Source: Pseudonocardiaceae bacterium YIM PH 21723 | Lineage (GTDB): Bacteria; Actinomycetota; Actinomycetes; Mycobacteriales; Pseudonocardiaceae | Length of the DNA stretch: 64,000 nucleotides | Assembly (NCBI GenBank): GCA_003600225.1 | Contig: QZFT01000019.1 | Span: 62,001-126,000, forward strand | Reading direction: 5' to 3' | In this document: positions 1 to 64,000 of the stretch, piece by piece | How positions within the stretch are numbered: position 1 is the first letter of the stretch | Layout of the letters: each line of letters begins with the position of its first letter | Made by a program: the position numbers and the translations under genes | Notes under the pieces: generated by a model | Database searches by the model: none | The model's input: only the letters and a program-made list of their open reading frames with translations | Told to the model about the DNA's origin: nothing

Positions 1-2
1 AC

Positions 3-833
3 GGAGACCGTCCACAACAACGGCTCTACCGGTACAACCGGGGCATTCCCACGGCTGCGCAGTACGCGGACCTGCTGGCCATCGAGGCGGACTGGGTGGT
101 CGCCCGGGCCGCCGGATTCGAGGCGACCGCACCGGAATTCGGCTCCCGCCGCGAGCTGATGAACGCGCTGCACCGGCTGCTGCGCGACGAGGAGGCCGCC
201 GGGCCGTCGGACAACGAGCGGTACCTGGCCGAGCAGGCCACCCGGGAGGAGTTCACCCGGATCGTCGCGGACTTCGCGGTCGACGGAATGGTCGAGTCGC
301 AGTCCCACCTGGGCATCATCCCGAGGCTGCCGGACAAGGCCAGGATGGCCGTGTTCCGGGTGATGGTGGACGAGTTCGGTTGCGGCAACGACGACCAGGA
401 ACACGCCCAGCTGTACAAGAAACTCCTTGCCGAACTGGGCCTGCCGACCGACCTGGACTACTTCGTCGAGCGGTCCGGTGAAGAGTGCTTCAAGTACGTG
501 AACCTGTTCTACTGGCTGGCGAACCGGGCGCCGGTGCCCGAGTACTTCCTCGGCGCCTACGCCTACTTCGAGTCCAGCGTGCTCTACGCCTACCGCAGCT
601 ACGCGGACGCCACCACCCGGCTGCGCATCCGGCACCGGAAGTACTACGACGAACACCTGTACATCGACACCTTCCACAGCAAGCAGATGCAGGCCTCGCT
701 GCGGGCCCTAGAAGAGGACCGGCCCCTGGACCTGGCCAAGGTGTGGGCGGGCATCCAGTTGACCAGCGCCACGGTCGCCGAGGCCACCGACGCCGCGATC
801 ATCCGGGCCCGCGGTGTCGGAGTGGCCGCGTGA
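3..833 (+). CDS. Heme-oxygenase-like iron-containing redox enzyme (5' truncated by window edge)
   Basis: The reading frame is open from the window edge, so the N-terminus is missing; 276 residues are visible. The sequence resembles the heme-oxygenase-fold diiron oxidases (HDO, 'iron-containing redox enzyme family') that perform N-oxygenation, desaturation or C-C cleavage on small substrates. Likely metal ligands are visible: an acidic/His helix (DEFGCGNDDQEH), a central Glu (YAYFESS) and a HxxxDxxH pattern (HLYIDTFH) near the C-terminus. Its stop overlaps the start of a Rieske ferredoxin gene, a plausible electron donor. Substrate and product cannot be inferred. Family call is fairly firm; the exact reaction is unknown. 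Confidence 0.72.
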   Translation, partial: GDRPQQRLYRYNRGIPTAAQYADLLAIEADWVVARAAGFEATAPEFGSRRELMNALHRLLRDEEAAGPSDNERYLAEQATREEFTRIVADFAVDGMVESQSHLGIIPRLPDKARMAVFRVMVDEFGCGNDDQEHAQLYKKLLAELGLPTDLDYFVERSGEECFKYVNLFYWLANRAPVPEYFLGAYAYFESSVLYAYRSYADATTRLRIRHRKYYDEHLYIDTFHSKQMQASLRALEEDRPLDLAKVWAGIQLTSATVAEATDAAIIRARGVGVAA

Positions 834-1060
834 TCCGCCCGGTGTCCGAGGACCAGATCCTGGTGGAGGTGGCGGGCAGGCGGATGCTGGTGGAGGCCGA
901 ATGCCCGCACCGCAAGGGGCGCATGCGGTTCGGGCACATCAACGAGCGGACGCTGCGGATCAGCTGCCCGCTGCACCACTCCACCTTCGACCTGACCACC
1001 GGCGAGCGGGTCTCCGGGCCCGCCTGCCGGTCCTTACGGGTGACCGAGCTGGAGGACTGA
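830..1060 (+). CDS. Rieske [2Fe-2S] ferredoxin, small
   Basis: A 76-residue protein starting at GTG 830, which overlaps the upstream stop as GTGA. It carries the complete Rieske cluster ligand pattern C25-x-H27 and C46-x2-H49 (CPH ... CPLHH), spaced as in Rieske ferredoxins, with no membrane segment or signal peptide. It should be a soluble cytoplasmic one-electron carrier. Tight coupling to the upstream diiron oxidase suggests it feeds electrons to that enzyme; this is inference from overlap. The length is short for the family but contains the full cluster-binding domain. Confidence 0.82.
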   Translation: MIRPVSEDQILVEVAGRRMLVEAECPHRKGRMRFGHINERTLRISCPLHHSTFDLTTGERVSGPACRSLRVTELED

Positions 1061-1061
1061 C

Positions 1062-1745
1062 ATGGATCCACGACTGCCCGCCGATCCGGGCACCCTCGTC
1101 ATCTACTCCGACATCAACTGCTCGTTCGCACACCTGGCCGTGTACCGGCTGCACGAGACCCGGGCCCGGCTCGGCGTCTCGGTGGCGTTCGACCACCGGG
1201 CCTTCCCCCTGGAGCTGTTCAACGACAACGTCAACGAGCGGCCCGGCGTCGACTCGGAGGTGTCCGTGGTCGGCGCCCTGGAACCCGAGGCGGGCTGGCG
1301 GCTGTGGCAGGGACCGGACTGGCAGTACCCGGTGACCATGCTCCCGCCACTGGAAGCGGTGCAGGCGGCCAAGACCCAGGGCTGGGCGGCGTCCGAGGCC
1401 CTGGACCGTGGCCTGCGACGCGGACATTGGGCGCAGGGCCGGTGCATCTCCATGCGGCACGAGATCCTGGCCATCGCCGCCGAGGCGGGGCTGGATGTGC
1501 CCGCGTTGACCGCGGAGTTCGACTCCGGCCGGCACCGGCCCGCGGTGATCGAGCAGTGGCGGTCGGCGCGCGAGGGGCGGGTGAACTGCAGCCCGCACGT
1601 GTTCCTGGCGGATGGTTCGAACTGGGCCAACCCCGGAATCGGCGCGCGCTGGGTGAACGGCGGCTTCGGCGTCGGCTTCCCGGTGATCGACTCCGACGAC
1701 CCGTCTATCTACGAGACCATCCTCAAGCAAGCGGCAGCGTTGTAA
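1062..1745 (+). CDS. DsbA-fold oxidoreductase / FrnE- or HCCA-isomerase-like protein
   Basis: 227 residues, ATG one base after the Rieske stop. The N-terminal beta strand and active-site region (YSDINCSFAH) and the helical insertion followed by a SPHVFLADG cis-Pro-like loop match the DsbA/thioredoxin-fold group that includes FrnE, 2-hydroxychromene-2-carboxylate isomerase and GST kappa. The active site has a single Cys (C20) followed by SFA, not CxxC, so a classical disulfide redox role is unlikely and a thiol-cofactor or isomerase role is possible. It is the last gene of the oxidase-Rieske operon. No signal peptide is visible, so a cytoplasmic location is expected. Confidence 0.7.
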   Translation: MDPRLPADPGTLVIYSDINCSFAHLAVYRLHETRARLGVSVAFDHRAFPLELFNDNVNERPGVDSEVSVVGALEPEAGWRLWQGPDWQYPVTMLPPLEAVQAAKTQGWAASEALDRGLRRGHWAQGRCISMRHEILAIAAEAGLDVPALTAEFDSGRHRPAVIEQWRSAREGRVNCSPHVFLADGSNWANPGIGARWVNGGFGVGFPVIDSDDPSIYETILKQAAAL

Positions 1746-1790
1746 GCATGGTGCCCTTGCTCGCGTCTGACGCGAGTAAGGGCACCATGC
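1746..1790. terminator. Long hairpin between convergent genes
   Basis: GCATGGTGCCCTTGCTCGCG pairs with CGCGAGTAAGGGCACCATGC across a 5-nt loop; the only non-Watson-Crick position is a G-T pair. It begins immediately after the stop of the DsbA-like gene and lies just before the 3' end of the convergent cyclophilin gene, so it can act as a bidirectional terminator. There is no T-tract, as is common for actinobacterial hairpins. Confidence 0.7.
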
Positions 1791-1798
1791 TCGCACTC

Positions 1799-2488
1799 TC
1801 AGTCGCCCCAGAAGCCGTCGATGCGGACCTTCTGCTTCGGGATGCCGTCGACCTCGCCCTGCTCCGGGTTCAGGATCGGGATGAGGCCGCCGTCGGCCAC
1901 CTTCTGGATGATGTCCAGGCCCTTGGTCACCCGGCCGAACACGGTGTAGTTCGGCTTCAGCTTGGAATCCTGGTAGTTCAGGAACCACTGCGACCCATTG
2001 GTATTGGGCCCGGCGTTCGCCATCGCCAGGGTGCCCGCGCCGTAGGTCTCGGTGCCGGACAGCTCGTCGCCGAACTTGTAGCCGGGGCCGCCCTCGCTCC
2101 AGGTCTTCGGGTCGTAGGTGCCGTCGAAGCGCGGATCACCGCACTGCAGCACGTTCAACCGGCCGGGGTACTTGGTGATCCTGTGGCACAGGCTCTCGTT
2201 GTACCAGTGCTCGCGCACCAGGTGCAGGAAGCTGTTCACCGTGCAAGGGGCCTTGTCCCGGAACAGCTCCAGTTCGATGTTCCCCCGGTTGGTCTCCATC
2301 GTCAGCTGGAAGGTGCCCTTGTTGCGGGCCTGGGCCGGGGGCGGGGACACCGGCTTGACGGCCGGATCCTCCGGCGTCGGGATGTAGGTGCAGGTGACCG
2401 TCGAGGGGCTCGCCTCGGCCGTGACCGTGGACAACCCGGTGGCCAGCAGGGCCAGCACGAGGGCGATCGTGGATGAACGTCGCGTCAT
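1799..2488 (-). CDS. Secreted cyclophilin-type peptidylprolyl isomerase
   Basis: 229 residues. Residues about 1-25 form a Sec signal peptide (basic MTRR start, hydrophobic core, AEA cleavage region). A Pro-rich linker precedes a cyclophilin domain (about 60-225) with the typical patterns FRDKAPCTVNSF, the catalytic-loop region LCHRITKY, GAGTLAMANAGPNTNGSQWF and FGRV. It should catalyse cis-trans isomerisation of prolyl bonds outside the membrane. No lipobox is seen, so it is probably secreted or signal-anchored. It is transcribed away from aspS, with about 140 bp of shared upstream DNA. Confidence 0.9.
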   Translation of the reverse strand: MTRRSSTIALVLALLATGLSTVTAEASPSTVTCTYIPTPEDPAVKPVSPPPAQARNKGTFQLTMETNRGNIELELFRDKAPCTVNSFLHLVREHWYNESLCHRITKYPGRLNVLQCGDPRFDGTYDPKTWSEGGPGYKFGDELSGTETYGAGTLAMANAGPNTNGSQWFLNYQDSKLKPNYTVFGRVTKGLDIIQKVADGGLIPILNPEQGEVDGIPKQKVRIDGFWGD

Positions 2489-2629
2489 GGCCCGACACTA
2501 GTCAGCCGAAACGCCTGTCCGGCAGTGTCAAACGGTGCATTGCATAACCCGGGTGCGCCGCCGTCGGCGGACAGGCGAGAATAGATCCCCGCATACCTGC
2601 GACCGATCGATGAACTAGGAGATGTACCC

Positions 2630-4414
2630 GTGTTGCGCACGCACAACGCCGGCGACCTGCGCGCCGAGCACACCGGCCACACCGTAACCCTGACCGGGTG
2701 GGTGGCTCGGCGCCGTGATCACGGGGGCGTCATCTTCATCGACCTGCGCGATCGCTCCGGCGTCAGCCAGGTCGTGTTCCGCGAGGGCGAGGTGGCCGAG
2801 CAGGCCCAGCGGCTGCGCTCCGAGTTCTGCGTGAAGGTCACCGGCACGGTCAACGCCCGGCCGGCGGGCAACGAGAACCCGGAGATCCCCACCGGCCAGA
2901 TCGAGATCGCGGTCGACGCGCTCGAGGTGCTGTCCGAGTCGGCTCCGCTGCCGTTCCCGATCGACGAGCACATCGAGGTCGGCGAGGAGGCCCGGCTCAA
3001 GCACCGCTACCTGGACCTGCGCCGCCAGGGCCCGGCCGCCGCACTGCGCCTGCGCAGCGAGGTCAGCAAGGCCGCGCGCCGCGTCCTCGACGGGCACGAC
3101 TTCACCGAGATCGAGACCCCGACCATGGGCCGGTCCACCCCCGAGGGCGCGCGTGAGTTCCTGGTGCCGGCGCGGCTGCGCCCGGGTAGCTGGTACTCGC
3201 TGCCGCAGTCCCCGCAGCTGTACAAGCAGCTGCTGATGGTGGCCGGTATGGAGCGGTACTACCAGATCGCCCGCTGTTACCGGGACGAGGACTTCCGCGC
3301 CGACCGGCAGCCGGAGTTCACCCAGCTGGACATCGAGATGAGCTTCGTCGAGCAGGACGACATCATCGCGGTGGCCGAGGACATCCTGGTCGAGCTGTGG
3401 AAGCTGATCGACGTCGAGCTGCCCAAGCCGTTCCGCCGGATGACCTACGCGGACGCGATGAACAAGTACGGCTCCGACAAGCCGGACCTGCGGTTCGAGG
3501 TGCAGCTGACTGAGCTCACCGAGTACTTCAAGGACACCACCTTCCGGGTCTTCCAGGCGCCCTACGTGGGTGCCGTGGTGATGCCCGGTGGCGCCTCGCA
3601 GCCGCGCAAGCAGCTGGACGCCTGGCAGGAGTTCGCCAAGCAGCGTGGGCACAAGGGTCTGGCCTACGTGCTGGTCCAGGAGGACGGCACCCTCGGCGGC
3701 CCGGTCGCCAAGAACCTCACCGACACCGAGCGCGAGGGCCTGGCCAAGGCCGTCGACGCCAGCGCCGGTGACTGCATCTTCTTCGCCGCCGGCGACCCGC
3801 GCGACGCCCGTTCGCTGCTGGGTGCGGCCCGCCAGGAGATCGCCCGCAAGTGCGACCTGATCGACGAGAACGCCTGGTCGCTGCTGTGGGTGGTGGACTT
3901 CCCGCTGTTCGAGTCCGCGGACAAGATCGAGGCCGGTGACGTCGCGGTGGGCAGCGGCAAGTGGACCGCGCTGCACCACGCCTTCACCAGCCCGACCCCG
4001 GAGTGGGTGGACAAGTTCGAGTCCGACCCGGGCAACGCGCTGGCCTACGCCTACGACATCGTGTGCAACGGCAACGAGATCGGCGGCGGCTCGATCCGTA
4101 TCCACCGGGCCGACGTGCAGCAGAAGGTCTTCGGGATCATGGGCCTGAGCGCCGAGGAGTCCCAGGAGAAGTTCGGCTTCCTGCTCGACGCCTTCAAGTT
4201 CGGCGCCCCGCCGCACGGCGGCATCGCGTTCGGCTGGGACCGGATCACCATGCTGCTGGCCGGCGTGGACTCGATCCGTGAGGTCATCGCCTTCCCGAAG
4301 AGCGGCGGCGGCTTCGACCCGCTGACCCAGGCCCCCGCGCCGATCACCCCGGCGCAGCGCAAGGAGGCGGGCATCGACGCGAAGCCGCCCGCCCCCAAGC
4401 CCGCCGCGGAGTAG
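2630..4414 (+). CDS. aspS: Aspartate--tRNA(Asp/Asn) ligase
   Basis: 594 residues, the usual bacterial AspRS length. GTG start with AGGAG eight bases upstream. It has the N-terminal OB-fold anticodon domain ([11 protein letters not shown]), class II motif 2 ([18 protein letters not shown]), the bacterial GAD insertion domain, and motif 3 ([15 protein letters not shown]). His31 in RRDHGG is the residue found in non-discriminating AspRS enzymes, which also charge tRNA-Asn for GatCAB amidation; discriminating enzymes such as that of E. coli have Leu there. The C-terminus is a Pro/Ala/Lys-rich tail. A GC-rich terminator hairpin follows. Confidence 0.97.
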
Positions 4415-4429
4415 CTTTCGTTCTTGCCG

Positions 4430-4464
4430 GTGCCCGGCCTTCCCGTTGTGGGGAGGCCGGGCAC
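4430..4464 (+). terminator. aspS terminator hairpin
   Basis: GTGCCCGGCCTTCCC pairs with GGGGAGGCCGGGCAC around a short loop (one G-T pair), 15 bp after the aspS stop. No strong T-run follows. Confidence 0.75.
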
Positions 4465-4475
4465 TGTGCTGTGTG

Positions 4476-4926
4476 GGGGTTGGGTCTGGGTTGTTGGCGA
4501 AAGCGGCTTTGGAGGGGGAGATGGGCGGGATGTGCGACTTTCCTGCCTTCGTGTTGGGTGGGGGCACGCCGGTCTGGGTTTTCGGGGTCTGGACGCGGGT
4601 TTGGGCGATAATCGGCCACTGTCCACTGTGGCCGTCCATAATGGACGTCCACATCATGGGATCCCGGCGTGTCGCACGGTTTCTACACCGTGTCGCGCCG
4701 GATGGCCTTGATCAATGCGGAGTTTGGGCCGCTGGGCGCCCTAAAAGACGCTTTCCGGGCCAACCCCGACCCCACGTTTCACGCCGAGCTCACACCCGCC
4801 CCGCGCAGCGGCCCAGACCACCCAGACAGGCGTGCCCCCACCCAACAGCCAGGCAGGAAAGACGCCCCCACCCACCCGTCTCCCCCTCCAAAGCCATCCT
4901 TCGCCAACAGCCAGACCCAACCCCAG
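4476..4926. repeat. Long imperfect inverted repeat in the aspS/CPBP intergenic region
   Basis: About 115-bp arms at roughly 4476-4592 and 4810-4926 are imperfect inverted copies. Shared blocks include GGTTGGGTCTGG, GTTGGCGAA, GGCTTTGGAGGGGGAGA, CTTTCCTGCC and GTTGGGTGGGGGCACGCC. The roughly 215-bp centre holds smaller palindromes (GTCCATAATGGAC at 4634-4646; CACGGT/ACCGTG at 4675-4692). Open frames here have poor coding character and I call no gene in 4415-4932. It looks like two oppositely oriented copies of one intergenic repeat, or one non-autonomous element, sitting at the 3' ends of two convergent genes. Confidence 0.65.
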
Positions 4927-4932
4927 CCGGCG

Positions 4933-5607
4933 TCAGCCGCCCAAAAGCGGCGCCACGACGAAGGCCAGCAGGCTGCTGGCCACGTTGAAGGTGACGTGCG
5001 TAACGACTCCGGGCCACACCGAGTCGCTGCGCCGCCGCAGTTCACCGGCTATGAGGCCCACGATCAGCCCGGACAGCATGGTGACCGGAACCCCGTGCAG
5101 CACCGCGAAGATCACCGCGCTGCCGACGACGCCGGCGACCGGGCCGTAGCGCAGCAGCGCGGTGGTGACCACGCCGCGGAACAGCAGCTCCTCACCGATC
5201 GGGGTCAGCACGCCGAGGAACAGCAGGCTCAGCATCAGCTGCACGGCGCCGCCGGACGCGGCTGTCGCCCAGTCCGCCTGGGCATTACCCGTGTCCCCGG
5301 TCAACGCGACATAGGCCTGCGTCACCGGGATCTTGAGCACCAGCCCGAGCACCCCGCCCGCGAGGCCGAACAGCAGCCAGCGACCGGTGGTGCCGCGCAC
5401 GCCGAAGGCGGCCCAGTTGCGGATCCGTACCGACGCGGCGACCGCGAAGCCGCCGCCTGCGGCGATGAAGGAGAGCGCCATCAGGAAGATGCCGAGCGTC
5501 TCCTTGCCGGCCGACGCGGCGACCAGTCTGGCGAGCACCACGGCGAGCACCGCTGAGGTGGCGATGCCGACGCCGATCTGTGTGGTCCTACTGAGCGATG
5601 TGGTCAT
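4933..5607 (-). CDS. CPBP family intramembrane metalloprotease
   Basis: 224 residues from ATG 5607, which shares one base with the stop of the upstream MerR gene (TGATG). Several hydrophobic segments span most of the length. The CPBP (Abi/Rce1-like) motifs are present: EELLFRGV (motif 1, catalytic Glu pair and Arg), a HGVPVTML His motif and HVTFN near the C-terminus. The protein should be a multipass membrane protease or peptide-processing enzyme. Translational coupling to the MerR regulator suggests that regulator controls its level. A longer open frame upstream is the MerR gene in another frame, so the internal Met was chosen. Confidence 0.88.
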   Translation of the reverse strand: MTTSLSRTTQIGVGIATSAVLAVVLARLVAASAGKETLGIFLMALSFIAAGGGFAVAASVRIRNWAAFGVRGTTGRWLLFGLAGGVLGLVLKIPVTQAYVALTGDTGNAQADWATAASGGAVQLMLSLLFLGVLTPIGEELLFRGVVTTALLRYGPVAGVVGSAVIFAVLHGVPVTMLSGLIVGLIAGELRRRSDSVWPGVVTHVTFNVASSLLAFVVAPLLGG

Positions 5608-6320
5608 CAGGTCCCCCCTGTTTCCTCTGGTGGCATGAGTGCCGAAACCCGGGACAGCACATCCAGCTGGGCCGGGTTGTAGATGTCGCGCAGCGCCGTC
5701 TGGATCGTGCGCTTCGCGTGTTCGCGGCCGCCCCGCACGTCCTTCCCGCGCAGGATCCGGCCCTTGTTCCGGCGCCGCAGTTCCACGCTGTACGGCAGCA
5801 TCCGGGCCGCCAGATCGGCGCGGGACGCGTCGTCGGCGTCGGCCGGGAGGTTCTCGAACTCGATGTCCACCGGGTTCTGCTCGTAGTCGCGCATCCACTC
5901 GGCGAGCGCCTCCCGCCCGTCGGGGCCCGCCAACTGGGACATGACCACCAGCAACCCCCGCTCGGTCTCCGGTGCCTCAGCGGGGAGCGGGTCCGGGGCG
6001 CGGTCGCGCAACTGCCTGCCGATCTCGTCCCTGGCCCGCTGCAATCGCTCGATCGTCGCGGCCAGTTCGGTGTCCAGGTCGCGGAGGGCCTCGTCGGAGG
6101 TCTCGTCGGTGTCGTCCAGCTCGCTGATCCGGGTCAGCGAGAGACCCAGGTCGGTGAACCGCTTGATCCGGACCAGCCGCACCAGGTGCTGCACGCCGTA
6201 CGACTTGTAGCCGTTGGCCCGACGCGACGGCTCGGGCAGCAGGCCCACCTCGTGGTAGTGCCGGACCGCGCGCAGGCTCACGCCCGCCAGCTCGGCCACC
6301 TCCCGGGTGCTCCACGCCAT
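5607..6320 (-). CDS. MerR family transcriptional regulator
   Basis: 237 residues. The N-terminal winged HTH is typical of MerR (WSTREVAELAGVSLRAVRHYHEVGLLPEPSRRANGYK, residues about 3-40, followed by a coiled-coil dimerisation helix). The remaining 120 residues form a C-terminal domain I do not recognise as TipA or a metal-binding type; no Cys cluster is seen, so a metal sensor is unlikely. It is the first gene of a two-gene operon with the CPBP protease and is divergent from the DUF389 gene. A palindrome in its promoter suggests autoregulation. Confidence 0.88.
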   Translation of the reverse strand: MAWSTREVAELAGVSLRAVRHYHEVGLLPEPSRRANGYKSYGVQHLVRLVRIKRFTDLGLSLTRISELDDTDETSDEALRDLDTELAATIERLQRARDEIGRQLRDRAPDPLPAEAPETERGLLVVMSQLAGPDGREALAEWMRDYEQNPVDIEFENLPADADDASRADLAARMLPYSVELRRRNKGRILRGKDVRGGREHAKRTIQTALRDIYNPAQLDVLSRVSALMPPEETGGT

Positions 6321-6343
6321 GTTCCGCTCCTCCCTTCCGGATC

Positions 6344-6374
6344 AGTGCACACTGTGCCGCTACGGCATGGTCAA
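6344..6374 (-). promoter_or_regulatory. Candidate MerR-type operator/promoter
   Basis: Reading on the minus strand, TTGACC (6374-6369) is followed by a spacer containing the palindrome TGCCGTAGCGGCA (6367-6355). A long (19-bp) -35/-10 spacer carrying a dyad is the signature of MerR-controlled promoters. The matching -10 (TGCACT) is weak, so the exact promoter is uncertain. Confidence 0.4.
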
Positions 6375-6394
6375 GCCCCGGTTACCCTCTCCGG

Positions 6395-7309
6395 GTGCTG
6401 CACCTGCGAGTGATCGCCCCGTCGAGCAAGGCCGATGCGGTCCGGAAGATCATCGACGGCTGTCCCGGCGCCACCCACGTGGTGATCCACCCGGGGGCGG
6501 CCGTCGAGCCTGCCGGGGACGTGATCCACGCCGATGTGGCCCGCGAGTCCACCGAGGAACTGCTCTGCGCGCTGCGGGAACTGGGCATCCCGGATCAGGG
6601 GGCGATCACCCTGGAACAGCTGGACACGACGATCTCCCGGCTGGCCGACGAGGCCGAGGAACGGGCTCCCGGTGAGGGAGCGGACGCCGTCGTCTGGGAG
6701 GAGCTCACCGCACGATCCGGTGAGGAGTCCGCCCTCACGAGCACCTTCCTGTGCTTCCTCACGATCGCGTGCCTGCTGGCCGCGGTCGGCGTGATCACCG
6801 ACTCCGCCGTCACCATCGTCGGCGCCATGGTCGTCGGCCCCGAGTTCGGCCCCCTGGCAGCCGTCGCCGTCGGGCTGGTCGCCCGTCGCGGTGACCTGGC
6901 CAAACAGGGTGCGCTGGCGCTCGCCGTCGGCTTCCCGGTCGCCATGGCGGTCACCGCCGCCGGGACGGCACTGGGCCGGTGGGCCGGGCTGTTCACCGAC
7001 CACGCCCTCGACCACCTGGCCCAGGTCGACTTCGTCTACAAGGTCGGCCCGTTCTCGCTGATCGTGGCGCTGCTGGCGGGCGCGGCCGGCATGCTCGCGC
7101 TGACCTCGTCCCGGTCCGCGGTCCTGGTGGGCGTGTTCATCTCGGTCACCACCGTGCCCGCCGCCGGAATGACGGTCGTCGCCGCGCTGCTGGGCCAGTG
7201 GAACCAGGCCGCGGGCGCTTTCGGGCAGCTTGTGGTGAACCTGGCCGGGATCATCGCCGCCGCCGCACTGACCCTCCTTTTGCGCAGGTCAGCCGCCCCG
7301 ACGGCCTAA
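6395..7309 (+). CDS. DUF389 family membrane protein
   Basis: 304 residues, GTG start. An N-terminal soluble part of about 110 residues (LHLRVIAPSS...) precedes a membrane domain with five or six hydrophobic helices, including the family signature region VGAMVVGPEFGPLAAVAVGL. Proteins of this DUF389/TIGR00341 family are uncharacterised integral membrane proteins. It is transcribed divergently from the MerR gene over 75 bp, so it may share that control region. No further neighbour in the same direction is closely spaced. Confidence 0.85.
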   Translation: MLHLRVIAPSSKADAVRKIIDGCPGATHVVIHPGAAVEPAGDVIHADVARESTEELLCALRELGIPDQGAITLEQLDTTISRLADEAEERAPGEGADAVVWEELTARSGEESALTSTFLCFLTIACLLAAVGVITDSAVTIVGAMVVGPEFGPLAAVAVGLVARRGDLAKQGALALAVGFPVAMAVTAAGTALGRWAGLFTDHALDHLAQVDFVYKVGPFSLIVALLAGAAGMLALTSSRSAVLVGVFISVTTVPAAGMTVVAALLGQWNQAAGAFGQLVVNLAGIIAAAALTLLLRRSAAPTA

Positions 7310-7612
7310 TCGGTGAAGCCCATCGGGTAACCGTCCCTGATCGAGCCTGTCACAAGGCGTCCACACCGTGGAATACTGGTGGTGATCTACGCCACAGCTG
7401 GCTACTTTCGGACGCAAACTCCCTCTGCTGACAGGACGGTTCGAGTGATGCTGTGGACGCATCCGATGCCGCACGTGCAGGGACACGAGCAGCGAGCCGA
7501 TGGACATCGCGACGTAACAGAGCCCACGTACTGAAGCGCCAGCGCCCAGGTACACAAGCATGGCGCGGCGGTCACACCCCGACCGGCGCGCACGCGAGTA
7601 GGGTCGAAGACG
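7310..7612. other. Intergenic region with no recognisable gene
   Basis: About 300 bp between the DUF389 and APH-fold genes. Reading frames present are short and lack good starts or coding bias. No tRNA-like T-loop in a cloverleaf context, long hairpin or repeat was seen. It presumably holds the promoter of the downstream gene. Confidence 0.5.
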
Positions 7613-8842
7613 ATGAGCGTAGAGATCAGGGCAGGCCACGCCGGTTCGGACGGAGTTCCGGATTTACCACCAGAGGTGGTGCTCGAGCGTGCCGTGGCCA
7701 ATGCGGAGAAGGTGCTCAGCCGCCGCTTCGGTGCAACCGTCAGGCTGGCCGATCCGGTACCGCTGAGCACTCAGCCGACCCCGGAGGGCCAGCGTGCGGT
7801 GATCGCCCGGGTCCGGGTGGCGGTCAGCCCGTTCTCCCATCCGAAGACCCTGGTGATCAAACGTTACCGGCGGGAGGTGCCGCCGAGCCGGTTCGCCCTG
7901 GAGGCGGCCGCCAGGCAGCTGTCCACCGCCCTCGCGGGCAACCTGCGGGTCAGTCCGGAACTCGTCGGCCACGACGCCGCCGCGCGGCTGCTCGTGCTGG
8001 AGGACCTGGGCCGCGCGCCCACCCTCGCCGACCGGCTGCTCGGCTCCGACCACCGGGCGGCGGAGAGCGCGCTGCTGGGCTGGGCGCGGGCGCTCGGCCG
8101 GATGCACGTGACGACGGCGTCCCGGGAAGCCGACTTCGAGGCCTTGCTGCGGCGGTTCGGGCAGCAGGTGTGGCGGGATCCGGCGGAGATCGCGGTCAAC
8201 CGCGCCGTGCGTGAGGTCCCCGATCTACTGCACGCCGAGCTCGGTATCGACCCGAGACCGGTCATCCAGGAGTACGCCGAGCGGGCCGCGCTGGACGTGC
8301 TGGGCAGCCAGTTCCGCGCGCTGTCCGCCGCCGGCCGCTGCCCGGACGACTGCCTGGTGACCAGCAAGGGCGTCCGGTTCCTGGACTTCGACGGCGCCTG
8401 CGTGCGCAGCGTGCTGCTGGACGCCGCCTACCTGCGCAGCCCGTTCCCGGGCTGCTGGTGCACGTTCGCCCTGCCGACCGGCATGTCCGAGGCGATGCTC
8501 GCCGCCTGGCGCAGCGAGGTCACCGCGGTGTGGCCGGAGCTGTCCGACGACACGGTGCTGGACCGGCTGCTGCTCCAGGCCCAGTTGCTGTGGGTGTGGC
8601 GGTCCACCTGGGCCTGCCTCGCCCAGCTGGCGCAGGACAACTGGCCCACCGACACCCACCTGCACCTGCCCGCCCCCCGGCGGGCGAACGCCCTGGCCGC
8701 CCGCTGGCAGCGGCTCATGGAGGACGCCGGCAGAGCGGGCGATGCCACCGTTGTCGAGCACTGCGCGGGCGTGGTGAAAGCCCTCGGTGACCGTTTCGGT
8801 GCAAGCACGCTCACGCACGAGCTCTATCCCGCGTTTCGATAG
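7613..8842 (+). CDS. Aminoglycoside phosphotransferase-fold (APH/choline kinase-like) protein
   Basis: 409 residues from ATG 7613. The N-terminal lobe contains a candidate nucleotide-binding Lys (KTLVIKRYRR) and the hinge-like LLVLEDLG segment; the C-lobe has VRFLDFDGACVRSVLLDAAYL, similar to the metal-binding DFDxA segment of APH kinases. The canonical HGDxHxxN catalytic loop is not visible; the position is occupied by RCPDDCLVTSKG, with DD in place. This may make it a divergent kinase or a pseudokinase. Followed after 83 bp by the SGNH hydrolase gene in the same direction. Confidence 0.6.
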   Translation: MSVEIRAGHAGSDGVPDLPPEVVLERAVANAEKVLSRRFGATVRLADPVPLSTQPTPEGQRAVIARVRVAVSPFSHPKTLVIKRYRREVPPSRFALEAAARQLSTALAGNLRVSPELVGHDAAARLLVLEDLGRAPTLADRLLGSDHRAAESALLGWARALGRMHVTTASREADFEALLRRFGQQVWRDPAEIAVNRAVREVPDLLHAELGIDPRPVIQEYAERAALDVLGSQFRALSAAGRCPDDCLVTSKGVRFLDFDGACVRSVLLDAAYLRSPFPGCWCTFALPTGMSEAMLAAWRSEVTAVWPELSDDTVLDRLLLQAQLLWVWRSTWACLAQLAQDNWPTDTHLHLPAPRRANALAARWQRLMEDAGRAGDATVVEHCAGVVKALGDRFGASTLTHELYPAFR

Positions 8843-8925
8843 GTCCTTGGGATTACCAGCACGAACAGTTCCCCCATCCGTCTCCGGGCCGTCACCCCAA
8901 CCTCACCCGGTTCCCGCACTCACGC

Positions 8926-9807
8926 GTGATCGTGGTCCGTGTGACCGCGCAGACGATCGCGCTCGCCGCGGATAGCCAGCCGGGGCGAGTTGTACGCACA
9001 CTGGTCGCCTTGGGCGACTCCACCACGGTCGGTATCGGCGATCCAGTGGCCGGGGGGCGGTGGCGTGGCTTCGGCCCCATTCTCCAGCAGGCGCTGGGGG
9101 AGCGGGGACAGGTCCGGCTCGCCAACCTGTCCTACACCGGCGCCCGGATGGCCGACGTCCGGCGCAAGCAGCTCTCCCAGGCACTGCGGTTGCGTCCGCA
9201 GGCCGTGGTGCTGGTCGTCGGGATGAACGACACGCTGCGCTCGGACTTCGATCCGGTCCAGCTGCACGACGACCTGGACGCCATTGTGGGTGAGCTGATG
9301 GCGGCCGGCGCCGTGGTGGTGACCGCGCGGTACCACGATCACGCGAAGGTCTTCCAGCTTCCCGGTGCGCTGCGCCGGGTGCTGCGGTCCCGGATCGACG
9401 AGCTGAACCGGATCACCGACACGGTGACCGCCCGGCACGGCTCCCAGGTACTGGATCTGGACGCGATGCCCGGGGCCTACGAGCGCACCGCGTGGAGCGC
9501 CGATCGGCTGCACCCGTCCGAGTACGGGCACCGGATGCTGGCCCAGGGTTTCGCCGAGAAGCTGCGTGCGGGTGGCTGTGCGGTGCCTCACGAAGTGGTG
9601 ATGGAGTGCTCCGGTGGAGTGCCGATCAAACCGATCCACATCGTGCTCTGGATGATCTTCAAAGGCATCCCGTGGCTCTTCCGCCGGGGCAGCGACCTGC
9701 TGCCATACGCAGCCAGGATCATCGTCCGTGACTGGATCTACGGCGGGCCCGCGCCGGTGGGCAGCCACCGGCCGAAACTGCGTGTGGTGAGGGATCGTCG
9801 CCGATAA
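8926..9807 (+). CDS. SGNH/GDSL-family hydrolase
   Basis: 293 residues from GTG 8926. Block I GDSTTVGIGDP gives the nucleophile Ser, block III is GMND, and the C-terminal catalytic Asp-His dyad lies in SADRLHPSEYGH, so all catalytic blocks are present for an esterase or lipase. No signal peptide is apparent. After the catalytic domain comes a 60-residue tail (IHIVLWMIFKGIPWLF...) that is hydrophobic to amphipathic and rich in Trp and Arg, which may associate with the membrane. It lies directly upstream of the GNAT-like triplet, which has comparable tails. Confidence 0.85.
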   Translation: MIVVRVTAQTIALAADSQPGRVVRTLVALGDSTTVGIGDPVAGGRWRGFGPILQQALGERGQVRLANLSYTGARMADVRRKQLSQALRLRPQAVVLVVGMNDTLRSDFDPVQLHDDLDAIVGELMAAGAVVVTARYHDHAKVFQLPGALRRVLRSRIDELNRITDTVTARHGSQVLDLDAMPGAYERTAWSADRLHPSEYGHRMLAQGFAEKLRAGGCAVPHEVVMECSGGVPIKPIHIVLWMIFKGIPWLFRRGSDLLPYAARIIVRDWIYGGPAPVGSHRPKLRVVRDRRR

Positions 9808-9910
9808 TCGGACGGGGACCCGTTCGGCCTATTCATTCTAAGAGAATCACAGTATCGTCTCCGATGTATTACCTCATTAGGGTGCCCCTCTCACTGCCTA
9901 GTGACGGGAA

Positions 9911-10747
9911 GTGACGACGATGACGCTGCTCAGGCCGCCATTGGCCTTGGAAACTATGGATGTGCGACCTGCGCAACACTCGATAGTGCGAGGTTGCCGT
10001 GCGCTCATCTGGAGTAAGCCGAGCGCCTTGTCTGCCTCCGATCGGCGGACGCTGTTCGACACGCTGGTCAGCGTGTCGACTGAGGCATTCGGCGCAGACT
10101 CCACCCGCTTCTGGGACTACCGGGAGTCGCGTGGATTCTTCGACCAGATCTCCACGTTCGCCCTCGTGGTGGATCCTGACTACCGGGTGATCGGCTGGAG
10201 TGGCTTCCACCGGCGCAGCATCGACGGGCACAGCTACACCTACTTCGATTCGTCCGGGATCATCCCCAGCTATCAGGGCAAGGGCATCCTCTCCAGGCTG
10301 TCCAGCCGGTTCATGGCCGGCGAGATCCTGGGCCGGAACCCGCTGTACCGCAGGCACCTGGTGTTCCGCACCAGGAATCCCGTGCTGTACCTGGGTTTCA
10401 CCGGAGTGGTCGGGGCGAAGCGCACCTACCCGAAGCTGAACGGCGCGCAGCCGGACCGGGTGGTCAGCATCGCCAGCGATGTGGCCGCCTGGCTGGAACA
10501 GCTGGACCTGCTGGACCCGGTGACGCTGAAGATCAAGAACGCCTACGCCGTCATCCCCGGCATGTACGGGGAGGAGCCGCTCAGTGGCAACAAGGAGCTC
10601 GACGAGCACTTCGCCACCCAGCTCGGCCCGGACGACGCCTACGTCATGGTGATCGAGGGCAACAGCCTGGTGCTGTTGAACTACATCATCAAGACGGCGG
10701 TCAGGGGCCTGGTCGCCAAGGTGCGGAAGTCCAGTAACCGACGGTAA
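9911..10747 (+). CDS. GNAT-like protein, first of three tandem paralogues
   Basis: 278 residues; GTG 9911, or ATG 9920 as an alternative. The middle contains a GNAT motif A-like segment, SSGIIPSYQGKGILSRLSSRF, with the QxxG turn that binds the acyl-CoA pyrophosphate. It shares with the next two proteins the blocks ALxAxDRxxxxxxL, VIGWSGFHRR, Y/IYxDSSxxLPxxQ, RTRNPVxY and IKNAY, plus a C-terminal amphipathic basic segment. It should be an acyl- or acetyltransferase, perhaps peripheral at the membrane; substrate unknown. The 100-bp upstream region is AT-richer than its surroundings and presumably holds the promoter. Confidence 0.6.
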   Translation: MTTMTLLRPPLALETMDVRPAQHSIVRGCRALIWSKPSALSASDRRTLFDTLVSVSTEAFGADSTRFWDYRESRGFFDQISTFALVVDPDYRVIGWSGFHRRSIDGHSYTYFDSSGIIPSYQGKGILSRLSSRFMAGEILGRNPLYRRHLVFRTRNPVLYLGFTGVVGAKRTYPKLNGAQPDRVVSIASDVAAWLEQLDLLDPVTLKIKNAYAVIPGMYGEEPLSGNKELDEHFATQLGPDDAYVMVIEGNSLVLLNYIIKTAVRGLVAKVRKSSNRR

Positions 10748-10833
10748 CCGAAAATCAGCTGATCGGACCGCTTCCCCGGCGGGCCCCAGCGGGTTGATCC
10801 TTCCACGCGGTAAAGCCGCTTGGAGGGATCGCC

Positions 10834-11694
10834 ATGACCGCTGTCACGCTGACCGACGCCGAACTGAGTCGATTCACCGCCAAGCCCGCCCGCAGTGGGC
10901 TTCGCGGTGGATTCAGCGCGGTGACCTGGACCAACGCCGCACAACTGACCGAGGCCGAACGCGACCGGCTGGATGAGGTCATGATCCGGCTGCAGAGCCG
11001 CGTCTACGACGGGGACGCCACTGAGGTCTGGCGGCAACGCCGGGCCGACGGCTTCTTCGACCTGGTGTCCAAGTTCCACCTGATCCGCACCCCCGCCGCC
11101 GAGGTGATCGGCTGGATGAGCCTGGTCCGCCGCAGGCTCGCGGGCGCGCACGTGATCTACCTGGATTCCACCGGCATGCTGCCCGAGTACCAGCGCTCCG
11201 GCCGGATCTACGCGCTCCACGTGCGGGACCTGGTCGGCGAGATGGCGCGTAACTGGCATCGGATGATCTATCTGTCCATGCGCACCCGCAATCCCGTGGT
11301 GTACAAGGAATATCTGCGTGGTTCCGGAGGACTGGGCTTCTTCCCGATGCCGGAGCGACCGGTGCCGGACCGGGTCCGTGCGGTGGCCGCCGAGCTCGCC
11401 GTCGCGCTCGGGCAGCGGGAGCGACTCGACGAGGCCACCCTGGTGATCAAGGATGCCTATCAGGACGAGTTGCGATCCGGTCGGGAAACCCCGGAATCCG
11501 GCGATCCGGTCATTGACGGATTCTTCGCCGGCCACCTCGGTCCGGGTGATGCCTATCTCATTTTCCTGGAGGCGACCTTGCCGCGAATGATCGGATTCCT
11601 TATTCGGGACGTAAAAACTTTGTATGGTCGTATGCGCAGGGCAACAAATGCGACTAAGAAAGTAAGAAATGACGCACCCAAAAGGGTGAATTAG
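10834..11694 (+). CDS. GNAT-like protein, second of three tandem paralogues
   Basis: 286 residues from ATG 10834 with TTGGAGG upstream. The shared core is present: EVIGWMSLVRRRL, YLDSTGMLPEYQRSGRIYAL (GNAT motif A, QxxG), RTRNPVVYKEYLRG and VIKDAY. The C-terminus ends in a hydrophobic stretch (MIGFLIRDVKTLYG) followed by a strongly basic tail. Divergence from its neighbours is large, so the duplication is old. The gene is separated from both neighbours by about 80 bp, so it may have its own ribosome-binding and promoter signals. The function is unknown beyond a likely acyl-CoA-dependent transferase fold. Confidence 0.6.
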   Translation: MTAVTLTDAELSRFTAKPARSGLRGGFSAVTWTNAAQLTEAERDRLDEVMIRLQSRVYDGDATEVWRQRRADGFFDLVSKFHLIRTPAAEVIGWMSLVRRRLAGAHVIYLDSTGMLPEYQRSGRIYALHVRDLVGEMARNWHRMIYLSMRTRNPVVYKEYLRGSGGLGFFPMPERPVPDRVRAVAAELAVALGQRERLDEATLVIKDAYQDELRSGRETPESGDPVIDGFFAGHLGPGDAYLIFLEATLPRMIGFLIRDVKTLYGRMRRATNATKKVRNDAPKRVN

Positions 11695-11771
11695 ATGTCA
11701 GCTGGATAACTTCCAGCTCCCTACTATGGCGCCCCATCGTTCAAGCTCAGCTTGAGCCAGATGGAGGAACC

Positions 11772-12614
11772 ATGACGGGCGTGTTGAAGGGTGCCGATCT
11801 TCGGCAGTTCTCTTCGCGGCCGACGGTGAGACGGTTGCGCGAGGGTTACCGCATCTTTGTTTTCCGGGAACCGTCCGCGCTGTCCGCCGCTGATCGCGAC
11901 AAGATCTACAACTTCCTGACCGAGGCCGCGACCAAGGTCTTCGGTGCGGACAAGGTGCCGTACTGGAGCAGCAAGCGGGACAACGACTTCTTCTCTCACG
12001 TGTCGGTGTTCGGGCTGGTCGTGGCGCCGGACGACGCCGTGTGCGGCTGGAGTGGATTCCACCGCAAGCGGTTCGCCGGACAACATGTGATCTATGCCGA
12101 CTCCAGCGCCCTGCTGCCGGAGCATCAGAGCAAGGGCGTGGCCATGCGAATGGCCAATGTGTTGTACCTGGAGGAATTCCTTCGGCGTCATCTGCATCAC
12201 ACGATGTGGATGGTGGCGCGCACCCAGAGCCCGATGATCCATTCGGGTCTCACCCGCAGTGGTGGGCCGGACAACGTCTATCCGCAACCCGGAAAGCCGG
12301 TGCCGGCGAAAATTCAGCGGATTGGTCAGGCCGTGGCCGATTGGCTGGGGCAGGGCGCCGCATTCGAGCCCGGACTCATGCGCATCAATGACGCCTATGG
12401 GTCCACGACGGGCACCTATAAGCAACGTCCCGTGGCCGATGTCACGGAGATCAATGACTATTTCGCCGAGTACATCGGCGCGGATCAGGCGCTCATTGTG
12501 GTGTGCCGGATCAACCTGGTCGTCGCCGGTTCGTACTGGTTCAAACGGTCCGCCAGAAAATGGTGGGAACGGCTTACCGGTGCGAGCGGTATCACGCCTG
12601 CCAACGTATCGTAG
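11772..12614 (+). CDS. GNAT-like protein, third of three tandem paralogues
   Basis: 280 residues from ATG 11772, with TGGAGG seven bases upstream. It is closest in layout to the first copy (FREPSALSAADRDKIYNFL against WSKPSALSASDRRTLFDTL; CGWSGFHRKRF against IGWSGFHRRSI). Motif A is DSSALLPEHQSKGVAMRM. The C-terminus is hydrophobic then basic (YWFKRSARKWWERL). The class V aminotransferase gene starts four bases after its stop, so the two are probably co-translated. The family looks like GNAT but is much longer than a simple acetyltransferase, with an extra C-terminal region of about 120 residues. Confidence 0.6.
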   Translation: MTGVLKGADLRQFSSRPTVRRLREGYRIFVFREPSALSAADRDKIYNFLTEAATKVFGADKVPYWSSKRDNDFFSHVSVFGLVVAPDDAVCGWSGFHRKRFAGQHVIYADSSALLPEHQSKGVAMRMANVLYLEEFLRRHLHHTMWMVARTQSPMIHSGLTRSGGPDNVYPQPGKPVPAKIQRIGQAVADWLGQGAAFEPGLMRINDAYGSTTGTYKQRPVADVTEINDYFAEYIGADQALIVVCRINLVVAGSYWFKRSARKWWERLTGASGITPANVS

Positions 12615-12618
12615 GGCC

Positions 12619-13716
12619 GTGGCATTGACTGATCGCGTTCTGTTGGGCCCCGGACCGGGCAATCCCTACCCGGAGGCGACGGCCGGCCTGGCCGCCCCGC
12701 TTCTCGGGCATCTCGATCCTGAATTCCTGCGGATCATGGACGAGAGCTGTGACGGGCTGCGCACGGTCTGGGGCACCACGAACCGGCGGACGCTCCCGCT
12801 GTCCGGTACCGGTTCCCTGGGCATGGAGGCTGCGTTCTCCAACACCGTCCGCCAGGGCGATGTGGTGGTGGTCGCGGTGAACGGCCTCTTCGGCAAGCGG
12901 ATGTGCGAGGTCGCCTCGCGGTACGGCGCCGAGGTGATCCCGGTGGAGCACCGGTGGGGCACCCCGGTGGACACCCAGCGTGTCCTCGAAGCCCACCCGG
13001 CGCCCGCCATCGTCGGTGCGGTGCACGCGGAGACCTCCACCGGTGTACGCAGCGACATCGCCGAGCTGGGCGCCGCACTGCGCGCCCGCGGCGACGACAC
13101 GCTGCTGCTGGCCGACTGCGTCACCTCGATCGCGGGTGAGCCCATCGACCTGGACGGCTGGCAGGTGGACCTGGCCTACGCGGGCACGCAGAAGTGTCTC
13201 GGCGTACCACCGGGTCTGGCCCCGTTCACCATCTCCGAGCGCGCCTGGGAGCGCCGGGTGCAGCGGCCGCCGGTCTGGTACCTGGACCTCGGCCTGCTCG
13301 GCGATTACCTGGGCAGTGGTTCCGGCGGCGGCCGGACCTACCACCACACCGCGCCCACCGCGATGGTGGCCGGTCTGCACGCCGCGCTGGGCCGGATCCT
13401 GGACGAGGGTCTGCCGCAGGTCTTCGACCGGCATGTCGAAGCGGGCACCGCACTGCGTGAGGGGCTGGCCGAGCTCGGCCTGGAACTGTTCGCGCAGGAG
13501 GGTCACCGGCTGTCGCAGCTGACCACGGTCAAGGTGCCGGACGGGGTGGACTCGGCGAAGGTCCGCGCCCAGCTGCTGAACGCCTACAACATCGAGATCG
13601 GCGCGGGCGCCGGCGAGTTCGCCGCCACGGTGTGGCGGATCGGCCTGATGGGGCACAACGCCCGTCTCGGCCGGGTCGCGCAGCTGCTCGGCGCCCTGCG
13701 CGCCATCTTGCGCTAG
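12619..13716 (+). CDS. Class V PLP aminotransferase (alanine-glyoxylate / serine-pyruvate type)
   Basis: 365 residues from GTG 12619, four bases after the preceding stop. Signature features are LLGPGPGNPYPEA at the N-terminus, the cofactor Asp in LLLADCVTSIAGEPID, and the PLP Lys in YAGTQKCLGVPPG; the C-terminal VWRIGLMGHNA segment is typical of serine-pyruvate/alanine-glyoxylate transaminases. It should transfer the amino group of alanine or serine to glyoxylate in the cytoplasm. The link to the GNAT-like triplet is by spacing only. The long open frame upstream in this frame runs through the GNAT gene and is not coding. Confidence 0.88.
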   Translation: MALTDRVLLGPGPGNPYPEATAGLAAPLLGHLDPEFLRIMDESCDGLRTVWGTTNRRTLPLSGTGSLGMEAAFSNTVRQGDVVVVAVNGLFGKRMCEVASRYGAEVIPVEHRWGTPVDTQRVLEAHPAPAIVGAVHAETSTGVRSDIAELGAALRARGDDTLLLADCVTSIAGEPIDLDGWQVDLAYAGTQKCLGVPPGLAPFTISERAWERRVQRPPVWYLDLGLLGDYLGSGSGGGRTYHHTAPTAMVAGLHAALGRILDEGLPQVFDRHVEAGTALREGLAELGLELFAQEGHRLSQLTTVKVPDGVDSAKVRAQLLNAYNIEIGAGAGEFAATVWRIGLMGHNARLGRVAQLLGALRAILR

Positions 13717-14012
13717 CCGCAGTGATTCCGAAGTTGGCGATGTTCGCGGCGAGGAACGAGCCCCGAACATCGCCGGCTTCGGGACACTTTGTGGATGTGA
13801 ACCATTTCCTGGTCCGGCACGAAGGTACGTGAGACGGCGTACTCCCTGATTCCATTGGGTAACGCAGGAGTGACTGTCATGTGCCTCCTGTGTAACCAGA
13901 ATGGGTGAACGTGTGGCCTGGGTCACAGCTTCGCTGGAGAATGAACTCGTATCGATACCTTGAGCGTTAGAGGGACGTAATCCCAGTCAGGACCGAGGAG
14001 GGGGAGGGTGGC
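13717..14012. other. Intergenic region with repeat hairpin and presumed promoter
   Basis: After the hairpin at 13728-13782 there are about 230 bp without a plausible gene, somewhat AT-richer than the surroundings. It leads to a strong Shine-Dalgarno (GAGGAGGGGGAGG) before the small secreted protein gene. Confidence 0.45.
13728..13782. repeat. Long hairpin, copy 1 of the CCGAAGTTGGCGATGTTCG family
   Basis: CCGAAGTTGGCGATGTTCG pairs with CGAACATCGCCGGCTTCGG across a loop containing GCGAGGAACGAGCC. It starts 12 bp after the aminotransferase stop. The same sequence recurs at 43684-43732 and 48200-48252 in this window. It probably acts as a factor-independent terminator, but the shared sequence marks it as a dispersed repeat. 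Confidence 0.75.
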
Positions 14013-14399
14013 ATGCATCGCGTGATCGCGACCTTTCTGGCCGTCCTGTTCTCCTTCTTCCTCTCTCCCGGCCTGGCCGCCGCCGTTCCGGTGAACCCGG
14101 GCTCCCCGGTGATGGCCGTGCCTGTCGACGAGTCGCTCGTCAGCGAGCTGTCCTACATCGACGAGACCTGCGGGGAGCACTGGAACCCCAAGGATCGTCC
14201 GCAGCCGCCGATCGCTCCCACCTTCTCGATCGTCAAGCAGATGCGCCGGGATCTGTCCACCCAGCCGCCGGTGATGCTGGCTCCACTGTGGACAGAACCG
14301 ATCATGGTCACCCTGCCGAACTGTCCCGTCGCCCGGTTGGCGATGGGTGACGGACGGGACGACCCCGACCTCGCCGAACTCCAGGTGTTACGCCGCTGA
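14013..14399 (+). CDS. Small secreted protein, unknown function
   Basis: 128 residues from ATG 14013, preceded by a strong purine-rich Shine-Dalgarno. Residues 1-25 are a clear Sec signal peptide (MHRVIATFLAVLFSFFLSPG...AAA-VP). The mature part of about 100 residues is Pro-rich, has two cysteines (ETCGEHW and LPNCPVA) that could form a disulfide, and no repeat or anchor. I do not recognise a family. It precedes the carbonic anhydrase gene by about 60 bp in the same direction, but co-transcription is not established. Confidence 0.65.
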   Translation: MHRVIATFLAVLFSFFLSPGLAAAVPVNPGSPVMAVPVDESLVSELSYIDETCGEHWNPKDRPQPPIAPTFSIVKQMRRDLSTQPPVMLAPLWTEPIMVTLPNCPVARLAMGDGRDDPDLAELQVLRR

Positions 14400-14461
14400 T
14401 CGGCATCGGTTTCTCCGATGTCCAGTACCAAACACCTACACGAGTGGCGAGGCGACTACCC

Positions 14462-15088
14462 GTGAAGTTCACGCATATGCAAGAAGCGGCCCGACGTTTC
14501 CACATCGGCCGGGACAGCGACACCGCGGCGGCACTGGCCGCCGGTCAGCAACCGACCACCATGTTCATCACCTGCTCCGATTCCCGCATCGTGCCCTCGC
14601 AGTTGCTGGGCACCGAGCCGGGCCAGCTGTTCGAGCTGCGCACGGCGGGCAACATCGTGCCGCCCTACCTGGCGGACGGTGCGGCGGGTGAGGCCGCGAC
14701 CATCGAGTACGCGGTGCAGGTCCTCCAGGTCGAGGACATCGTGGTCTGCGGTCATTCCCACTGTGGCGCGGTGGGAGCCCTCACCAAGCTCACCCATGGC
14801 GGCGAGGCCCTGAGCGGCCTGCCGTCCGTGCGGCGCTGGCTGGAGACCACCGAAAGCAGTGGTCCCGCATCCGCGCTGACCCGTCAATCGTTGCGCGGAC
14901 AGGAACACGGGTCCGCGCTGCAGGACGAAGGCCGGCAGCACGTGGTCGCTCAGCTGGACCGGCTGAGCGAGTATCCCTTCATCGCCGAGCGTGTCGCAGC
15001 AGGGTCGCTGACCATGCACGGCTGGTTCTACGAAGTCGACAGCGGTGCCGTCTGGACGCGGGGTCCAGAGGCTTTCGTCCGACTCTGA
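14462..15088 (+). CDS. Beta-class carbonic anhydrase
   Basis: 208 residues from GTG 14462, chosen for the GCGAGG upstream; an earlier GTG at 14444 would add six residues. The zinc ligands and catalytic dyad are all present: C38-S-D40-S-R42, H98 and C101 (CGHSHCGAV). It interconverts CO2 and bicarbonate in the cytoplasm. The next gene, 27 bp downstream, encodes a SulP transporter. This pairing is known for bicarbonate-transporting SulP proteins and suggests the two work together in bicarbonate supply or pH balance. Confidence 0.93.
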   Translation: MKFTHMQEAARRFHIGRDSDTAAALAAGQQPTTMFITCSDSRIVPSQLLGTEPGQLFELRTAGNIVPPYLADGAAGEAATIEYAVQVLQVEDIVVCGHSHCGAVGALTKLTHGGEALSGLPSVRRWLETTESSGPASALTRQSLRGQEHGSALQDEGRQHVVAQLDRLSEYPFIAERVAAGSLTMHGWFYEVDSGAVWTRGPEAFVRL

Positions 15089-15115
15089 TACTCGATTTTC
15101 CTTCAGGAGCCTGAC

Positions 15116-16645
15116 GTGTCTTCAACGCACCCAATGCCGACTACTCAGAGTCCGGTATCGAATACCGGTAGTGAAAATTCGCTGTTACAGCGGCTCAAAC
15201 AACATGGACCGGCCGATCTCACCGCCTCCCTGGTGGTGTTCCTGGTCGCGCTGCCCCTGTGTGTGGGCATCGCGGTCGCCTCCGGTGTTCCGGCCGAGCT
15301 GGGCATCATCACCGGCATCGTCGGCGGCATCGTCGTCGGCATGATGCCGGGCAGCTCACTGCAGGTCAGCGGACCCGCGGCCGGGTTGACCGTGCTGGTC
15401 GCCGACCTGGTCAGCGACCACGGAATCGGCTCGCTGGGCATCGTGGTGCTCGCCGCCGGCGCGCTGCAGCTGCTGCTCGGATTCCTCCGGCTGGGCCGCT
15501 GGTTCCAGGCGATCTCGCCGGCCGTCGTCCAGGGCATGCTGGCCGGTATCGGCCTGGTGCTGATCCTCGGCCAGATCTACCCGATGCTCGGCGAGCAGCA
15601 GCCGAAGACCACCGCGGAGAAGTTCGGCGGTCTGCCGGGGCTGCTCGGTGCGGACGACCCGGCCGCGCTGGTGCTCGGCGTGGTGACCCTCGCCATCCTG
15701 ATCGGCTGGCCGCGGATGCCGGCCAGGGTGAAGGTGGTACCCGGCGCACTGGTCGCGGTGCTGCTCGGTGGCCTGGCCACGTGGGTGTTCGACCTGCCGG
15801 TGACCCGGATCGAGATCAGCACGTTCGGCGACGCGGTCCGGCTACCCGGGCTGGAGGACTTCGGCAATCTGCTGACCCCCGGTGTGCTGGGTGCCGCGCT
15901 GACCTTCGCACTCATCGCCTCGGCGGAGAGTCTGTTCAGCGCGGCGGCGGTCGACCGGATGCACGATGGCAAGCCGACCGACTACAACCGGGAACTGATC
16001 GCCCAGGGCACCGGCAACGCGGTGTGTGGTGTGCTCGGTGCCCTGCCGATGACCGCGGTCATCGTGCGGAGTGCGGCGAATGTGCAGGCCGGGGCCAAGA
16101 CGAAGGCCTCCCGGGTGCTGCACGGCGTGTGGCTGCTGCTGTTCGTGGCCGCGCTGCCGGGTGTGCTCGGCTTCGTGCCGATCCCGGTGCTGGCCGCGCT
16201 GCTCGTCTTCTCCGGCGTGAAGCTGCTGGAGCTGCCCAAGGTGATCGAGCTGGTGCGCACCAACACCGCCGAGGCGGCGATCCTGCTGATCACCGCCGTG
16301 ATGATCGTGTCCACCGATCTGCTGATCGGCACCTGTGCCGGTCTGGCGGCGGCGATCCTGAAGACGGCCTGGGAGGTGTCCCACCTGCACGTCCACCAGA
16401 CCACTCTGGAGGACGGGGTACGGGTGCACCTGCGCGGCAACGCGACCTTCCTGCGACTGCCGCAGCTGCTCACCAGCCTGGAGAAGGTGCCCGCCGGCGG
16501 CCGGGTCGAACTGGACCTGACCGATGTCCGGCACCTGGACGCGGCCTGCGAGCAGGCCGTCCAGTCCTGGGTGGATCAACGCAGGCGGGCCAGTGGCTCG
16601 GTGGCGTTGTCGCTACCGGAACCCCGGCTGGCCACCGCGCGCTGA
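15116..16645 (+). CDS. SulP family anion transporter, probable bicarbonate/anion permease
   Basis: 509 residues, GTG start with CAGGAG upstream. The membrane domain (about 30-420) begins with the SulP signature DLTASLVVFLVALPLCVGIAVASG and includes SGPAAGLTVLV and the AESLFSAAAVDRMHDGKPTDYNRELIAQG region. A reduced STAS domain follows (HLRGNATFLRLPQLL...DLTDVRHLDAACEQAV, about 430-500). SulP proteins carry sulfate, bicarbonate or dicarboxylates. Position directly behind a carbonic anhydrase favours bicarbonate; the sequence itself does not decide the ion. A perfect 25-bp-stem hairpin follows the stop. Confidence 0.88.
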   Translation: MSSTHPMPTTQSPVSNTGSENSLLQRLKQHGPADLTASLVVFLVALPLCVGIAVASGVPAELGIITGIVGGIVVGMMPGSSLQVSGPAAGLTVLVADLVSDHGIGSLGIVVLAAGALQLLLGFLRLGRWFQAISPAVVQGMLAGIGLVLILGQIYPMLGEQQPKTTAEKFGGLPGLLGADDPAALVLGVVTLAILIGWPRMPARVKVVPGALVAVLLGGLATWVFDLPVTRIEISTFGDAVRLPGLEDFGNLLTPGVLGAALTFALIASAESLFSAAAVDRMHDGKPTDYNRELIAQGTGNAVCGVLGALPMTAVIVRSAANVQAGAKTKASRVLHGVWLLLFVAALPGVLGFVPIPVLAALLVFSGVKLLELPKVIELVRTNTAEAAILLITAVMIVSTDLLIGTCAGLAAAILKTAWEVSHLHVHQTTLEDGVRVHLRGNATFLRLPQLLTSLEKVPAGGRVELDLTDVRHLDAACEQAVQSWVDQRRRASGSVALSLPEPRLATAR

Positions 16646-16665
16646 TCACCGTCTCCCGCCCTGAA

Positions 16666-16720
16666 TGGGAGCAAAGCCACCTTTCACGCACTGGATGCGT
16701 GAAAGGTGGCTTTGCTCCCA
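16666..16720. terminator. Perfect long hairpin between convergent genes
   Basis: A 25-bp perfect stem beginning TGGGAGCAAAGCCACCTTTC closes a 5-nt loop (CTGGA). It sits between the SulP gene and the convergent membrane-protein gene and can terminate both. Stem length and perfection exceed what termination needs. Confidence 0.75.
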
Positions 16721-16764
16721 CCAGACGCTAGTAATGCGACCTTTGACGTCGCGCCGGCAGCCCG

Positions 16765-18864
16765 CTACCGGCCGCTCTCGGCCTGCGGCCGGGCCGGGGT
16801 GCCCGGCTGCTGCTGGCCGTCGCAGCCCGGCAGCCCCTGGCAGGGGGCGAGCTTGGTCCAGTCGATCTCCCAGATGGTCATCTCATCGTTGTGGAAGCGC
16901 TGGATCAGGCCGGGCGTCCGGTCGAGCTCCCGCATGCCGGGCGGGTAGGTGACGCCCACGTTGTGCCCGATGTGGGTGAACTCGTCCCGGTCCTGGATGA
17001 CGTACCGGACGTTGTAGTGGCGGATCTTGGCGCTGGACTTCGGATTCACCGTCAGCTGGTTGAAGTCCTGCAGCAGCTCCATCCGATCGCCCTGCACGTA
17101 GTAGTTGGCGATCACCAGTTCGACCCCGGTCAGCGGATAGATCCACATGGTGCCGTCGACGACGTCGTTCATCACTCGCTCGCCGGGGCGGACCATCGAG
17201 GTGAGCGCCGCGCGGGCCTGCTGACGCTGCGGGGACATGATCGCGTTGCCGTAGGCCGGCCGCATCAGCTCGGCGTTCGGCAGGGCGTAGGCCTCGGTGT
17301 TGCCGAGATAACCCACCGACAGCAGGCTTCCGGCGACGATCAGCGAGGTCGCCACCGCCCACTGTGGACGGAGGCGCAGCTTGAGCAGGCCGGGCCGCAG
17401 GTAGGGCGCCAGCCAGTGGGCGAGGACGCGGATTCCCCAGCCCGCCAGCAGGATCGCGGGTAGCACGACGAGGGACATCAGCCGGCTGCGATCGGTGTAC
17501 CAGGGGATCACCAGCATCTTGGCCCAGTGCCGGTCGACGCCGGCCGCGGCCACGAACAGGAAGACGAACACTCCGTAGACCGCGGCCAGCCAGCGGTGGT
17601 CCCGGTTGCGCAGCAGGGAGATGCCGCCGACCAGGACGAACCCGGCCAGCAGCCACTGCGGCCACCTCGTCTCGGTGCTCAGCAGCAACGCGTCGCCCAG
17701 CGCCCGGCTGGGCGTGGTGACCGTCGGCCACAGCGCGCCGCTCACCGCGCCGGCCTCGCCCAGGGCACCCAGCAGATAGGGCAGGGCGCCCAGGACCACC
17801 AGCACGCCGAGTACCACCAGCCGGGGCAGGTCGCGCCGGATCCAGGACCGCGGGTCGCCGATCAGCCGGTGCACGAGGTAGCAACCGCAGACCAGGACCA
17901 TCACGAAGGCCATCGCCGAGTGCACGCCGTTCAATCCGATGGCGCCCACCGCGACCAGCAGGCCGAGCTGATCCCGCCCGCTGGACAGCCACAACACGAA
18001 CAGGCCGGTCATCGGCAGCACGAGTGCCACGCCCAGCGCATAGGGCAGCAGCGCGCCCCAGATCCACAGCAGGTAGGGGAAGGCGGTGAACGAGGTGCTC
18101 ACCAGCGCGGCGCCCGCCGCCCAGCCCGCGGCGCCACCGAACGCGCGGATCGCGGCCACCGCACCCAGCGGCAGGATCACCGCGCTGATCACCAGGATGC
18201 TGGCGTTGAGCACCAGCGCGATCTGACCGTCGCTCACGGGCAGCAGCGGCGCCATCAGATTGTGGTAGGCGTTCGGGTAGAAAGAGCCGCCCGGTTTGTC
18301 CGGCTTGCCGATCCAGCCGAGAGCCATGACCCCGGAGTCACCGGCCTGCGCGATGCGCCGGACGGCGGCCGCGTGGAACAGGCCGTCGAAGCTCTGCGGC
18401 ATGGTGCGTAGCCCGTGGGTGCCACCCGCGATGGTGTAGGCGCCGATGAACCCGGCGACCGAGGCGCAGGCCAGGATGACCAGCGAACTCAGCCGTGACC
18501 AGGTGGGCAGGGGAGCGCCCAGCGAGTACCCGCGGCGGTGTGCGATCGCGGCGACGACCCCGGCGACGGCCCAGCAGAACGCCGACCAGCCCAGCAGGAA
18601 CGGCAGAGCCCAGCGCATCCCCAGGGCGGGTGCGAGCGGCGCGCCGAGGGCCACGATGCCCAGGGTGCCGACCGGCGCCGAGCCGACGAGCAGCCAGCCA
18701 CGCAGGCCGAGGATCAGGTTCAGCACGAGACCCGGCAGGTAGACCAGGGCCACGGTGGCGAGGACGAAGAGCACGGTTGACCCGTGGGAACCGAGAAGCG
18801 TGGAAAGCAAAGGTAATTCCCCAGAACGAGTGCGCACGCCCCGTGGCGACGCGTCCGCAGACAT
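16765..18864 (-). CDS. Large polytopic membrane protein, DUF6541/GT-C-like
   Basis: 699 residues from ATG 18864. The N-terminal 520 residues contain about 12-14 hydrophobic helices; the C-terminal 170 residues form an extracytoplasmic domain (MRPGERVMNDVVDGTMWIYPL...NVRYVIQDRDEFTHIGHNVG). The acidic loop near the first helices (MPQSFDGLFHAAAVRRI) is reminiscent of the catalytic loop of GT-C lipid-phosphosugar glycosyltransferases, and the overall layout matches the actinobacterial DUF6541 family. A role in cell-envelope glycan synthesis is a reasonable guess, not shown. It is monocistronic and divergent from rarA. Confidence 0.75.
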   Translation of the reverse strand: MSADASPRGVRTRSGELPLLSTLLGSHGSTVLFVLATVALVYLPGLVLNLILGLRGWLLVGSAPVGTLGIVALGAPLAPALGMRWALPFLLGWSAFCWAVAGVVAAIAHRRGYSLGAPLPTWSRLSSLVILACASVAGFIGAYTIAGGTHGLRTMPQSFDGLFHAAAVRRIAQAGDSGVMALGWIGKPDKPGGSFYPNAYHNLMAPLLPVSDGQIALVLNASILVISAVILPLGAVAAIRAFGGAAGWAAGAALVSTSFTAFPYLLWIWGALLPYALGVALVLPMTGLFVLWLSSGRDQLGLLVAVGAIGLNGVHSAMAFVMVLVCGCYLVHRLIGDPRSWIRRDLPRLVVLGVLVVLGALPYLLGALGEAGAVSGALWPTVTTPSRALGDALLLSTETRWPQWLLAGFVLVGGISLLRNRDHRWLAAVYGVFVFLFVAAAGVDRHWAKMLVIPWYTDRSRLMSLVVLPAILLAGWGIRVLAHWLAPYLRPGLLKLRLRPQWAVATSLIVAGSLLSVGYLGNTEAYALPNAELMRPAYGNAIMSPQRQQARAALTSMVRPGERVMNDVVDGTMWIYPLTGVELVIANYYVQGDRMELLQDFNQLTVNPKSSAKIRHYNVRYVIQDRDEFTHIGHNVGVTYPPGMRELDRTPGLIQRFHNDEMTIWEIDWTKLAPCQGLPGCDGQQQPGTPARPQAESGR

Positions 18865-18956
18865 TATCGGTGTGTCCCCGACTGAGCGTTACCGAATGTG
18901 CTGATCGCCCTAGTCCACATGGGGTTCGAACGGAGTAGTCCGGTAGTACGTCAGGG

Positions 18957-20333
18957 GTGACGGGTAACTTCATGGGGGTGAGCGACGGTTTGTTCGACGG
19001 TGGGTTGTTCGAGTCTGATGCGCAGCATCGGGCGGGTGAGCACCTGGCCGCCAACGCCCCCCTGGCGGTGCGGATGCGCCCGGCCAACCTGGACGAGGTG
19101 CTGGGCCAGGACCACCTGCTGGGGCCGGGGGCTCCGCTGCGCAGGCTGGTCGAAGGCGCGGCGCCTGCCTCCGTACTGCTCTACGGGCCACCGGGAACCG
19201 GCAAGACCACCCTCGCCACGCTGGTGTCCACCGCGACCGGCCGCCGGTTCGTCGCCCTGTCCGCGCTGTCGGCCGGGGTGAAGGAGGTCCGTGCCGTCAT
19301 CGAGGAGGCACGGCGCCGGCTGGGGCGCAACGGCGAGGCCACCGTGCTGTTCATCGACGAGGTGCACCGGTTCTCCAAGACCCAGCAGGACGCGTTGCTC
19401 GGTGCGGTGGAGGACCGGACGGTGCTGCTGGTGGCGGCCACCACCGAGAACCCGTCGTTCGCCGTGGTCTCTCCGCTGCTCTCGCGTTCGCTGGTGCTCC
19501 AGCTGCGTTCACTGTCCGATGAGGACATTCGCAGCCTGCTGCGGCGGGCGGTCACCGACGAGCGGGGCCTCGGCGGTGAACTGGACCTGGTGCAGGAGGC
19601 CGAGGACCACCTGGTCCGGCTGGCCGGCGGCGACGCGCGTCGCTCGCTCACCGCACTGGAGGCGGCCGCCGAGTCGGCCCGGTCGCAGGGCGGTAAGGAG
19701 ATCACCCTGGCCATTGTCGAGGCCACGGTGGACAAGGCCGCCGTCCGCTACGACCGGGACGGCGACCAGCACTACGACGTGATCAGCGCGTTCATCAAGT
19801 CCATCCGCGGCTCCGATGTGGACGCCGCGCTGCACTACCTGGCCCGGATGATCGAGGCGGGGGAGGACCCCCGGTTCATCGCGCGGCGGCTGATGGTGCA
19901 CGCCAGTGAGGACATCGGGATGGCCGATCCCACCGCGTTGCAGGTGGCCGTGGCCGCAGCGCAGGCGGTGCAGCTGATCGGCATGCCGGAGGGCAAGTTG
20001 AACCTGGCCCAGGCGACCATCCACCTGGCCACCGCGCCCAAGTCGAACGCGGTCACCACCGCCATCGACGCCGCGCTGTCCGATGTCCGGGGCGGCGCCA
20101 CCGGCACGGTGCCGCCGCATCTGCGGGACGGCCATTACGCCGGAGCGAAGAAGCTGGGCAACGCGCAGGGGTACCGCTTCCCGCACAACGTGCCCGAGGG
20201 CGTGCTCACCCAGCAGTATCCGCCGGACGACCTGATCGGCCGCGACTACTACCAGCCGACCGCACGTGGCGCCGAGCGTCCCCTCTCCGAACGACTACCC
20301 AAGCTCCGCAAGGTGATCCGTGGTGATTCCTGA
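18957..20333 (+). CDS. rarA: Replication-associated recombination protein A (AAA+ ATPase)
   Basis: Up to 458 residues. GTG 18957 opens the frame; GTG 18978 (giving [11 protein letters not shown]) is an equally plausible start. Walker A is GPPGTGKTT, Walker B is [16 protein letters not shown], sensor 1 is ATTENPSF, and the RarA-specific C-terminal tetramerisation domain contains DIGMADP and YKFPH-like GYRFPHNVP. RarA/MgsA acts at stalled replication forks with SSB and RecA. It overlaps the following acetyltransferase gene by 14 bp, so the two are probably co-translated. Confidence 0.93.
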
Positions 20334-20838
20334 ACCGATGGGCCTCGGGCACATCGCCGGTGTGCTCGATCTCGGCCACCGGGTGTTCGACGTGTCCGCG
20401 ATGCCGTACACCTCCTGGTCGCTGACCTCGCTGGCGGTGCACTTCGACGAACAGCCGGACGCCTGCTGGGTCGCCTGCGACGGGCCGAGGGTGGTCGCCT
20501 TCGTACTCGGCTCGCTGGACTACGACGACCGCGAGGACTGGGGTTACCTGGAGTGGATCGCCGTGGATCCGGAGTACCAGGGCCGCGGGCTGGCCGGTGA
20601 TCTGCTGGAACTGTCCTGTAAAGCCCTGTTCGCCGCGGGTGCCACCCGGGTGGTCACCGATGTCGAGCAGTCCAATGTGGCCTCGGCCGGGCTGATGCGC
20701 AGGCACGGATTCGCCGACAGCGTCACGGTCACCCTGTTCATCCGGGACGGCGACGCCCCGCCGGCCGACCGCCCCCGGGTACACCGGGATCCGGCCAAGT
20801 CCCGGCTGCACTCGATCGCCCGCCGCCAGCTCCCCTAG
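20320..20838 (+). CDS. GNAT family N-acetyltransferase
   Basis: 172 residues; two adjacent GTG codons (20320 and 20323) can serve as start, overlapping the rarA stop. Motif A is [20 protein letters not shown], with the full R/QxxGxG/A acetyl-CoA loop, followed by [16 protein letters not shown] (motif B). It is a typical single-domain acetyltransferase of the cytoplasm. The substrate is unknown. The last 30 residues are Pro/Arg-rich and outside the fold. Confidence 0.88.
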
Positions 20839-20860
20839 TTCTCGGGAACTACGCAGGTCA

Positions 20861-22081
20861 GTGCCGCAGACCGAGGCGCAGCGCGCGGCGGGGAAGGTAC
20901 CTTTCGTCCCGATGAGCACGAATGACAAGGGGCGCCTGGCCTTCGCGGGCTGGCGCGATGCCGACCGGCTGCAGCGACTGAACGACGTGATCATGGTGTT
21001 CACGCTGCCGTTGGTCTACGCCACCGCGTTCCGGGATTTCCTCGCCCTGCCGATCCGGCTGCGCTGGTTGGTGATCGGCATCATCCTGGTCGAGGTGGCC
21101 GCGCTGGTGTTCCACCGCAAGTACCCGGTCGCCGTTCTCGCGGTGGTCGCGTGCTGTGAAGCGCTGATGGTCTTCCACCTGCCGGACACCAGTTATCTGG
21201 GTATGTTCCTGGCCGTCTATGCTGCGGCCGCCTGGAGCACGGGGCGGGGACGCTCGGCGAGCCTGCTGATCATCGGCCTCTCGGTGATCTGGGTGTGGTC
21301 ACGCAGCTGGGAGCGCGGTGACACCGGCATCCCGGTGCTGGTCGGCGTCATGCTGGTCGCCGGTCTGATGTGGTTCACCGGCCTGTACGAGGCCAGTCAG
21401 CGGGGACGGATCGAGACCCTGGAACAGGAACGTGAGGTCGCCGAACAGCAGGCGGCCGAGCGGGAACGGGCCAAGCTGGCCAGGGAACTGCACGACATCC
21501 TCAACCACTCGGTGACCGCGATGGTCCTGGATGCCCGGGCCGCGGGGGAGACCGGGACCGACCAGGAGGCGCGGGCCGCCCTGGAGCGGATCGCGACCAC
21601 CGGCCGCAACTCGCTGTCCGAGCTGCGCAGGCTGCTGGGAGTCCTCCGGGCCGGTCCCGATGGCGACCGTCCGCAGGAGATCGTGCCGCCGCCCACCGTG
21701 GACCAACTGGAGACGCTGATCGGCGGGCTGCCGGCACTCGGGCCGAAGGTCGAGCTGCGCCGGGAAGGTTCGGTGCGGATGGCGGACGCCAGTATCGAGC
21801 TCGCCGCCTACCGCGTGGTCCAGGAGTCGCTGACCAACGTGACCAGGCACGCCGGAGCGGTGCCGACCACGGTTCGGCTCACCTACCTGCCGGATTCGCT
21901 GGAGATCGCGGTGCACAACGTGGCACCCGAGGCCCGCCCGGCGCGGACCCACCCGCCCGGTATGGGACTGGTCGGTCTGCACGAGCGGGTGGCGTTGCTG
22001 GGTGGCCAGTTGCACGCGGGACCGGACTCCGATGGAGGATTCACCGTGGGGGCCGTGTTGCCGTTGCGAGGAGCAGGATGA
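20861..22081 (+). CDS. Sensor histidine kinase, NarL/DesK type
   Basis: Up to 406 residues from GTG 20861; ATG 20912 is an alternative start removing 17 residues. Four or five membrane helices occupy residues about 40-170, followed by a coiled coil (RIETLEQEREVAEQQAAERERA), the HisKA_3 phosphoacceptor box ARELHDILNHSVTAMV, and a HATPase_c domain with the N box (VVQESLTNVTRHAGA) and a G box (GMGLVGLHERVALLGG). It has no large extracytoplasmic sensor, so it may sense a membrane or envelope signal. It overlaps its response regulator by four bases (ATGA). Confidence 0.93.
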   Translation: MPQTEAQRAAGKVPFVPMSTNDKGRLAFAGWRDADRLQRLNDVIMVFTLPLVYATAFRDFLALPIRLRWLVIGIILVEVAALVFHRKYPVAVLAVVACCEALMVFHLPDTSYLGMFLAVYAAAAWSTGRGRSASLLIIGLSVIWVWSRSWERGDTGIPVLVGVMLVAGLMWFTGLYEASQRGRIETLEQEREVAEQQAAERERAKLARELHDILNHSVTAMVLDARAAGETGTDQEARAALERIATTGRNSLSELRRLLGVLRAGPDGDRPQEIVPPPTVDQLETLIGGLPALGPKVELRREGSVRMADASIELAAYRVVQESLTNVTRHAGAVPTTVRLTYLPDSLEIAVHNVAPEARPARTHPPGMGLVGLHERVALLGGQLHAGPDSDGGFTVGAVLPLRGAG

Positions 22082-22737
22082 GTATCCGGGTCGTCGTCTG
22101 TGATGACGAGGCGTTGTTGCGTGAAGCGCTGAGCAGGCTCATCGGCGCCGCCGAGGACCTCGAGGTGGTCGGGCTGGCGAGCAACGGCCAGGAGGCCATC
22201 GAGGCGGTGGCCAAACACGCCCCGGACGTCCTGCTGATGGACATCCGGATGCCGGTGCTGGACGGCATCGAGGCGACGCGCCGGCTGGTGCGTGGCACAC
22301 CGAACCCGCCCAGGGTCCTGGTGCTGACCACCTACGACCTGGACGAGTACGTGTACGCCGCGCTCCAGGCCGGGGCCAGCGGTTTCCTGCTGAAGGACGC
22401 ACCCACCGAGCGGCTGCGCGACGGCATCCGGATCGTCGCGTCCGGCCAGTCCGTGCTCGCGCCGGAGGCCACCAGCCGCATGATCGACATGCTGCGGCCG
22501 GAGCTGCCCACCGACGAGGACCGGGCGCTGGCGACCTCGCTCGGCACGCTGACCGAGCGGGAACGCGAGGTCTTCACCCTCGTCGCGCGTGGACTGTCCA
22601 ATGCGGACATCGCCGCGGAGCTGGTGATCTCCAAGTACACGGTGAAGGTGCACGTCTCCAGCGTGCTGGCCAAACTCGGCCTGCCGGACCGGGTACACGC
22701 GGTGCTGGCCTACTCGCGCATGCGTGGAGTCCTGTAG
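22078..22737 (+). CDS. LuxR/NarL-family response regulator
   Basis: 219 residues. The receiver domain (1-120) has the acidic pair CDDE, the phosphorylation site Asp in DVLLMDIRMPVLDG, the conserved Thr (LTTYDLDEYV) and Lys (GFLLKDAP). The LuxR-type HTH (about 150-215) reads LTEREREVFTLVARGLSNADIAAELVISKYTVKVHVSSVLAKLGL. It forms a two-component system with the overlapping kinase gene. The target genes are not evident; the neighbouring leftward operon ends just downstream. Confidence 0.95.
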   Translation: MSIRVVVCDDEALLREALSRLIGAAEDLEVVGLASNGQEAIEAVAKHAPDVLLMDIRMPVLDGIEATRRLVRGTPNPPRVLVLTTYDLDEYVYAALQAGASGFLLKDAPTERLRDGIRIVASGQSVLAPEATSRMIDMLRPELPTDEDRALATSLGTLTEREREVFTLVARGLSNADIAAELVISKYTVKVHVSSVLAKLGLPDRVHAVLAYSRMRGVL

Positions 22738-22738
22738 C

Positions 22739-23176
22739 TCAGGCCGGCCAGAGCTGGAAGAGCCAGCACTCCACGCCTTCCTCGAACGTGCCCTCGTCCA
22801 GTTCCGCGGCCGCCGCTCGGCCACCGGTGTGGACCCGGACGCGGTGCGCCCCCGAGCTGGGGATGTGCAGGACCTGCGGCTCCATGTCGGAGGTCACCGA
22901 CCGCAGCCGGACCTGTTCGCGCAGATCGCAGTCCAGGACGAGGACGTGGTCCCACTCTCCGCTCGCGGCACCGGGATCGGAGTCCCACAGCTCTACCCGC
23001 ACGGCGGGATAGTGATCATTGGCCGCGCTGTGCAGCAACAGACCGCCCGCCCCGCCCACGGCGATCCACTCTCCGGCTGGTGCCGTCAGCGTCAGGGGAT
23101 CGCGGTCCAGTGGGAACTCGCCGAGCAGGAACTGGCTGTACTCCACGGTGATCGAACCGTCGAAGGCGCTGATCAT
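22739..23176 (-). CDS. Conserved hypothetical protein
   Basis: 145 residues from ATG 23176, overlapping the preceding stop by four bases (ATGA), so it is translationally coupled to the FG-GAP protein gene. It has no signal peptide or membrane helix, is acidic, and ends with the block FEEGVECWLFQLWPA. The pattern (VELWDSDP...VLVLDCDLREQVRLRSV...LHIPSSGAHRVRVHTGG) suggests an all-beta domain of the kind annotated as hypothetical in many actinobacteria. I do not recognise a function. Confidence 0.6.
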   Translation of the reverse strand: MISAFDGSITVEYSQFLLGEFPLDRDPLTLTAPAGEWIAVGGAGGLLLHSAANDHYPAVRVELWDSDPGAASGEWDHVLVLDCDLREQVRLRSVTSDMEPQVLHIPSSGAHRVRVHTGGRAAAAELDEGTFEEGVECWLFQLWPA

Positions 23177-24126
23177 GTGAGCAGGTCGACCCCGCCCCAG
23201 CCGGAACCGATCACCGTCGCCCGGCCGAAGCTGTTGCCCTCGGCGACCCCGGTGAACGGGAACACCACCAGCGAACCGTCCTTACCGCGGACCAGCACGT
23301 CATCGCGCCCGTCCCCGTTCAGGTCGGCCAGCGACAGGATGTCCAGCAGGTCACCGGTGAACTTCCCCCTGGCCAGGGTGGTGCTCGACGGCGACCAGGT
23401 GTTCGTGCCGTCCACGGCGCCGGAGTGTGCCGAGGCCACCATGTCGCCGGTGGCCACGAAGTTGGTCACCAGATCCGGCCGGTCGGTGCTCCACGGTGTG
23501 GCGTACAACCAGCCCAGCCGGCCCTGCCGGACCAGCGTCCGCTCGCCGAAGGTGGCGGTGCCCTGGAACGTCCCGCTGTGCGGGTACAGCCACAGGTTGT
23601 CCTGCAGGTCGTAGCCCAGGATGTCGGCGTTCCCGTCCCCGGTGACATCGGCGAGCACGATCTCGTACAGCTCGTTCCAGCCGGTGCCCAGCAGGACCGG
23701 TTCACCGAGGGTGTTCAGCCCGTTGACGGTGCCCGAGTGTGGGTAGACCAGTAACGCGCCGTCCGAGGCGCGGCGGGCCAGCACGTCGGCGTGCCCCTTC
23801 GGGTCACCGGTGATCTCCGCGACGCCGATCCAGTTGAACCCGTTCCAGCCGCGGCCGATCTGTGTCCGCTGGCCCAGCGTCTGCCTGCCCTGCAGTTTCC
23901 CGGAACCGGGATAGAGCCACAGCGCGCCGTCGTCCACCCCGGGTTCCCGGGTGAGGACGTCCACCGCGCCGTCCCCGGTGAGGTCCTGGGACCGCGAGCC
24001 GGAACGCTGCGCGTAGTCCGCGGCGGCCCCCGATTCCGGTGCGGCCGAAACCAGGCTCGATTGGAGTGCGAGCAGGCCGAGCAGCGCGCCCAGTGCGATG
24101 ACGCGCCGTGTCGTGGACAGCGGCAT
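23173..24126 (-). CDS. Secreted FG-GAP/VCBS repeat protein
   Basis: 317 residues from ATG 24126, with GGGGAGAA upstream. Residues 1-28 are a Sec signal peptide (RRVIALGALLGLLALQSSLVSAA). The mature protein consists of about six FG-GAP beta-propeller blades, each with a calcium-binding DxTGDGxxDVL or DLNGDGRDDVL motif and a LWLYPHSGT strand. It is predicted to be secreted and calcium-stabilised; such propellers bind ligands or surfaces, with no enzyme motif seen. The frame stays open far upstream through the hydroxylase gene, so the internal ATG with signal peptide was chosen. It lies 74 bp behind the hydroxylase gene. Confidence 0.85.
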   Translation of the reverse strand: MPLSTTRRVIALGALLGLLALQSSLVSAAPESGAAADYAQRSGSRSQDLTGDGAVDVLTREPGVDDGALWLYPGSGKLQGRQTLGQRTQIGRGWNGFNWIGVAEITGDPKGHADVLARRASDGALLVYPHSGTVNGLNTLGEPVLLGTGWNELYEIVLADVTGDGNADILGYDLQDNLWLYPHSGTFQGTATFGERTLVRQGRLGWLYATPWSTDRPDLVTNFVATGDMVASAHSGAVDGTNTWSPSSTTLARGKFTGDLLDILSLADLNGDGRDDVLVRGKDGSLVVFPFTGVAEGNSFGRATVIGSGWGGVDLLT

Positions 24127-24200
24127 GGTGGTTCTCCCCAGGATGTGATCCAGCACGCCGACTCTAACCAGGTGGTGGAGGGCCGACAACCGTGAGCGGC

Positions 24201-25478
24201 CTAGCCACCGTTCTGCGGAATCCGGTAGCTGCGGTAGGCGGTGTTCTTGGGCAGCCGGTAGCACTCCCGGCCGGTGATGGCGTTGATGATCGTGGCGTTG
24301 CGCACCGCCCCGTAACCCAGATCCGCGGCCGCCGTGCCGTGGCTGTGGCCGTCCGCGTGGGGCACGAAGATCCGGCCGCTGACCCGGGGATCCAGCTCCG
24401 CCGAGTGATCCAGCCGGACGTGCGGGCGCCCCCTGGTGTCCCGCCGCAGGTATTGCCGGATCGGCCCCATGAAGTGCGGCGATCGCTCCCGGTACCCGGT
24501 CGCCGCGATCACCAGGTCGGTCCGGTGCTGGAATCGCGTTCCGGTGTCCGTGTGCAGGCAGTCCAGTACCGCCCGGCCCGCCGTGTCCACTGTGGAGGCC
24601 CGCACGACGACCTCGGTGCGCAGTTCCACCTCGGACAGTCCGGGTTGCAGCTCGCGGGAGTACAGCAGCTCGTGGATGTCGGACAGGGTGCCGGGGGTGA
24701 CGCCCCGGCGCTGCTCGCGCAGCAGCTCGTATCGCCGGTCCTCGGGCAGCGCGTGGAAGTAGGCGACGTACTCCGGCGTGCAGGTCTCCGGCGACCCTCC
24801 GGTGTGCGCGGACCGGCTCAGCCAGCTCACCGCCGGGCCGCCGTCCAGGTTGCGGCGCACCAGGTCCAGGGCCACCTCGGCGCCGGACTGCCCGGAGCCG
24901 ATCACCGTCACCCGCCCCGCGCCGTCCACCCGGTCGAGGCGGTGCAGGTACTCCGCGGAGTGCACCAGCCTGGTACCGGGCAACCCGGCCAACGCCTCCG
25001 GCACGTACGGCTCGGTGCCGACGCCCAGCACGATGTCCTTGGCGCACATCAGCAACCGGGTGCCGTCGCCCCGCATGACGTGCGCGGTGAACCGCTCCAG
25101 GCGGGTGTCCCAGCGCAGCGCCTCCACCCGGTGCGCGAGCCGGACCGAGGGCAGCCGGGAGGCCACCCAGCGCAGGTAGTCCTCGAACTCCAGCCGGGTG
25201 GGCCGGAACCGGTCGCGCAGGTAGAACGGGTACAGCCGGTCCGCGTCGGCCAGGTAGGCCAGGAAGGACAACCGGTGGGTCGGATCCACCAGGCTCACCA
25301 GGTCGGTCAGGAAAGATCCCCGGATGGTCGCGTCGGCGAACAGCAGACCGGCGTGCCAGCGCAGTTCCGGCTGCGCCTCCAGCACCGCGACGTTCAGATC
25401 GTCCACTGTGGATGCCAGGGCGGCCAGGCCCAGGTTGAACGGCCCGGCGCCGATGGCCAGCACATCGTGCTCGATCAT
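24201..25478 (-). CDS. Lysine/ornithine N-monooxygenase (IucD/PvdA family), siderophore type
   Basis: 425 residues from ATG 25478, overlapping the acyltransferase stop (ATGA). FAD site GAGPFNLGLAAL at the N-terminus, substrate region WHAGLLFADATIRGSFLTDLVSLVDPTHRLSFLAYL, NADPH site VIGSGQSGAEVALDL, and the family's ATGY motif (VIAATGYRERSP). It hydroxylates the side-chain amine of lysine, ornithine or a diamine, the first step to hydroxamate siderophores. The iron box upstream of the operon supports iron control. No NIS synthetase or NRPS is in the window, so the product is unknown. Confidence 0.9.
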   Translation of the reverse strand: MIEHDVLAIGAGPFNLGLAALASTVDDLNVAVLEAQPELRWHAGLLFADATIRGSFLTDLVSLVDPTHRLSFLAYLADADRLYPFYLRDRFRPTRLEFEDYLRWVASRLPSVRLAHRVEALRWDTRLERFTAHVMRGDGTRLLMCAKDIVLGVGTEPYVPEALAGLPGTRLVHSAEYLHRLDRVDGAGRVTVIGSGQSGAEVALDLVRRNLDGGPAVSWLSRSAHTGGSPETCTPEYVAYFHALPEDRRYELLREQRRGVTPGTLSDIHELLYSRELQPGLSEVELRTEVVVRASTVDTAGRAVLDCLHTDTGTRFQHRTDLVIAATGYRERSPHFMGPIRQYLRRDTRGRPHVRLDHSAELDPRVSGRIFVPHADGHSHGTAAADLGYGAVRNATIINAITGRECYRLPKNTAYRSYRIPQNGG

Positions 25479-26011
25479 CCGCGCTCCCGGATCAGCAGCG
25501 CGGCGGTCTTCTCCGGGAGCTGGATCTCCCCGTGATCGGTGAAGCCGGCGGCCGCGAAGGCGTGCAGCGAGCGGGTGTTGCCGACGTCGGGCTCGGCGAG
25601 GATGCGGGTGCAGCGCGGCTCGGCGGCGAACAGCCCGGCCACCACGGCACGCAGGATCCGGGTGCCCAGGCCCGCGCCGGTGCGGTCCTGATCGCCGATC
25701 GCCAGGTGCAGTCCCAGGTCACCCGGCCTGGCGGGGTGGAACCCGGCGAGCCGGTCCAGTTCCACGCGGTACACCTCCACATAGGCCACCGGAACGTCCC
25801 CGTCGGACACCACCATCGGCAGGCAGCGCGGCCCGGCCAGGTGGTCGAGCAGCTGGGTCTGCCAGCGGGAGCGGGTCCAGGCCTGCTCCCAGTAGGCGGC
25901 CACGTGCGGATGGCTCATCCACCGGTAGATCAGATCCAGGTCGGCTCCTTCGGCGTGGGCGACCCGCGCCGACAGCGGAGGGCGCAGCAGGGGCAGCGGG
26001 GGAGCCGGCAC
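25475..26011 (-). CDS. GNAT acyltransferase of siderophore biosynthesis (IucB/MbtK-like)
   Basis: 178 residues from GTG 26011; GGAGG seven bases upstream supports this start. It matches the IucB/RhbD/MbtK acyltransferase group: DLDLIYRWMSHPHVAAYWEQAW at the N-terminus, YVEVYRVELDRL, GDLGLHLAIGDQDRTGAGLGTRIL (acyl-CoA loop) and CTRILAEPDVGNTRSLHAFAAAGF. It should acylate the hydroxylamine formed by the downstream N-monooxygenase. It is the first gene of the leftward operon and its start lies about 20 bp from an iron box. Confidence 0.85.
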   Translation of the reverse strand: MPAPPLPLLRPPLSARVAHAEGADLDLIYRWMSHPHVAAYWEQAWTRSRWQTQLLDHLAGPRCLPMVVSDGDVPVAYVEVYRVELDRLAGFHPARPGDLGLHLAIGDQDRTGAGLGTRILRAVVAGLFAAEPRCTRILAEPDVGNTRSLHAFAAAGFTDHGEIQLPEKTAALLIRERG

Positions 26012-26031
26012 CGACCACCTCCATAGTCAAC

Positions 26032-26050
26032 TGAAGTAAGGCTAACCTTA
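26032..26050 (-). promoter_or_regulatory. IdeR/DmdR-type iron box
   Basis: On the minus strand the 19-mer TAAGGTTAGCCTTACTTCA matches 14 of 19 positions of the canonical box TTAGGTTAGGCTAACCTAA. It contains the palindromic core TAAGGTTAGCCTTA and lies 20 bp before the acyltransferase start. Iron-loaded IdeR/DmdR binding here would block transcription of the siderophore genes. Confidence 0.75.
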
Positions 26051-26080
26051 TTCAGCGTGCCGGAGGTGTGGATGTCAAGC

Positions 26081-26141
26081 GGTTCCCCCGTCTTCAAGAC
26101 CGATGAACCCCGGGTTCATCGGTCTTGAAGACGGGAGAACC
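26081..26141. repeat. Long hairpin in a divergent intergenic region
   Basis: Arms of about 29 bp (core CCGTCTTCAAGACCGATGAA and its complement) pair with one mismatch around a 3-nt centre CCG. It lies between the divergent siderophore operon and DUF948 gene, so it cannot be an ordinary 3'-end terminator of either. Each arm also contains the short palindrome CTTCAAGACC/GGTCTTGAAG. Confidence 0.7.
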
Positions 26142-26234
26142 TCAGCGACAGGCCGGGGACCGGACACGTCACCCTGAGGGACTAGCGGTAACCTCACCTG
26201 CGCAGGTTCGGGAGAGAAAGCGTAGGAGGACGAC

Positions 26235-26657
26235 GTGTCACCAGGCCAGATCGCCGCACTGATCGCGGCGGGCGCCTTCGTGCTGCTGGTGCTGTTCCTG
26301 GTGGTCGTCCTGCTGAAGCTGGGCCGCACCCTGGACGAGGCGACCACCGCGATCAAGAAGGCCCACGAGAACAGCGACCCGCTGTTCACCGGCGCCAACA
26401 CCACGATCAACCACGTGAACACCCAGCTGGAGCGGGTGGACGGGATCACCGCCAACGCCCGCGCCGTCACCGGCAACGTCTCCGCGCTGACCTCGCTGTT
26501 CACCGCCACCCTGGGTGGTCCGCTCGTCAAGGCCGCCGCGTTGTCCTACGGCGTCTCGAAGGCCATGAAGGCCAGGCGGGCTAAGGACACTGCGGAAGAA
26601 AGCGGACGACACACTCGTTCCGGTCGGCGTAAGGTCGGTAAGGGAGGTAGGCGGTGA
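26235..26657 (+). CDS. DUF948 domain-containing membrane protein
   Basis: 140 residues from GTG 26235 with AGGAGGA upstream. A single N-terminal membrane helix (IAALIAAGAFVLLVLFLVVVLLKLG) is followed by the DUF948 region with predicted helices (LDEATTAIKKAHENSDPLFTGANTTINHVNTQLERVDGITANARAVTGNVSAL) and a basic tail. In actinobacteria this gene is usually found just upstream of alaS, as here. It overlaps the next gene by four bases. The function is unknown. Confidence 0.85.
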   Translation: MSPGQIAALIAAGAFVLLVLFLVVVLLKLGRTLDEATTAIKKAHENSDPLFTGANTTINHVNTQLERVDGITANARAVTGNVSALTSLFTATLGGPLVKAAALSYGVSKAMKARRAKDTAEESGRHTRSGRRKVGKGGRR

Positions 26658-27004
26658 GACGGTTGTTCTGGCTCGGACTCGGCGTGGTCGCCGGGGTCTT
26701 CGTCACGCGCAAAGCCAACCGCACCGCCCAGCAGTTCACCCCGGCCGGTATCGGTGAGAACGTGGGCGAAGGCCTGCGCCGCGTCGCGGAGGCCCTGGGG
26801 GATTTCGGCGCCGACGTGAAGGCCGGAATGACCCAGCGGGAGAACGAACTGCATTCGATGGTGGACTCCAAGACCGGGCTGCCCCTCGCGGCCACCGGCG
26901 AGTCCTACCGCATCGGCTCCGGTGAGCGACCGGATTGGCTGGGTACCTGGAACGAGGTCTCCAAGCCGCTTCCTGGCGCGCGAGCTCGTAAGGCGAAGGG
27001 CTGA
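26654..27004 (+). CDS. DUF6167 family protein
   Basis: 116 residues from GTG 26654, overlapping the DUF948 stop (GTGA). One short N-terminal hydrophobic segment (LFWLGLGVVAGVFVTRKANR) may anchor it; the rest is soluble with an AEALGDFGADVKAGMTQRE helix. It is a conserved small actinobacterial protein between DUF948 and alaS. The role is unknown. Co-transcription with alaS, 75 bp downstream, is likely. Confidence 0.8.
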   Translation: MRRLFWLGLGVVAGVFVTRKANRTAQQFTPAGIGENVGEGLRRVAEALGDFGADVKAGMTQRENELHSMVDSKTGLPLAATGESYRIGSGERPDWLGTWNEVSKPLPGARARKAKG

Positions 27005-27079
27005 CCCCTCGCCGCTTGTCCGCGACCGCTCTTCGCCGTGCCGTGCCCCTGATCACCTCCATACTCATGAGGATTTCCC

Positions 27080-29761
27080 GTGCAGACCCACGAGATCAGC
27101 AAGCGCTTCACTGATCATTTCGTTCGCAGCGGCCACCAGTCGGTGCCCAGCCACTCGGTGCTGCTGGACGACCCGACCCTGCTGTTCGTCAACGCCGGCA
27201 TGGTGCCGTTCAAGTCGTATTTCCTCGGCGAGGCCCCGCCGCCCGCGACCAAGCTGACCAGCATCCAGAAGTGCGTGCGGACGCCGGACATCGACGAGGT
27301 CGGCAAGACGACCCGGCACAACACGTTCTTCCAGATGGCCGGCAACTTCTCCTTCGGCGAGTACTTCAAGGAAGGCGCCATCCAGCAGGCCTGGGAACTG
27401 GTCACCGGCTCCCAGGACAGCGGCGGTTACGGCTTCAACCCGGACGACATCTGGGTCACCGTCTACGAGGACGACGACGAGGCCATCGACCTGTGGCGCA
27501 AGGTCGGCATGCCCCTCGACCGCATCCAGCGCCGGGACATGATCGACAACTACTGGTCGATGAACGTTCCCGGCCCGTCCGGCCCGTGCTCGGAGATCTA
27601 CGTCGACCGCGGCCCGCAGTACGGCAAAGAGGGCGGCCCGGTCGTCGACGAGGACCGGTACCTGGAGATCTGGAACCTGGTCTTCATGCAGGACATCCGC
27701 GGTGAGGGCAAGGGCAAGACCGACTTCCCGATCGTCGGCAAGCTGCCCAAGAAGAACGTCGACACCGGCATGGGCATCGAGCGGGTCGCGTACCTGCTGC
27801 AGGGCGTGAACAACGTCTACGAGACCGACCTGGTCCGCCCGGTGATCGCCAAGGCCGAGGAGCTGTCCGGCCGCAAGTACGGTGCCAACGAGATCGACGA
27901 CGTCCGCTTCCGGGTCATCGCCGACCACGCGCGCTCCGGCATGCTGATCATCGGTGACGGCGTCACCCCGGGCAACGAGGGCCGCGGCTACGTGCTGCGC
28001 CGGCTGCTGCGCCGCATCGTCCGCTCCTCCCGCCTGCTGGGCGTCAAGGAGCCGGTGCTGAGCCAGTTCGCCGAGGTCGTGCGGGACACCATGGGCCCCA
28101 CCTACCGGGAGCTGGTCACCGACTTCGAGCGGATCGACCGGATCGCCACCGCCGAGGAGAACACCTTCCTCACCACCCTGGCCAGCGGCTCGAAGATCTT
28201 CGACCTGGCGGCCAAGGACGTGAAGGGCACCGGCGCGACCGTGCTGCCCGGCGACAAGGCCTTCCAGCTGCACGACACCTACGGCTTCCCGATCGACCTG
28301 ACCCTGGAGATGGCCTCCGAGGCCGGCCTGCAGGTCGACCAGGACGGCTTCCGTGAGCTGATGGCCGCGCAGAAGGCGCGGGCCAAGGCGGACGCGGCCA
28401 GCCGCAAGACCGGTCACGGTGACCTGACGGTGTACCGCGAGCTCCTGGACCAGGGCCCGACCGTGTTCCGCGGTTACGAGGAGCTGGAGACCGAGGGCAC
28501 CGTGCGCGGCATCATCCGCGACGGCCGGCGGATCAAGAGTGCCGGTGAGGGCGAGATCGTCGAGGTCGTGCTGGACCGCACCTCGCTGTACGCCGAATCC
28601 GGTGGCCAGGACAGCGACTCCGGCCTGATCGTGGCCGACGGGATGCAGCTGAAGGTCCTGGACGTGCAGAAGGTCGCCCGCAAGCTGTGGGTGCACCAGG
28701 TGAAGGTCGTCGGCGGCGAGGTCGCCGAGGGCCTGAAGGTCGTGTCCCAGGTCGACGCCGAGTGGCGCACCGGTGCCCGGCAGGCGCACTCCGGCACCCA
28801 CGTGGTGCACGCGGCGCTGCGCCAGGTACTCGGCCCGTCCGCGTTGCAGAGCGGCTCGTACAACAAGCCGGGTTACCTGCGGCTGGACTTCGCGTGGAGC
28901 AACGCGCTGTCCCCGGAGACCCGCAGCGAGATCGAAGAGGTCTCCAACCTGGCCGTGCGCCGGGACCTGCCGGTGCGCATCGTCTACACCGACATGGGCG
29001 GCGCGCAGGACATGGGCGCGCTCGCGTTGTTCGGTGAGACCTACGACGAAGAGGTCCGGGTCATCGAGATCGGCGGCCCCTGGTCGGTCGAGCTCTGCGG
29101 TGGTACCCACGTGGACCACTCCAGCCAGATCGGCCTGGTCGCGCTGACCGGCGAGTCCTCCATCGGCTCCGGCACCCGGCGCCTGGAGGCGTTCGTCGGC
29201 ATCGAGGGCTTCCGCTTCCTGGCGAAGGAACGCGCGCTGGTCCAGGGCCTCGCCGACTCGCTGAAGGTGCCCACCGCCGAGCTGCCCGAGCGCATCGAGT
29301 CCCTGGTGGACAAGCTGCGCACCGCGGAGAAGCAGCTCGACCAGTTCCGCGCCGAGAAGCTGCTGTCCTCGGCCGGTGACCTGGCCGCGGGCGCCGACGA
29401 CCTGAACGGCGTCGCGTTCGTGGGCAAGGAGCTGCCCGCCGGCATCGGCGGCAACGACCTGCGCACCCTGGGCACCGAGGTACGTAACCGCCTCGGATCC
29501 CGGTCCGGTGTGGTCGCGCTGTTCTCCCCGGACCCGGCGGCGGGCAAGGTCAGCTTCATGGTGGCCACCACCGACGCCGCACGCGCGGCGGGGATCAACG
29601 CGGGCAAGCTGGTCCCGGTCTTCGGCCCGGAGATCGGTGGCCGTGGCGGCGGCAAGCCGGACATGGCCCAGGGCGGCGGCACCAACCCGGCCGGTATCGG
29701 CAGTGCGGTAGCCGTGCTACGTAAGGAACTAGAGGCGCGCCAAGGGAATAAGACACAGTGA
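27080..29761 (+). CDS. alaS: Alanine--tRNA ligase
   Basis: 893 residues, GTG start with TGAGGA upstream. The class II catalytic domain includes [19 protein letters not shown] and [21 protein letters not shown]; the editing domain has the zinc motif HSGTHVVH with the later [13 protein letters not shown]; the C-terminal coiled coil and C-Ala domain end in [18 protein letters not shown]. All hallmark regions are intact. It charges tRNA-Ala in the cytoplasm. The ruvX start overlaps its stop (GTGA), beginning a conserved alaS-ruvX-mltG-aroE run. Confidence 0.98.
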
Positions 29762-30252
29762 ACTCTTCGCCCCCACCCGCAGTGGACCGGCCCGGAATCG
29801 ACGATCCCGGCTTCGGTCGCAGACTCGGTGTCGACGTCGGTTCGGTGCGGGTGGGCGTGGCGATCAGTGATCCATCGTGCCTGTTGGCGACCCCGCTCGT
29901 TACCCTTCAGAGGGACGAGCAGAGCGGCCGTGACCTGGACGAACTGGTCGCGCTCGTCCGTGAGCACGAGATCGTCGAAGTGGTGGTCGGATTGCCCAGG
30001 ACCCTGCAGGGCAGGCACGGCCCCGCGGCGGAGGCCGCGGTGTCCTATGCCCAGATGCTGTCTGCGCGTATATCCCCCGTTGTGGTTAAGCTCGGGGACG
30101 AACGGCTAACCACGGTGACGGCTACCCGAGTCCTTGCGCACCGTGGGGTGCGCGGACGCAAACAGCGAGCGGTGGTTGACCAAGTGGCGGCAGTGGAGAT
30201 CCTTCAGGCTTGGCTGGACGGACGGTCCCGGACCCTCGGAGCGGGCCGGTGA
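29758..30252 (+). CDS. ruvX: Putative pre-16S rRNA nuclease / Holliday junction resolvase-like YqgF
   Basis: 164 residues from GTG 29758 (GTGA overlap with alaS). RNase H-fold motifs are visible: [16 protein letters not shown] (first acidic strand), [11 protein letters not shown] and DERLTTVTA, with the final [15 protein letters not shown] acidic site. YqgF proteins process the 5' end of 16S rRNA in E. coli and have been called Holliday junction resolvases. The N-terminal 20 residues are Pro-rich and extra. Co-translated with mltG. Confidence 0.93.
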
Positions 30253-31574
30253 ACGACCGCAGGAGCCGCCCGCCACGTGAGCGCAGGCCTCGACCGGTGC
30301 GGGATCGCCAGGAGTACGTGGAGCAGACGCCGACCGACGGCCTGGGGCTGTTCCACGACGAGACCACGGTCATCGACCGCATCGACGACGACTACGTCGA
30401 CGAGCAGGAGCTTCGCCGCCGCAAGAAGAAGGCGGCCCTGGAGAAGAAGCGGATCAAGACCAAGCGCCGCAACCGGATGGTCCTGATCAGTGTGTTGCTG
30501 GTTGGCATCCTGGGCGCCGCGAGCTTCGCCGCCTACACCCTGTTCTGGTACTCGGACTACAAGGGCGACGGCACCGGCAGCGTGGTGGTCCAGGTCGAGG
30601 ACGGCTCCTCCCTGACCGCCATCGGAAAGACCCTGGAGAAGGCGGGCGTCGTCGCCAGCGCCAAGGCGTTCACCAAGAACGTCGGCGCGGCGAACATCGT
30701 CCCCGGCTCCTACAAGCTGCACAAGGAGATGTCCGGCGCCGCCGCCGTCGCCCTGATGCAGAACCCGTCGTCCAAGGTCGGCTCCTTCGACGTCAAGGGC
30801 GGCGAGCAACTCTTCGACTTCAAGGTCTCCGAGAAGGAGACCAAACCCGGCATCTACTCGAAGATCGCCGAGGCCTCGTGCACGGAGGAGTCCGGCACGA
30901 AGAAGTGCGTCTCCGTCGACGAGCTGAAGTCCGTCGCCTCCACCGGCGACCCGGCGGACCTGGGCGCGCCCGAGTGGGCGGTGGCCTCGATCAAGAAGGC
31001 CCCGGATCAGAAGCGGCGCCTGGAAGGCCTGATCCTGCCCGGCACCTACAACGTGCCGCCCGGCCTGTCCGCCAAGGACACGCTGAAGAACGTCATGCAG
31101 ACCTCGATGGCCATCATGACCAAGGCCGGCATGCCCGACCTGGCGAACAAGACGGGGCTCACCCCGTACCAGGTGCTCACCCTGGCCTCGCTTGTCGAGC
31201 GTGAGTCGAACACCGAGGACATGCCCAAGATCTCCCGGGTGATCTACAACCGGATGGCCAGCGACGAGCCGCCCATGCAGCGGCTGCAGCTCGACTCGAC
31301 GGTCAACTATCTCCTGGACCGGCAGCACATCCGCACCAGTGATGCGGACCGGAACAACAAACAGAACCCGTACAACACGTATCAGCAGAAGGGCCTCACC
31401 CCGACGCCGATCGGCTCGCCCGGCCTCAACGCGTTGAAGGCGGCGGCTAACCCGGAGCCGGGCAAGTGGCTGTTCTTCGTGGTGTGCGAGAAGCCGGACA
31501 AGTCCTGCTTCGCTGAGACATTCGCCGAACACGACAGGCTCCAGGCGGACGCACAGCGGCGCGGCATCTTCTGA
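30249..31574 (+). CDS. mltG: Endolytic peptidoglycan transglycosylase MltG
   Basis: 441 residues from GTG 30249, overlapping the ruvX stop (GTGA). The N-terminal 75 residues are cytoplasmic and highly basic, followed by one membrane helix ([24 protein letters not shown]), a LysM-like region and the YceG domain. The catalytic Glu is in [11 protein letters not shown]; other conserved blocks are [21 protein letters not shown] and [11 protein letters not shown]. It cleaves nascent glycan strands. Normally aroE follows at once; here 1.5 kb of disturbed sequence lies between, including a second 3' half of this same gene. Confidence 0.94.
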
Positions 31575-31928
31575 TCTATCGCGCCGAAGTATCCGGAACC
31601 AGGCTAGGGGCGCACCTGTCCAGGATGGCAGGTGTAGATAACGTGATGATCAACTGTGCCGGTGTTGGCACCGGTAGCGGTGGTCTGAGCTGTTTCTTCA
31701 GTCGCTGCCGATGCGGCAGCTCGATGCGTTAGTTACTCGCTGTGTCGATTCGCAGTCGCCGGGTTCCTGGTGCGGTGCTCGTTTTCGCCGACTGAAGCGT
31801 GCCTGACCCGTTGTCTGAGTGACATCGTTGTCTGTCCTAATTCAGACTGAATTACTTCAATCTATGGACCGAGCGTCTGGTTTCCGGTAACTTTCGATTC
31901 CAATTTAATTCGCACGAGGGGGCAAGTG
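31575..31928. other. Intergenic region after mltG with a decayed aroE-like fragment
   Basis: About 350 bp without a gene. Segment 31746-31789 aligns with the aroE 5' end (see separate entry). Two small hairpin-like sequences lie at about 31656-31676 and 31700-31720. The last 100 bp are AT-rich and probably hold the promoter of the small secreted protein gene. Confidence 0.5.
31746..31789 (+). pseudogene. Probable remnant of aroE 5' end (fragment alpha)
   Basis: By eye the segment aligns with aroE 33090-33133 at about 34 of 45 columns (CGATTCGCAGTC against CGGTTCGCGGTC; CTCGTTTTCGCC against CTCGCTTTCGCC), with two one-base gaps and mostly transition differences. It is too short and frame-disrupted to code. 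It may be an older scar of the same duplication process that left fragment beta. Confidence 0.45.
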
Positions 31929-32294
31929 ATGAAATCTTTTAGGGTGCCGATGGCCATTCTCGTATCAGCCTTCTTTTTGTTCGCAAGCACGACTACTGCT
32001 CTAGCGGCAGGAAATGAAGCTCAGTTGCCGAGTAATTGCGGTTTGGGTCACCCTGACGGGCAACCTGTGTGCATGACGTCAGAAGAACTTTTTGCGGGAA
32101 GCCAGTATTTTCATGCTCCGATTTCTTCGGGGCAGTGCAGGAACGTATTTGCCTACAAGAGTATTCATAATGAGCATAATATTGCGCAACGTGTGTGGGA
32201 AAATGGAAACTGCACCGGCAGGGATATATTGGTTTACGTTAATGGCGACCAGACCTATTTCGGCTTCACTGCCTATGGGTTGGGTGGATTCTAG
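31929..32294 (+). CDS. Small secreted protein, possibly peptidase-inhibitor I36-like
   Basis: 121 residues from ATG 31929 (GTG 31926 is directly adjacent); GAGGGGG lies upstream. Residues 1-27 form a clear Sec signal peptide ending TTALA-A. The mature part has four cysteines (SNCGLG, PVCMT, GQCRN, NGNCTG), and the segment KSIHNEHNIAQRVWENGNCTG resembles the core strand-turn-strand of family I36 inhibitors; this assignment is tentative. Base composition is clearly lower in GC and codon use more AT-ended than in flanking genes, suggesting recent acquisition. It sits inside the broken mltG-aroE junction. Confidence 0.7.
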   Translation: MKSFRVPMAILVSAFFLFASTTTALAAGNEAQLPSNCGLGHPDGQPVCMTSEELFAGSQYFHAPISSGQCRNVFAYKSIHNEHNIAQRVWENGNCTGRDILVYVNGDQTYFGFTAYGLGGF

Positions 32295-32372
32295 GGGGCC
32301 AATGGATTGGCTGCGTTCTGCCTGATTTTGTTATCGCTGCCAGGTACATGCCGCCCGAGGCTTTGCTCAGTG

Positions 32373-32606
32373 TGATCCGTTTATTGGGTTGATGATCCAG
32401 TCAGCTTATGGACCGCTGTTCTCGGTTTGCCGGTACAGCATTCGCTATCCCGGTGCTGCACCGCGGTGCCTTCATACGTTCGGTTTGACCTGGATTTACG
32501 CGTGGGTGGAGTATGAGGAGCAGCGGCTGCCCCAGTTGATCGCAGAGACGGGGCCGGTTTCTCGGTCACTATGCCGGGTAAACGCGTGACCCTCGCGGTC
32601 GTCCCA
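32373..32606 (+). pseudogene. Truncated, frameshifted copy of the mltG/aroE junction and aroE 5' region (fragment beta)
   Basis: TGATCCG at 32373 matches the mltG stop context at 33061, and the following 200 bp align with the aroE start through about codon 70: CTCGGTTTGCCGGTACAGCA against CTCGGTTCGCCGGTGCAGCA, GTGGAGTATGAGGAGCAGCG against GTGGAGTGTGACGAGCACCG, and TCGGTCACTATGCCGGGTAA against TCGGTCACCATGCCCGGCAA. Small indels break the frame. Homology stops near 32606 and mltG homology begins about 45 bp later. Confidence 0.85.
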
Positions 32607-32649
32607 CAGGCCAGGAGTATCGCCCTGGCCACCGGGCTGCCATGCTGGT

Positions 32650-33063
32650 TTCACCCCGTACCAGATCCTGACCATGGCGTCGTTGATCGAACGCGAGGCC
32701 ATCAACGAGGACATGCCGAAGATCTCCCGGGTGATCTACAACCGGTTGGCCAACTCCCAGCAGAACATGCAGCGCCTGCAGTTCGACTCCACGGTCAACT
32801 ACCTGCTGGACCGCCAGCACATCACGACGACCAAGACCGACCGGGAGAAGGACGGCCCGTACAACACGTACCTGCGCAAGGGCCTGACCCCGACGCCGAT
32901 CGGTTCGCCCAGCGCGGAGGCGTTGAAGGCCGCCGCTCACCCGGAGTCCGGCAACTGGCTGTACTTCGTGGTGTGCAAGAAGGGTGGCAAGTCCTGTTTC
33001 ACGGACAACTTCGACACTCACCAGAAGACAGTCGAAGAGGCGCAGAAGAACGGCATCTTCTGA
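32650..33063 (+). pseudogene. 5'-truncated second copy of mltG (3' half)
   Basis: The frame from 32650 to the TGA at 33063 encodes 137 residues matching the last 40% of MltG: FTPYQILTMASLIEREA against [54 protein letters not shown] and a NGIF terminus. The two copies differ at many residues, so this is not a recent exact duplication. The catalytic Glu is retained, and ATG 32674 could start a 129-residue peptide, but the membrane anchor and N-terminal half of the domain are missing. It keeps the normal 17-bp spacing to intact aroE. Confidence 0.88.
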
Positions 33064-33080
33064 TCCGTATCCTCTGATCA

Positions 33081-33911
33081 ATGAGTTCACGGTTCGCGGT
33101 CCTCGGTTCGCCGGTGCAGCACTCGCTTTCGCCAGTGCTGCACCGCGCGGCCTTCACGGCGCTCAGCCTGTCCTTCACCTACGAACGGGTGGAGTGTGAC
33201 GAGCACCGGCTGCCCCAGCTGATCGCCGAGCCCGGCTGGACCGGGTTCTCGGTCACCATGCCCGGCAAACACGTCGCCCTGACGGCGGCCGACCGGGTCA
33301 CCGACCGGGCCCGCGCCGTCGGTGCGGCGAACACCCTGGTCCGCACCGACGAGGGCTGGCTGGCCGACTGCACCGACGTGGACGGCGTCTCCGGCGCCCT
33401 GCGCTCGGCCGCCGGGCTGTCCTATGTGGACAGCGCACTGATCCTCGGTGCGGGTGGCACCACCCTGGCCGCCATCGTCGCGCTGGCCGGGATGGGAGCC
33501 CAGGAGATCACCCTCGCCGTCCGCAACCCCGACCGGGCGGCGGACGCGGTGCGTTGCGCGGAACAGCAGGGCCTGCGCACCCGGGTCCTGCGCCTCGGCG
33601 CCACCGACCTGTCCGGCCTGGCCGCGCACAGCTCGGTCACTATCAGCACGCTGCCCGGGGGAGCGGCCGACGGTTACGTGTCCGAACTGGTGCGTGCCCC
33701 CGCGCTGCTGGACGTGATCTACCACCCCTGGCCGACGCCCCTCGCGACCGCGGCGAAGGCCAAGGGGATCGCGTTCGCCACCGGCCTGGACATGCTGCTG
33801 CACCAGGCCTTCGGTCAGGCCGAACACTTCACCGGCATGCCCGCGCCCCGCGAAGCCATGCGGGACGCGCTGCGCATCGCCACCGGCAACGAGCTCGAGC
33901 TCCCGCTCTGA
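33081..33911 (+). CDS. aroE: Shikimate dehydrogenase
   Basis: 276 residues from ATG 33081. The substrate-binding N-terminal domain starts with FAVLGSPVQHSLSPVLHRAAF and has the catalytic Lys in TMPGKHVAL; the next conserved blocks are GAANTLVR and DCTDVDGV. The NADP domain has the GAGGTTLAAIVAL loop. It reduces 3-dehydroshikimate to shikimate. The other shikimate genes lie 11 kb downstream. It is the intact copy in a region containing two decayed aroE 5' fragments. A palindrome follows its stop. Confidence 0.95.
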   Translation: MSSRFAVLGSPVQHSLSPVLHRAAFTALSLSFTYERVECDEHRLPQLIAEPGWTGFSVTMPGKHVALTAADRVTDRARAVGAANTLVRTDEGWLADCTDVDGVSGALRSAAGLSYVDSALILGAGGTTLAAIVALAGMGAQEITLAVRNPDRAADAVRCAEQQGLRTRVLRLGATDLSGLAAHSSVTISTLPGGAADGYVSELVRAPALLDVIYHPWPTPLATAAKAKGIAFATGLDMLLHQAFGQAEHFTGMPAPREAMRDALRIATGNELELPL

Positions 33912-33914
33912 GTG

Positions 33915-33938
33915 GAGCACTTTCCATGGAAAGTGCTC
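33915..33938. terminator. Perfect 24-bp palindrome between aroE and the convergent HAD gene
   Basis: GAGCACTTTCC followed by its exact complement around the centre AT. It starts 3 bp after the aroE stop and overlaps the last base pairs of the HAD reading frame. A second copy of the core ACTTTCCATGGAAAGT lies at 33967-33982. Confidence 0.6.
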
Positions 33939-34617
33939 AGCTGGTGGTCGTCTTGGGTGCGGGGGCACTTTCCATGGAAAGTCCGGTGATCGGCCAGGCG
34001 ACCTCGGTGTAGTCGCGCACGATCACGTGCGCCTCCGCCAGTTGCTCCGCCGGAACCGTGTTGCCCACCGCGATGGTGTGCGCGCCCGCCGCCCGCGCGG
34101 CGGCGACTCCCGCCGGGGTGTCCTCGAACACGATGACATCGCCGGCGTCCACGCCCAGCCGCTGGCAGGCCAGCAGGTAGCCGTCCGGAGCGGGCTTGCC
34201 GTTGACCACCTCTTCGGCGGTGACGATGGCCGACATCAGGTCGAGCACCTCCAGCCGGGCCAGGTGTCCCCGGACGTGCGGTGAGGTCCCGGAGGACACC
34301 ACGCCCAGGGTGACCCCGTCGGCGTGCAGCTGCCGGATGAACTCCGGCGCACCGGTGATCGGGCCGGGAGCGGGCAGGTCCGGGTCGGTGAAGTAGCCCA
34401 TGCACTCGGCGCTCAGTTCCTCCGGCGTGCGGCCGGGGAAGTGGTGCATGAAGGCGGGCAGCACCTCGTGACCCCGTCGACCGGCGAATCCGGTCAGCTC
34501 CGCGTCGGTGATCGGCGCGGAGTAGAGCTCGAACAGCCGGCGCCACGCCGCCTTGCTCTGCGGCTCGGTGTCCACCAGCGTTCCGTCGAGATCGAACAGC
34601 ACTGCCGAAGGCGTCAT
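33937..34617 (-). CDS. HAD-family phosphatase, beta-phosphoglucomutase-like
   Basis: 226 residues from ATG 34617 with GGGGGA upstream; a TTG two codons earlier is less likely. HAD motif I is FDLDGTLVDT, motif II VVSSGTSP, motif III near NGKPAPDGYLLA and motif IV VFEDTPAGVAAARAAG. It should dephosphorylate a small sugar phosphate or similar. The last 14 residues (LSMESAPAPKTTTS) are encoded by the second copy of the ACTTTCCATGGAAAGT palindrome and the spacer after it, so the C-terminal tail looks like captured intergenic DNA. Confidence 0.88.
   Translation of the reverse strand: MTPSAVLFDLDGTLVDTEPQSKAAWRRLFELYSAPITDAELTGFAGRRGHEVLPAFMHHFPGRTPEELSAECMGYFTDPDLPAPGPITGAPEFIRQLHADGVTLGVVSSGTSPHVRGHLARLEVLDLMSAIVTAEEVVNGKPAPDGYLLACQRLGVDAGDVIVFEDTPAGVAAARAAGAHTIAVGNTVPAEQLAEAHVIVRDYTEVAWPITGLSMESAPAPKTTTS
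33967..33982. repeat. Second copy of ACTTTCCATGGAAAGT palindrome, inside HAD 3' end
   Basis: A 16-bp perfect palindrome identical to the core of the 33915-33938 copy, 28 bp away. It is translated as part of the HAD C-terminal tail. Confidence 0.7.
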
Positions 34618-34694
34618 CGCCAAGTCCCCCTGAGCTCGTCGTATACCCAGTCGACCATGGGGTCACGACGGGTCTCAAGGAACAGTGACGACGG

Positions 34695-35345
34695 CTACCC
34701 GCTGATCGGTCCGTAGATCGCCGCCGGGGTGCCGGTGGTCATGGCCCAGTACCGGTCGCCGTAGGACCAGTGCCACCACTCGGTCGGGTAGTTCACCAGT
34801 CCGGCGGTCTCCAGGGCCGAGCAGAGGATCTGCCGGTTCTCCTTGCCCTCCGCCGAGATGTTGGTCGCGGCGGTGTAGCAGGCGCCGTCGTGTTCCTCCG
34901 GCGGAGCGTTGAGCCTGCCGCCCATGTCCAGCTCGCCGCCGTCGGCCGCGCACAGCGTCAGGTCCACCGCCGCGCCCGCCACGTGCGGGCCGATGGCCGG
35001 CGGGGACAGTGACCGGCTGGTCTGCTGGTACAGGTGGTCGTCGCTCCAGCCCGGGTTGTCCCGGCGCAGCTGCTCCGCGTACTGCTGGAAGTACTTGGCC
35101 TGCAACCGCATCGGCCGCCGGCCCTCGTAGATCATCAGGGCGGTGCCCGTGGGCAGCAGGCTGGCGGCCAGCCGCAGCCGCTCGACCAGCCCGGCCCGCA
35201 GCTGCGCGTAGATCCCGGCCTGGTCGGCGTAGGTGGCGTTCATCCGGAACTCCGGGAACTTGCGCACGTCCACCAGGGGCTCGCCGCACTCCAGCACGGG
35301 CAGGTCCGCCACGCGTGGGTCGCACATCAACACGATCTCGGCCAT
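34695..35345 (-). CDS. D-Ala-D-Ala dipeptidase, VanX-like (peptidase M15D)
   Basis: 216 residues from ATG 35345 (MAEIVLMCDPRV). Zinc-site residues typical of VanX/DdpX are visible: GPHVAGAAVDLTL (HxxxxxxD) and the C-terminal EWWHWSYGD, supplying the catalytic Glu and third zinc ligand His. There is no signal peptide, so a cytoplasmic role in D-Ala-D-Ala turnover or nutrient recycling is expected; no VanA/VanH partner is present, so glycopeptide resistance is not implied. The longer upstream frame runs into the cobalamin-operon leader and was rejected. Confidence 0.88.
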   Translation of the reverse strand: MAEIVLMCDPRVADLPVLECGEPLVDVRKFPEFRMNATYADQAGIYAQLRAGLVERLRLAASLLPTGTALMIYEGRRPMRLQAKYFQQYAEQLRRDNPGWSDDHLYQQTSRSLSPPAIGPHVAGAAVDLTLCAADGGELDMGGRLNAPPEEHDGACYTAATNISAEGKENRQILCSALETAGLVNYPTEWWHWSYGDRYWAMTTGTPAAIYGPISG

Positions 35346-35404
35346 ACGATCATTCTCGCCGAGCCGGTCACATCCCGCATGACCAGGCGCAACGAAGTGA
35401 TCTC

Positions 35405-35575
35405 GACACTTGAATCCCATCGCTTGCGTCAGCAAGCATGAAGGAAAGCGTATTCAGGTGGGGGAAGTCCGGTCGAAGTCCGGCGCTGACCCGCAACGGT
35501 AGTTCGTGCATGGCGCGCGAGGAGCCCGATCACCCACCGAATGCCAGCGGCTCCCCGTCGAGGTCATGCGGATCG
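35405..35575 (+). ncRNA. Cobalamin (AdoCbl-type) riboswitch
   Basis: The conserved core of the B12 riboswitch is readable at 35457-35503: GGGGGAAGTCCGG, then GAAGTCCGGCGCTGACCCGC and AACGGTA. The helix flanks CACTTGAAT/ATTCAGGTG fold just before it. A B12-box-like GAGGAGCCCGATC follows at about 35519. It precedes a lipoprotein-permease-ATPase operon of the BtuFCD type, so cobalamin binding should switch that operon off, probably by masking the start region. The outer boundaries are estimates. Confidence 0.9.
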
Positions 35576-35632
35576 GAGCCCGGGGGCGATCCGGGCACGA
35601 TTTTCGGACCGCTACCGAAAGGTGTTGCCCCC

Positions 35633-36586
35633 ATGCGGGCTGTATCCACCCTGCTCGTCGCACTGCTGTGCCTCACGGCCTGCGGTGCTCCGGCCGCCCA
35701 GAAGGCGACCGGCAAGATCGAGGTCACCAGCTGTGGCCGCAACCAACTGTTCACCGACACCCCCAAGCGGGTGCTGGTCATCCATCAGCACCCCACCGAG
35801 ATGCTCGTCGCTCTCGGCCTGACCGACAAGATCGTCGGCATGGCGTATCCGGACGACAAGACTCCACCGCAGTCCATCGCGGCCGACTACAACAAGGTCA
35901 AGCTGATCTCGGAGAAGGCCCCCTCCTTCGAACAGGTCCTCGCCGCCGAGCCCGACCTGGTGGTCGGCGGTTACACCAGTGCCTTCGACGAAAAGCAGGG
36001 CCTGGGCAGGCAACGCCTGGAGGACAAGGGCATCCGCACCCTGCTGCTGTCCGAGTCCTGCTCCGAGGGCGCGGGCACCATGGAACAGCTGACCACGGAC
36101 CTGTCCCTGTTCGGCAAGGTCTTCGGCATCCAGGACCGGGCCAAGGCGTTGTCCGACAACCTCACCGGCCGTATCGCCAAGGTGCAGCAGGCGGTCAAGG
36201 ACAAGCCACAGGTCCCGGTGTTCTTCTACGACAGCGGTCAGGACGCCCCGCTCACCGTCGGCCGTCGTGGCCTGGGCAACGCGCTCGCCACCGCCGCCGG
36301 CGGCAAGAACATCTTCGACGACGTGGACAAGGCGTGGGGCAAGGGCGCCTGGGAACAGGTGGCGGCCAAGACCCCGCAGGCCGTCGTGTTCCTGGACTAC
36401 CTCGAGGGCGGCAAGCTCGACGAGAAGCAGAAGTTCCTGGAGAGCCAGCCTCTCGCGTCCGCGACACCGGGTGTGAAGGCCAAGCGGTACGCCACCGTCA
36501 GCCTGATGGAGATGACCGAGGGCATCCGGGTCGCGGACACCGTCGAGAAACTCGCGAAGCTGCTCCACCCGGAGTCGATGAAGTGA
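35633..36586 (+). CDS. Cobalamin-type ABC transporter substrate-binding lipoprotein (BtuF-like)
   Basis: 317 residues from ATG 35633. A lipoprotein signal peptide ends in lipobox LTAC with Cys17 as the lipid anchor. The Peripla_BP_2 fold is recognisable: PKRVLVIHQHPTEMLVALGL, SFEQVLAAEPDLVVGGY and the long connecting helix AKALSDNLTGRIAKVQQAV. It should capture cobalamin or a corrinoid outside the membrane; the riboswitch decides for cobalamin over siderophore. The frame is open upstream through the riboswitch, but only this start gives a lipoprotein. It overlaps the permease gene (GTGA). Confidence 0.9.
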   Translation: MRAVSTLLVALLCLTACGAPAAQKATGKIEVTSCGRNQLFTDTPKRVLVIHQHPTEMLVALGLTDKIVGMAYPDDKTPPQSIAADYNKVKLISEKAPSFEQVLAAEPDLVVGGYTSAFDEKQGLGRQRLEDKGIRTLLLSESCSEGAGTMEQLTTDLSLFGKVFGIQDRAKALSDNLTGRIAKVQQAVKDKPQVPVFFYDSGQDAPLTVGRRGLGNALATAAGGKNIFDDVDKAWGKGAWEQVAAKTPQAVVFLDYLEGGKLDEKQKFLESQPLASATPGVKAKRYATVSLMEMTEGIRVADTVEKLAKLLHPESMK

Positions 36587-37614
36587 GGCGGTTCGCGCTG
36601 CCGGCCGTGCTGGTGGCACTCTGCGTGGCCCTGCCCCTGGCGGCCGGGCTCGCATTGTCCGTCGGCTCGGTGAAGCTGCCCCTGGCCGACGTCTGGGCGA
36701 TCATCGTCAACGGGATCGCGCCCGGGGCGATCGAGCCGTGGTGGCCCCCGGTGCGCGAGGCGATCATCTTCGATGCCCGGATGCCCAGGGTGGTGCTGGC
36801 CATGGTGGTCGGCGCCGCCCTGGCCGTCGCCGGAGCCGTCGCCCAGACGGCGACCCGCAACCCGCTCGCCGACCCGTACCTGCTCGGGGTGTCCAACGGG
36901 GCCGGGCTGGCGGTGGTCCTGCTGGTCGTGTTCGGGTTCGGCGCCGGCCTGTTCGGCACGCTGACCCTGCCGATCGCCGCGTTCGCCGGTGCGCTGCTCG
37001 CCCTGGCCGTGGCCATGGTGATCAGTGGCCGCGGTGGGTCGATCGTCGTACTGCTGCTGTGTGGCCTGGCCGTCGGGCAGACTTTCGGCGCGGTGAGCTC
37101 GATCATCCTGTTCGGCTGGGCCAAGGGGAACCAGACCGAGCAGGTGTTGTTCTGGCTGGCCGGCGGATTCGGCGATGCCCGATGGCACATGGTCGCGGTG
37201 CCCGGTGTGGTGCTGTTGCTGGTCAGCGCCGGGATCATGATGGCGGGCCGGTGGATCGACCTGCTGCACGCCGGTGACGACAGCGCCGCCGCGCTCGGGG
37301 TGAACCCGGGCGCGCTGCGGATGGTGCTGCTGCTGGTCGTCTCCCTGGTCGCCGGGGCGAGCGTCGCGGTGGCGGGCGGGATCGGGTTCGTCGGACTGCT
37401 CGTGCCCCACGGCGCCCGGGCACTCGTCGGCGCGGCCACCAGGCGGCTGCTCCCGGTCGCCGCCCTGCTCGGCGCGTTGTTCCTGGTGCTGTGCGATCTC
37501 CTCGCCCGCTCGATGGCGCCGCCGATCGAGGTACCGGTCGGCCTGATCACCGCCGCCATCGGCGGACCGGTGTTCCTGTACGTGCTGCTACGGCACCGGC
37601 GGAGGTTCGGATGA
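36583..37614 (+). CDS. ABC transporter permease, FecCD/BtuC family
   Basis: 343 residues from GTG 36583. About ten membrane helices, with the family signatures DARMPRVVLAMVVGAALAVAGA, TRNPLADPYLLGVSNGAGLAVVL and GGIGFVGLLVPHGAR, the last being the cytoplasmic loop that contacts the ATPase. It forms the translocation pore for the cobalamin-type importer. It overlaps both neighbours by four bases, so the three genes are translated together. Confidence 0.94.
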   Translation: MRRFALPAVLVALCVALPLAAGLALSVGSVKLPLADVWAIIVNGIAPGAIEPWWPPVREAIIFDARMPRVVLAMVVGAALAVAGAVAQTATRNPLADPYLLGVSNGAGLAVVLLVVFGFGAGLFGTLTLPIAAFAGALLALAVAMVISGRGGSIVVLLLCGLAVGQTFGAVSSIILFGWAKGNQTEQVLFWLAGGFGDARWHMVAVPGVVLLLVSAGIMMAGRWIDLLHAGDDSAAALGVNPGALRMVLLLVVSLVAGASVAVAGGIGFVGLLVPHGARALVGAATRRLLPVAALLGALFLVLCDLLARSMAPPIEVPVGLITAAIGGPVFLYVLLRHRRRFG

Positions 37615-38378
37615 TCGTGCGGATCGAGGACCTGCGGGTCGCCCTCGGCGGCAAGCAGATCCTGTCCGGGGCCGGACTCGAAGCCGCCCCCGGCGAGATG
37701 TTCGGCCTGATCGGCCCCAACGGCAGCGGTAAGTCCACCCTGCTGCGCACGCTGTACCGGGCATTGCGGCCGGACGGCGGCGTGATCGAGATCGACGGCA
37801 CGGACACCAGATCCCTGCGCCGCCGGGACCAGGCCCGGCTGTTGTCGGCGTCCACCCAGGATTCCGACCACACGGCCGCGTTGTCGGTGGGCGAGGTGGT
37901 GGAGAGCGGTCGCACCGCTCACCTGGGACTCGTCGGTGGCCTGCGCGCCGAGGACACCGCCGCCGTGCAGCGGGCGCTGACGGCCACTGACCTGCTGCAC
38001 CTGGTCGGCCAGGACGTGCGCACATTGTCCGGTGGCGAGCGGCAGCGGGTGTCCCTGGCCAGGGCCCTGGCGACCGAGCCGCGGATCCTGGTCCTCGATG
38101 AGCCGACCAACCACCTGGACCTGCGGCATCAGCTGGAGATCCTCGGCCTGCTGCGCGCCAAGGTGGCCGACGGGCTTGCGGTGCTGATCACGCTGCACGA
38201 CCTGCGGCTGGCCGCCGAGTACTGCGACCGGCTGGCCGTGCTGGATCGGGGTGGGATCCAGGCAGTGGGCACCCCGGCCGAGGTGCTCAGTACCGAGCTG
38301 CTGGCCGGGGTGTTCGGCGTGGCCGGTGAATTCGCCGGCGGCCGCCTGCATATTCACGGTCTGGCTCACAGGCCGTGA
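37611..38378 (+). CDS. ABC transporter ATP-binding protein, BtuD/FecE-like
   Basis: 255 residues from ATG 37611 (ATGA overlap). Walker A GPNGSGKST, Q-loop STQDSDHTAAL, signature LSGGERQRVSLARALA, Walker B ILVLDEPTNHLD and switch His in TLHDLRLA are all intact. It powers the adjacent permease. Its 3' end overlaps the 3' end of the convergent hydrolase gene by 13 bp, so antisense overlap of the two transcripts is expected. Confidence 0.95.
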   Translation: MIVRIEDLRVALGGKQILSGAGLEAAPGEMFGLIGPNGSGKSTLLRTLYRALRPDGGVIEIDGTDTRSLRRRDQARLLSASTQDSDHTAALSVGEVVESGRTAHLGLVGGLRAEDTAAVQRALTATDLLHLVGQDVRTLSGGERQRVSLARALATEPRILVLDEPTNHLDLRHQLEILGLLRAKVADGLAVLITLHDLRLAAEYCDRLAVLDRGGIQAVGTPAEVLSTELLAGVFGVAGEFAGGRLHIHGLAHRP

Positions 38379-39427
38379 GCTGCGGCCCAGCTGATCATCT
38401 TCGCGTAGAACTGCGGGGCGGTCGGATGGAAGACGAACGAGTGTCCCGCCTCGGGCACGATGAAGGTGTCGAAGGAGGACGCCTGGCCGAAGTAGCTCTG
38501 CTCACTGGCCTTCAGCGCTGCGGCCGATGAGCAGTCCGCGCCGATCAGCTTGATGCCGTTGATCACCGGCCCGCCACACATCGAGCCGTCCTTCTCGCCC
38601 ATCGCCAGCAGCACCGGCGCGGTGATCCGGCCCGAGACCGAGGTCAGCGGGACGAGCTCCCTGACGATGTCGGCGGCCTCGATCGCGGCTGCCACGTCCC
38701 GATGCGACTCGTCGTACTCGATGGCGCCCGGCGGATCCTGCGCCGGCAGGTGGAAGGCGATGTTCCGCCTGCCCGGCAGCGTGGTCACGTAACCGAGGTC
38801 CAGGCCCCGGCCGCGCAGCAGCGGGTCCGGGTCCAGCGGGGTCACCGGGCCGACGGAGGTGAACACCGGCACCAGGCCCGCGGCGTTGAACATGTGCGCC
38901 AGACCGGTGCTCACCACACCGTCGACGTCGTGATAGGTGGCCGCCTCGATCCGGACCAGGCCCGAGCCCAGCGAGTGACCGACCAGGATGACCTTGGCGA
39001 ACCGCTCCCGCACCTTGGTGATCACCTGGTGGATGGCGGCGGAGCCGGTCGGCCCGGTGACCAGGGTGTTGAACGGGTGAGAACTCTTGCCGGAGCCCAG
39101 CCGGTCCATGTTGAGTGTGGCGAATCCGGCGTTGTTCATCGCCTCGCGGTAGGAGGCGGCGCCCTGCGGCTGGTACTCCCAGACGGCCGCGTTGTAGGTG
39201 CCCCCGGGGACCAGGATCTGGATGGTGGTCGCGCCATCGGGCACACACAGCGTGCCGTTGATGTTCTGCTGGGTGCCCGCCACAGTGACCGGGTAGTTCT
39301 GTTCCTGGCAGGTGGCGGCACCCGCCCCGGCCGGAGCGGCCGCCGGGATGAGTGAGGCACCCACGAGCAATGCCGCAGCCGAGGCGAGGCGGCCGATGCC
39401 GATGAGTCGCACGGAGTTTTCCTTCAT
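38366..39427 (-). CDS. Secreted alpha/beta hydrolase
   Basis: 353 residues from ATG 39427; GTG 39430 is directly upstream. A Sec signal peptide (about 1-38, hydrophobic core ASAAALLVGASLIPAAAPAGAGAA) precedes an alpha/beta hydrolase fold with the nucleophile elbow GHSLG, an oxyanion region VPGG, and the final catalytic His in PEAGHSFVFH. Four cysteines could form disulfides in the exported enzyme. The substrate is unknown; no lid or polysaccharide-binding module is seen. Monocistronic, with its promoter shared divergently with the methyltransferase gene. Confidence 0.87.
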   Translation of the reverse strand: MKENSVRLIGIGRLASAAALLVGASLIPAAAPAGAGAATCQEQNYPVTVAGTQQNINGTLCVPDGATTIQILVPGGTYNAAVWEYQPQGAASYREAMNNAGFATLNMDRLGSGKSSHPFNTLVTGPTGSAAIHQVITKVRERFAKVILVGHSLGSGLVRIEAATYHDVDGVVSTGLAHMFNAAGLVPVFTSVGPVTPLDPDPLLRGRGLDLGYVTTLPGRRNIAFHLPAQDPPGAIEYDESHRDVAAAIEAADIVRELVPLTSVSGRITAPVLLAMGEKDGSMCGGPVINGIKLIGADCSSAAALKASEQSYFGQASSFDTFIVPEAGHSFVFHPTAPQFYAKMISWAAAHGL

Positions 39428-39504
39428 CACTGGGCTGGAGTGAAACGGAACACACGGCGACTGTACGCTTACGGGCTGTAGCAGAAGAACAGGGGCGCGA
39501 AACC

Positions 39505-40323
39505 GTGACGCAGGAAGCCGCCTGGACTCCGGATCACATCGACACCACGGTGCCCAGCGCTGCCCGGATCTACGACTACATGCTCGGTGGCGCGCACAAC
39601 TTCGCCGCGGATCGGCTGCTCGGCGCCAGGGTCATGACGATGGACCCGAACATCCGGGTCACCGCCAGGCTGATCAGGTCCGCGCTGGGCCGCATGGTGC
39701 GATTCCTGGTCGACCAGGGCATCCGGCAGTTCCTGGACCTCGGTTCCGGGATTCCGACGGTGGCGAACGTGCATGAGATCGCCCAGGGAATGGACCCCGT
39801 CTGCCGGGTGGTCTACGTCGACATCGATCCGATCGCGGTCGCGCACAGCGAACTCCTGCTGGTGGGCAACGGCCGGGCGGAGGTACTGGGCGCAGACCTG
39901 CGAAACCCGGATTCCGTGCTCTCCAGCGAGCAGGTCACCCGGCAGCTGAACCTGCAGGAGCCGATCGCCGTGCTGTGCTCGTCGGTGCTGCACTTCGTGA
40001 GCGATTCCGATGGTCTGCCGGACATCATGCGCACCTATCGGGACGCGGTGTGCAGCGGCAGCTATCTGGCCATCTCCCAGGTGGGACTGGGCATGGGAAC
40101 CGAGACCAAGGGCAAGGTGGACGACGCGTTGCGCAGGTCCGGCAGCCAGGAGCGGGTGACCGGACGGACCCGGGAGCAGGTGCTGGAGCTGTTCGGTGAG
40201 TTCGAACTGGTCGAGCCGGGGCTCGTCAACGCGGCCGGCTGGCGGCCGAGCGGACCCAGCGACATGTCCGGGCTGGGCACCGTGAACAAGGACTTCCACA
40301 CCGGGGTCGCCCGCAAGCTGTGA
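39505..40323 (+). CDS. SAM-dependent methyltransferase, DUF574/Methyltransf_19 family
   Basis: 272 residues from GTG 39505. It has the family N-terminus (IDTTVPSAARIYDYMLGGAHNFAADR), then motif I FLDLGSGIPT, motif II VVYVDIDPIAV, the acidic GADLRNP loop and VLCSSVLHFV. This family is abundant in actinomycetes and is mostly of unknown substrate. No partner gene is adjacent. A hairpin terminator separates it from the convergent ptsH operon. Confidence 0.9.
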   Translation: MTQEAAWTPDHIDTTVPSAARIYDYMLGGAHNFAADRLLGARVMTMDPNIRVTARLIRSALGRMVRFLVDQGIRQFLDLGSGIPTVANVHEIAQGMDPVCRVVYVDIDPIAVAHSELLLVGNGRAEVLGADLRNPDSVLSSEQVTRQLNLQEPIAVLCSSVLHFVSDSDGLPDIMRTYRDAVCSGSYLAISQVGLGMGTETKGKVDDALRRSGSQERVTGRTREQVLELFGEFELVEPGLVNAAGWRPSGPSDMSGLGTVNKDFHTGVARKL

Positions 40324-40330
40324 ACGGCCA

Positions 40331-40362
40331 GAAGGGCACCTCCACCAGGGGAGATGCCCTTC
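40331..40362. terminator. Bidirectional terminator between methyltransferase and ptsH
   Basis: GAAGGGCACCTCC pairs with GGAGATGCCCTTC (one non-canonical pair) around a short loop, between two convergent 3' ends. Confidence 0.75.
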
Positions 40363-40377
40363 CGGGGACCGGGTTTG

Positions 40378-40656
40378 TCAGGCGTCCAGGTCCGTCGCGA
40401 TCAGCTCGGCCACGGCGTCCAGGGCGGCGTCGGCGTTCTCGCCTTCGGCCTCCAGGATCACCTCGTCACCGTGCATCGCGCCCAGGGTCATCAGACCCAG
40501 GATGCTGGAGGCGTCCACCGGCTTGCCGTCCGCCTTGCGGATGGTGACCGTCACCTGGCCGTTGGCCTTGTGCTCTCCAGCGACCTTGGCCAGCGTCGCG
40601 GCGGGACGGGCGTGCAGCCCCACCTTGCTGGCCACGGTGACCTTGCGTTCCGGCAT
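40378..40656 (-). CDS. ptsH: Phosphocarrier protein HPr
   Basis: 92 residues from ATG 40656. His15 in GLHARPA is the phosphorylation site used by enzyme I; SSILGLMTLG around residues 50-59 corresponds to the regulatory-Ser region. It transfers phosphate from EI to EIIA. It follows the EIIC gene with only a 2-bp gap, so it belongs to the regulator-EIIC-HPr operon. A longer open frame upstream is the EIIC gene in another frame. No ptsI is in the window. Confidence 0.95.
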   Translation of the reverse strand: MPERKVTVASKVGLHARPAATLAKVAGEHKANGQVTVTIRKADGKPVDASSILGLMTLGAMHGDEVILEAEGENADAALDAVAELIATDLDA

Positions 40657-40658
40657 TG

Positions 40659-41954
40659 CTACGCCTTCCCTTCCACTGTTGTCGCCTCGACCTTGGCCTC
40701 GGCAGGAGCCTGGTCGGCACTGACCTGCTCCGTAGTATCGGTGTCCTCTTCCCGTCCCGGGGTGCGCAGGTTCCACTTGGTGATCACCCAGCGGAACAGG
40801 AAGTAGTAGATGGCCGCGTAGATCAGGCCGATCGGGATGAGCCACAGCGGTTTCGTCGCGATGTTGAAGTTCAGGATGTAGTCGATGGCTCCCGCGGAGA
40901 AGAAGAAGCCATCGTGGATACCCAGCGCGTTCACGATCGCGTGCGAGGTACCGGTGAGGACCGCGTGCACCACGTACAGCGGCCACGCGACGAACATGAA
41001 GGTGAACTCGAGCGGCTCGGTCACACCCGTGATGAACGAGGTCAGACCCGCGGAGAGCATCAGGCCACCGACGATGCGCTTCTGCGCGGGCTTGGCGGTG
41101 TGGTAGATCGCCAGAGCGGCGGCGGGCAGCGCGAACATGAAGATCGGGAAGAAGCCGGTCTGGAAGATACCCGCCGACGGGTCGTGCGCCTTGACGAACC
41201 GGTTGATGTCACCGGTGACCACGTTGCCATTGGCGTCGGTGGCCTTGCCGAACACGAACCACAGGAACGAGTTCAGGATGTGGTGCAGGCCCAGCGGGAT
41301 CAGCAGGCGGTTCAGGATGCCGTAGATACCGGCACCGATCACCGGCGCGCTGGTGACGTTGTGGCCGACCCAGTCCAGGCCGGAGTTGAACCACGGGTAG
41401 ATCACCGAGAGCACGACCGCGATGACCATCATGGCCAGCGAGGTGATGATCGGCACGAACCGCCGGCCACCGAAGAAGGCCAGGTAGGGCGGCAGGGAGA
41501 GCCGGTGGTAACGCTGCCACAGCCAGGCCGCGACCAGACCGGTGATCAGACCGCCGAGCACCTTGTAGTCGATGAGCAGCTGGGTCTTGCCGTCCGGATT
41601 GGTCAGACCCTTGAGGATCACCGGTGACAGGGCTTTGGTGATCCCGGTGAACGTCACGTAACCGACGACGGCCGCCAGTGCGGTGGAGCCGTCGGCCTTC
41701 TTCGCGAAACCGATCGCCACACCCACGGCGAACAGGATCGGCAGGTTGTCGAACAGGGCGTTGCCCGCGGCGGCCAGCACGATCGCCACGTTCTTCAACG
41801 CGGCGATGCTGCCCAGCAGGTCGTCCTGGCCGAGCCGCAGCAGTAAGCCGGCTGCGGGCAGGGCGGCGATGGGCAGCATCAGGCTGCGGCCCAGACGTTG
41901 GAGCTGACTCAGGCCGACGATCTTGCGGCCCCCAGTCGATGAACTAGTGCTCAT
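40659..41954 (-). CDS. PTS transporter EIIC, glucose/N-acetylglucosamine family (NagE2-like)
   Basis: 431 residues from ATG 41954, overlapping the regulator stop by 11 bp. It has about ten membrane helices with the family blocks LGRSLMLPIAALPAAGLLLRLGQ, FAVGVAIGFAKKADGSTALAA, GLHHILNSFLWF and SFITGVTEPLEFTFMF. The protein ends after a Glu/Ala-rich tail and lacks fused EIIB and EIIA domains, which are encoded separately and divergently. The DasR-like regulator and dre sites favour GlcNAc as the sugar. It phosphorylates its substrate during import. Confidence 0.92.
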   Translation of the reverse strand: MSTSSSTGGRKIVGLSQLQRLGRSLMLPIAALPAAGLLLRLGQDDLLGSIAALKNVAIVLAAAGNALFDNLPILFAVGVAIGFAKKADGSTALAAVVGYVTFTGITKALSPVILKGLTNPDGKTQLLIDYKVLGGLITGLVAAWLWQRYHRLSLPPYLAFFGGRRFVPIITSLAMMVIAVVLSVIYPWFNSGLDWVGHNVTSAPVIGAGIYGILNRLLIPLGLHHILNSFLWFVFGKATDANGNVVTGDINRFVKAHDPSAGIFQTGFFPIFMFALPAAALAIYHTAKPAQKRIVGGLMLSAGLTSFITGVTEPLEFTFMFVAWPLYVVHAVLTGTSHAIVNALGIHDGFFFSAGAIDYILNFNIATKPLWLIPIGLIYAAIYYFLFRWVITKWNLRTPGREEDTDTTEQVSADQAPAEAKVEATTVEGKA

Positions 41955-42744
41955 CGGTTCCTCCCGGTACGAACTTAGGACCGGGCTGTTCGGTGTACCG
42001 GTCCAGTTTCATGGTGATTTGGTACGAGTCGCCGCGATAGAACGAGGTCATGTCCTCGACAGGGCGATGGTTCGCGGTGGCGATGCGGTGGAACACCAGC
42101 AGCGGGCTCTGTGCGGGAAGCCTCAGCAGATCCGCCGTCTCGTCGTCGGCCTGCTGCGCGGACACGGTCTGCCGACCGCTGTCCAGGATCAGCCCGTAGT
42201 CGTTCGCCAGCAGGGCGTACAACGAACCGGTCAGATCCCGATCGATCAATCCGGGTACGTGACCCGCGTGATACCAACCTCGTTGCACCGACACCGGCTG
42301 ACCCCCGACGAGCCGTAGTCGTTCGACGCTGTACGCGGGCTCCCACTGCCGCAGGCCCAGGTTGGCGCACACCTGTTCATCGGGGATGCCGATGCCGGTG
42401 CGCAGTACCACCGAGCTCGGTTGCAGGCCGAGCTTGATGGTGTCCTGGGTGAATGAGGACAACCTGGCCTGATTGTCCAGCGCCGGACGTGCGGTGAACG
42501 TGCCCTTGCCGCGTGCTCGCGTGAGCAGGCCTTCAGCGGCGAGTTGACTGATCGCCTCCCGGACCGTCAGCCGGGAGACCTTGTACTGCGTGGCCAGGTC
42601 GCGCTCTGACGGGAGCGGCGAACCGGGTGGCAGTTCAAGGGTGGCCATCCTGCGCAGGATCTCGCGCAGCTGGCTGTGCTTGGGGATCGGGCCGTCGACG
42701 ACCTCGTCCCTGGGCACCGGCACGGAAGGATCGTGATTGGTCAC
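41944..42744 (-). CDS. GntR/HutC-family regulator, DasR-like
   Basis: 266 residues from GTG 42744 with GGAGGAA upstream. The N-terminal winged HTH (KHSQLREILRRMATLELPPGSPLPSERDLATQYKVSRLTVREAISQLAAEGLLTRARGKGTF) is of GntR type and the C-terminal domain is UTRA (EPAYSVERLRLVGGQPVSVQRGWYH), which in DasR binds GlcN-6-P. Two dre-like operators lie directly upstream. The gene sits in one operon with the PTS genes, so it probably controls them and itself. In streptomycetes DasR links GlcNAc to development and antibiotics. Confidence 0.9.
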   Translation of the reverse strand: MTNHDPSVPVPRDEVVDGPIPKHSQLREILRRMATLELPPGSPLPSERDLATQYKVSRLTVREAISQLAAEGLLTRARGKGTFTARPALDNQARLSSFTQDTIKLGLQPSSVVLRTGIGIPDEQVCANLGLRQWEPAYSVERLRLVGGQPVSVQRGWYHAGHVPGLIDRDLTGSLYALLANDYGLILDSGRQTVSAQQADDETADLLRLPAQSPLLVFHRIATANHRPVEDMTSFYRGDSYQITMKLDRYTEQPGPKFVPGGTDEH

Positions 42745-42774
42745 GGCTTCCTCCCGATTGTCGCTGGATCTGTT

Positions 42775-42790
42775 TCTGGACCGGACCAAT
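42775..42790. promoter_or_regulatory. dre-like operator 1
   Basis: TCTGGACCGGACCAAT matches 11 of 16 positions of the DasR site ACTGGTCTAGACCACT. It forms one arm of a larger inverted repeat (CTGGACCGGACC and its complement, 9 bp apart) with operator 2. Confidence 0.55.
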
Positions 42791-42798
42791 TGGTACGG

Positions 42799-42814
42799 TC
42801 CGGTCCAGACCACT
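42799..42814. promoter_or_regulatory. dre-like operator 2
   Basis: TCCGGTCCAGACCACT matches 13 of 16 positions of the DasR consensus ACTGGTCTAGACCACT. It lies between the divergent regulator-EIIC-HPr and EIIB-EIIA operons and can control both. Confidence 0.75.
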
Positions 42815-42933
42815 TGCAAGGAGGATGTGACCTAGTTGAACGGGTGTCAACTTCCGTTACCGCATCGTGCCGGACAGCACCCGCAACGAGACATTATCGT
42901 CCCAGGTCACAGGCATTTCGGAGGGAAATCATC

Positions 42934-43167
42934 ATGGCAGACAAGGCAGAGGCGATCCTCGCCGCGCTCGGCGGCGCGGACAACATCGTCGAGATCGAGC
43001 CGTGCATCACCCGGCTGCGGTGTGAGCTCAAGGACGGCTCGCTGGCCAATGAGGCCGCGCTGAAGGCGGCCGGTGCGATGGGTGTGCTGAAGGCCGGCGA
43101 GGTCGTTCAGGTCGTCGTCGGACCGCAGGCCGACACCATCGCCAGTGACATCGAGGACCTGCTCTGA
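42934..43167 (+). CDS. PTS EIIB component, GlcNAc/glucose type
   Basis: 77 residues from ATG 42934 with GGAGGG upstream. Cys24 in EPCITRLR is the phosphocysteine of glucose-family EIIB domains, and the fold is complete (AILAALGGADNIVEIEPC...VVVGPQADTIASDIEDL). It passes phosphate from EIIA to the sugar bound by EIIC. It is a free-standing domain, as in streptomycete NagF. The stop overlaps the EIIA start (TGATG). Confidence 0.94.
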   Translation: MADKAEAILAALGGADNIVEIEPCITRLRCELKDGSLANEAALKAAGAMGVLKAGEVVQVVVGPQADTIASDIEDLL

Positions 43168-43619
43168 TGACAAGCGTGCTCTCCCCGGTCTCCGGCACCG
43201 TACTTCCCCTGTCCGAGGTGCCGGACCCGGTTTTCGCCCAGGCCATGGTGGGCCCTGGTGTCGCGCTCAAGCCGGTCGGTGGATCCGCGGACGTCATCGC
43301 CCCGATCGCCGGAGTCATCGTCACGCTGCATCCGCACGCCTTCGTGATCGCGGGGGAGAGCGGCACGGCGGTGCTGGTGCACCTGGGAATCGACACGGTG
43401 CAGCGTCAGGGCGAGGGCTTCGCCCTGCACGTGGCCAAGGGTGACACCGTCACCGCCGGCCAGTCCGTCGTCACCTGGGACCCGACCGAGATCGAGGCGG
43501 TCGGCTTCTCGTCGGTCTGCCCGGTCATCGTGCTGGAGGCGACCGAGGACCAGCTCGCCGACCTGGTGGTCGGCTCGGACGTGACCGCGGGCGACCCGCT
43601 GTTCACGCACCAGAGCTGA
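43167..43619 (+). CDS. crr: PTS EIIA component, glucose type
   Basis: 150 residues from ATG 43167. The two active-site histidines are present: His57 in TLHPHAF and phosphorylated His72 in VLVHLGIDTV; the N-terminus SPVSGTVLPLSEVPDPVFA is characteristic of EIIA-Glc/Crr. It accepts phosphate from HPr and hands it to the overlapping EIIB. A strong GC-rich hairpin follows the stop by 17 bp. Confidence 0.95.
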   Translation: MTSVLSPVSGTVLPLSEVPDPVFAQAMVGPGVALKPVGGSADVIAPIAGVIVTLHPHAFVIAGESGTAVLVHLGIDTVQRQGEGFALHVAKGDTVTAGQSVVTWDPTEIEAVGFSSVCPVIVLEATEDQLADLVVGSDVTAGDPLFTHQS

Positions 43620-43636
43620 GGTCGGTCGTCGGGGTC

Positions 43637-43669
43637 GACGAGCACCGGCGCCCCTCGCCGGAGCTCGTC
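43637..43669 (+). terminator. Terminator of the EIIB-EIIA operon
   Basis: GACGAGC-A-CCGGCG pairs with CGCCGG-A-GCTCGTC (one A/A mismatch) around a CCCCT loop. Confidence 0.75.
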
Positions 43670-43683
43670 CTCCGCCCGTGGCT

Positions 43684-43732
43684 CCGAAGTTGACGATGTT
43701 CGCGGCGAAGCCCGGACATCGTCGACTTCGGG
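43684..43732. repeat. Long hairpin, copy 2 of the CCGAAGTTGGCGATGTTCG family
   Basis: CCGAAGTTGACGATGTTCG pairs with CGGACATCGTCGACTTCGG. Compared with copies 1 and 3, a G-C pair is replaced by A-T in both arms, a compensatory change. It lies behind the EIIA terminator and before the codirectional prepilin peptidase gene, so it is a second hairpin where one terminator already exists. Confidence 0.75.
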
Positions 43733-43829
43733 ACTGTGCTTCACTCACATGTGCGAATTGGTTGCTGCGAGATGCGCCTTAGCCTCATCTGGCTTGAGCC
43801 GGTGACGGTGACCGGCGCAGAGTCGCGGC

Positions 43830-44450
43830 ATGCAACTCACCCCGCTTCTCCTCCCGCTCGCCGGCCTCCCCGCCGGATGGTCCCTCCGGCTGCTGCTCGG
43901 CCGCCTGCGCCGTGGCGTGGCGATACCGCCCGGCTGGTGTGAGGTCGCCGTACCCCTGTTGTGGTCGATCAGCACCGCGCTGAGTTACACCGGGGCGCTG
44001 CCCCGCGCCGGCTTGCCGTTGTGCCTGGTCGTCGGCTGGCTGCTGGTCGCGTTCAGCTGCACCGATCTGCTCGCCGGCCGATTGCCGAACGCGTTGACCC
44101 TGCCCGCCGTACCGCTGGTCGCCGCCGTGCTGTGGACGGCCGGCTCCGCGACACTCACCCGTGCACTGCTCGCGGGCGCCGCCCTGTTCACCACGTATGC
44201 GGTGGCGCACGCCATGTCCAGGTCCGGGCTCGGTGCCGGCGATGTGAAGCTCGCGCCTTCAGCCGGTATGGCGCTGGGCGCGATGTCCTGGCCCGCCGTC
44301 GCTCTCGGGGCGTTCGGGGGCCTGGCACTCACCGCCTTGTTCGGCCTCTGGTGGCGGCGGACCGGCCGGGCCATTCCGCACGGCCCGCCCTTACTGGCGG
44401 CCGTCTGGCTGGTGGCCGACTGCCCCCGGCTGGTCACCGTCCTGACATAG
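43830..44450 (+). CDS. A24-family prepilin peptidase
   Basis: 206 residues from ATG 43830. It is a multi-helix membrane protein with the two catalytic aspartates of A24 aspartyl proteases: FSCTDLLAGRLPNALTLP and the SGLGAGDVKLAPSAGMALG (GxGD) motif. The N-terminal methylase zinc domain of large PilD enzymes is absent, as in short Tad/type IV-like prepilin peptidases. It cleaves prepilin or pseudopilin leaders. Location just before aroC is common in actinobacteria; no pilus genes are nearby. Confidence 0.87.
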   Translation: MQLTPLLLPLAGLPAGWSLRLLLGRLRRGVAIPPGWCEVAVPLLWSISTALSYTGALPRAGLPLCLVVGWLLVAFSCTDLLAGRLPNALTLPAVPLVAAVLWTAGSATLTRALLAGAALFTTYAVAHAMSRSGLGAGDVKLAPSAGMALGAMSWPAVALGAFGGLALTALFGLWWRRTGRAIPHGPPLLAAVWLVADCPRLVTVLT

Positions 44451-44501
44451 TCCCTGGATATTCGTGTGACCCGCTGAGCCCGGCATGAAAGGATAAGCGA
44501 C

Positions 44502-45695
44502 GTGCTGCGTTGGATAACCGCTGGAGAATCGCACGGACCCGCTCTCACCGCTGTGCTCGAGGGCATGGTGGCCGGAGTAGAGATCACCTCGAAGGAGGTG
44601 GCCGCCCAACTCGCCCGGCGACGGCTCGGCTACGGCCGGGGTGCCCGGATGAAGTTCGAGGCCGACGAGGTCACCTTCCTGGGCGGAATCCGCCATGGGC
44701 TGACCCTGGGCGGTCCGATCGCGATCCAGGTCGGCAATACGGAATGGCCCAAGTGGGAAAAGGTCATGGCGACCGACCCGGTGCCCGCTGAGGAACTGGC
44801 GGACCTGGCCCGCAACGCGCCGCTGACCCGGCCCCGCCCGGGGCACGCCGACCTGGCGGGCATGCAGAAATACGGCTTCGAGGACGCCCGCCCGGTGCTG
44901 GAGCGGGCCAGTGCCCGGGAGACCGCCGCTCGTACGGCGCTCGGCACCGTGGCGATGAACTTCCTGCGTCAGGCGCTCGGTGTCGAGGTGATCAGCCACG
45001 TCGTCGGCCTGGGTGAGGCCACGGCTCCGGACGGCACGTTGCCGCTGCCGACCGACCTGGACCGGATCGACGCGAGCCCGGTACGGGCCCTGGACGAGGA
45101 GACCACGGCGGCCATGGTGGCCGAGGTGGACGCCGCGCACCGCGACGGCGACACGCTGGGTGGCGTGGTCGAGGTCGTCGTGCACGGCCTGCCGCCGGGT
45201 CTGGGCACCTTCGTGCACTGGGACCGCAGGCTGGACGCCAGGCTGGCGGCCGCGCTGATGGGCATCCAGGCGATCAAGGGCGTCGAGGTCGGCGACGGCT
45301 TCGAGACCGCGCGTCGCCGGGGCAGCAAGGCGCATGACGAGATCGACCGCGGCACCGGTATGACCGGGGTGAACCGCCGGTCCAACCGGGCGGGTGGCAT
45401 CGAGGGCGGCATGACCAACGGCGAGCCACTGCGCGTGCGCGCCGCCATGAAGCCCATCTCCACGGTGCCCAGGGCGCTGGCCACGGTGGACATCACCACC
45501 GGTGAGGCCACGGTCGCGCACCACCAGCGGTCGGACGTCTGTGCCGTGCCCGCCGCCGGTGTGGTCGCCGAGCACATGGTGGCGCTGGTGCTGGCCGAGG
45601 CCGTGCTGGAGAAGTTCGGTGGCGACAGCATTGCCGAGACCAAGCGCAACGTCGACGCCTACATCGCCCACCTCCCGGCCCCACTGCCCAACTGA
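44502..45695 (+). CDS. aroC: Chorismate synthase
   Basis: 397 residues, GTG start. Family signatures are [23 protein letters not shown] at the N-terminus, [26 protein letters not shown] and the ARETAARTA block; [19 protein letters not shown] and the flavin-site [11 protein letters not shown] are also present. It converts EPSP to chorismate using reduced FMN. It starts a run with a VOC gene, aroK, aroB and aroQ. Confidence 0.98.
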
Positions 45696-45718
45696 GGTCA
45701 CCGAGGAAAGGATCGCGG

Positions 45719-46114
45719 ATGTCGGTCGGCATCACCGGGATTCATCACCTGAAGATCCCGGTCAGCGATCTGGAGCAGAGCAGGGCCTGGTACGAGCGGG
45801 TCCTCGGCCTGCACGTCCGGCAGGAGTTCTCCGATGGGGACGGCGTCGTACGCGGAGTCGCCGGAGACATCGGGGGCGTGCCGGTCGCGCTGCGGCAGAA
45901 CCCGGCAACGGCGGCGGGGCTGAGCGGGTTCGACCCGATCTGCTTCGCCATCGCTGACCGGGCTGCCGCCGAGGGCTGGGTCGATCGACTGGACGATCTG
46001 GGTGTCGACCACTCGTCGGTCGGCCAGGGCTCACAGGGCTGGGTCGTACGGGTGCAGGATCCGGACGGCATCGAGATTCGCCTGTACAGCACGGACTCTC
46101 CGTACAGCGGGTAG
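45719..46114 (+). CDS. VOC family (glyoxalase/dioxygenase superfamily) protein
   Basis: 131 residues from ATG 45719 with GAGGAAAGG upstream. It has the paired beta-alpha-beta-beta-beta modules of the vicinal-oxygen-chelate fold: a metal-ligand His in GIHHLKIPVSDLEQSRAWYERVLGL and a Glu in VQDPDGIEIRLYSTD. These are typical of glyoxalase I-like enzymes. It sits inside the shikimate run between aroC and aroK, 23 bp from each, and is probably co-transcribed; any role in the pathway is unknown. Confidence 0.87.
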   Translation: MSVGITGIHHLKIPVSDLEQSRAWYERVLGLHVRQEFSDGDGVVRGVAGDIGGVPVALRQNPATAAGLSGFDPICFAIADRAAAEGWVDRLDDLGVDHSSVGQGSQGWVVRVQDPDGIEIRLYSTDSPYSG

Positions 46115-46136
46115 TCGCGTGGATAAGGAACATGAC

Positions 46137-48195
<2,059 letters not shown>

Positions 48196-48199
48196 AGTT

Positions 48200-48252
48200 C
48201 CGAAGTTGGCGATGTTCGCGCGAGGAACGAGCCCGAACATCGCCAACTTCGG
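48200..48252. repeat. Long hairpin, copy 3 of the CCGAAGTTGGCGATGTTCG family
   Basis: CCGAAGTTGGCGATGTTCG pairs exactly with CGAACATCGCCAACTTCGG around CGCGAGGAACGAGCC, nearly the same loop as copy 1. It sits between aroQ and the convergent TetR gene and can terminate both. Confidence 0.8.
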
Positions 48253-48265
48253 GCACACCGTGCGG

Positions 48266-48946
48266 TCAGAGGCGAGCCTGTAGGCCGTCGAGCAGGGCCT
48301 GTAGCCCGTAGTCGAAGGCCGTCCGGCGTGCGTCCGGGTTGTCCAGATCGGCGCCTGCGGCGAGCCGTGCCTGGAGCCGGGGGAACTGCCGGGCCACATC
48401 CTTGGCCCTGGCCAGCTCGTCGGCGAGCGCCCGATCAGGGTCCTCGCCTCGGCGACGGGCCTGGGAACGCCAGGTCGCGTCCGTGGCCTCACCCAGCACC
48501 GAACCGAACACGAAGGTGAACAGGGCGCTCAGCGCCCAGTCCTGGTCGGTGCCGGTGAACCCTGCCCGCTCGATGATCCCGTAGCCGTACTCCTGCCAGG
48601 CGGCCATGTTCGGGCCGTACAGGAAGTGTGTGCCGACGGCGGGCAGTACCCACGGGTGTTCGGTGAGCATCGCGTACATCGCGGTGGCGAGTTCGGTGGC
48701 CGCCGCTCGCCAGTCGGTGTCGACGGCCCTTGACCGGGGGATCTCGGACCAGACGTGTTCACCGGCCAAGGCGAGCAGGTCGTCCTTGTTCGGCACGTGC
48801 CAGTAGACGGCGGTGGCCGCCGATCCCAGGTGCTGGCCCAGTTTCCGCATGCTCAGGCCATCCGCCCCGTCCGCGTCCAGGAGCTCGATGGCGGCGGTGA
48901 TGATCTGGTCCTTGGTCAGCGTCTCTCTCGGCACATCGCCGAGCAT
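48266..48946 (-). CDS. TetR family regulator of the adjacent MFS efflux gene
   Basis: 226 residues from ATG 48946; the frame extends upstream but through an operator, so the internal start is preferred. The N-terminal HTH is classical (IITAAIELLDADGADGLSMRKLGQHLGSAATAVYWHVPNKDDLLAL), the C-terminal domain resembles the TetR_C class (YAMLTEHPWVLPAVG). It is divergent from an MFS drug/H+ antiporter gene. Three 19-bp operator-like palindromes lie between the two, so it most likely represses the pump and itself, relieved by a pump substrate. Confidence 0.92.
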   Translation of the reverse strand: MLGDVPRETLTKDQIITAAIELLDADGADGLSMRKLGQHLGSAATAVYWHVPNKDDLLALAGEHVWSEIPRSRAVDTDWRAAATELATAMYAMLTEHPWVLPAVGTHFLYGPNMAAWQEYGYGIIERAGFTGTDQDWALSALFTFVFGSVLGEATDATWRSQARRRGEDPDRALADELARAKDVARQFPRLQARLAAGADLDNPDARRTAFDYGLQALLDGLQARL

Positions 48947-48954
48947 AACCACCG

Positions 48955-48973
48955 ACTTGCACACTGTTCAAGT
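48955..48973. promoter_or_regulatory. TetR-type operator O1
   Basis: ACTTGCACACTGTTCAAGT, an imperfect palindrome of form ACTTGnACnnnGTnCAAGT, 9 bp before the preferred TetR start. Confidence 0.75.
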
Positions 48974-48977
48974 TGCT

Positions 48978-48996
48978 ACTTGCACAGCGTTCAAGT
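48978..48996. promoter_or_regulatory. TetR-type operator O2
   Basis: ACTTGCACAGCGTTCAAGT, in the same orientation as O1 with centres 23 bp apart. It overlaps the putative -35 (TTGCAC, 48980-48985) of the MFS promoter. Confidence 0.75.
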
Positions 48997-49009
48997 CCTG
49001 CCCTACAGT
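48980..49009 (+). promoter_or_regulatory. Putative promoter of the MFS gene
   Basis: TTGCAC, an 18-bp spacer and TACAGT. O2 overlaps the -35 and O3 lies just beyond the expected transcription start, which fits tight repression. Confidence 0.5.
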
Positions 49010-49021
49010 CCCTGACAACAG

Positions 49022-49040
49022 ACTTGAACGGTGTGCAAGT
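49022..49040. promoter_or_regulatory. TetR-type operator O3
   Basis: ACTTGAACGGTGTGCAAGT, the inverted form of the O1/O2 motif, between the putative promoter and the MFS start. Confidence 0.75.
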
Positions 49041-49053
49041 AGGGGAGAAGCAG

Positions 49054-50748
49054 ATGGAATCGGTTGTGGCGGGGGGCCATGCCGCTGACCTGGTCCCGGA
49101 CCGGAAAGGCACGGACCGGAACGACACGGGCGCACAGGGAGCGGAGGGGAGGGGATCGGGCCAGAACGGCGCGGTAACCGGTCATGGCTGGCTGACGCTG
49201 CTCGCGGTGGGCCTGGGGTCCATGGTCGTGCAGCTGGACAGCTCGATCGTGTCGATCGCCAACCCGGCGATCGCGCTGGACCTGGGCGCCGGACTCTCGC
49301 AGATCGGCTGGGTGACCACCGCCTACATGCTGGTCCTGGCCGGACTGCTGATCCCGGCGGGTGCCATCGCCGACCGGATCGGGCATAAGAAGTCGTTCCT
49401 GCTCGGCGTCGGTGGCTTCTCGATCGCCTCCGTGCTCTGCGGCATGGCGGACTCGGTCGAGTTCCTGATCGGCGCGCGCATCCTGCAGGGTGTGTTCGCC
49501 GCGCTGCTGTCACCCGCCGGCCTCGCGGTGCTGCGCGCCGCGTTCCCGCCGGACAAGCTGGGCATGGCCTTCGGCATCTTCGGTTCTGTTTCCGCGATCT
49601 CCATCGCCGGCGGCCCGATCATCGGCGGCGTGCTGGTGCAGTACGCGAGCTGGCCGTGGGCGTTCTACATCAACCTGCCGGTGGGCATCGTCGCCGTGCT
49701 GGTCGGTGCGCTGGTGATCCGGGAGAGCGAGCGGGCGCCGGTGACCGGGCGTCTTGACGTGCTGGGCGCGGTGACCCTCACCGTGACCATGGTGCTGCTC
49801 ATCGTGTCGATCAGCGGCGTGGCCACCTACGGCTGGTTCGCCATGCCGACCCTGGGACTATTCCTCGTCGGACTCGCGCTGCTGGCCGTCTTCGTGTTGA
49901 TCGAGCGGCGGGCATCCGACCCGATGGTGCCGCTTGAGTTGTTCCGCAACCGCACCTTCAGCGTCGGCGTGGTGCTGATGACGGTGATCACGCTGGCCTT
50001 CTTCGCGGTGCTGTTCTACCTGACCTTCTACCTGCAGGGCGTGCGCGGCTACACCCCGATCGAGGCCGCGGTGGCCATGCTGCCGATGACCCTGGTGTTC
50101 GCGGTGTCCGCGCCCCTGGCCGGCCTGCTGGCCACTAGGATCGGCCTGCGTGGCACGTTGGTGACCGGCTCGGTGCTGACCGTGGTCGCCCTGGGAATGC
50201 TGGTCCGCCTCGATGCCGGTTCCGGCTTCTGGACCCTCGCGCCGGCGCTGGTGATTGTCGGATTCGGCATCGGATTTGTGTTCGTGCCCGCCATCGAGGC
50301 CATCGTGGGCAGCGCGCCGGTGGAACAGGCGGGCGCCGCCTCCGGCATTCAGGGGTCCACGAGCCAACTGGGCAGCACGTTCGGTGTGGCGATCTTCGGC
50401 AGCGTCATCGCCACGGTGGTCTCCTCCCGGTTCGGCGGCGCGCTGACGGATGCCTTCGCCGGAAAGGTCCTGCCCCCCGGAGTGACCGTGGACCAGATCG
50501 CCGGCCAGTCGCAGGTGCGGCAATCCGTGGGGCTGGGTTTCTCCCCGGCCATGCGGGACGCGGTGGTAGAGACCTTGACCCGGTCGGGGCTCTCGGATGA
50601 GCAGGCCGGCCGGATGGCCGCCACCGTGGCGGAGGCGGCGCATCGCACCTTCCTGGACGGCATGCACACCGTGTTCCTCTACGCGGCCGGAGTGGCCGTG
50701 GTCGCCGGGCTGATCTCCCTGTTGGTCGGTAACGGAAAGAAATCGTAG
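49054..50748 (+). CDS. MFS efflux transporter, DHA2 (EmrB/QacA) family, 14 TM
   Basis: 564 residues from ATG 49054 with AGGGGAGAAG upstream. A 45-residue hydrophilic N-terminus precedes 14 membrane helices. DHA2 signatures are present: LDSSIVSIANPAIALDLG in TM1, motif A GAIADRIGHKKSFLLG, and motif C-like SIAGGPIIGGVLVQYASWPWAFYINLPVG. It should export hydrophobic drugs or an endogenous metabolite by proton antiport. Control by the divergent TetR protein is strongly suggested by the operators. A long hairpin follows. Confidence 0.94.
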   Translation: MESVVAGGHAADLVPDRKGTDRNDTGAQGAEGRGSGQNGAVTGHGWLTLLAVGLGSMVVQLDSSIVSIANPAIALDLGAGLSQIGWVTTAYMLVLAGLLIPAGAIADRIGHKKSFLLGVGGFSIASVLCGMADSVEFLIGARILQGVFAALLSPAGLAVLRAAFPPDKLGMAFGIFGSVSAISIAGGPIIGGVLVQYASWPWAFYINLPVGIVAVLVGALVIRESERAPVTGRLDVLGAVTLTVTMVLLIVSISGVATYGWFAMPTLGLFLVGLALLAVFVLIERRASDPMVPLELFRNRTFSVGVVLMTVITLAFFAVLFYLTFYLQGVRGYTPIEAAVAMLPMTLVFAVSAPLAGLLATRIGLRGTLVTGSVLTVVALGMLVRLDAGSGFWTLAPALVIVGFGIGFVFVPAIEAIVGSAPVEQAGAASGIQGSTSQLGSTFGVAIFGSVIATVVSSRFGGALTDAFAGKVLPPGVTVDQIAGQSQVRQSVGLGFSPAMRDAVVETLTRSGLSDEQAGRMAATVAEAAHRTFLDGMHTVFLYAAGVAVVAGLISLLVGNGKKS

Positions 50749-50756
50749 ATCTAACG

Positions 50757-50803
50757 AAACTCACGCGTGGGTGGCCGTAACCAAGCCACCCACGCGTGAG
50801 TTT
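50757..50803 (+). terminator. Long hairpin after the MFS gene
   Basis: AAACTCACGCGTGGGTGGC pairs perfectly with GCCACCCACGCGTGAGTTT (19 bp) around CGTAACCAA, 8 bp after the stop. The next gene is codirectional. Confidence 0.75.
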
Positions 50804-50852
50804 GTCGTTGCGGCCGTGACTGTCTCCGCTTGCTGCCCCTGCGTTCACTAAT

Positions 50853-52367
50853 ATGAGTGAGCCCACGAATGGGGACATGGGCCGGAGCGGAAGGTCGCGA
50901 CAAGTGGTCAGACCCTGGGTGGGCCTCAGTCTGCTGCTCACCGGCGTGACGCTGCTGGTCAGCGGGTGCAGCGGCGGCGCGAGCACGCTGGCCGAAGGTC
51001 TGCCGCCCGCCCCGGGCATCTCCCACGAGGGTCAGAAGCTGGTCACCGATCACGGCAGGCAGGGCGCTCAGGTGCTCGCCTCCGGCGGTCAGGCCGCGCC
51101 CTACAACTACGGACCGGCCCTCATCGCCGACGGCGGCGGCTACCGCGCCTGGTGGTGCAGCCAGTTACCCGGCGCCGGGGCCGACGGGGACGACATCCTC
51201 AGCGCGGCGGGCCCGGCCCTGGACAAGCCCTTCGGCCCCGCGCAGCCGGTTTTCTCCGGCACCGGCACCGGATTCGACGCCATGCACACCTGCGACCCAT
51301 CGGTGATCAAGGTGCGGGGCAGCTACTACCTCTACTACACCGGCGCCGCGGCCGATCATGACCACATCAACGGTATCGGGGTCGCGAGCAGCACCGATGG
51401 GGTGAGCTGGACCCGGCTCGCCGACAGCAAACCGATCCTCACCAGCTCCCGTGAGGTCAACCGGGCCAACACCTACGGCGCCGGGCAGCCCTCGGTGGTG
51501 TACCGGGACGGCTGGTTCTATCTGTTGTTCACCGACACCGCGGGCAAGGCGGCCGGCTGGGACGGCGCGGGCCAGTTCGTGGTCCGGGCCAAGGATCCGG
51601 CGTTCCGGCAGAACTTCCAGGCCTGGGGCGACAAGGGCTTCACCGACGCCGACCCGGCCAAGGCCAGCCGCTCTCGGATGGTGGTCAACGCGTTCAGCGC
51701 CGACCTGATGTGGGTGGACGCCCTGGACGCGTGGGCGATCGCGCACGAGACCGCCGAGGGCACCACCGTCGGCTTCTGGTCGGTGGACTTCCAGCGCAGG
51801 CCTTTCCAGGACGTGCTGATCCCCGGGCAGTGGAAGGAAGGGCCCGGACTGGTCCGCCGGGCCGACGGGCACGCGCCCGCCAGCCTGACCGATCCGTGTG
51901 GCCGGGTGCCCCTGGACGTGGTCCGCGCCACCGTGCTGGGTGCCGCGCCCACCGACCTGCGCTGGTTCGGGATCGACGTCGTCGGCGCCAAGGGCTGCCT
52001 GGACGACAAGCGGGCCGCCGCGGTGCTGGACGGGCTGGCCATGCCCTCGGCCGACCGGACCATCGACCTGATCGCCTCCGGAACCCGGATGCGGGTGGAA
52101 CGCCGTTCGGTGGCCCTGGCCCTGGGCAACGGTCTGCTCGGCGCCCCGGTCGACGCGGTGGCCGGATTGTCCCGGGGCGGGAACCTCAAGGCGGGTGCCC
52201 TGGCGGTACGCGCCCCGGACCGGCCGGTGGGCATCGTGCTGGAGGACGGGCACCTCTACGTGGTGGGCGATCCCCAGGTGGCCGAGCTCAACTCCTCGGG
52301 CATCCGGGAGGTCACCCAGCACGAATGGGACAGCTACCCGCGCGGCACCGACTTGACCCGGCGCTGA
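50853..52367 (+). CDS. Lipoprotein with GH43/GH32-like five-bladed propeller
   Basis: 504 residues; ATG 50853, or ATG 50877 as an alternative. A lipoprotein signal ends in LVSGC (Cys39). The exported domain (about 70-350) shows repeats typical of GH43/GH32/GH68-like beta-propellers: GPALIADGGGYRAWW, TCDPSVIKVRGSYYLYYTG, GQPSVVYRDGWFYLLFTD and WVDALDAWAIAHE. The Asp in CDPS may be a catalytic residue, but the full triad cannot be assigned. A C-terminal region of 150 residues is unassigned. It could be an envelope-anchored glycosidase or binding protein. The 3' end overlaps the convergent gene by 34 bp. Confidence 0.72.
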   Translation: MSEPTNGDMGRSGRSRQVVRPWVGLSLLLTGVTLLVSGCSGGASTLAEGLPPAPGISHEGQKLVTDHGRQGAQVLASGGQAAPYNYGPALIADGGGYRAWWCSQLPGAGADGDDILSAAGPALDKPFGPAQPVFSGTGTGFDAMHTCDPSVIKVRGSYYLYYTGAAADHDHINGIGVASSTDGVSWTRLADSKPILTSSREVNRANTYGAGQPSVVYRDGWFYLLFTDTAGKAAGWDGAGQFVVRAKDPAFRQNFQAWGDKGFTDADPAKASRSRMVVNAFSADLMWVDALDAWAIAHETAEGTTVGFWSVDFQRRPFQDVLIPGQWKEGPGLVRRADGHAPASLTDPCGRVPLDVVRATVLGAAPTDLRWFGIDVVGAKGCLDDKRAAAVLDGLAMPSADRTIDLIASGTRMRVERRSVALALGNGLLGAPVDAVAGLSRGGNLKAGALAVRAPDRPVGIVLEDGHLYVVGDPQVAELNSSGIREVTQHEWDSYPRGTDLTRR

Positions 52368-52798
52368 CGCAGTAGCTGGACGAACGCTCCCTGCGAGCGA
52401 TCCCGGGGCGGCAGCAGGCCGCCGAGCGCCTGACCGGCGAAGGCGGGCAGGAACACCATCAACGCGGTGAACGAGGCGCCGCCGACCATGGCCGCCCACA
52501 CCGCGTCCGTCCCCGTGTAGTCGATGAAGATCGCGGCGGCGATGACCCGCAGCAGCCCGGCGATCGGACCGGCGACCAGGCCGGCGATCAGCCAGGTGAC
52601 CGCGCTCTGACTGGTCGTCCAGCCCCGGTCCCACCGGTCCAGCAGCCCCCAGCCGAGTGCGACCAGGATCAGGATCGCCAGGAAGATCGGCCCCGGCCAG
52701 GTGGTCTCCGGCCAGTCGGCCAGGATGAACGCCACCAGCACCTGGGCCAGCGCGTGCGCGCCGGCCATGGACAGCCCCCGGACGATCCAGTCTCGCAT
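52334..52798 (-). CDS. Small membrane protein, B-4DMT family transporter-like
   Basis: 154 residues from ATG 52798. Four hydrophobic helices are visible (about 9-30, 38-55, 65-90, 100-130) with the N-terminal MRDWIVRGLSMAGAHALAQVLV typical of the actinobacterial B-4DMT-like proteins. No transport substrate is known for these. The C-terminus is soluble and basic. It converges with and overlaps the lipoprotein gene. The downstream extension past 52367 is supported by the uninterrupted frame only. Confidence 0.68.
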   Translation of the reverse strand: MRDWIVRGLSMAGAHALAQVLVAFILADWPETTWPGPIFLAILILVALGWGLLDRWDRGWTTSQSAVTWLIAGLVAGPIAGLLRVIAAAIFIDYTGTDAVWAAMVGGASFTALMVFLPAFAGQALGGLLPPRDRSQGAFVQLLRQRRVKSVPRG

Positions 52799-52816
52799 GG
52801 CGGCCAGTGTAGATGC

Positions 52817-53476
52817 CTACGCCGTTCGGACCCCGTCAGCGGCGAGTCGCACCGTCACGTAGCGCAGGAAGAACTGCGTCAGTGGCCCCATGGTGAACGC
52901 GATGATCACGGTGCCCACGCCCGCGGTCCCGCCCAGCAGCCAGCCGGTGGCCAGCACGGTCAGTTCGATCACGGTCCGGACCAGCCACACCGGCAGGCCG
53001 GTGAGCCGGACCGCTCCGGTCATCAGCCCGTCTCGTGGTCCGGAGCCGAACCGGGCGCCCAGGTAGACGGCACCGAAGAAGGTGATCATCAGGATGCCGA
53101 GTGTGAGGTAGCCGATCTGCAGGAAGATCGTCTCCGGTTCGGGCAGCACGGTGAGCACGAGATCGGCGGAGAAGCCGATGAGCAGCACGTTCAGCACGGT
53201 GCCCAGGCCTGGGAGTTCGCGCAGCGGGATCCACAGCAGCAGCACCGCCAGCCCGATCAGGTTCGTCACCCAGCCGAAGCTGAGCCCGGTGCGCAACGAG
53301 ATGCCCTCGGCCAGCACCGACCAGCTGGAGTTGCCCAGCAGACACCGGAGCTGGAACGCGAGGGAGGCGCCGTAGCCGATCAGGCCGGTGATCAGCAGCA
53401 CCAGGCGGAGCAGCTTCTTCTCGGCACGTAACTGCTCGGTGGCGGACATTCTGCGCGCGATCAGGGAAGTCGTCAT
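52817..53476 (-). CDS. YczE/YyaS/YitT family membrane protein
   Basis: 219 residues from ATG 53476. Five or more membrane helices with blocks typical of YczE: LIGYGASLAFQLRCLLGNSSWSVLAEGIS, GWVTNLIGLAVLLLWIPL, VLNVLLIGFSADLVL, GAVYLGARFGSGPRDGLMTG and IELTVLATGWLLGGTAGVGTVI. Function unknown. It is divergent from a MocR-type regulator, the arrangement known for YczR-YczE pairs, so its expression is probably under that regulator. The long frame upstream runs antisense through the regulator and is not coding. Confidence 0.85.
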   Translation of the reverse strand: MTTSLIARRMSATEQLRAEKKLLRLVLLITGLIGYGASLAFQLRCLLGNSSWSVLAEGISLRTGLSFGWVTNLIGLAVLLLWIPLRELPGLGTVLNVLLIGFSADLVLTVLPEPETIFLQIGYLTLGILMITFFGAVYLGARFGSGPRDGLMTGAVRLTGLPVWLVRTVIELTVLATGWLLGGTAGVGTVIIAFTMGPLTQFFLRYVTVRLAADGVRTA

Positions 53477-53492
53477 GGGTTGATCGTCGGCC

Positions 53493-53521
53493 CATCTGGC
53501 ATTGAATTCCATAGCCAGATG
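53493..53521. promoter_or_regulatory. Inverted repeat between MocR and yczE genes
   Basis: CATCTGGC and GCCAGATG, 13 bp apart, in the 42-bp gap between the divergent genes. The second half-site overlaps the ATG of the MocR gene, suggesting repressor-like autoregulation. Confidence 0.5.
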
Positions 53522-54913
53522 ACCGATGCTGGACTGGTGAACGTCAACGGGCACACCCTCGGCCACCGGCTCGGCGACTGGTCGCAGGGACCCGGGCCGG
53601 CCCACCGCAGGCTCGCCGACCGCATCCGGCTGCTGATCCTCGACGGCCGGTTGCCCCTCGCAACGACCATGCCGGGGGAGCGGGACGTGGCCACGGCGCT
53701 GGGGATCAGCCGGACGACCGTGTCCACCGCGTACGCGACGCTGCGGGACGGCGGCTATCTCAGCGCCCGGGACCGCACGCGTAGCCAGACCCGCCTGCCG
53801 ACCGGTACCGGGGAACCTGACCGGATGGTGGGCGGCGATCTGGTGGAGTTCTCCTTCGCCGCGCCCGCGATCCCCGGACCGGCACTGCGGCAGGCGTTCA
53901 CCAGGGCACTGGACCAGCTGCCCCGGTACATGCCGCTGCACGGCTACCACCAGGTCGGCCTGCCGGAGCTGCGGTCCGCGGTGGCCCGGCGGTTCACCGA
54001 ACGTGGACTGCCGACCGACCCGGGGCAGATCCTGATCACCAACGGCGCGCAGCACGCGCTCGCGCTGATCGCCCGGACCCTGCTGGGGCCGGGGGACCGG
54101 GTGGTCGTCGACCACCCGACCTACCCGCACACGCTGACCCTGTTCCACAGCCTGCGGTGCCGCATCACCCCGGTCCCGCTGGCCGAACACGGCTGGGACC
54201 TCGACTCCCTCGCCACCGCCACCCGGGGTGCCGCCCTCGCCAGCCTGATCCCCGACTTCCACAACCCGACCGGCCTGCTGATGGCCGCCGAGGACCGGGA
54301 ACGACTGCGGGTGCACTGCCCCCTCGTCGTCGACGAGACCATGGCCGAACTGGCCCTGGACGCGCCGCCGCCGGTCCCGGTACCCGGGGCCATCATCGTC
54401 GGTTCGATGGCGAAGACCTTCTGGGGCGGTCTGCGGGTGGGCTGGGTCCGCGCCGACCAGGCACTCATCCACCGGCTGGTCCACTCCCGGCCGGCGAACG
54501 ATCTGGGCACGCCGGTGATGGAACAGCTGGCCAGCGTCGAGCTGCTCACCGAGATCGAGCACATCCTGCCCGGCCACCTGGACACGCTGCGGGCCCAGCG
54601 CGCGCGGCTGCTGGACCTCGTCGCCGACCGGCTACCCGACTGGATCGCGCCCCGGCCCGCGGGCGGCCTCGCGGTCTGGGCGCGGTTGCCGGGGGCGTTC
54701 AGCTCCGCGCTGGCCGTCGCCGCCGAGGACCACGGGGTGCGGCTCGCGGCCGGTCCTCGCTTCGGGATCGGCGGCGCCTTCGAACGGTTCATGCGGTTGC
54801 CGTACAGCCTGGACGTGGCGCAGCTGGAACGGGGGATCGATGGCATCGCCTCGGCCGTGCGGGCGGTCGGCGCCCGGCGACGGGATCGGGACGCGTTCAC
54901 CCCGATGGCCTGA
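53519..54913 (+). CDS. MocR-family PLP-dependent transcriptional regulator (YczR-like)
   Basis: 464 residues from ATG 53519. An N-terminal GntR winged HTH (ADRIRLLILDGRLPLATTMPGERDVATALGISRTTVSTAYATLRDGGYL) is joined to a fold-type I aminotransferase domain with PLP Lys in VGSMAKTFWGGLRVGW, the Asn-Pro segment PDFHNPTGLLM and VVDETMAEL. MocR proteins use the aminotransferase fold as effector sensor. The divergent neighbour encodes a YczE-like membrane protein, matching the YczR subgroup. The start lies within the inverted repeat, so a leaderless mRNA is possible. Ends 50 bp before pepP. Confidence 0.92.
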   Translation: MTDAGLVNVNGHTLGHRLGDWSQGPGPAHRRLADRIRLLILDGRLPLATTMPGERDVATALGISRTTVSTAYATLRDGGYLSARDRTRSQTRLPTGTGEPDRMVGGDLVEFSFAAPAIPGPALRQAFTRALDQLPRYMPLHGYHQVGLPELRSAVARRFTERGLPTDPGQILITNGAQHALALIARTLLGPGDRVVVDHPTYPHTLTLFHSLRCRITPVPLAEHGWDLDSLATATRGAALASLIPDFHNPTGLLMAAEDRERLRVHCPLVVDETMAELALDAPPPVPVPGAIIVGSMAKTFWGGLRVGWVRADQALIHRLVHSRPANDLGTPVMEQLASVELLTEIEHILPGHLDTLRAQRARLLDLVADRLPDWIAPRPAGGLAVWARLPGAFSSALAVAAEDHGVRLAAGPRFGIGGAFERFMRLPYSLDVAQLERGIDGIASAVRAVGARRRDRDAFTPMA

Positions 54914-54964
54914 CGGCTGATCGGCTGTACCCGCGATATTTCCTGCTCAGTTAGGCTCGGGGAC

Positions 54965-56059
54965 ATGCCTGAGACCCACCTGAACCGTCGCGCGGCGCTG
55001 CGTGCCGAACTCGTCGAACGCGACCTGGACGCCCTGCTGGTGACCGACCTGCTCAACATCCGGTACCTCACCGGATTCACCGGTTCCAACGCCGCGTTGA
55101 TCGTGGCCGCGAACGACGACGCGAACGAGTCCAGGACGCTGTTCTGCACCGACGGCCGGTACCTGTCCCAGGCCGCCGTCCAGGTCCCGGACCTGGAGCG
55201 GATCATCGAGCGCAACAGTGCGGTGAAGCTCCTGGAGAAGGCCGAGGCCAGCGGAAAGCTCGGCTTCGAGAGCCACAAGGTCACCGTGGACGGCCTGGAC
55301 TCGCTGTCCGCCGCCGCGGCCGGCGCCACCTTCACCCGGGCCCCGTCCCTGGTGGAGAAGCTGCGGCTGATCAAGGACGACTCGGAGATCGAAGCGCTGC
55401 GGATGGCCTGCGCCGCCGCCGACCGCGCCCTCGCCGACCTCATCGGACAGGGCGGCCTGGTCGCCGGTCGCACCGAGAAGGAGGTGGCCCGCGACCTGGA
55501 GAGCCGGATGCTGGACCACGGCGCGGCCGGACCGTCCTTCGAGACCATCTGTGCCTTCGGCGTCAACTCCGCCGTTCCGCACCACCGGCCCACCGACGCG
55601 GTGCTGGCCACCGGCGACTTCATCAAGCTGGACTTCGGCGCGCTGGTGGACGGCTACCACTCGGACATGACCCGCACCCTGGTGCTGGGCAAGGCCGCCG
55701 ACTGGCAACTGGAGATCTACGAGCTCGTCTCGGCCGCGCAGGCGGCCGGACGTGCGGCGTTGGTCCCGGGCACCGACGTGAAGCAGATCGACGCCGCGGC
55801 CCGTGATGTGATCGCCGCCGCAGGGTACGGCGAGCGGTACCTGCACGGCCTCGGACACGGCGTCGGCCTGGAGATCCATGAGGCACCGTCGATCGGTCAG
55901 CTGGGTGAAGGTAGGATCGCCGAAGGCATGGCGGTCACCGTCGAACCAGGTGTCTACCTGGAGGACAAGGGCGGGGTCCGCATCGAGGACACGCTCGTGG
56001 TGCGCGCCGGCGAACCCGAACTCCTCACCCTGACCACGAAGGATCTTGTGGTCGTCTAA
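54965..56059 (+). CDS. pepP: Xaa-Pro aminopeptidase family (M24B) protein
   Basis: 364 residues from ATG 54965. The creatinase-like N-domain contains [24 protein letters not shown]; the pita-bread domain has all metal ligands: [19 protein letters not shown] (two Asp), [10 protein letters not shown] (His), [11 protein letters not shown] (Glu) and VRIEDTLVV (Glu). It removes N-terminal residues next to proline. Location just before efp is common in actinobacteria and may reflect proline-related protein metabolism, although the two act differently. Confidence 0.94.
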
Positions 56060-56118
56060 AGCGAACAAGCCATCGGGCCCGATTGTGGCCTGGAGCCAGT
56101 ACAGGAGAGACCACCACC

Positions 56119-56685
56119 GTGGCCACCACCACCAACGATCTGAAGAACGGCATGGTGCTCAAGATCGACAGCCAGCTGTGGGCCGTCGTCGAGTTCCAGC
56201 ACGTCAAGCCCGGCAAGGGCCCCGCCTTCGTGCGCACCAAGCTCAAGAGCGTGCTCAGCGGGAAGGTCGTGGACAAGACCTTCAACGCCGGCACCAAGGT
56301 GGAGACGGCCAATGTCGACAAGCGCGACATGACGTTCCTGTACAAGGACGGCGCCGACTTCGTGTTCATGGACGGCGACACGTACGACCAGATCAGCATC
56401 AACGGCGATGTGGTCGGCGACTCCGCCAACTACATGCTGGAGAACACCCTGGCGATGGTGGCCACGAACGACGGCGTTCCGCTGTACGTGGAGCTCCCGG
56501 CCTCGGTCGAGCTGGTCATCCAGCACACCGACCCCGGTCTGCAGGGTGACCGGTCCACCGGTGGCACCAAGCCCGCCATCCTGGAGACCGGTGCGGAGGT
56601 CCAGGTCCCGCTGTTCATCAACATCGGTGACAAGATCAAGGTGGACACCCGCGACAACCGCTACCTCGGACGCGTGAACAGCTAA
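56119..56685 (+). CDS. efp: Translation elongation factor P
   Basis: 188 residues from GTG 56119 with CAGGAGAGA upstream. The KOW-like domain I carries Lys33 at the loop tip in [10 protein letters not shown]; the PGKGP palindrome is the form described for actinobacterial EF-P thought to work without Lys modification. Domains II and III are complete, ending in [13 protein letters not shown]. It relieves ribosome stalling at polyproline. The nusB start directly abuts its stop. Confidence 0.97.
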
Positions 56686-57123
56686 GTGAGCGGACAATTC
56701 AAGGGACGCTCCGGGTCGCGCAAGCGGGCCGTGGAGATCCTTTTTGAAGCGGACATCCGTGGCCTCGGCCCGGTCAGCGTGCTCGCTGACCGGGTCGGCT
56801 CCACGGACACCTTGCCCGTCAACGACTACACCGTGACCCTCGTCGAAGGGGTCAACGAGCGGATGGACCGGCTCGACGACGTGCTCATGCAGCACGTCAC
56901 CGAGAGCTGGAGCCTGAACCGGCTGCCGGCCGTGGACCGCGCCGTGCTCCGGGTGGGCCTGTACGAGATCCTGTTCGCCGCCGATGTGCCCGACGCCGTG
57001 GCCATCGACGAGGCAGTGGAGCTCGCCAAGGCGCTGTCCACCGACGACTCGCCACGCTTCATCAACGGCGTCCTGGGCCGCATCGTGCAGAACGCCGACC
57101 GGTTCCGCACGGCTCCCCAGTAG
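56686..57123 (+). CDS. nusB: Transcription antitermination factor NusB
   Basis: 145 residues, GTG start immediately after the efp stop. The all-helical NusB fold is recognisable: SRKRAVEILFEADIRG, WSLNRLPAVDRAVLRVGLYEILFA, VAIDEAVELAKALSTDDSPRFINGVLGRI. It binds boxA RNA with NusE and acts in rRNA antitermination. A strong hairpin terminator closes the pepP-efp-nusB run. Confidence 0.96.
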   Translation: MSGQFKGRSGSRKRAVEILFEADIRGLGPVSVLADRVGSTDTLPVNDYTVTLVEGVNERMDRLDDVLMQHVTESWSLNRLPAVDRAVLRVGLYEILFAADVPDAVAIDEAVELAKALSTDDSPRFINGVLGRIVQNADRFRTAPQ

Positions 57124-57134
57124 AGCTTCTCTTC

Positions 57135-57170
57135 ACAAGGGCACTCACCGGCTTCGGTGGGTGCCCTTGT
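57135..57170 (+). terminator. nusB terminator
   Basis: ACAAGGGCACTCACC pairs with GGTGGGTGCCCTTGT (one G-T pair) around GGCTTC. Confidence 0.85.
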
Positions 57171-57310
57171 CGCGTTCCGGATTCGGGCTGACACGAGTGG
57201 GTGGAATAGCTAGGCGCGTTGGGGGAATCAGGGGAGGGGGTGGCTTGTCCGCCTGACTCCCACGCCTCATCGTGTGCGGCGAGACACCTCGTCGGGGAGG
57301 GCAGCTCACC

Positions 57311-57739
57311 ATGACCCAGCCGATCATCAGAGCACGCGACATCATGCATCGGGGCGCCAGCTGGATCGATGCGACGGACACCGTGGCCGAGGCGGCGCGG
57401 ATCATGCGTCACCTGGATGTGGGGGCGCTGCCCATTCGCGGGGACGGCGATCGCATGTGCGGCATCGTGACCGACCGGGACATCGTGCTGCGCTGTGTCG
57501 CGGCCGGGCTGGACCCGGAGATGACACTGGTGAAGGAACTGGCCGAGGGTACCCCGGTATGGGTGGACGCCGACGCGGCCATCGAAGAGGTGTTGCAGCG
57601 GATGGAACAGCACCAGATCCGCCGGCTGCCGGTCGTCGAGCATCGCAGGCTCGTCGGCATGATCAGCCAGGCCGACCTCGCCCGGCACCTCTCGGACGGC
57701 CAGGTCGGTGAGTTCGTCGAGGCGGTGTGTGCCGGCTGA
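57311..57739 (+). CDS. CBS-domain pair protein
   Basis: 142 residues from ATG 57311 with GGGAGGG upstream; the frame opens earlier but without a ribosome site. Two CBS domains occupy the whole protein: ARDIMHRGASWIDATDTVAEAARIMRHLDVGALPI...GIVTDRDIVLRCVAAGLDP and VWVDADAAIEEVLQRMEQHQIRRLPVVEHRRLVGMISQADLARHL. Such stand-alone pairs bind adenine nucleotides and are often stress- or dormancy-induced in actinobacteria. It converges with bldD, from which a perfect hairpin separates it. Confidence 0.92.
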   Translation: MTQPIIRARDIMHRGASWIDATDTVAEAARIMRHLDVGALPIRGDGDRMCGIVTDRDIVLRCVAAGLDPEMTLVKELAEGTPVWVDADAAIEEVLQRMEQHQIRRLPVVEHRRLVGMISQADLARHLSDGQVGEFVEAVCAG

Positions 57740-57797
57740 GCGCGGGGGTCTGCCCCACCCCGCGTCCGCACGTCACGCTCACGACGCCAGGAGAGCC

Positions 57798-57836
57798 AGT
57801 GATGTGGGCCCAGGAGGGGGCTGGGCCCACATCACT
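57798..57836. terminator. Perfect hairpin between the CBS gene and bldD
   Basis: AGTGATGTGGGCCCAG pairs perfectly with CTGGGCCCACATCACT (16 bp) around GAGGGGG. It touches the bldD stop and can terminate both convergent genes. Confidence 0.8.
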
Positions 57837-58323
57837 AGTCTTCCTTGGCCGGACGGGCCTCGGGAGGAAGCACACCCCAGTCGATCAGCTGCTCGGTGAG
57901 CTCGCCGGGCGTCATGTCATAGATGATCGCCAGCGAACGCAGGTCCTCGGTGCGGATGGACAGCACCTTGCCGTTGTAGTCACCGCGCTGGGACTGGATG
58001 GTCGCGGCGTAGCGGGCCAGCGGCCCGACCTTCTCCGCAGGCAGCTGTTGCAGCCGTTCCAGGTTGATGACGATCTTGGTGGCGGGCTCGGCACCGGAGG
58101 GCACTCGGCCCTCGGGCAGCAGTTCCGCGACCGGAACACCGTAGAAGTTGGCCAGCTCGGCCAGTTTCTGCACCGTCACCGCACGATCGCCACGCTCGTA
58201 GGAACCGACGACGACCGCCTTCCAGCGACCACCGGACTTCTGTTCCACGCCGTGCAGGGACAGTCCCTGCTGTTGCCGAATGGCGCGGAGCTTGGCGCCC
58301 AACGCCTTGGCGTAATCGCCCAT
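57835..58323 (-). CDS. bldD: Developmental regulator BldD
   Basis: 162 residues from ATG 58323; a longer frame upstream is not supported. The N-terminal XRE HTH is near-identical to known BldD (YAKALGAKLRAIRQQQGLSLHGVEQKSGGRWKAVVVGSYERG). The C-terminal domain retains the c-di-GMP motif RxD-x8-RxxD: R113-G-D115 and R124-T-E-D127. In streptomycetes, BldD dimerised by tetrameric c-di-GMP represses sporulation genes. This argues that the organism has a c-di-GMP-controlled developmental programme. The gene position between nusB and pyrR is the usual one. Confidence 0.96.
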   Translation of the reverse strand: MGDYAKALGAKLRAIRQQQGLSLHGVEQKSGGRWKAVVVGSYERGDRAVTVQKLAELANFYGVPVAELLPEGRVPSGAEPATKIVINLERLQQLPAEKVGPLARYAATIQSQRGDYNGKVLSIRTEDLRSLAIIYDMTPGELTEQLIDWGVLPPEARPAKED

Positions 58324-58750
58324 GTGGCGGTTCTCCGTTTCGTTCGCCCCGTCAGCCGGTTGACGAGTGCCGCGGGGAAGCTCAGATCGATACGCAGAGT
58401 AATGGTCGCTCGCTGTTGTCACTAGGTCAAGCTGATCTCACTGCGGCAGGCGGGCGAGTTGCCTGACACCACCCAGAAGAATGACATTTGGCCGATACTC
58501 GGCGCGTCGCTACGAGCCTGCGGCGTGATCTTCACCCATGTGGCGCCAGGGGTCCCCCCGCCGTTGCAGTGAGGCTCGTCGCGAATAACCCTCCGCGCAT
58601 GGTGGCAGAGGGTTCGCCTGATACGGTCGAAGCGCGGCCAAGGCACTTCGTGTCGCAAATACCCGCTCCTCATCGCCGTCGGATCCGGCTGAGTGGGCGA
58701 ACGACATCCTTTAAGGACGCGTCCCGTGAGGCGCAGAAGGAGGTCCACCC
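58324..58750. other. Divergent bldD/pyrR upstream region
   Basis: About 430 bp without a gene. It contains the bldD promoter region on the left and the pyr operon leader on the right. Short frames here have no conserved features. The PyrR site at its right end is listed separately. Confidence 0.5.
58707..58744 (+). promoter_or_regulatory. PyrR-binding RNA leader overlapping the pyrR ribosome-binding site
   Basis: TCCTTTAAGGA is followed by GGACGCGTCCCGTGAGGCGC and AGAAGGAGGTCC. The conserved loop core CCCGTGAGGCG with flanking GGAC/GTCC pairing matches PyrR-binding loops of high-GC Gram-positives. The AGGAGGT ribosome site is in the 3' arm, so PyrR with UMP would block initiation. Confidence 0.8.
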
Positions 58751-59341
58751 GTGACCCCGCGCGAGAGCGTGGGCGCTGCGGACGCCGCCGATGAGCGAAC
58801 GTTGCTCTCGGCTGCTGATGTTGCGCGCACAATCGCCAGGATGGCCCATCAGGTCATCGAGAAGACCGCCGTCGAGCCCGGTGAGGCTCCGGTGCAGGTC
58901 ACCCTGCTCGGTATCCCCACCCGAGGGGTGCCGCTAGCCAGGAGGCTGGCCGACAAGATCCGTGAATTCAGTGGCGCCGAGGTTCCGGTCGGCACCCTGG
59001 ACATCACCCTCTACCGTGATGACCTGCGACGGCGCCCCAACCGGCCCCTCGAATCCACCGAGCTGCCGCCGGGCGGGATCGAGAACTGCCTGGTGATCCT
59101 GGTGGACGACGTGCTCTTCTCCGGCCGCACCATCCGGGCCGCGCTGGACGCCCTGCGCGATCTCGGTCGCCCGAGCGCCGTGCAGCTGGCGGTGCTGGTC
59201 GACCGCGGCCACCGGCAGCTGCCCATCCGCGCCGACTATGTCGGTAAGAATGTGCCGACCGCGCGCCAGGAGGACATCGCCGTGGAACTGTCCGAGCGAG
59301 ACGGCAGGGACGCCGTCGTGCTGCGGAGGGCCGGCGCGTGA
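58751..59341 (+). CDS. pyrR: Bifunctional pyr operon regulator / uracil phosphoribosyltransferase
   Basis: 196 residues from GTG 58751, placed by AGGAGGT eight bases upstream. The PRPP-binding motif [17 protein letters not shown] and the N-terminal block [17 protein letters not shown] with [13 protein letters not shown] are typical of PyrR. It senses UMP and binds the leader RNA described above; it may also make UMP from uracil. It overlaps pyrB by four bases (GTGA). Confidence 0.96.
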
Positions 59342-60270
59342 AGCACCTGCTGTCCGCCGGTGACCTGACCGCCGATGCCGCGCTCGGCATCCTGGACACC
59401 TCCGATGAACTCAAGCGCACGCTGCTCGGCCGCGAGGTCAAGAAGCTGCCCACCCTGCGCGGCCGCACGGTGATCACCTGCTTCTACGAGAACTCCACCC
59501 GCACCCGCGTCTCCTTCGAGGTCGCGGGCAAGTGGATGAGCGCAGATGTGATCAATGTCTCATCGAGCGCCAGCTCGGTCTCCAAGGGCGAATCGCTGCG
59601 TGACACGGCTCTCACTCTGGCCGCTGCGGGCGCCGATTGCGTCATCGTCCGGCACCCCGCATCGGGTGCCGCGCACCGGCTGGCGCACTGGCTCAGCGAG
59701 GCCGGCATCAGCGTGGTGAACGCCGGCGACGGCATGCACGAGCACCCCACGCAGGCGCTGCTGGACGCGGCGACCCTGCGGGAGCGGCTCGGTGACCTGA
59801 CCGGCAAGCGGATCGCCATCGTCGGCGACATCCTGCACAGCCGGGTGGCCCGGTCCAACGTGCTGCTGCTGCGCACGCTCGGCGCCGATGTCCGGCTTAT
59901 CGCCCCGCCCACCCTGGTGCCCGCGGGCGTCGAGGAGTGGAAGGTACCGGTGCACCACGACCTCGACGCGCACCTGTCCGATCTGGACGCGGTGATGCTG
60001 CTGCGCGTGCAGGCCGAGCGGATGCACGGCGGGTTCTTCCCCTCCGCCCGCGAGTACTCCATCTCCTACGGGCTGAACGAGAAGCGGTTCGCCAAGCTGC
60101 CCGAGCACGCGGTGGTGCTGCACCCCGGTCCGATGCTGCGGGGCATGGAGATCGCCTCCGCCGTCGCCGACTCCCCGAGGACCGCGATCACCGACCAGGT
60201 CCGCAACGGCGTGCACGTGCGCATGGCGGTCCTCTATCACCTGCTCGCCGGAGAAGAGGAAAAGGTATGA
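59338..60270 (+). CDS. pyrB: Aspartate carbamoyltransferase catalytic subunit
   Basis: 310 residues, GTG start. The carbamoyl-phosphate site [10 protein letters not shown], the [16 protein letters not shown] loop with catalytic Lys, [12 protein letters not shown] and [11 protein letters not shown] are all present. It makes N-carbamoyl-aspartate. No pyrI regulatory subunit is adjacent, as usual in actinobacteria. It overlaps pyrC (ATGA). Confidence 0.97.
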
Positions 60271-61598
60271 CCCTGATCCGTAACGTCCGTCCCTACGGTG
60301 AGGGCGCTCCGGTCGACGTCCGCATCGAGGACGGCCGCATCGCGGAGATCGGTCACAGTCTGACCGTTCCCGAAGGCGCGGAGATCATCGAGGGCAACGG
60401 CGACGTCCTGCTGCCCGGCTTCGTCGACCTGCACACCCACCTGCGGGAACCGGGCCGCGAGGACACCGAGACCATCGCCACCGGCTCGGCGGCCGCCGCG
60501 CTCGGTGGCTACACCGCGGTCTTCGCCATGGCCAACACCGATCCTGTGGCCGACAATGCTGTCATCGTCGAGCACGTCTGGCGGCGCGGCCAGGAGGCCG
60601 GCCTGGTGGACGTGCACCCGGTGGGCGCGGTCACCGTCGGCCTCCAGGGCGAGAAGCTCGCCGAACTGGGCGGTATGGCGGGCAGCGCGGCCGGCGTGCG
60701 GGTCTTCTCCGACGACGGCCTCTGCGTGCACGACCCGCTGATCATGCGCCGGGCGCTGGAGTACACCAAGGCCCTCGGCGCCGTGGTCGCCCAGCACGCC
60801 GAGGAGCCCCGGCTCACCGTCGGCGCGCAGGCGCACGAGGGCGCGATGGCCGCCAAGCTGGGGCTCACCGGCTGGCCCGCCCCGGCCGAGGAGTCGATCA
60901 TCGCCCGGGACTGCCTGCTCGCCCAGCACGTGGGCGGCCGGCTGCACATCTGCCACGTGTCCACCGCGGGCAGCGCGGACGTACTGCGCTGGGCGAAGAA
61001 CCGCACCCCCGACCTGGCCGCCAAGGCGGGCGAGGCGATCATCTCCGCCGAGGTGTGCCCGCACCACCTGCTGCTGACCGACGACCGGCTCGCCGACTAC
61101 GACCCGGTCAACAAGGTCAACCCGCCGCTGCGCACCGAGTCCGACGCCCACGCGCTGCGCCGGGCACTCGCGGACGGCACCATCGACTGCGTGGCCACCG
61201 ACCACGCGCCGCACGCCGTGCAGGACAAGGACTGTGAATGGTCCGCCGCCCGCCCCGGCATGCTCGGCCTGCAGACCGCGCTGTCCATCGTGGTGGAGAC
61301 CATGGTGCGCCCCGGGCTGCTCGACTGGCGCGGCGTCGCCCGGGTGATGAGCGAACGCCCCGCGCAGATCGCCGGCCTGGCCGACCACGGCCGCCCTCTC
61401 GCCGCGGGCAAACCGGCCAACCTGGTCCTCGTCGACGCCGACGCCGAGTGGACCGTGCGCGGAGCCGAATTCGCCAGCATCGCCGCCAACACGCCGTACG
61501 AGGGCATGCGCCTGCCGGGAAAGGTCACCACGACCATCCTGCGCGGACGCGTCACCGCCAAGGACGGCGTCGCCACCGAAGTGAAGGTATCCGCATGA
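60267..61598 (+). CDS. pyrC: Dihydroorotase (class I)
   Basis: 443 residues from ATG 60267. Metal site residues: the HTH in [28 protein letters not shown] and TDHAPHA. In place of the carboxylated Lys of class II enzymes it has the acidic segment VFSDDG, as in Aquifex/Bacillus class I dihydroorotases that often need ATCase for full activity. It closes carbamoyl-aspartate to dihydroorotate. It overlaps its neighbours. Confidence 0.96.
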
Positions 61599-62095
61599 GG
61601 ATCATCCTGACCCTGATCGTTCTGGCGATCTTCATCATCTTCCTGCTGAGCATGCTGCGTGGCTGGCGCCAGCGGCAGCGCAGGCAGGAGAAGGTCCTCG
61701 CCCCGTTCCCGGTCCCGCCGGCCGCGATCGGCGAGCCGGAACTGCTGCCCGAACTCACCGGCATGTACTTCGGTACGACCTTCGCGGGCAACTGGCAGGA
61801 CCGGATCGCCGTCGGCGACATCGGCCACCGCGCCGAGGCCACGCTGCACGCCACCAGCCAGGGCGTGCTGGTCGACCGCGTCGGCTCGAGTCCCCTGTGG
61901 ATTCCGGCCGCGCTCATCAAGGACTCCCGGGTCAGCCCGGGCCTGGCCAACAAGGTGATCCCCGGCAAGGGGCTCCTCGTGATCACCTGGCAACACGGTG
62001 ACCAGCTGCTCGACACCGGATTCCGTGGCGATGACGGAGACGTCTACGAGCAGTGGGTCACCACCACTCGCAACTTGAAAGGACTGAAGAAATGA
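61595..62095 (+). CDS. Membrane-anchored PH-like protein of the pyr operon
   Basis: 166 residues from ATG 61595 (ATGA overlap with pyrC). One N-terminal membrane helix ([19 protein letters not shown]), a basic stretch, then a 125-residue domain ([18 protein letters not shown]...[39 protein letters not shown]) resembling the PH-like domain of the mycobacterial Rv1382 position homologue. Its place between pyrC and carA is conserved in actinobacteria, but the role is unknown. Confidence 0.85.
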
Positions 62096-63209
62096 CGGAA
62101 CCCGCTGTTCTCGTCCTGGAGGACGGGCGGGCCTTCCGCGGCACCGCGTACGGCGCCGTCGGTCGCTCGCTGGGCGAGGTGGTGTTCTCCACCGGCATGA
62201 CCGGCTACCAGGAGACGCTCACCGACCCCTCCTACCACCGGCAGATCGTGGTGCAGACCGCGCCGCAGATCGGCAACACCGGCTGGAACACCGAGGACGA
62301 CGAGTCCGACCGCATCTGGGTCGCCGGCTACGTCGTGCGGGACCCCGCACGCACCCCGTCCAACTGGCGCTCCACCACCACCCTCGACGCCGAGCTGACC
62401 AAGCAGGGGATCGTCGGCATCGCCGGCGTGGACACCCGCAGCCTCACCCGGCACATCAGGGAGCAGGGCGCCATGCGCGCCGGCGTCTTCTCCGGTGTCG
62501 CGCTGGGCGAGCTGGACCACCTGGTCAACGAGGTGCGCAACAGCCCGAAGATGGCCGGCGCCGACCTCTACGGCGAGGTCACCACCGAGAAGGCCTACGT
62601 GGTTCCGGCCGTCGGTGAGAAGCGGTTCACCGTCGCCGCCCTGGATCTGGGGATCAAGGCCAACACGCCGCGGATGATGGCCGCCCGGGGCATCGAGGTG
62701 CACGTGCTGCCCTCCACCTCGACCTTCGCGGACATCCAGGCGATCAACCCGGACGGCGTGTTCCTGTCCAACGGTCCCGGTGACCCGTCGACCGCCGACG
62801 GTCCGGTGGAGCTGGCCCGGAAGGTCCTCGCGGCGAAGATCCCGTTCTTCGGGATCTGTTTCGGCAACCAGATCCTGGGCCGCGCGCTGGGCCGGGGGAC
62901 GTACAAGATGCAGTACGGACACCGGGGGATCAACATCCCGGTGATCGACGTGCGCGACGGCACGGTGGCGATCACCGCGCAGAACCACGGGTTCGCGGTC
63001 GAGGGGGAGCCGGGGGAGCTGTTCGACACCCCGTTCGGCCAGGCGCAGGTCTCGCATTACTGCCCCAACGACAATACCGTCGAAGGCCTGCGGCTGCTGG
63101 ACGGCCCGGCGTTCTCGGTGCAGTACCACCCCGAGGCCGCGGCGGGCCCGCACGACGCCGCGAACCTGTTCGACGAGTTCGTAGCCCTGATGGAAGGCAA
63201 GGCAGCCTG

Positions 63210-63210
<1 letters not shown>
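62092..63210 (+). CDS. carA: Carbamoyl-phosphate synthase small subunit
   Basis: 372 residues from ATG 62092. The N-terminal domain reads [34 protein letters not shown]; the glutamine amidotransferase domain has nucleophile Cys in [16 protein letters not shown] and the His-Glu pair in [10 protein letters not shown]. It releases ammonia from glutamine for CarB. It shares one base with carB (TGATG). Confidence 0.97.

Positions 63211-64000
<790 letters not shown>

Follow-up and report, generated by a model that had tools for sequence, protein, structure and literature searches.

Remnants of a second mltG–aroE unit between the intact mltG and aroE genes of Pseudonocardiaceae bacterium YIM PH 21723

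Organization of the mltG–aroE interval

The window analysed here, a stretch of 64,000 nucleotides from contig QZFT01000019.1 of Pseudonocardiaceae bacterium YIM PH 21723, carries on its plus strand an intact gene for the endolytic transglycosylase MltG (mltG1, 30249–31574), which matches the Pfam model YceG (PF02618; E = 2.1e-67) and scores above the cutoff of TIGR00247, and an intact gene for shikimate dehydrogenase (aroE2, 33081–33911; PF08501 and PF18317), aroE2 being the sole whole-protein match within its own genome. The mltG1 frame opens with GTG, with an alternative TTG at 30210, and closes with a stop codon at 31572–31574. The 1506 bases between the two genes contain, all on the plus strand, a cargo gene for a 121-amino-acid protein (31929–32294), an aroE pseudogene in two pieces (aroE1'; the leader and codons ~1–66 at 32373–32598, codons ~220–239 at 32590–32647) and the 3'-terminal third of another mltG ('mltG2; the last 139 codons and the stop, 32644–33063), the order along the window being mltG1 - cargo - aroE1' - 'mltG2 - aroE2. 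Seventeen nucleotides lie between the end of 'mltG2 (33063) and the start of aroE2 (33081); the limits that an earlier note on this DNA had set for the intact genes, an mltG reaching 31574 and an aroE opening at 33081 after that spacing, hold.

Between mltG1 and the cargo gene, a segment of ~350 bp with lower GC content (31577–31928) contains no frame of 60 amino acids, has no Rfam match and has no second copy in the genome. Two further short frames occur in the block, one of 77 amino acids at 32092–32325 and one of 83 amino acids at 32381–32632 on the minus strand. Rfam models at gathering score detected no RNA element in 29000–35000, no tRNA was found in the window, a terminator scan gave a single minus-strand match (shuffle mean 1.8) and a promoter scan gave none (shuffle mean 0.7).

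Two kinds of repeat were also observed outside the interval. Downstream of aroE2, the perfect 16-bp palindrome ACTTTCCATGGAAAGT occurs at 33919–33934 and again at 33967–33982, 48 nt apart, the pair sitting where the 3' end of aroE meets that of a minus-strand ORF in convergent orientation; by eye, this ORF resembles a HAD-type phosphatase. Seven sites in the genome carry the palindrome (four in two pairs, three alone), and none of 45 genomes of other genera contains it; judging by this distribution, it is a lineage-specific palindromic repeat. A direct repeat of ~62 bp, 92% identical, links 13726–13787 with 48198–48258, 34 kb away; its first copy displays near-complementary arms around 13730–13781 by eye.

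The aroE pseudogene

Self-BLAST of the window aligned 31159–31511 of mltG1 with 32651–33000 at 80.7% identity (E = 1.7e-71) and 32414–32587 of aroE1' with 33095–33274 of aroE2 at 77.8% identity (E = 3.9e-23); the homology of both segment pairs, on which the earlier note had relied, is far beyond chance. When aligned to the native aroE, the 5' piece of aroE1' lacks an ATG at the position of the aroE start and contains three frameshifting gaps (1, 1 and 4 nt) in its coding part. An aroE 5' fragment had been recognized before at 32373–32606, but the aroE sequence does not stop there. The stretch 32607–32649, previously taken for the place at which the inner aroE and mltG copies had fused by a deletion, belongs instead to an aroE 3' remnant, 32590–32647, which matches native aroE 33739–33797: its core alignment (32608–32647) has 32 of 41 columns identical by hand count, and a 46-nt query covering 32605–32650 aligned to the native aroE with a score of 35, which was reached by none of 5000 Markov-sampled sequences (mean 17.4, s.d. 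2.7) and by two of 8564 other 46-nt pieces of the window.

The 3' piece is collinear with the 5' piece, an internal stretch of ~460 nt being missing. In the alignments a CCCT..CG motif stands on both sides of this stretch, and the two pieces overlap there, so that the internal loss is likely to have occurred by a short-repeat deletion. After codon ~239 of aroE1', the next bases are those of mltG2 from codon ~302. A single fusion deletion is thus wrong in both place and number, since at least two deletions or joints are present, one inside aroE1 and one connecting aroE1 codon ~239 to mltG2 codon ~302. The segment 32373–32647 should be annotated as an aroE pseudogene.

Differences between aroE1' and aroE2 amount to 0.35 at third codon positions and to 0.21 and 0.15 at the others; the corresponding values between aroE2 and 41 other sequences are 0.46, 0.26 and 0.23. 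This third-position bias suggests that part of the divergence of aroE1' arose under selection. Relative-rate counts with 41 outgroups place 4.8, 0.5 and 5.1 extra changes on aroE1' for the three positions of the codon, respectively, so that part of its distance from the native gene reflects its own decay.

The truncated mltG

The inner mltG piece, formerly described as the 3' half of the gene, is indeed part of a second mltG but comprises its last third (139 of 441 codons). It covers positions 158–274 of YceG (PF02618; E = 6.7e-41), shares 66% identity with mltG1 over 139 residues and retains the part of the domain that we take to hold the catalytic glutamate of MltG. Its frame of 417 nt is open, with neither frameshift nor stop, and has a GC3 of 0.94. 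Of the 47 columns with a conservation of 90% or more among 42 other sequences, mltG2 keeps 46 and mltG1 44, and the mean numbers of unique residue changes are 10.3 and 10.5, respectively; both copies look as if they had been under selection for most of their history. The open frame, its high GC3, the retained residues and the lack of excess changes relative to mltG1 would also suit a piece that selection continues to maintain, perhaps as a short protein or as a holder of the aroE2 leader. This is quite improbable, given that no signal peptide or membrane anchor could be read from the sequence, that the first in-frame ATG, at 32674, is preceded by no evident ribosome-binding site, and that a recent truncation accounts for the same facts. 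Annotation of 'mltG2 as a second MltG should be avoided.

Were frameshifting gaps spread evenly over the two remnants, the chance of finding all of them in aroE1' would be 0.02–0.03, whether three gaps in 199 nt are counted or four in 258 nt, including one in the 3' piece. The excess rate of aroE1' at codon positions 1 and 2 (0.043 per site) would lead to ~8 to 14 extra changes in mltG2 at those positions (calculated at 0.03 and 0.05), whereas the number of unique changes there is lower by 2.9 in mltG2 than in mltG1 (by hand estimate, one to two standard errors), a deficit that is suggestive only. The stop-free state of 'mltG2 says little, being expected with a frequency of 55% at 0.05. Since aroE1' has decayed while mltG2 displays no excess changes, aroE1 probably died before mltG2 was truncated, or arrived dead.

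The cargo gene

The cargo gene was recognized by its open reading frame, its GC3 and its weak homologues, and its product has, as read from the sequence, a signal-peptide-like start followed by four cysteines. The GC3 of 0.50, compared with 0.946 in alaS, 0.943 in mltG1, 0.913 in aroE and 0.75 in ruvX, points to foreign or relaxed codon usage, the ruvX value showing that neighbours vary. Weak homologues were detected in four other of 150 family genomes and in none of 395 other genomes of the phylum draw; the five aligned sequences share eight invariant columns, three of which are cysteines. The homologue in G013 (L034) exceeds the cutoff of PF03995, the model of peptidase inhibitor family I36 (4.4e-9), and a second one tested scored below it. 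The cargo protein resembles that family in being small and secreted and in having a homologue that is a member by score, but differs from it in falling under the cutoff of every Pfam and NCBIfam model, PF03995 included. It appears to be a small secreted protein that has four cysteines and a distant relationship to I36-type inhibitors. Searches gave no hit in plasmids at E = 0.01 and none in PDB sequences better than E = 0.5; a fold predicted from the one sequence (mean pLDDT 43) was not used.

The TGATC at the mltG1 stop (31572–31576) is repeated at 32373–32377, and this 5-bp repeat, which flanks the inserted cargo block, is a candidate target-site duplication. It may instead be due to chance or to an mltG stop context in common: TGATCCG, previously interpreted as such a context, is indeed common to the aroE1' leader (32373) and the mltG2 stop (33061), but only TGATC is found at the mltG1 stop. 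A transposon origin of the block was rejected, as there are no inverted repeats of at least 12 nt in 31540–32680 and, apart from the aroE match, the block occurs only once in the genome. The cargo frame matched no Pfam transposase.

The locus in other genomes

The mltG–aroE gap was determined at 43 loci from 42 other genomes (41 of the family, representing 24 genera, and one Nocardiopsis), a non-random sample made up of best matches and 20 hand-chosen stretches, from which the three loci of the window itself, a Clostridia locus lacking an aroE hit and, for eight loci that were present in duplicate, the shorter version were omitted. Its median is 7 nt, and all gaps are of at most 200 nt except the outer gap of G042 (1645 nt), where a second complete mltG lies upstream. 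The two genes are thus normally adjacent, as had been stated before, with at most 200 nt between them in the 41 other genomes of the family.

The mltG 3' end had two matches in 2 of 150 family genomes. Among 390 family genomes in 46 genera, four had two matches and eight had none; the second match of G736 was discounted because it lies inside the first, and that of G648 because it lies on another contig, in a draft with 6% contamination. Two adjacent mltG genes occur in 2 of the 390. In G042 (L039, G042:C1:3848000-3858000) two complete tandem mltG genes precede one aroE and share a tract of 254 identical nt; from alignment column 480 onwards, DNA identity is 0.70–0.86 in the majority of the remaining 90-nt windows and 0.97 in one more. 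This tract likely reflects recent gene conversion between diverged tandem copies, and the pair would show that in-genome mltG pairs persist and convert one another in the family. Both loci have two diverged mltG genes before one aroE in the same family, but in G042 both are complete, an aroE remnant is undetected between them (best local score 24, shuffle mean 24.2) and a conversion tract is present. An event in common was rejected, since no such remnant was detected and the G042 copies pair together (98/85).

Kinship and divergence of the copies

A tree of the mltG 3' end (134 columns, 45 rows) pairs mltG1 with mltG2 as sisters (100/96), with end branches of 0.27 and 0.28. The path between them, 0.54 changes per site, exceeds that of 72% of 29 within-genus pairs and of 1.1% of 831 between-genus pairs; in DNA scores, 28% of the within-genus pairs do no better and 1.7% of the between-genus pairs do as well or better. 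The divergence of the mltG copies is, by these measures, that of distant species of one genus, which fits the view that the event is old or one copy foreign. No mltG closer to either copy than they are to each other was found in 390 family genomes, 382 of which gave a match. Trees of aroE and of whole mltG gave no starred placement for the window's genes. A dN/dS of 0.24/0.48 was set aside, the median dS against other genera being only 0.60–0.67, near saturation.

On the aroE side, aroE1' DNA scores 199 against the native gene, and no score with the 42 other aroE genes exceeds 126. The native gene scores 201 against the aroE of G001 and 194 against aroE1', and the raw score between aroE1' and the native gene, which is equalled or exceeded by 42% of 793 between-genus pairs, is that of an average between-genus pair. 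Given these two results, an equal age of the two gene pairs lacks support.

Two divergent haplotypes of a strain mixture, joined by the assembler, would also place diverged copies side by side, and the genome is a draft in 111 contigs (7.6 Mb). Misassembly is nevertheless very unlikely indeed: the block is interior to a 142.6-kb contig, contamination is given as 0.41%, a dead aroE would be unexpected of a living second haplotype, and copies ~80% alike are probably too different to confuse an assembler easily.

Discussion

The observation is real and the scar ordinary in kind, and the earlier note was accurate except at the junction. It had offered duplication of the segment and its acquisition from a related strain as alternatives; these are the correct options to weigh, and the pairing of both genes supports them. 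In the reading to which we give an even chance, a diverged mltG–aroE unit would have recombined next to the resident unit through one homologous and one non-homologous joint, as in homology-facilitated illegitimate recombination; its source would be a near relative outside the sample, either a distant congener or a member of a sister genus. With two aroE genes present, aroE1 would have been free to die, losing its start and an internal ~460 nt and acquiring frameshifts; the inner mltG would have lost its front through the joint or deletion that links aroE1 codon ~239 to mltG2 codon ~302. The truncated mltG2 would give no exported MltG, leaving the work to mltG1 and aroE2.

Both units appear to have been under selection for a genus-scale time and are therefore most simply viewed as orthologues of two genomes that were united later, which would mean import from a distant congener or sister genus. 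Two working aroE genes kept for that long in one genome seem less likely than divergence in separate genomes, and a one-sided joint yields the observed order at once. Against import, no donor was found among the 390 family genomes; the closest pairing from the mltG or the pseudogene side is also expected of an in-genome duplication; a single joint truncating both aroE1 and mltG2 predicts equal decay, whereas frameshifts are found only in aroE1'; and diverged tandem mltG copies do occur within one genome, as in G042.

An old tandem duplication of mltG–aroE within the lineage, followed by the divergence of two mltG copies that both remained useful, the death of aroE1, insertion of the cargo at the mltG1 stop and a later aroE1–mltG2 deletion, is nearly as likely as import and constitutes a serious possibility. 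It agrees with the kinship within each gene pair (the mltG copies sisters, aroE1' closest to aroE2), with the persistence of, and sequence exchange within, the G042 pair, and readily explains why mltG2 is less decayed than aroE1'. The little divergence expected of a recent duplication is not seen at the mltG 3' end, so that the duplication would have to be old; it would then require a second functional aroE for a good part of a genus-scale time, as judged from the third-position bias, as well as more separate steps, and no gene-conversion tract connects mltG1 and mltG2 (68–84% identity in 90-nt windows).

The scar may be regarded as a fossil that exchange or duplication left at a conserved junction of core genes, one of each gene having been lost again. 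If the cargo came with an imported unit, the scar could show, as the earlier note took it to do, how accessory genes lodge between essential genes; otherwise, it would be a local pseudogene record.

Searches of the literature for mltG and aroE in Actinobacteria, or for mltG tandem duplication with a pseudogene, found none, and nothing specific stood among the matches listed for recombination scars in general. Compared with tandem duplication followed by pseudogene decay, the locus likewise has two copies of adjacent genes with one of each pair broken, but its mltG copies differ at 34% of 3'-end residues and both look selected for most of that time. Homology-facilitated illegitimate recombination, described in Acinetobacter, pneumococcus and Pseudomonas stutzeri, has a laboratory base (PMC3240628) and has been put forward for the T6SS immunity arrays of Vibrio and for Rhs loci (PMC5361080); for the Vibrio arrays, a one-sided joint is proposed to leave the 3' remnant of the old gene before its old neighbour. 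The present locus differs in involving core genes rather than effector and immunity genes, in that the incoming neighbour is itself dead, and in having neither an identified donor nor a located homologous joint. It resembles those arrays, in both order and homology, in its new copy, new downstream genes, 3' remnant of the old gene and intact old neighbour. We tentatively suggest, as something possible rather than probable, that one-sided displacement, proposed for toxin-immunity arrays, extends to core genes of the cell wall and the shikimate pathway: an mltG–cargo–aroE block from a relative would have shifted the resident aroE and the 3' end of the resident mltG downstream, lodging an accessory gene for a secreted protein within a conserved gene pair.
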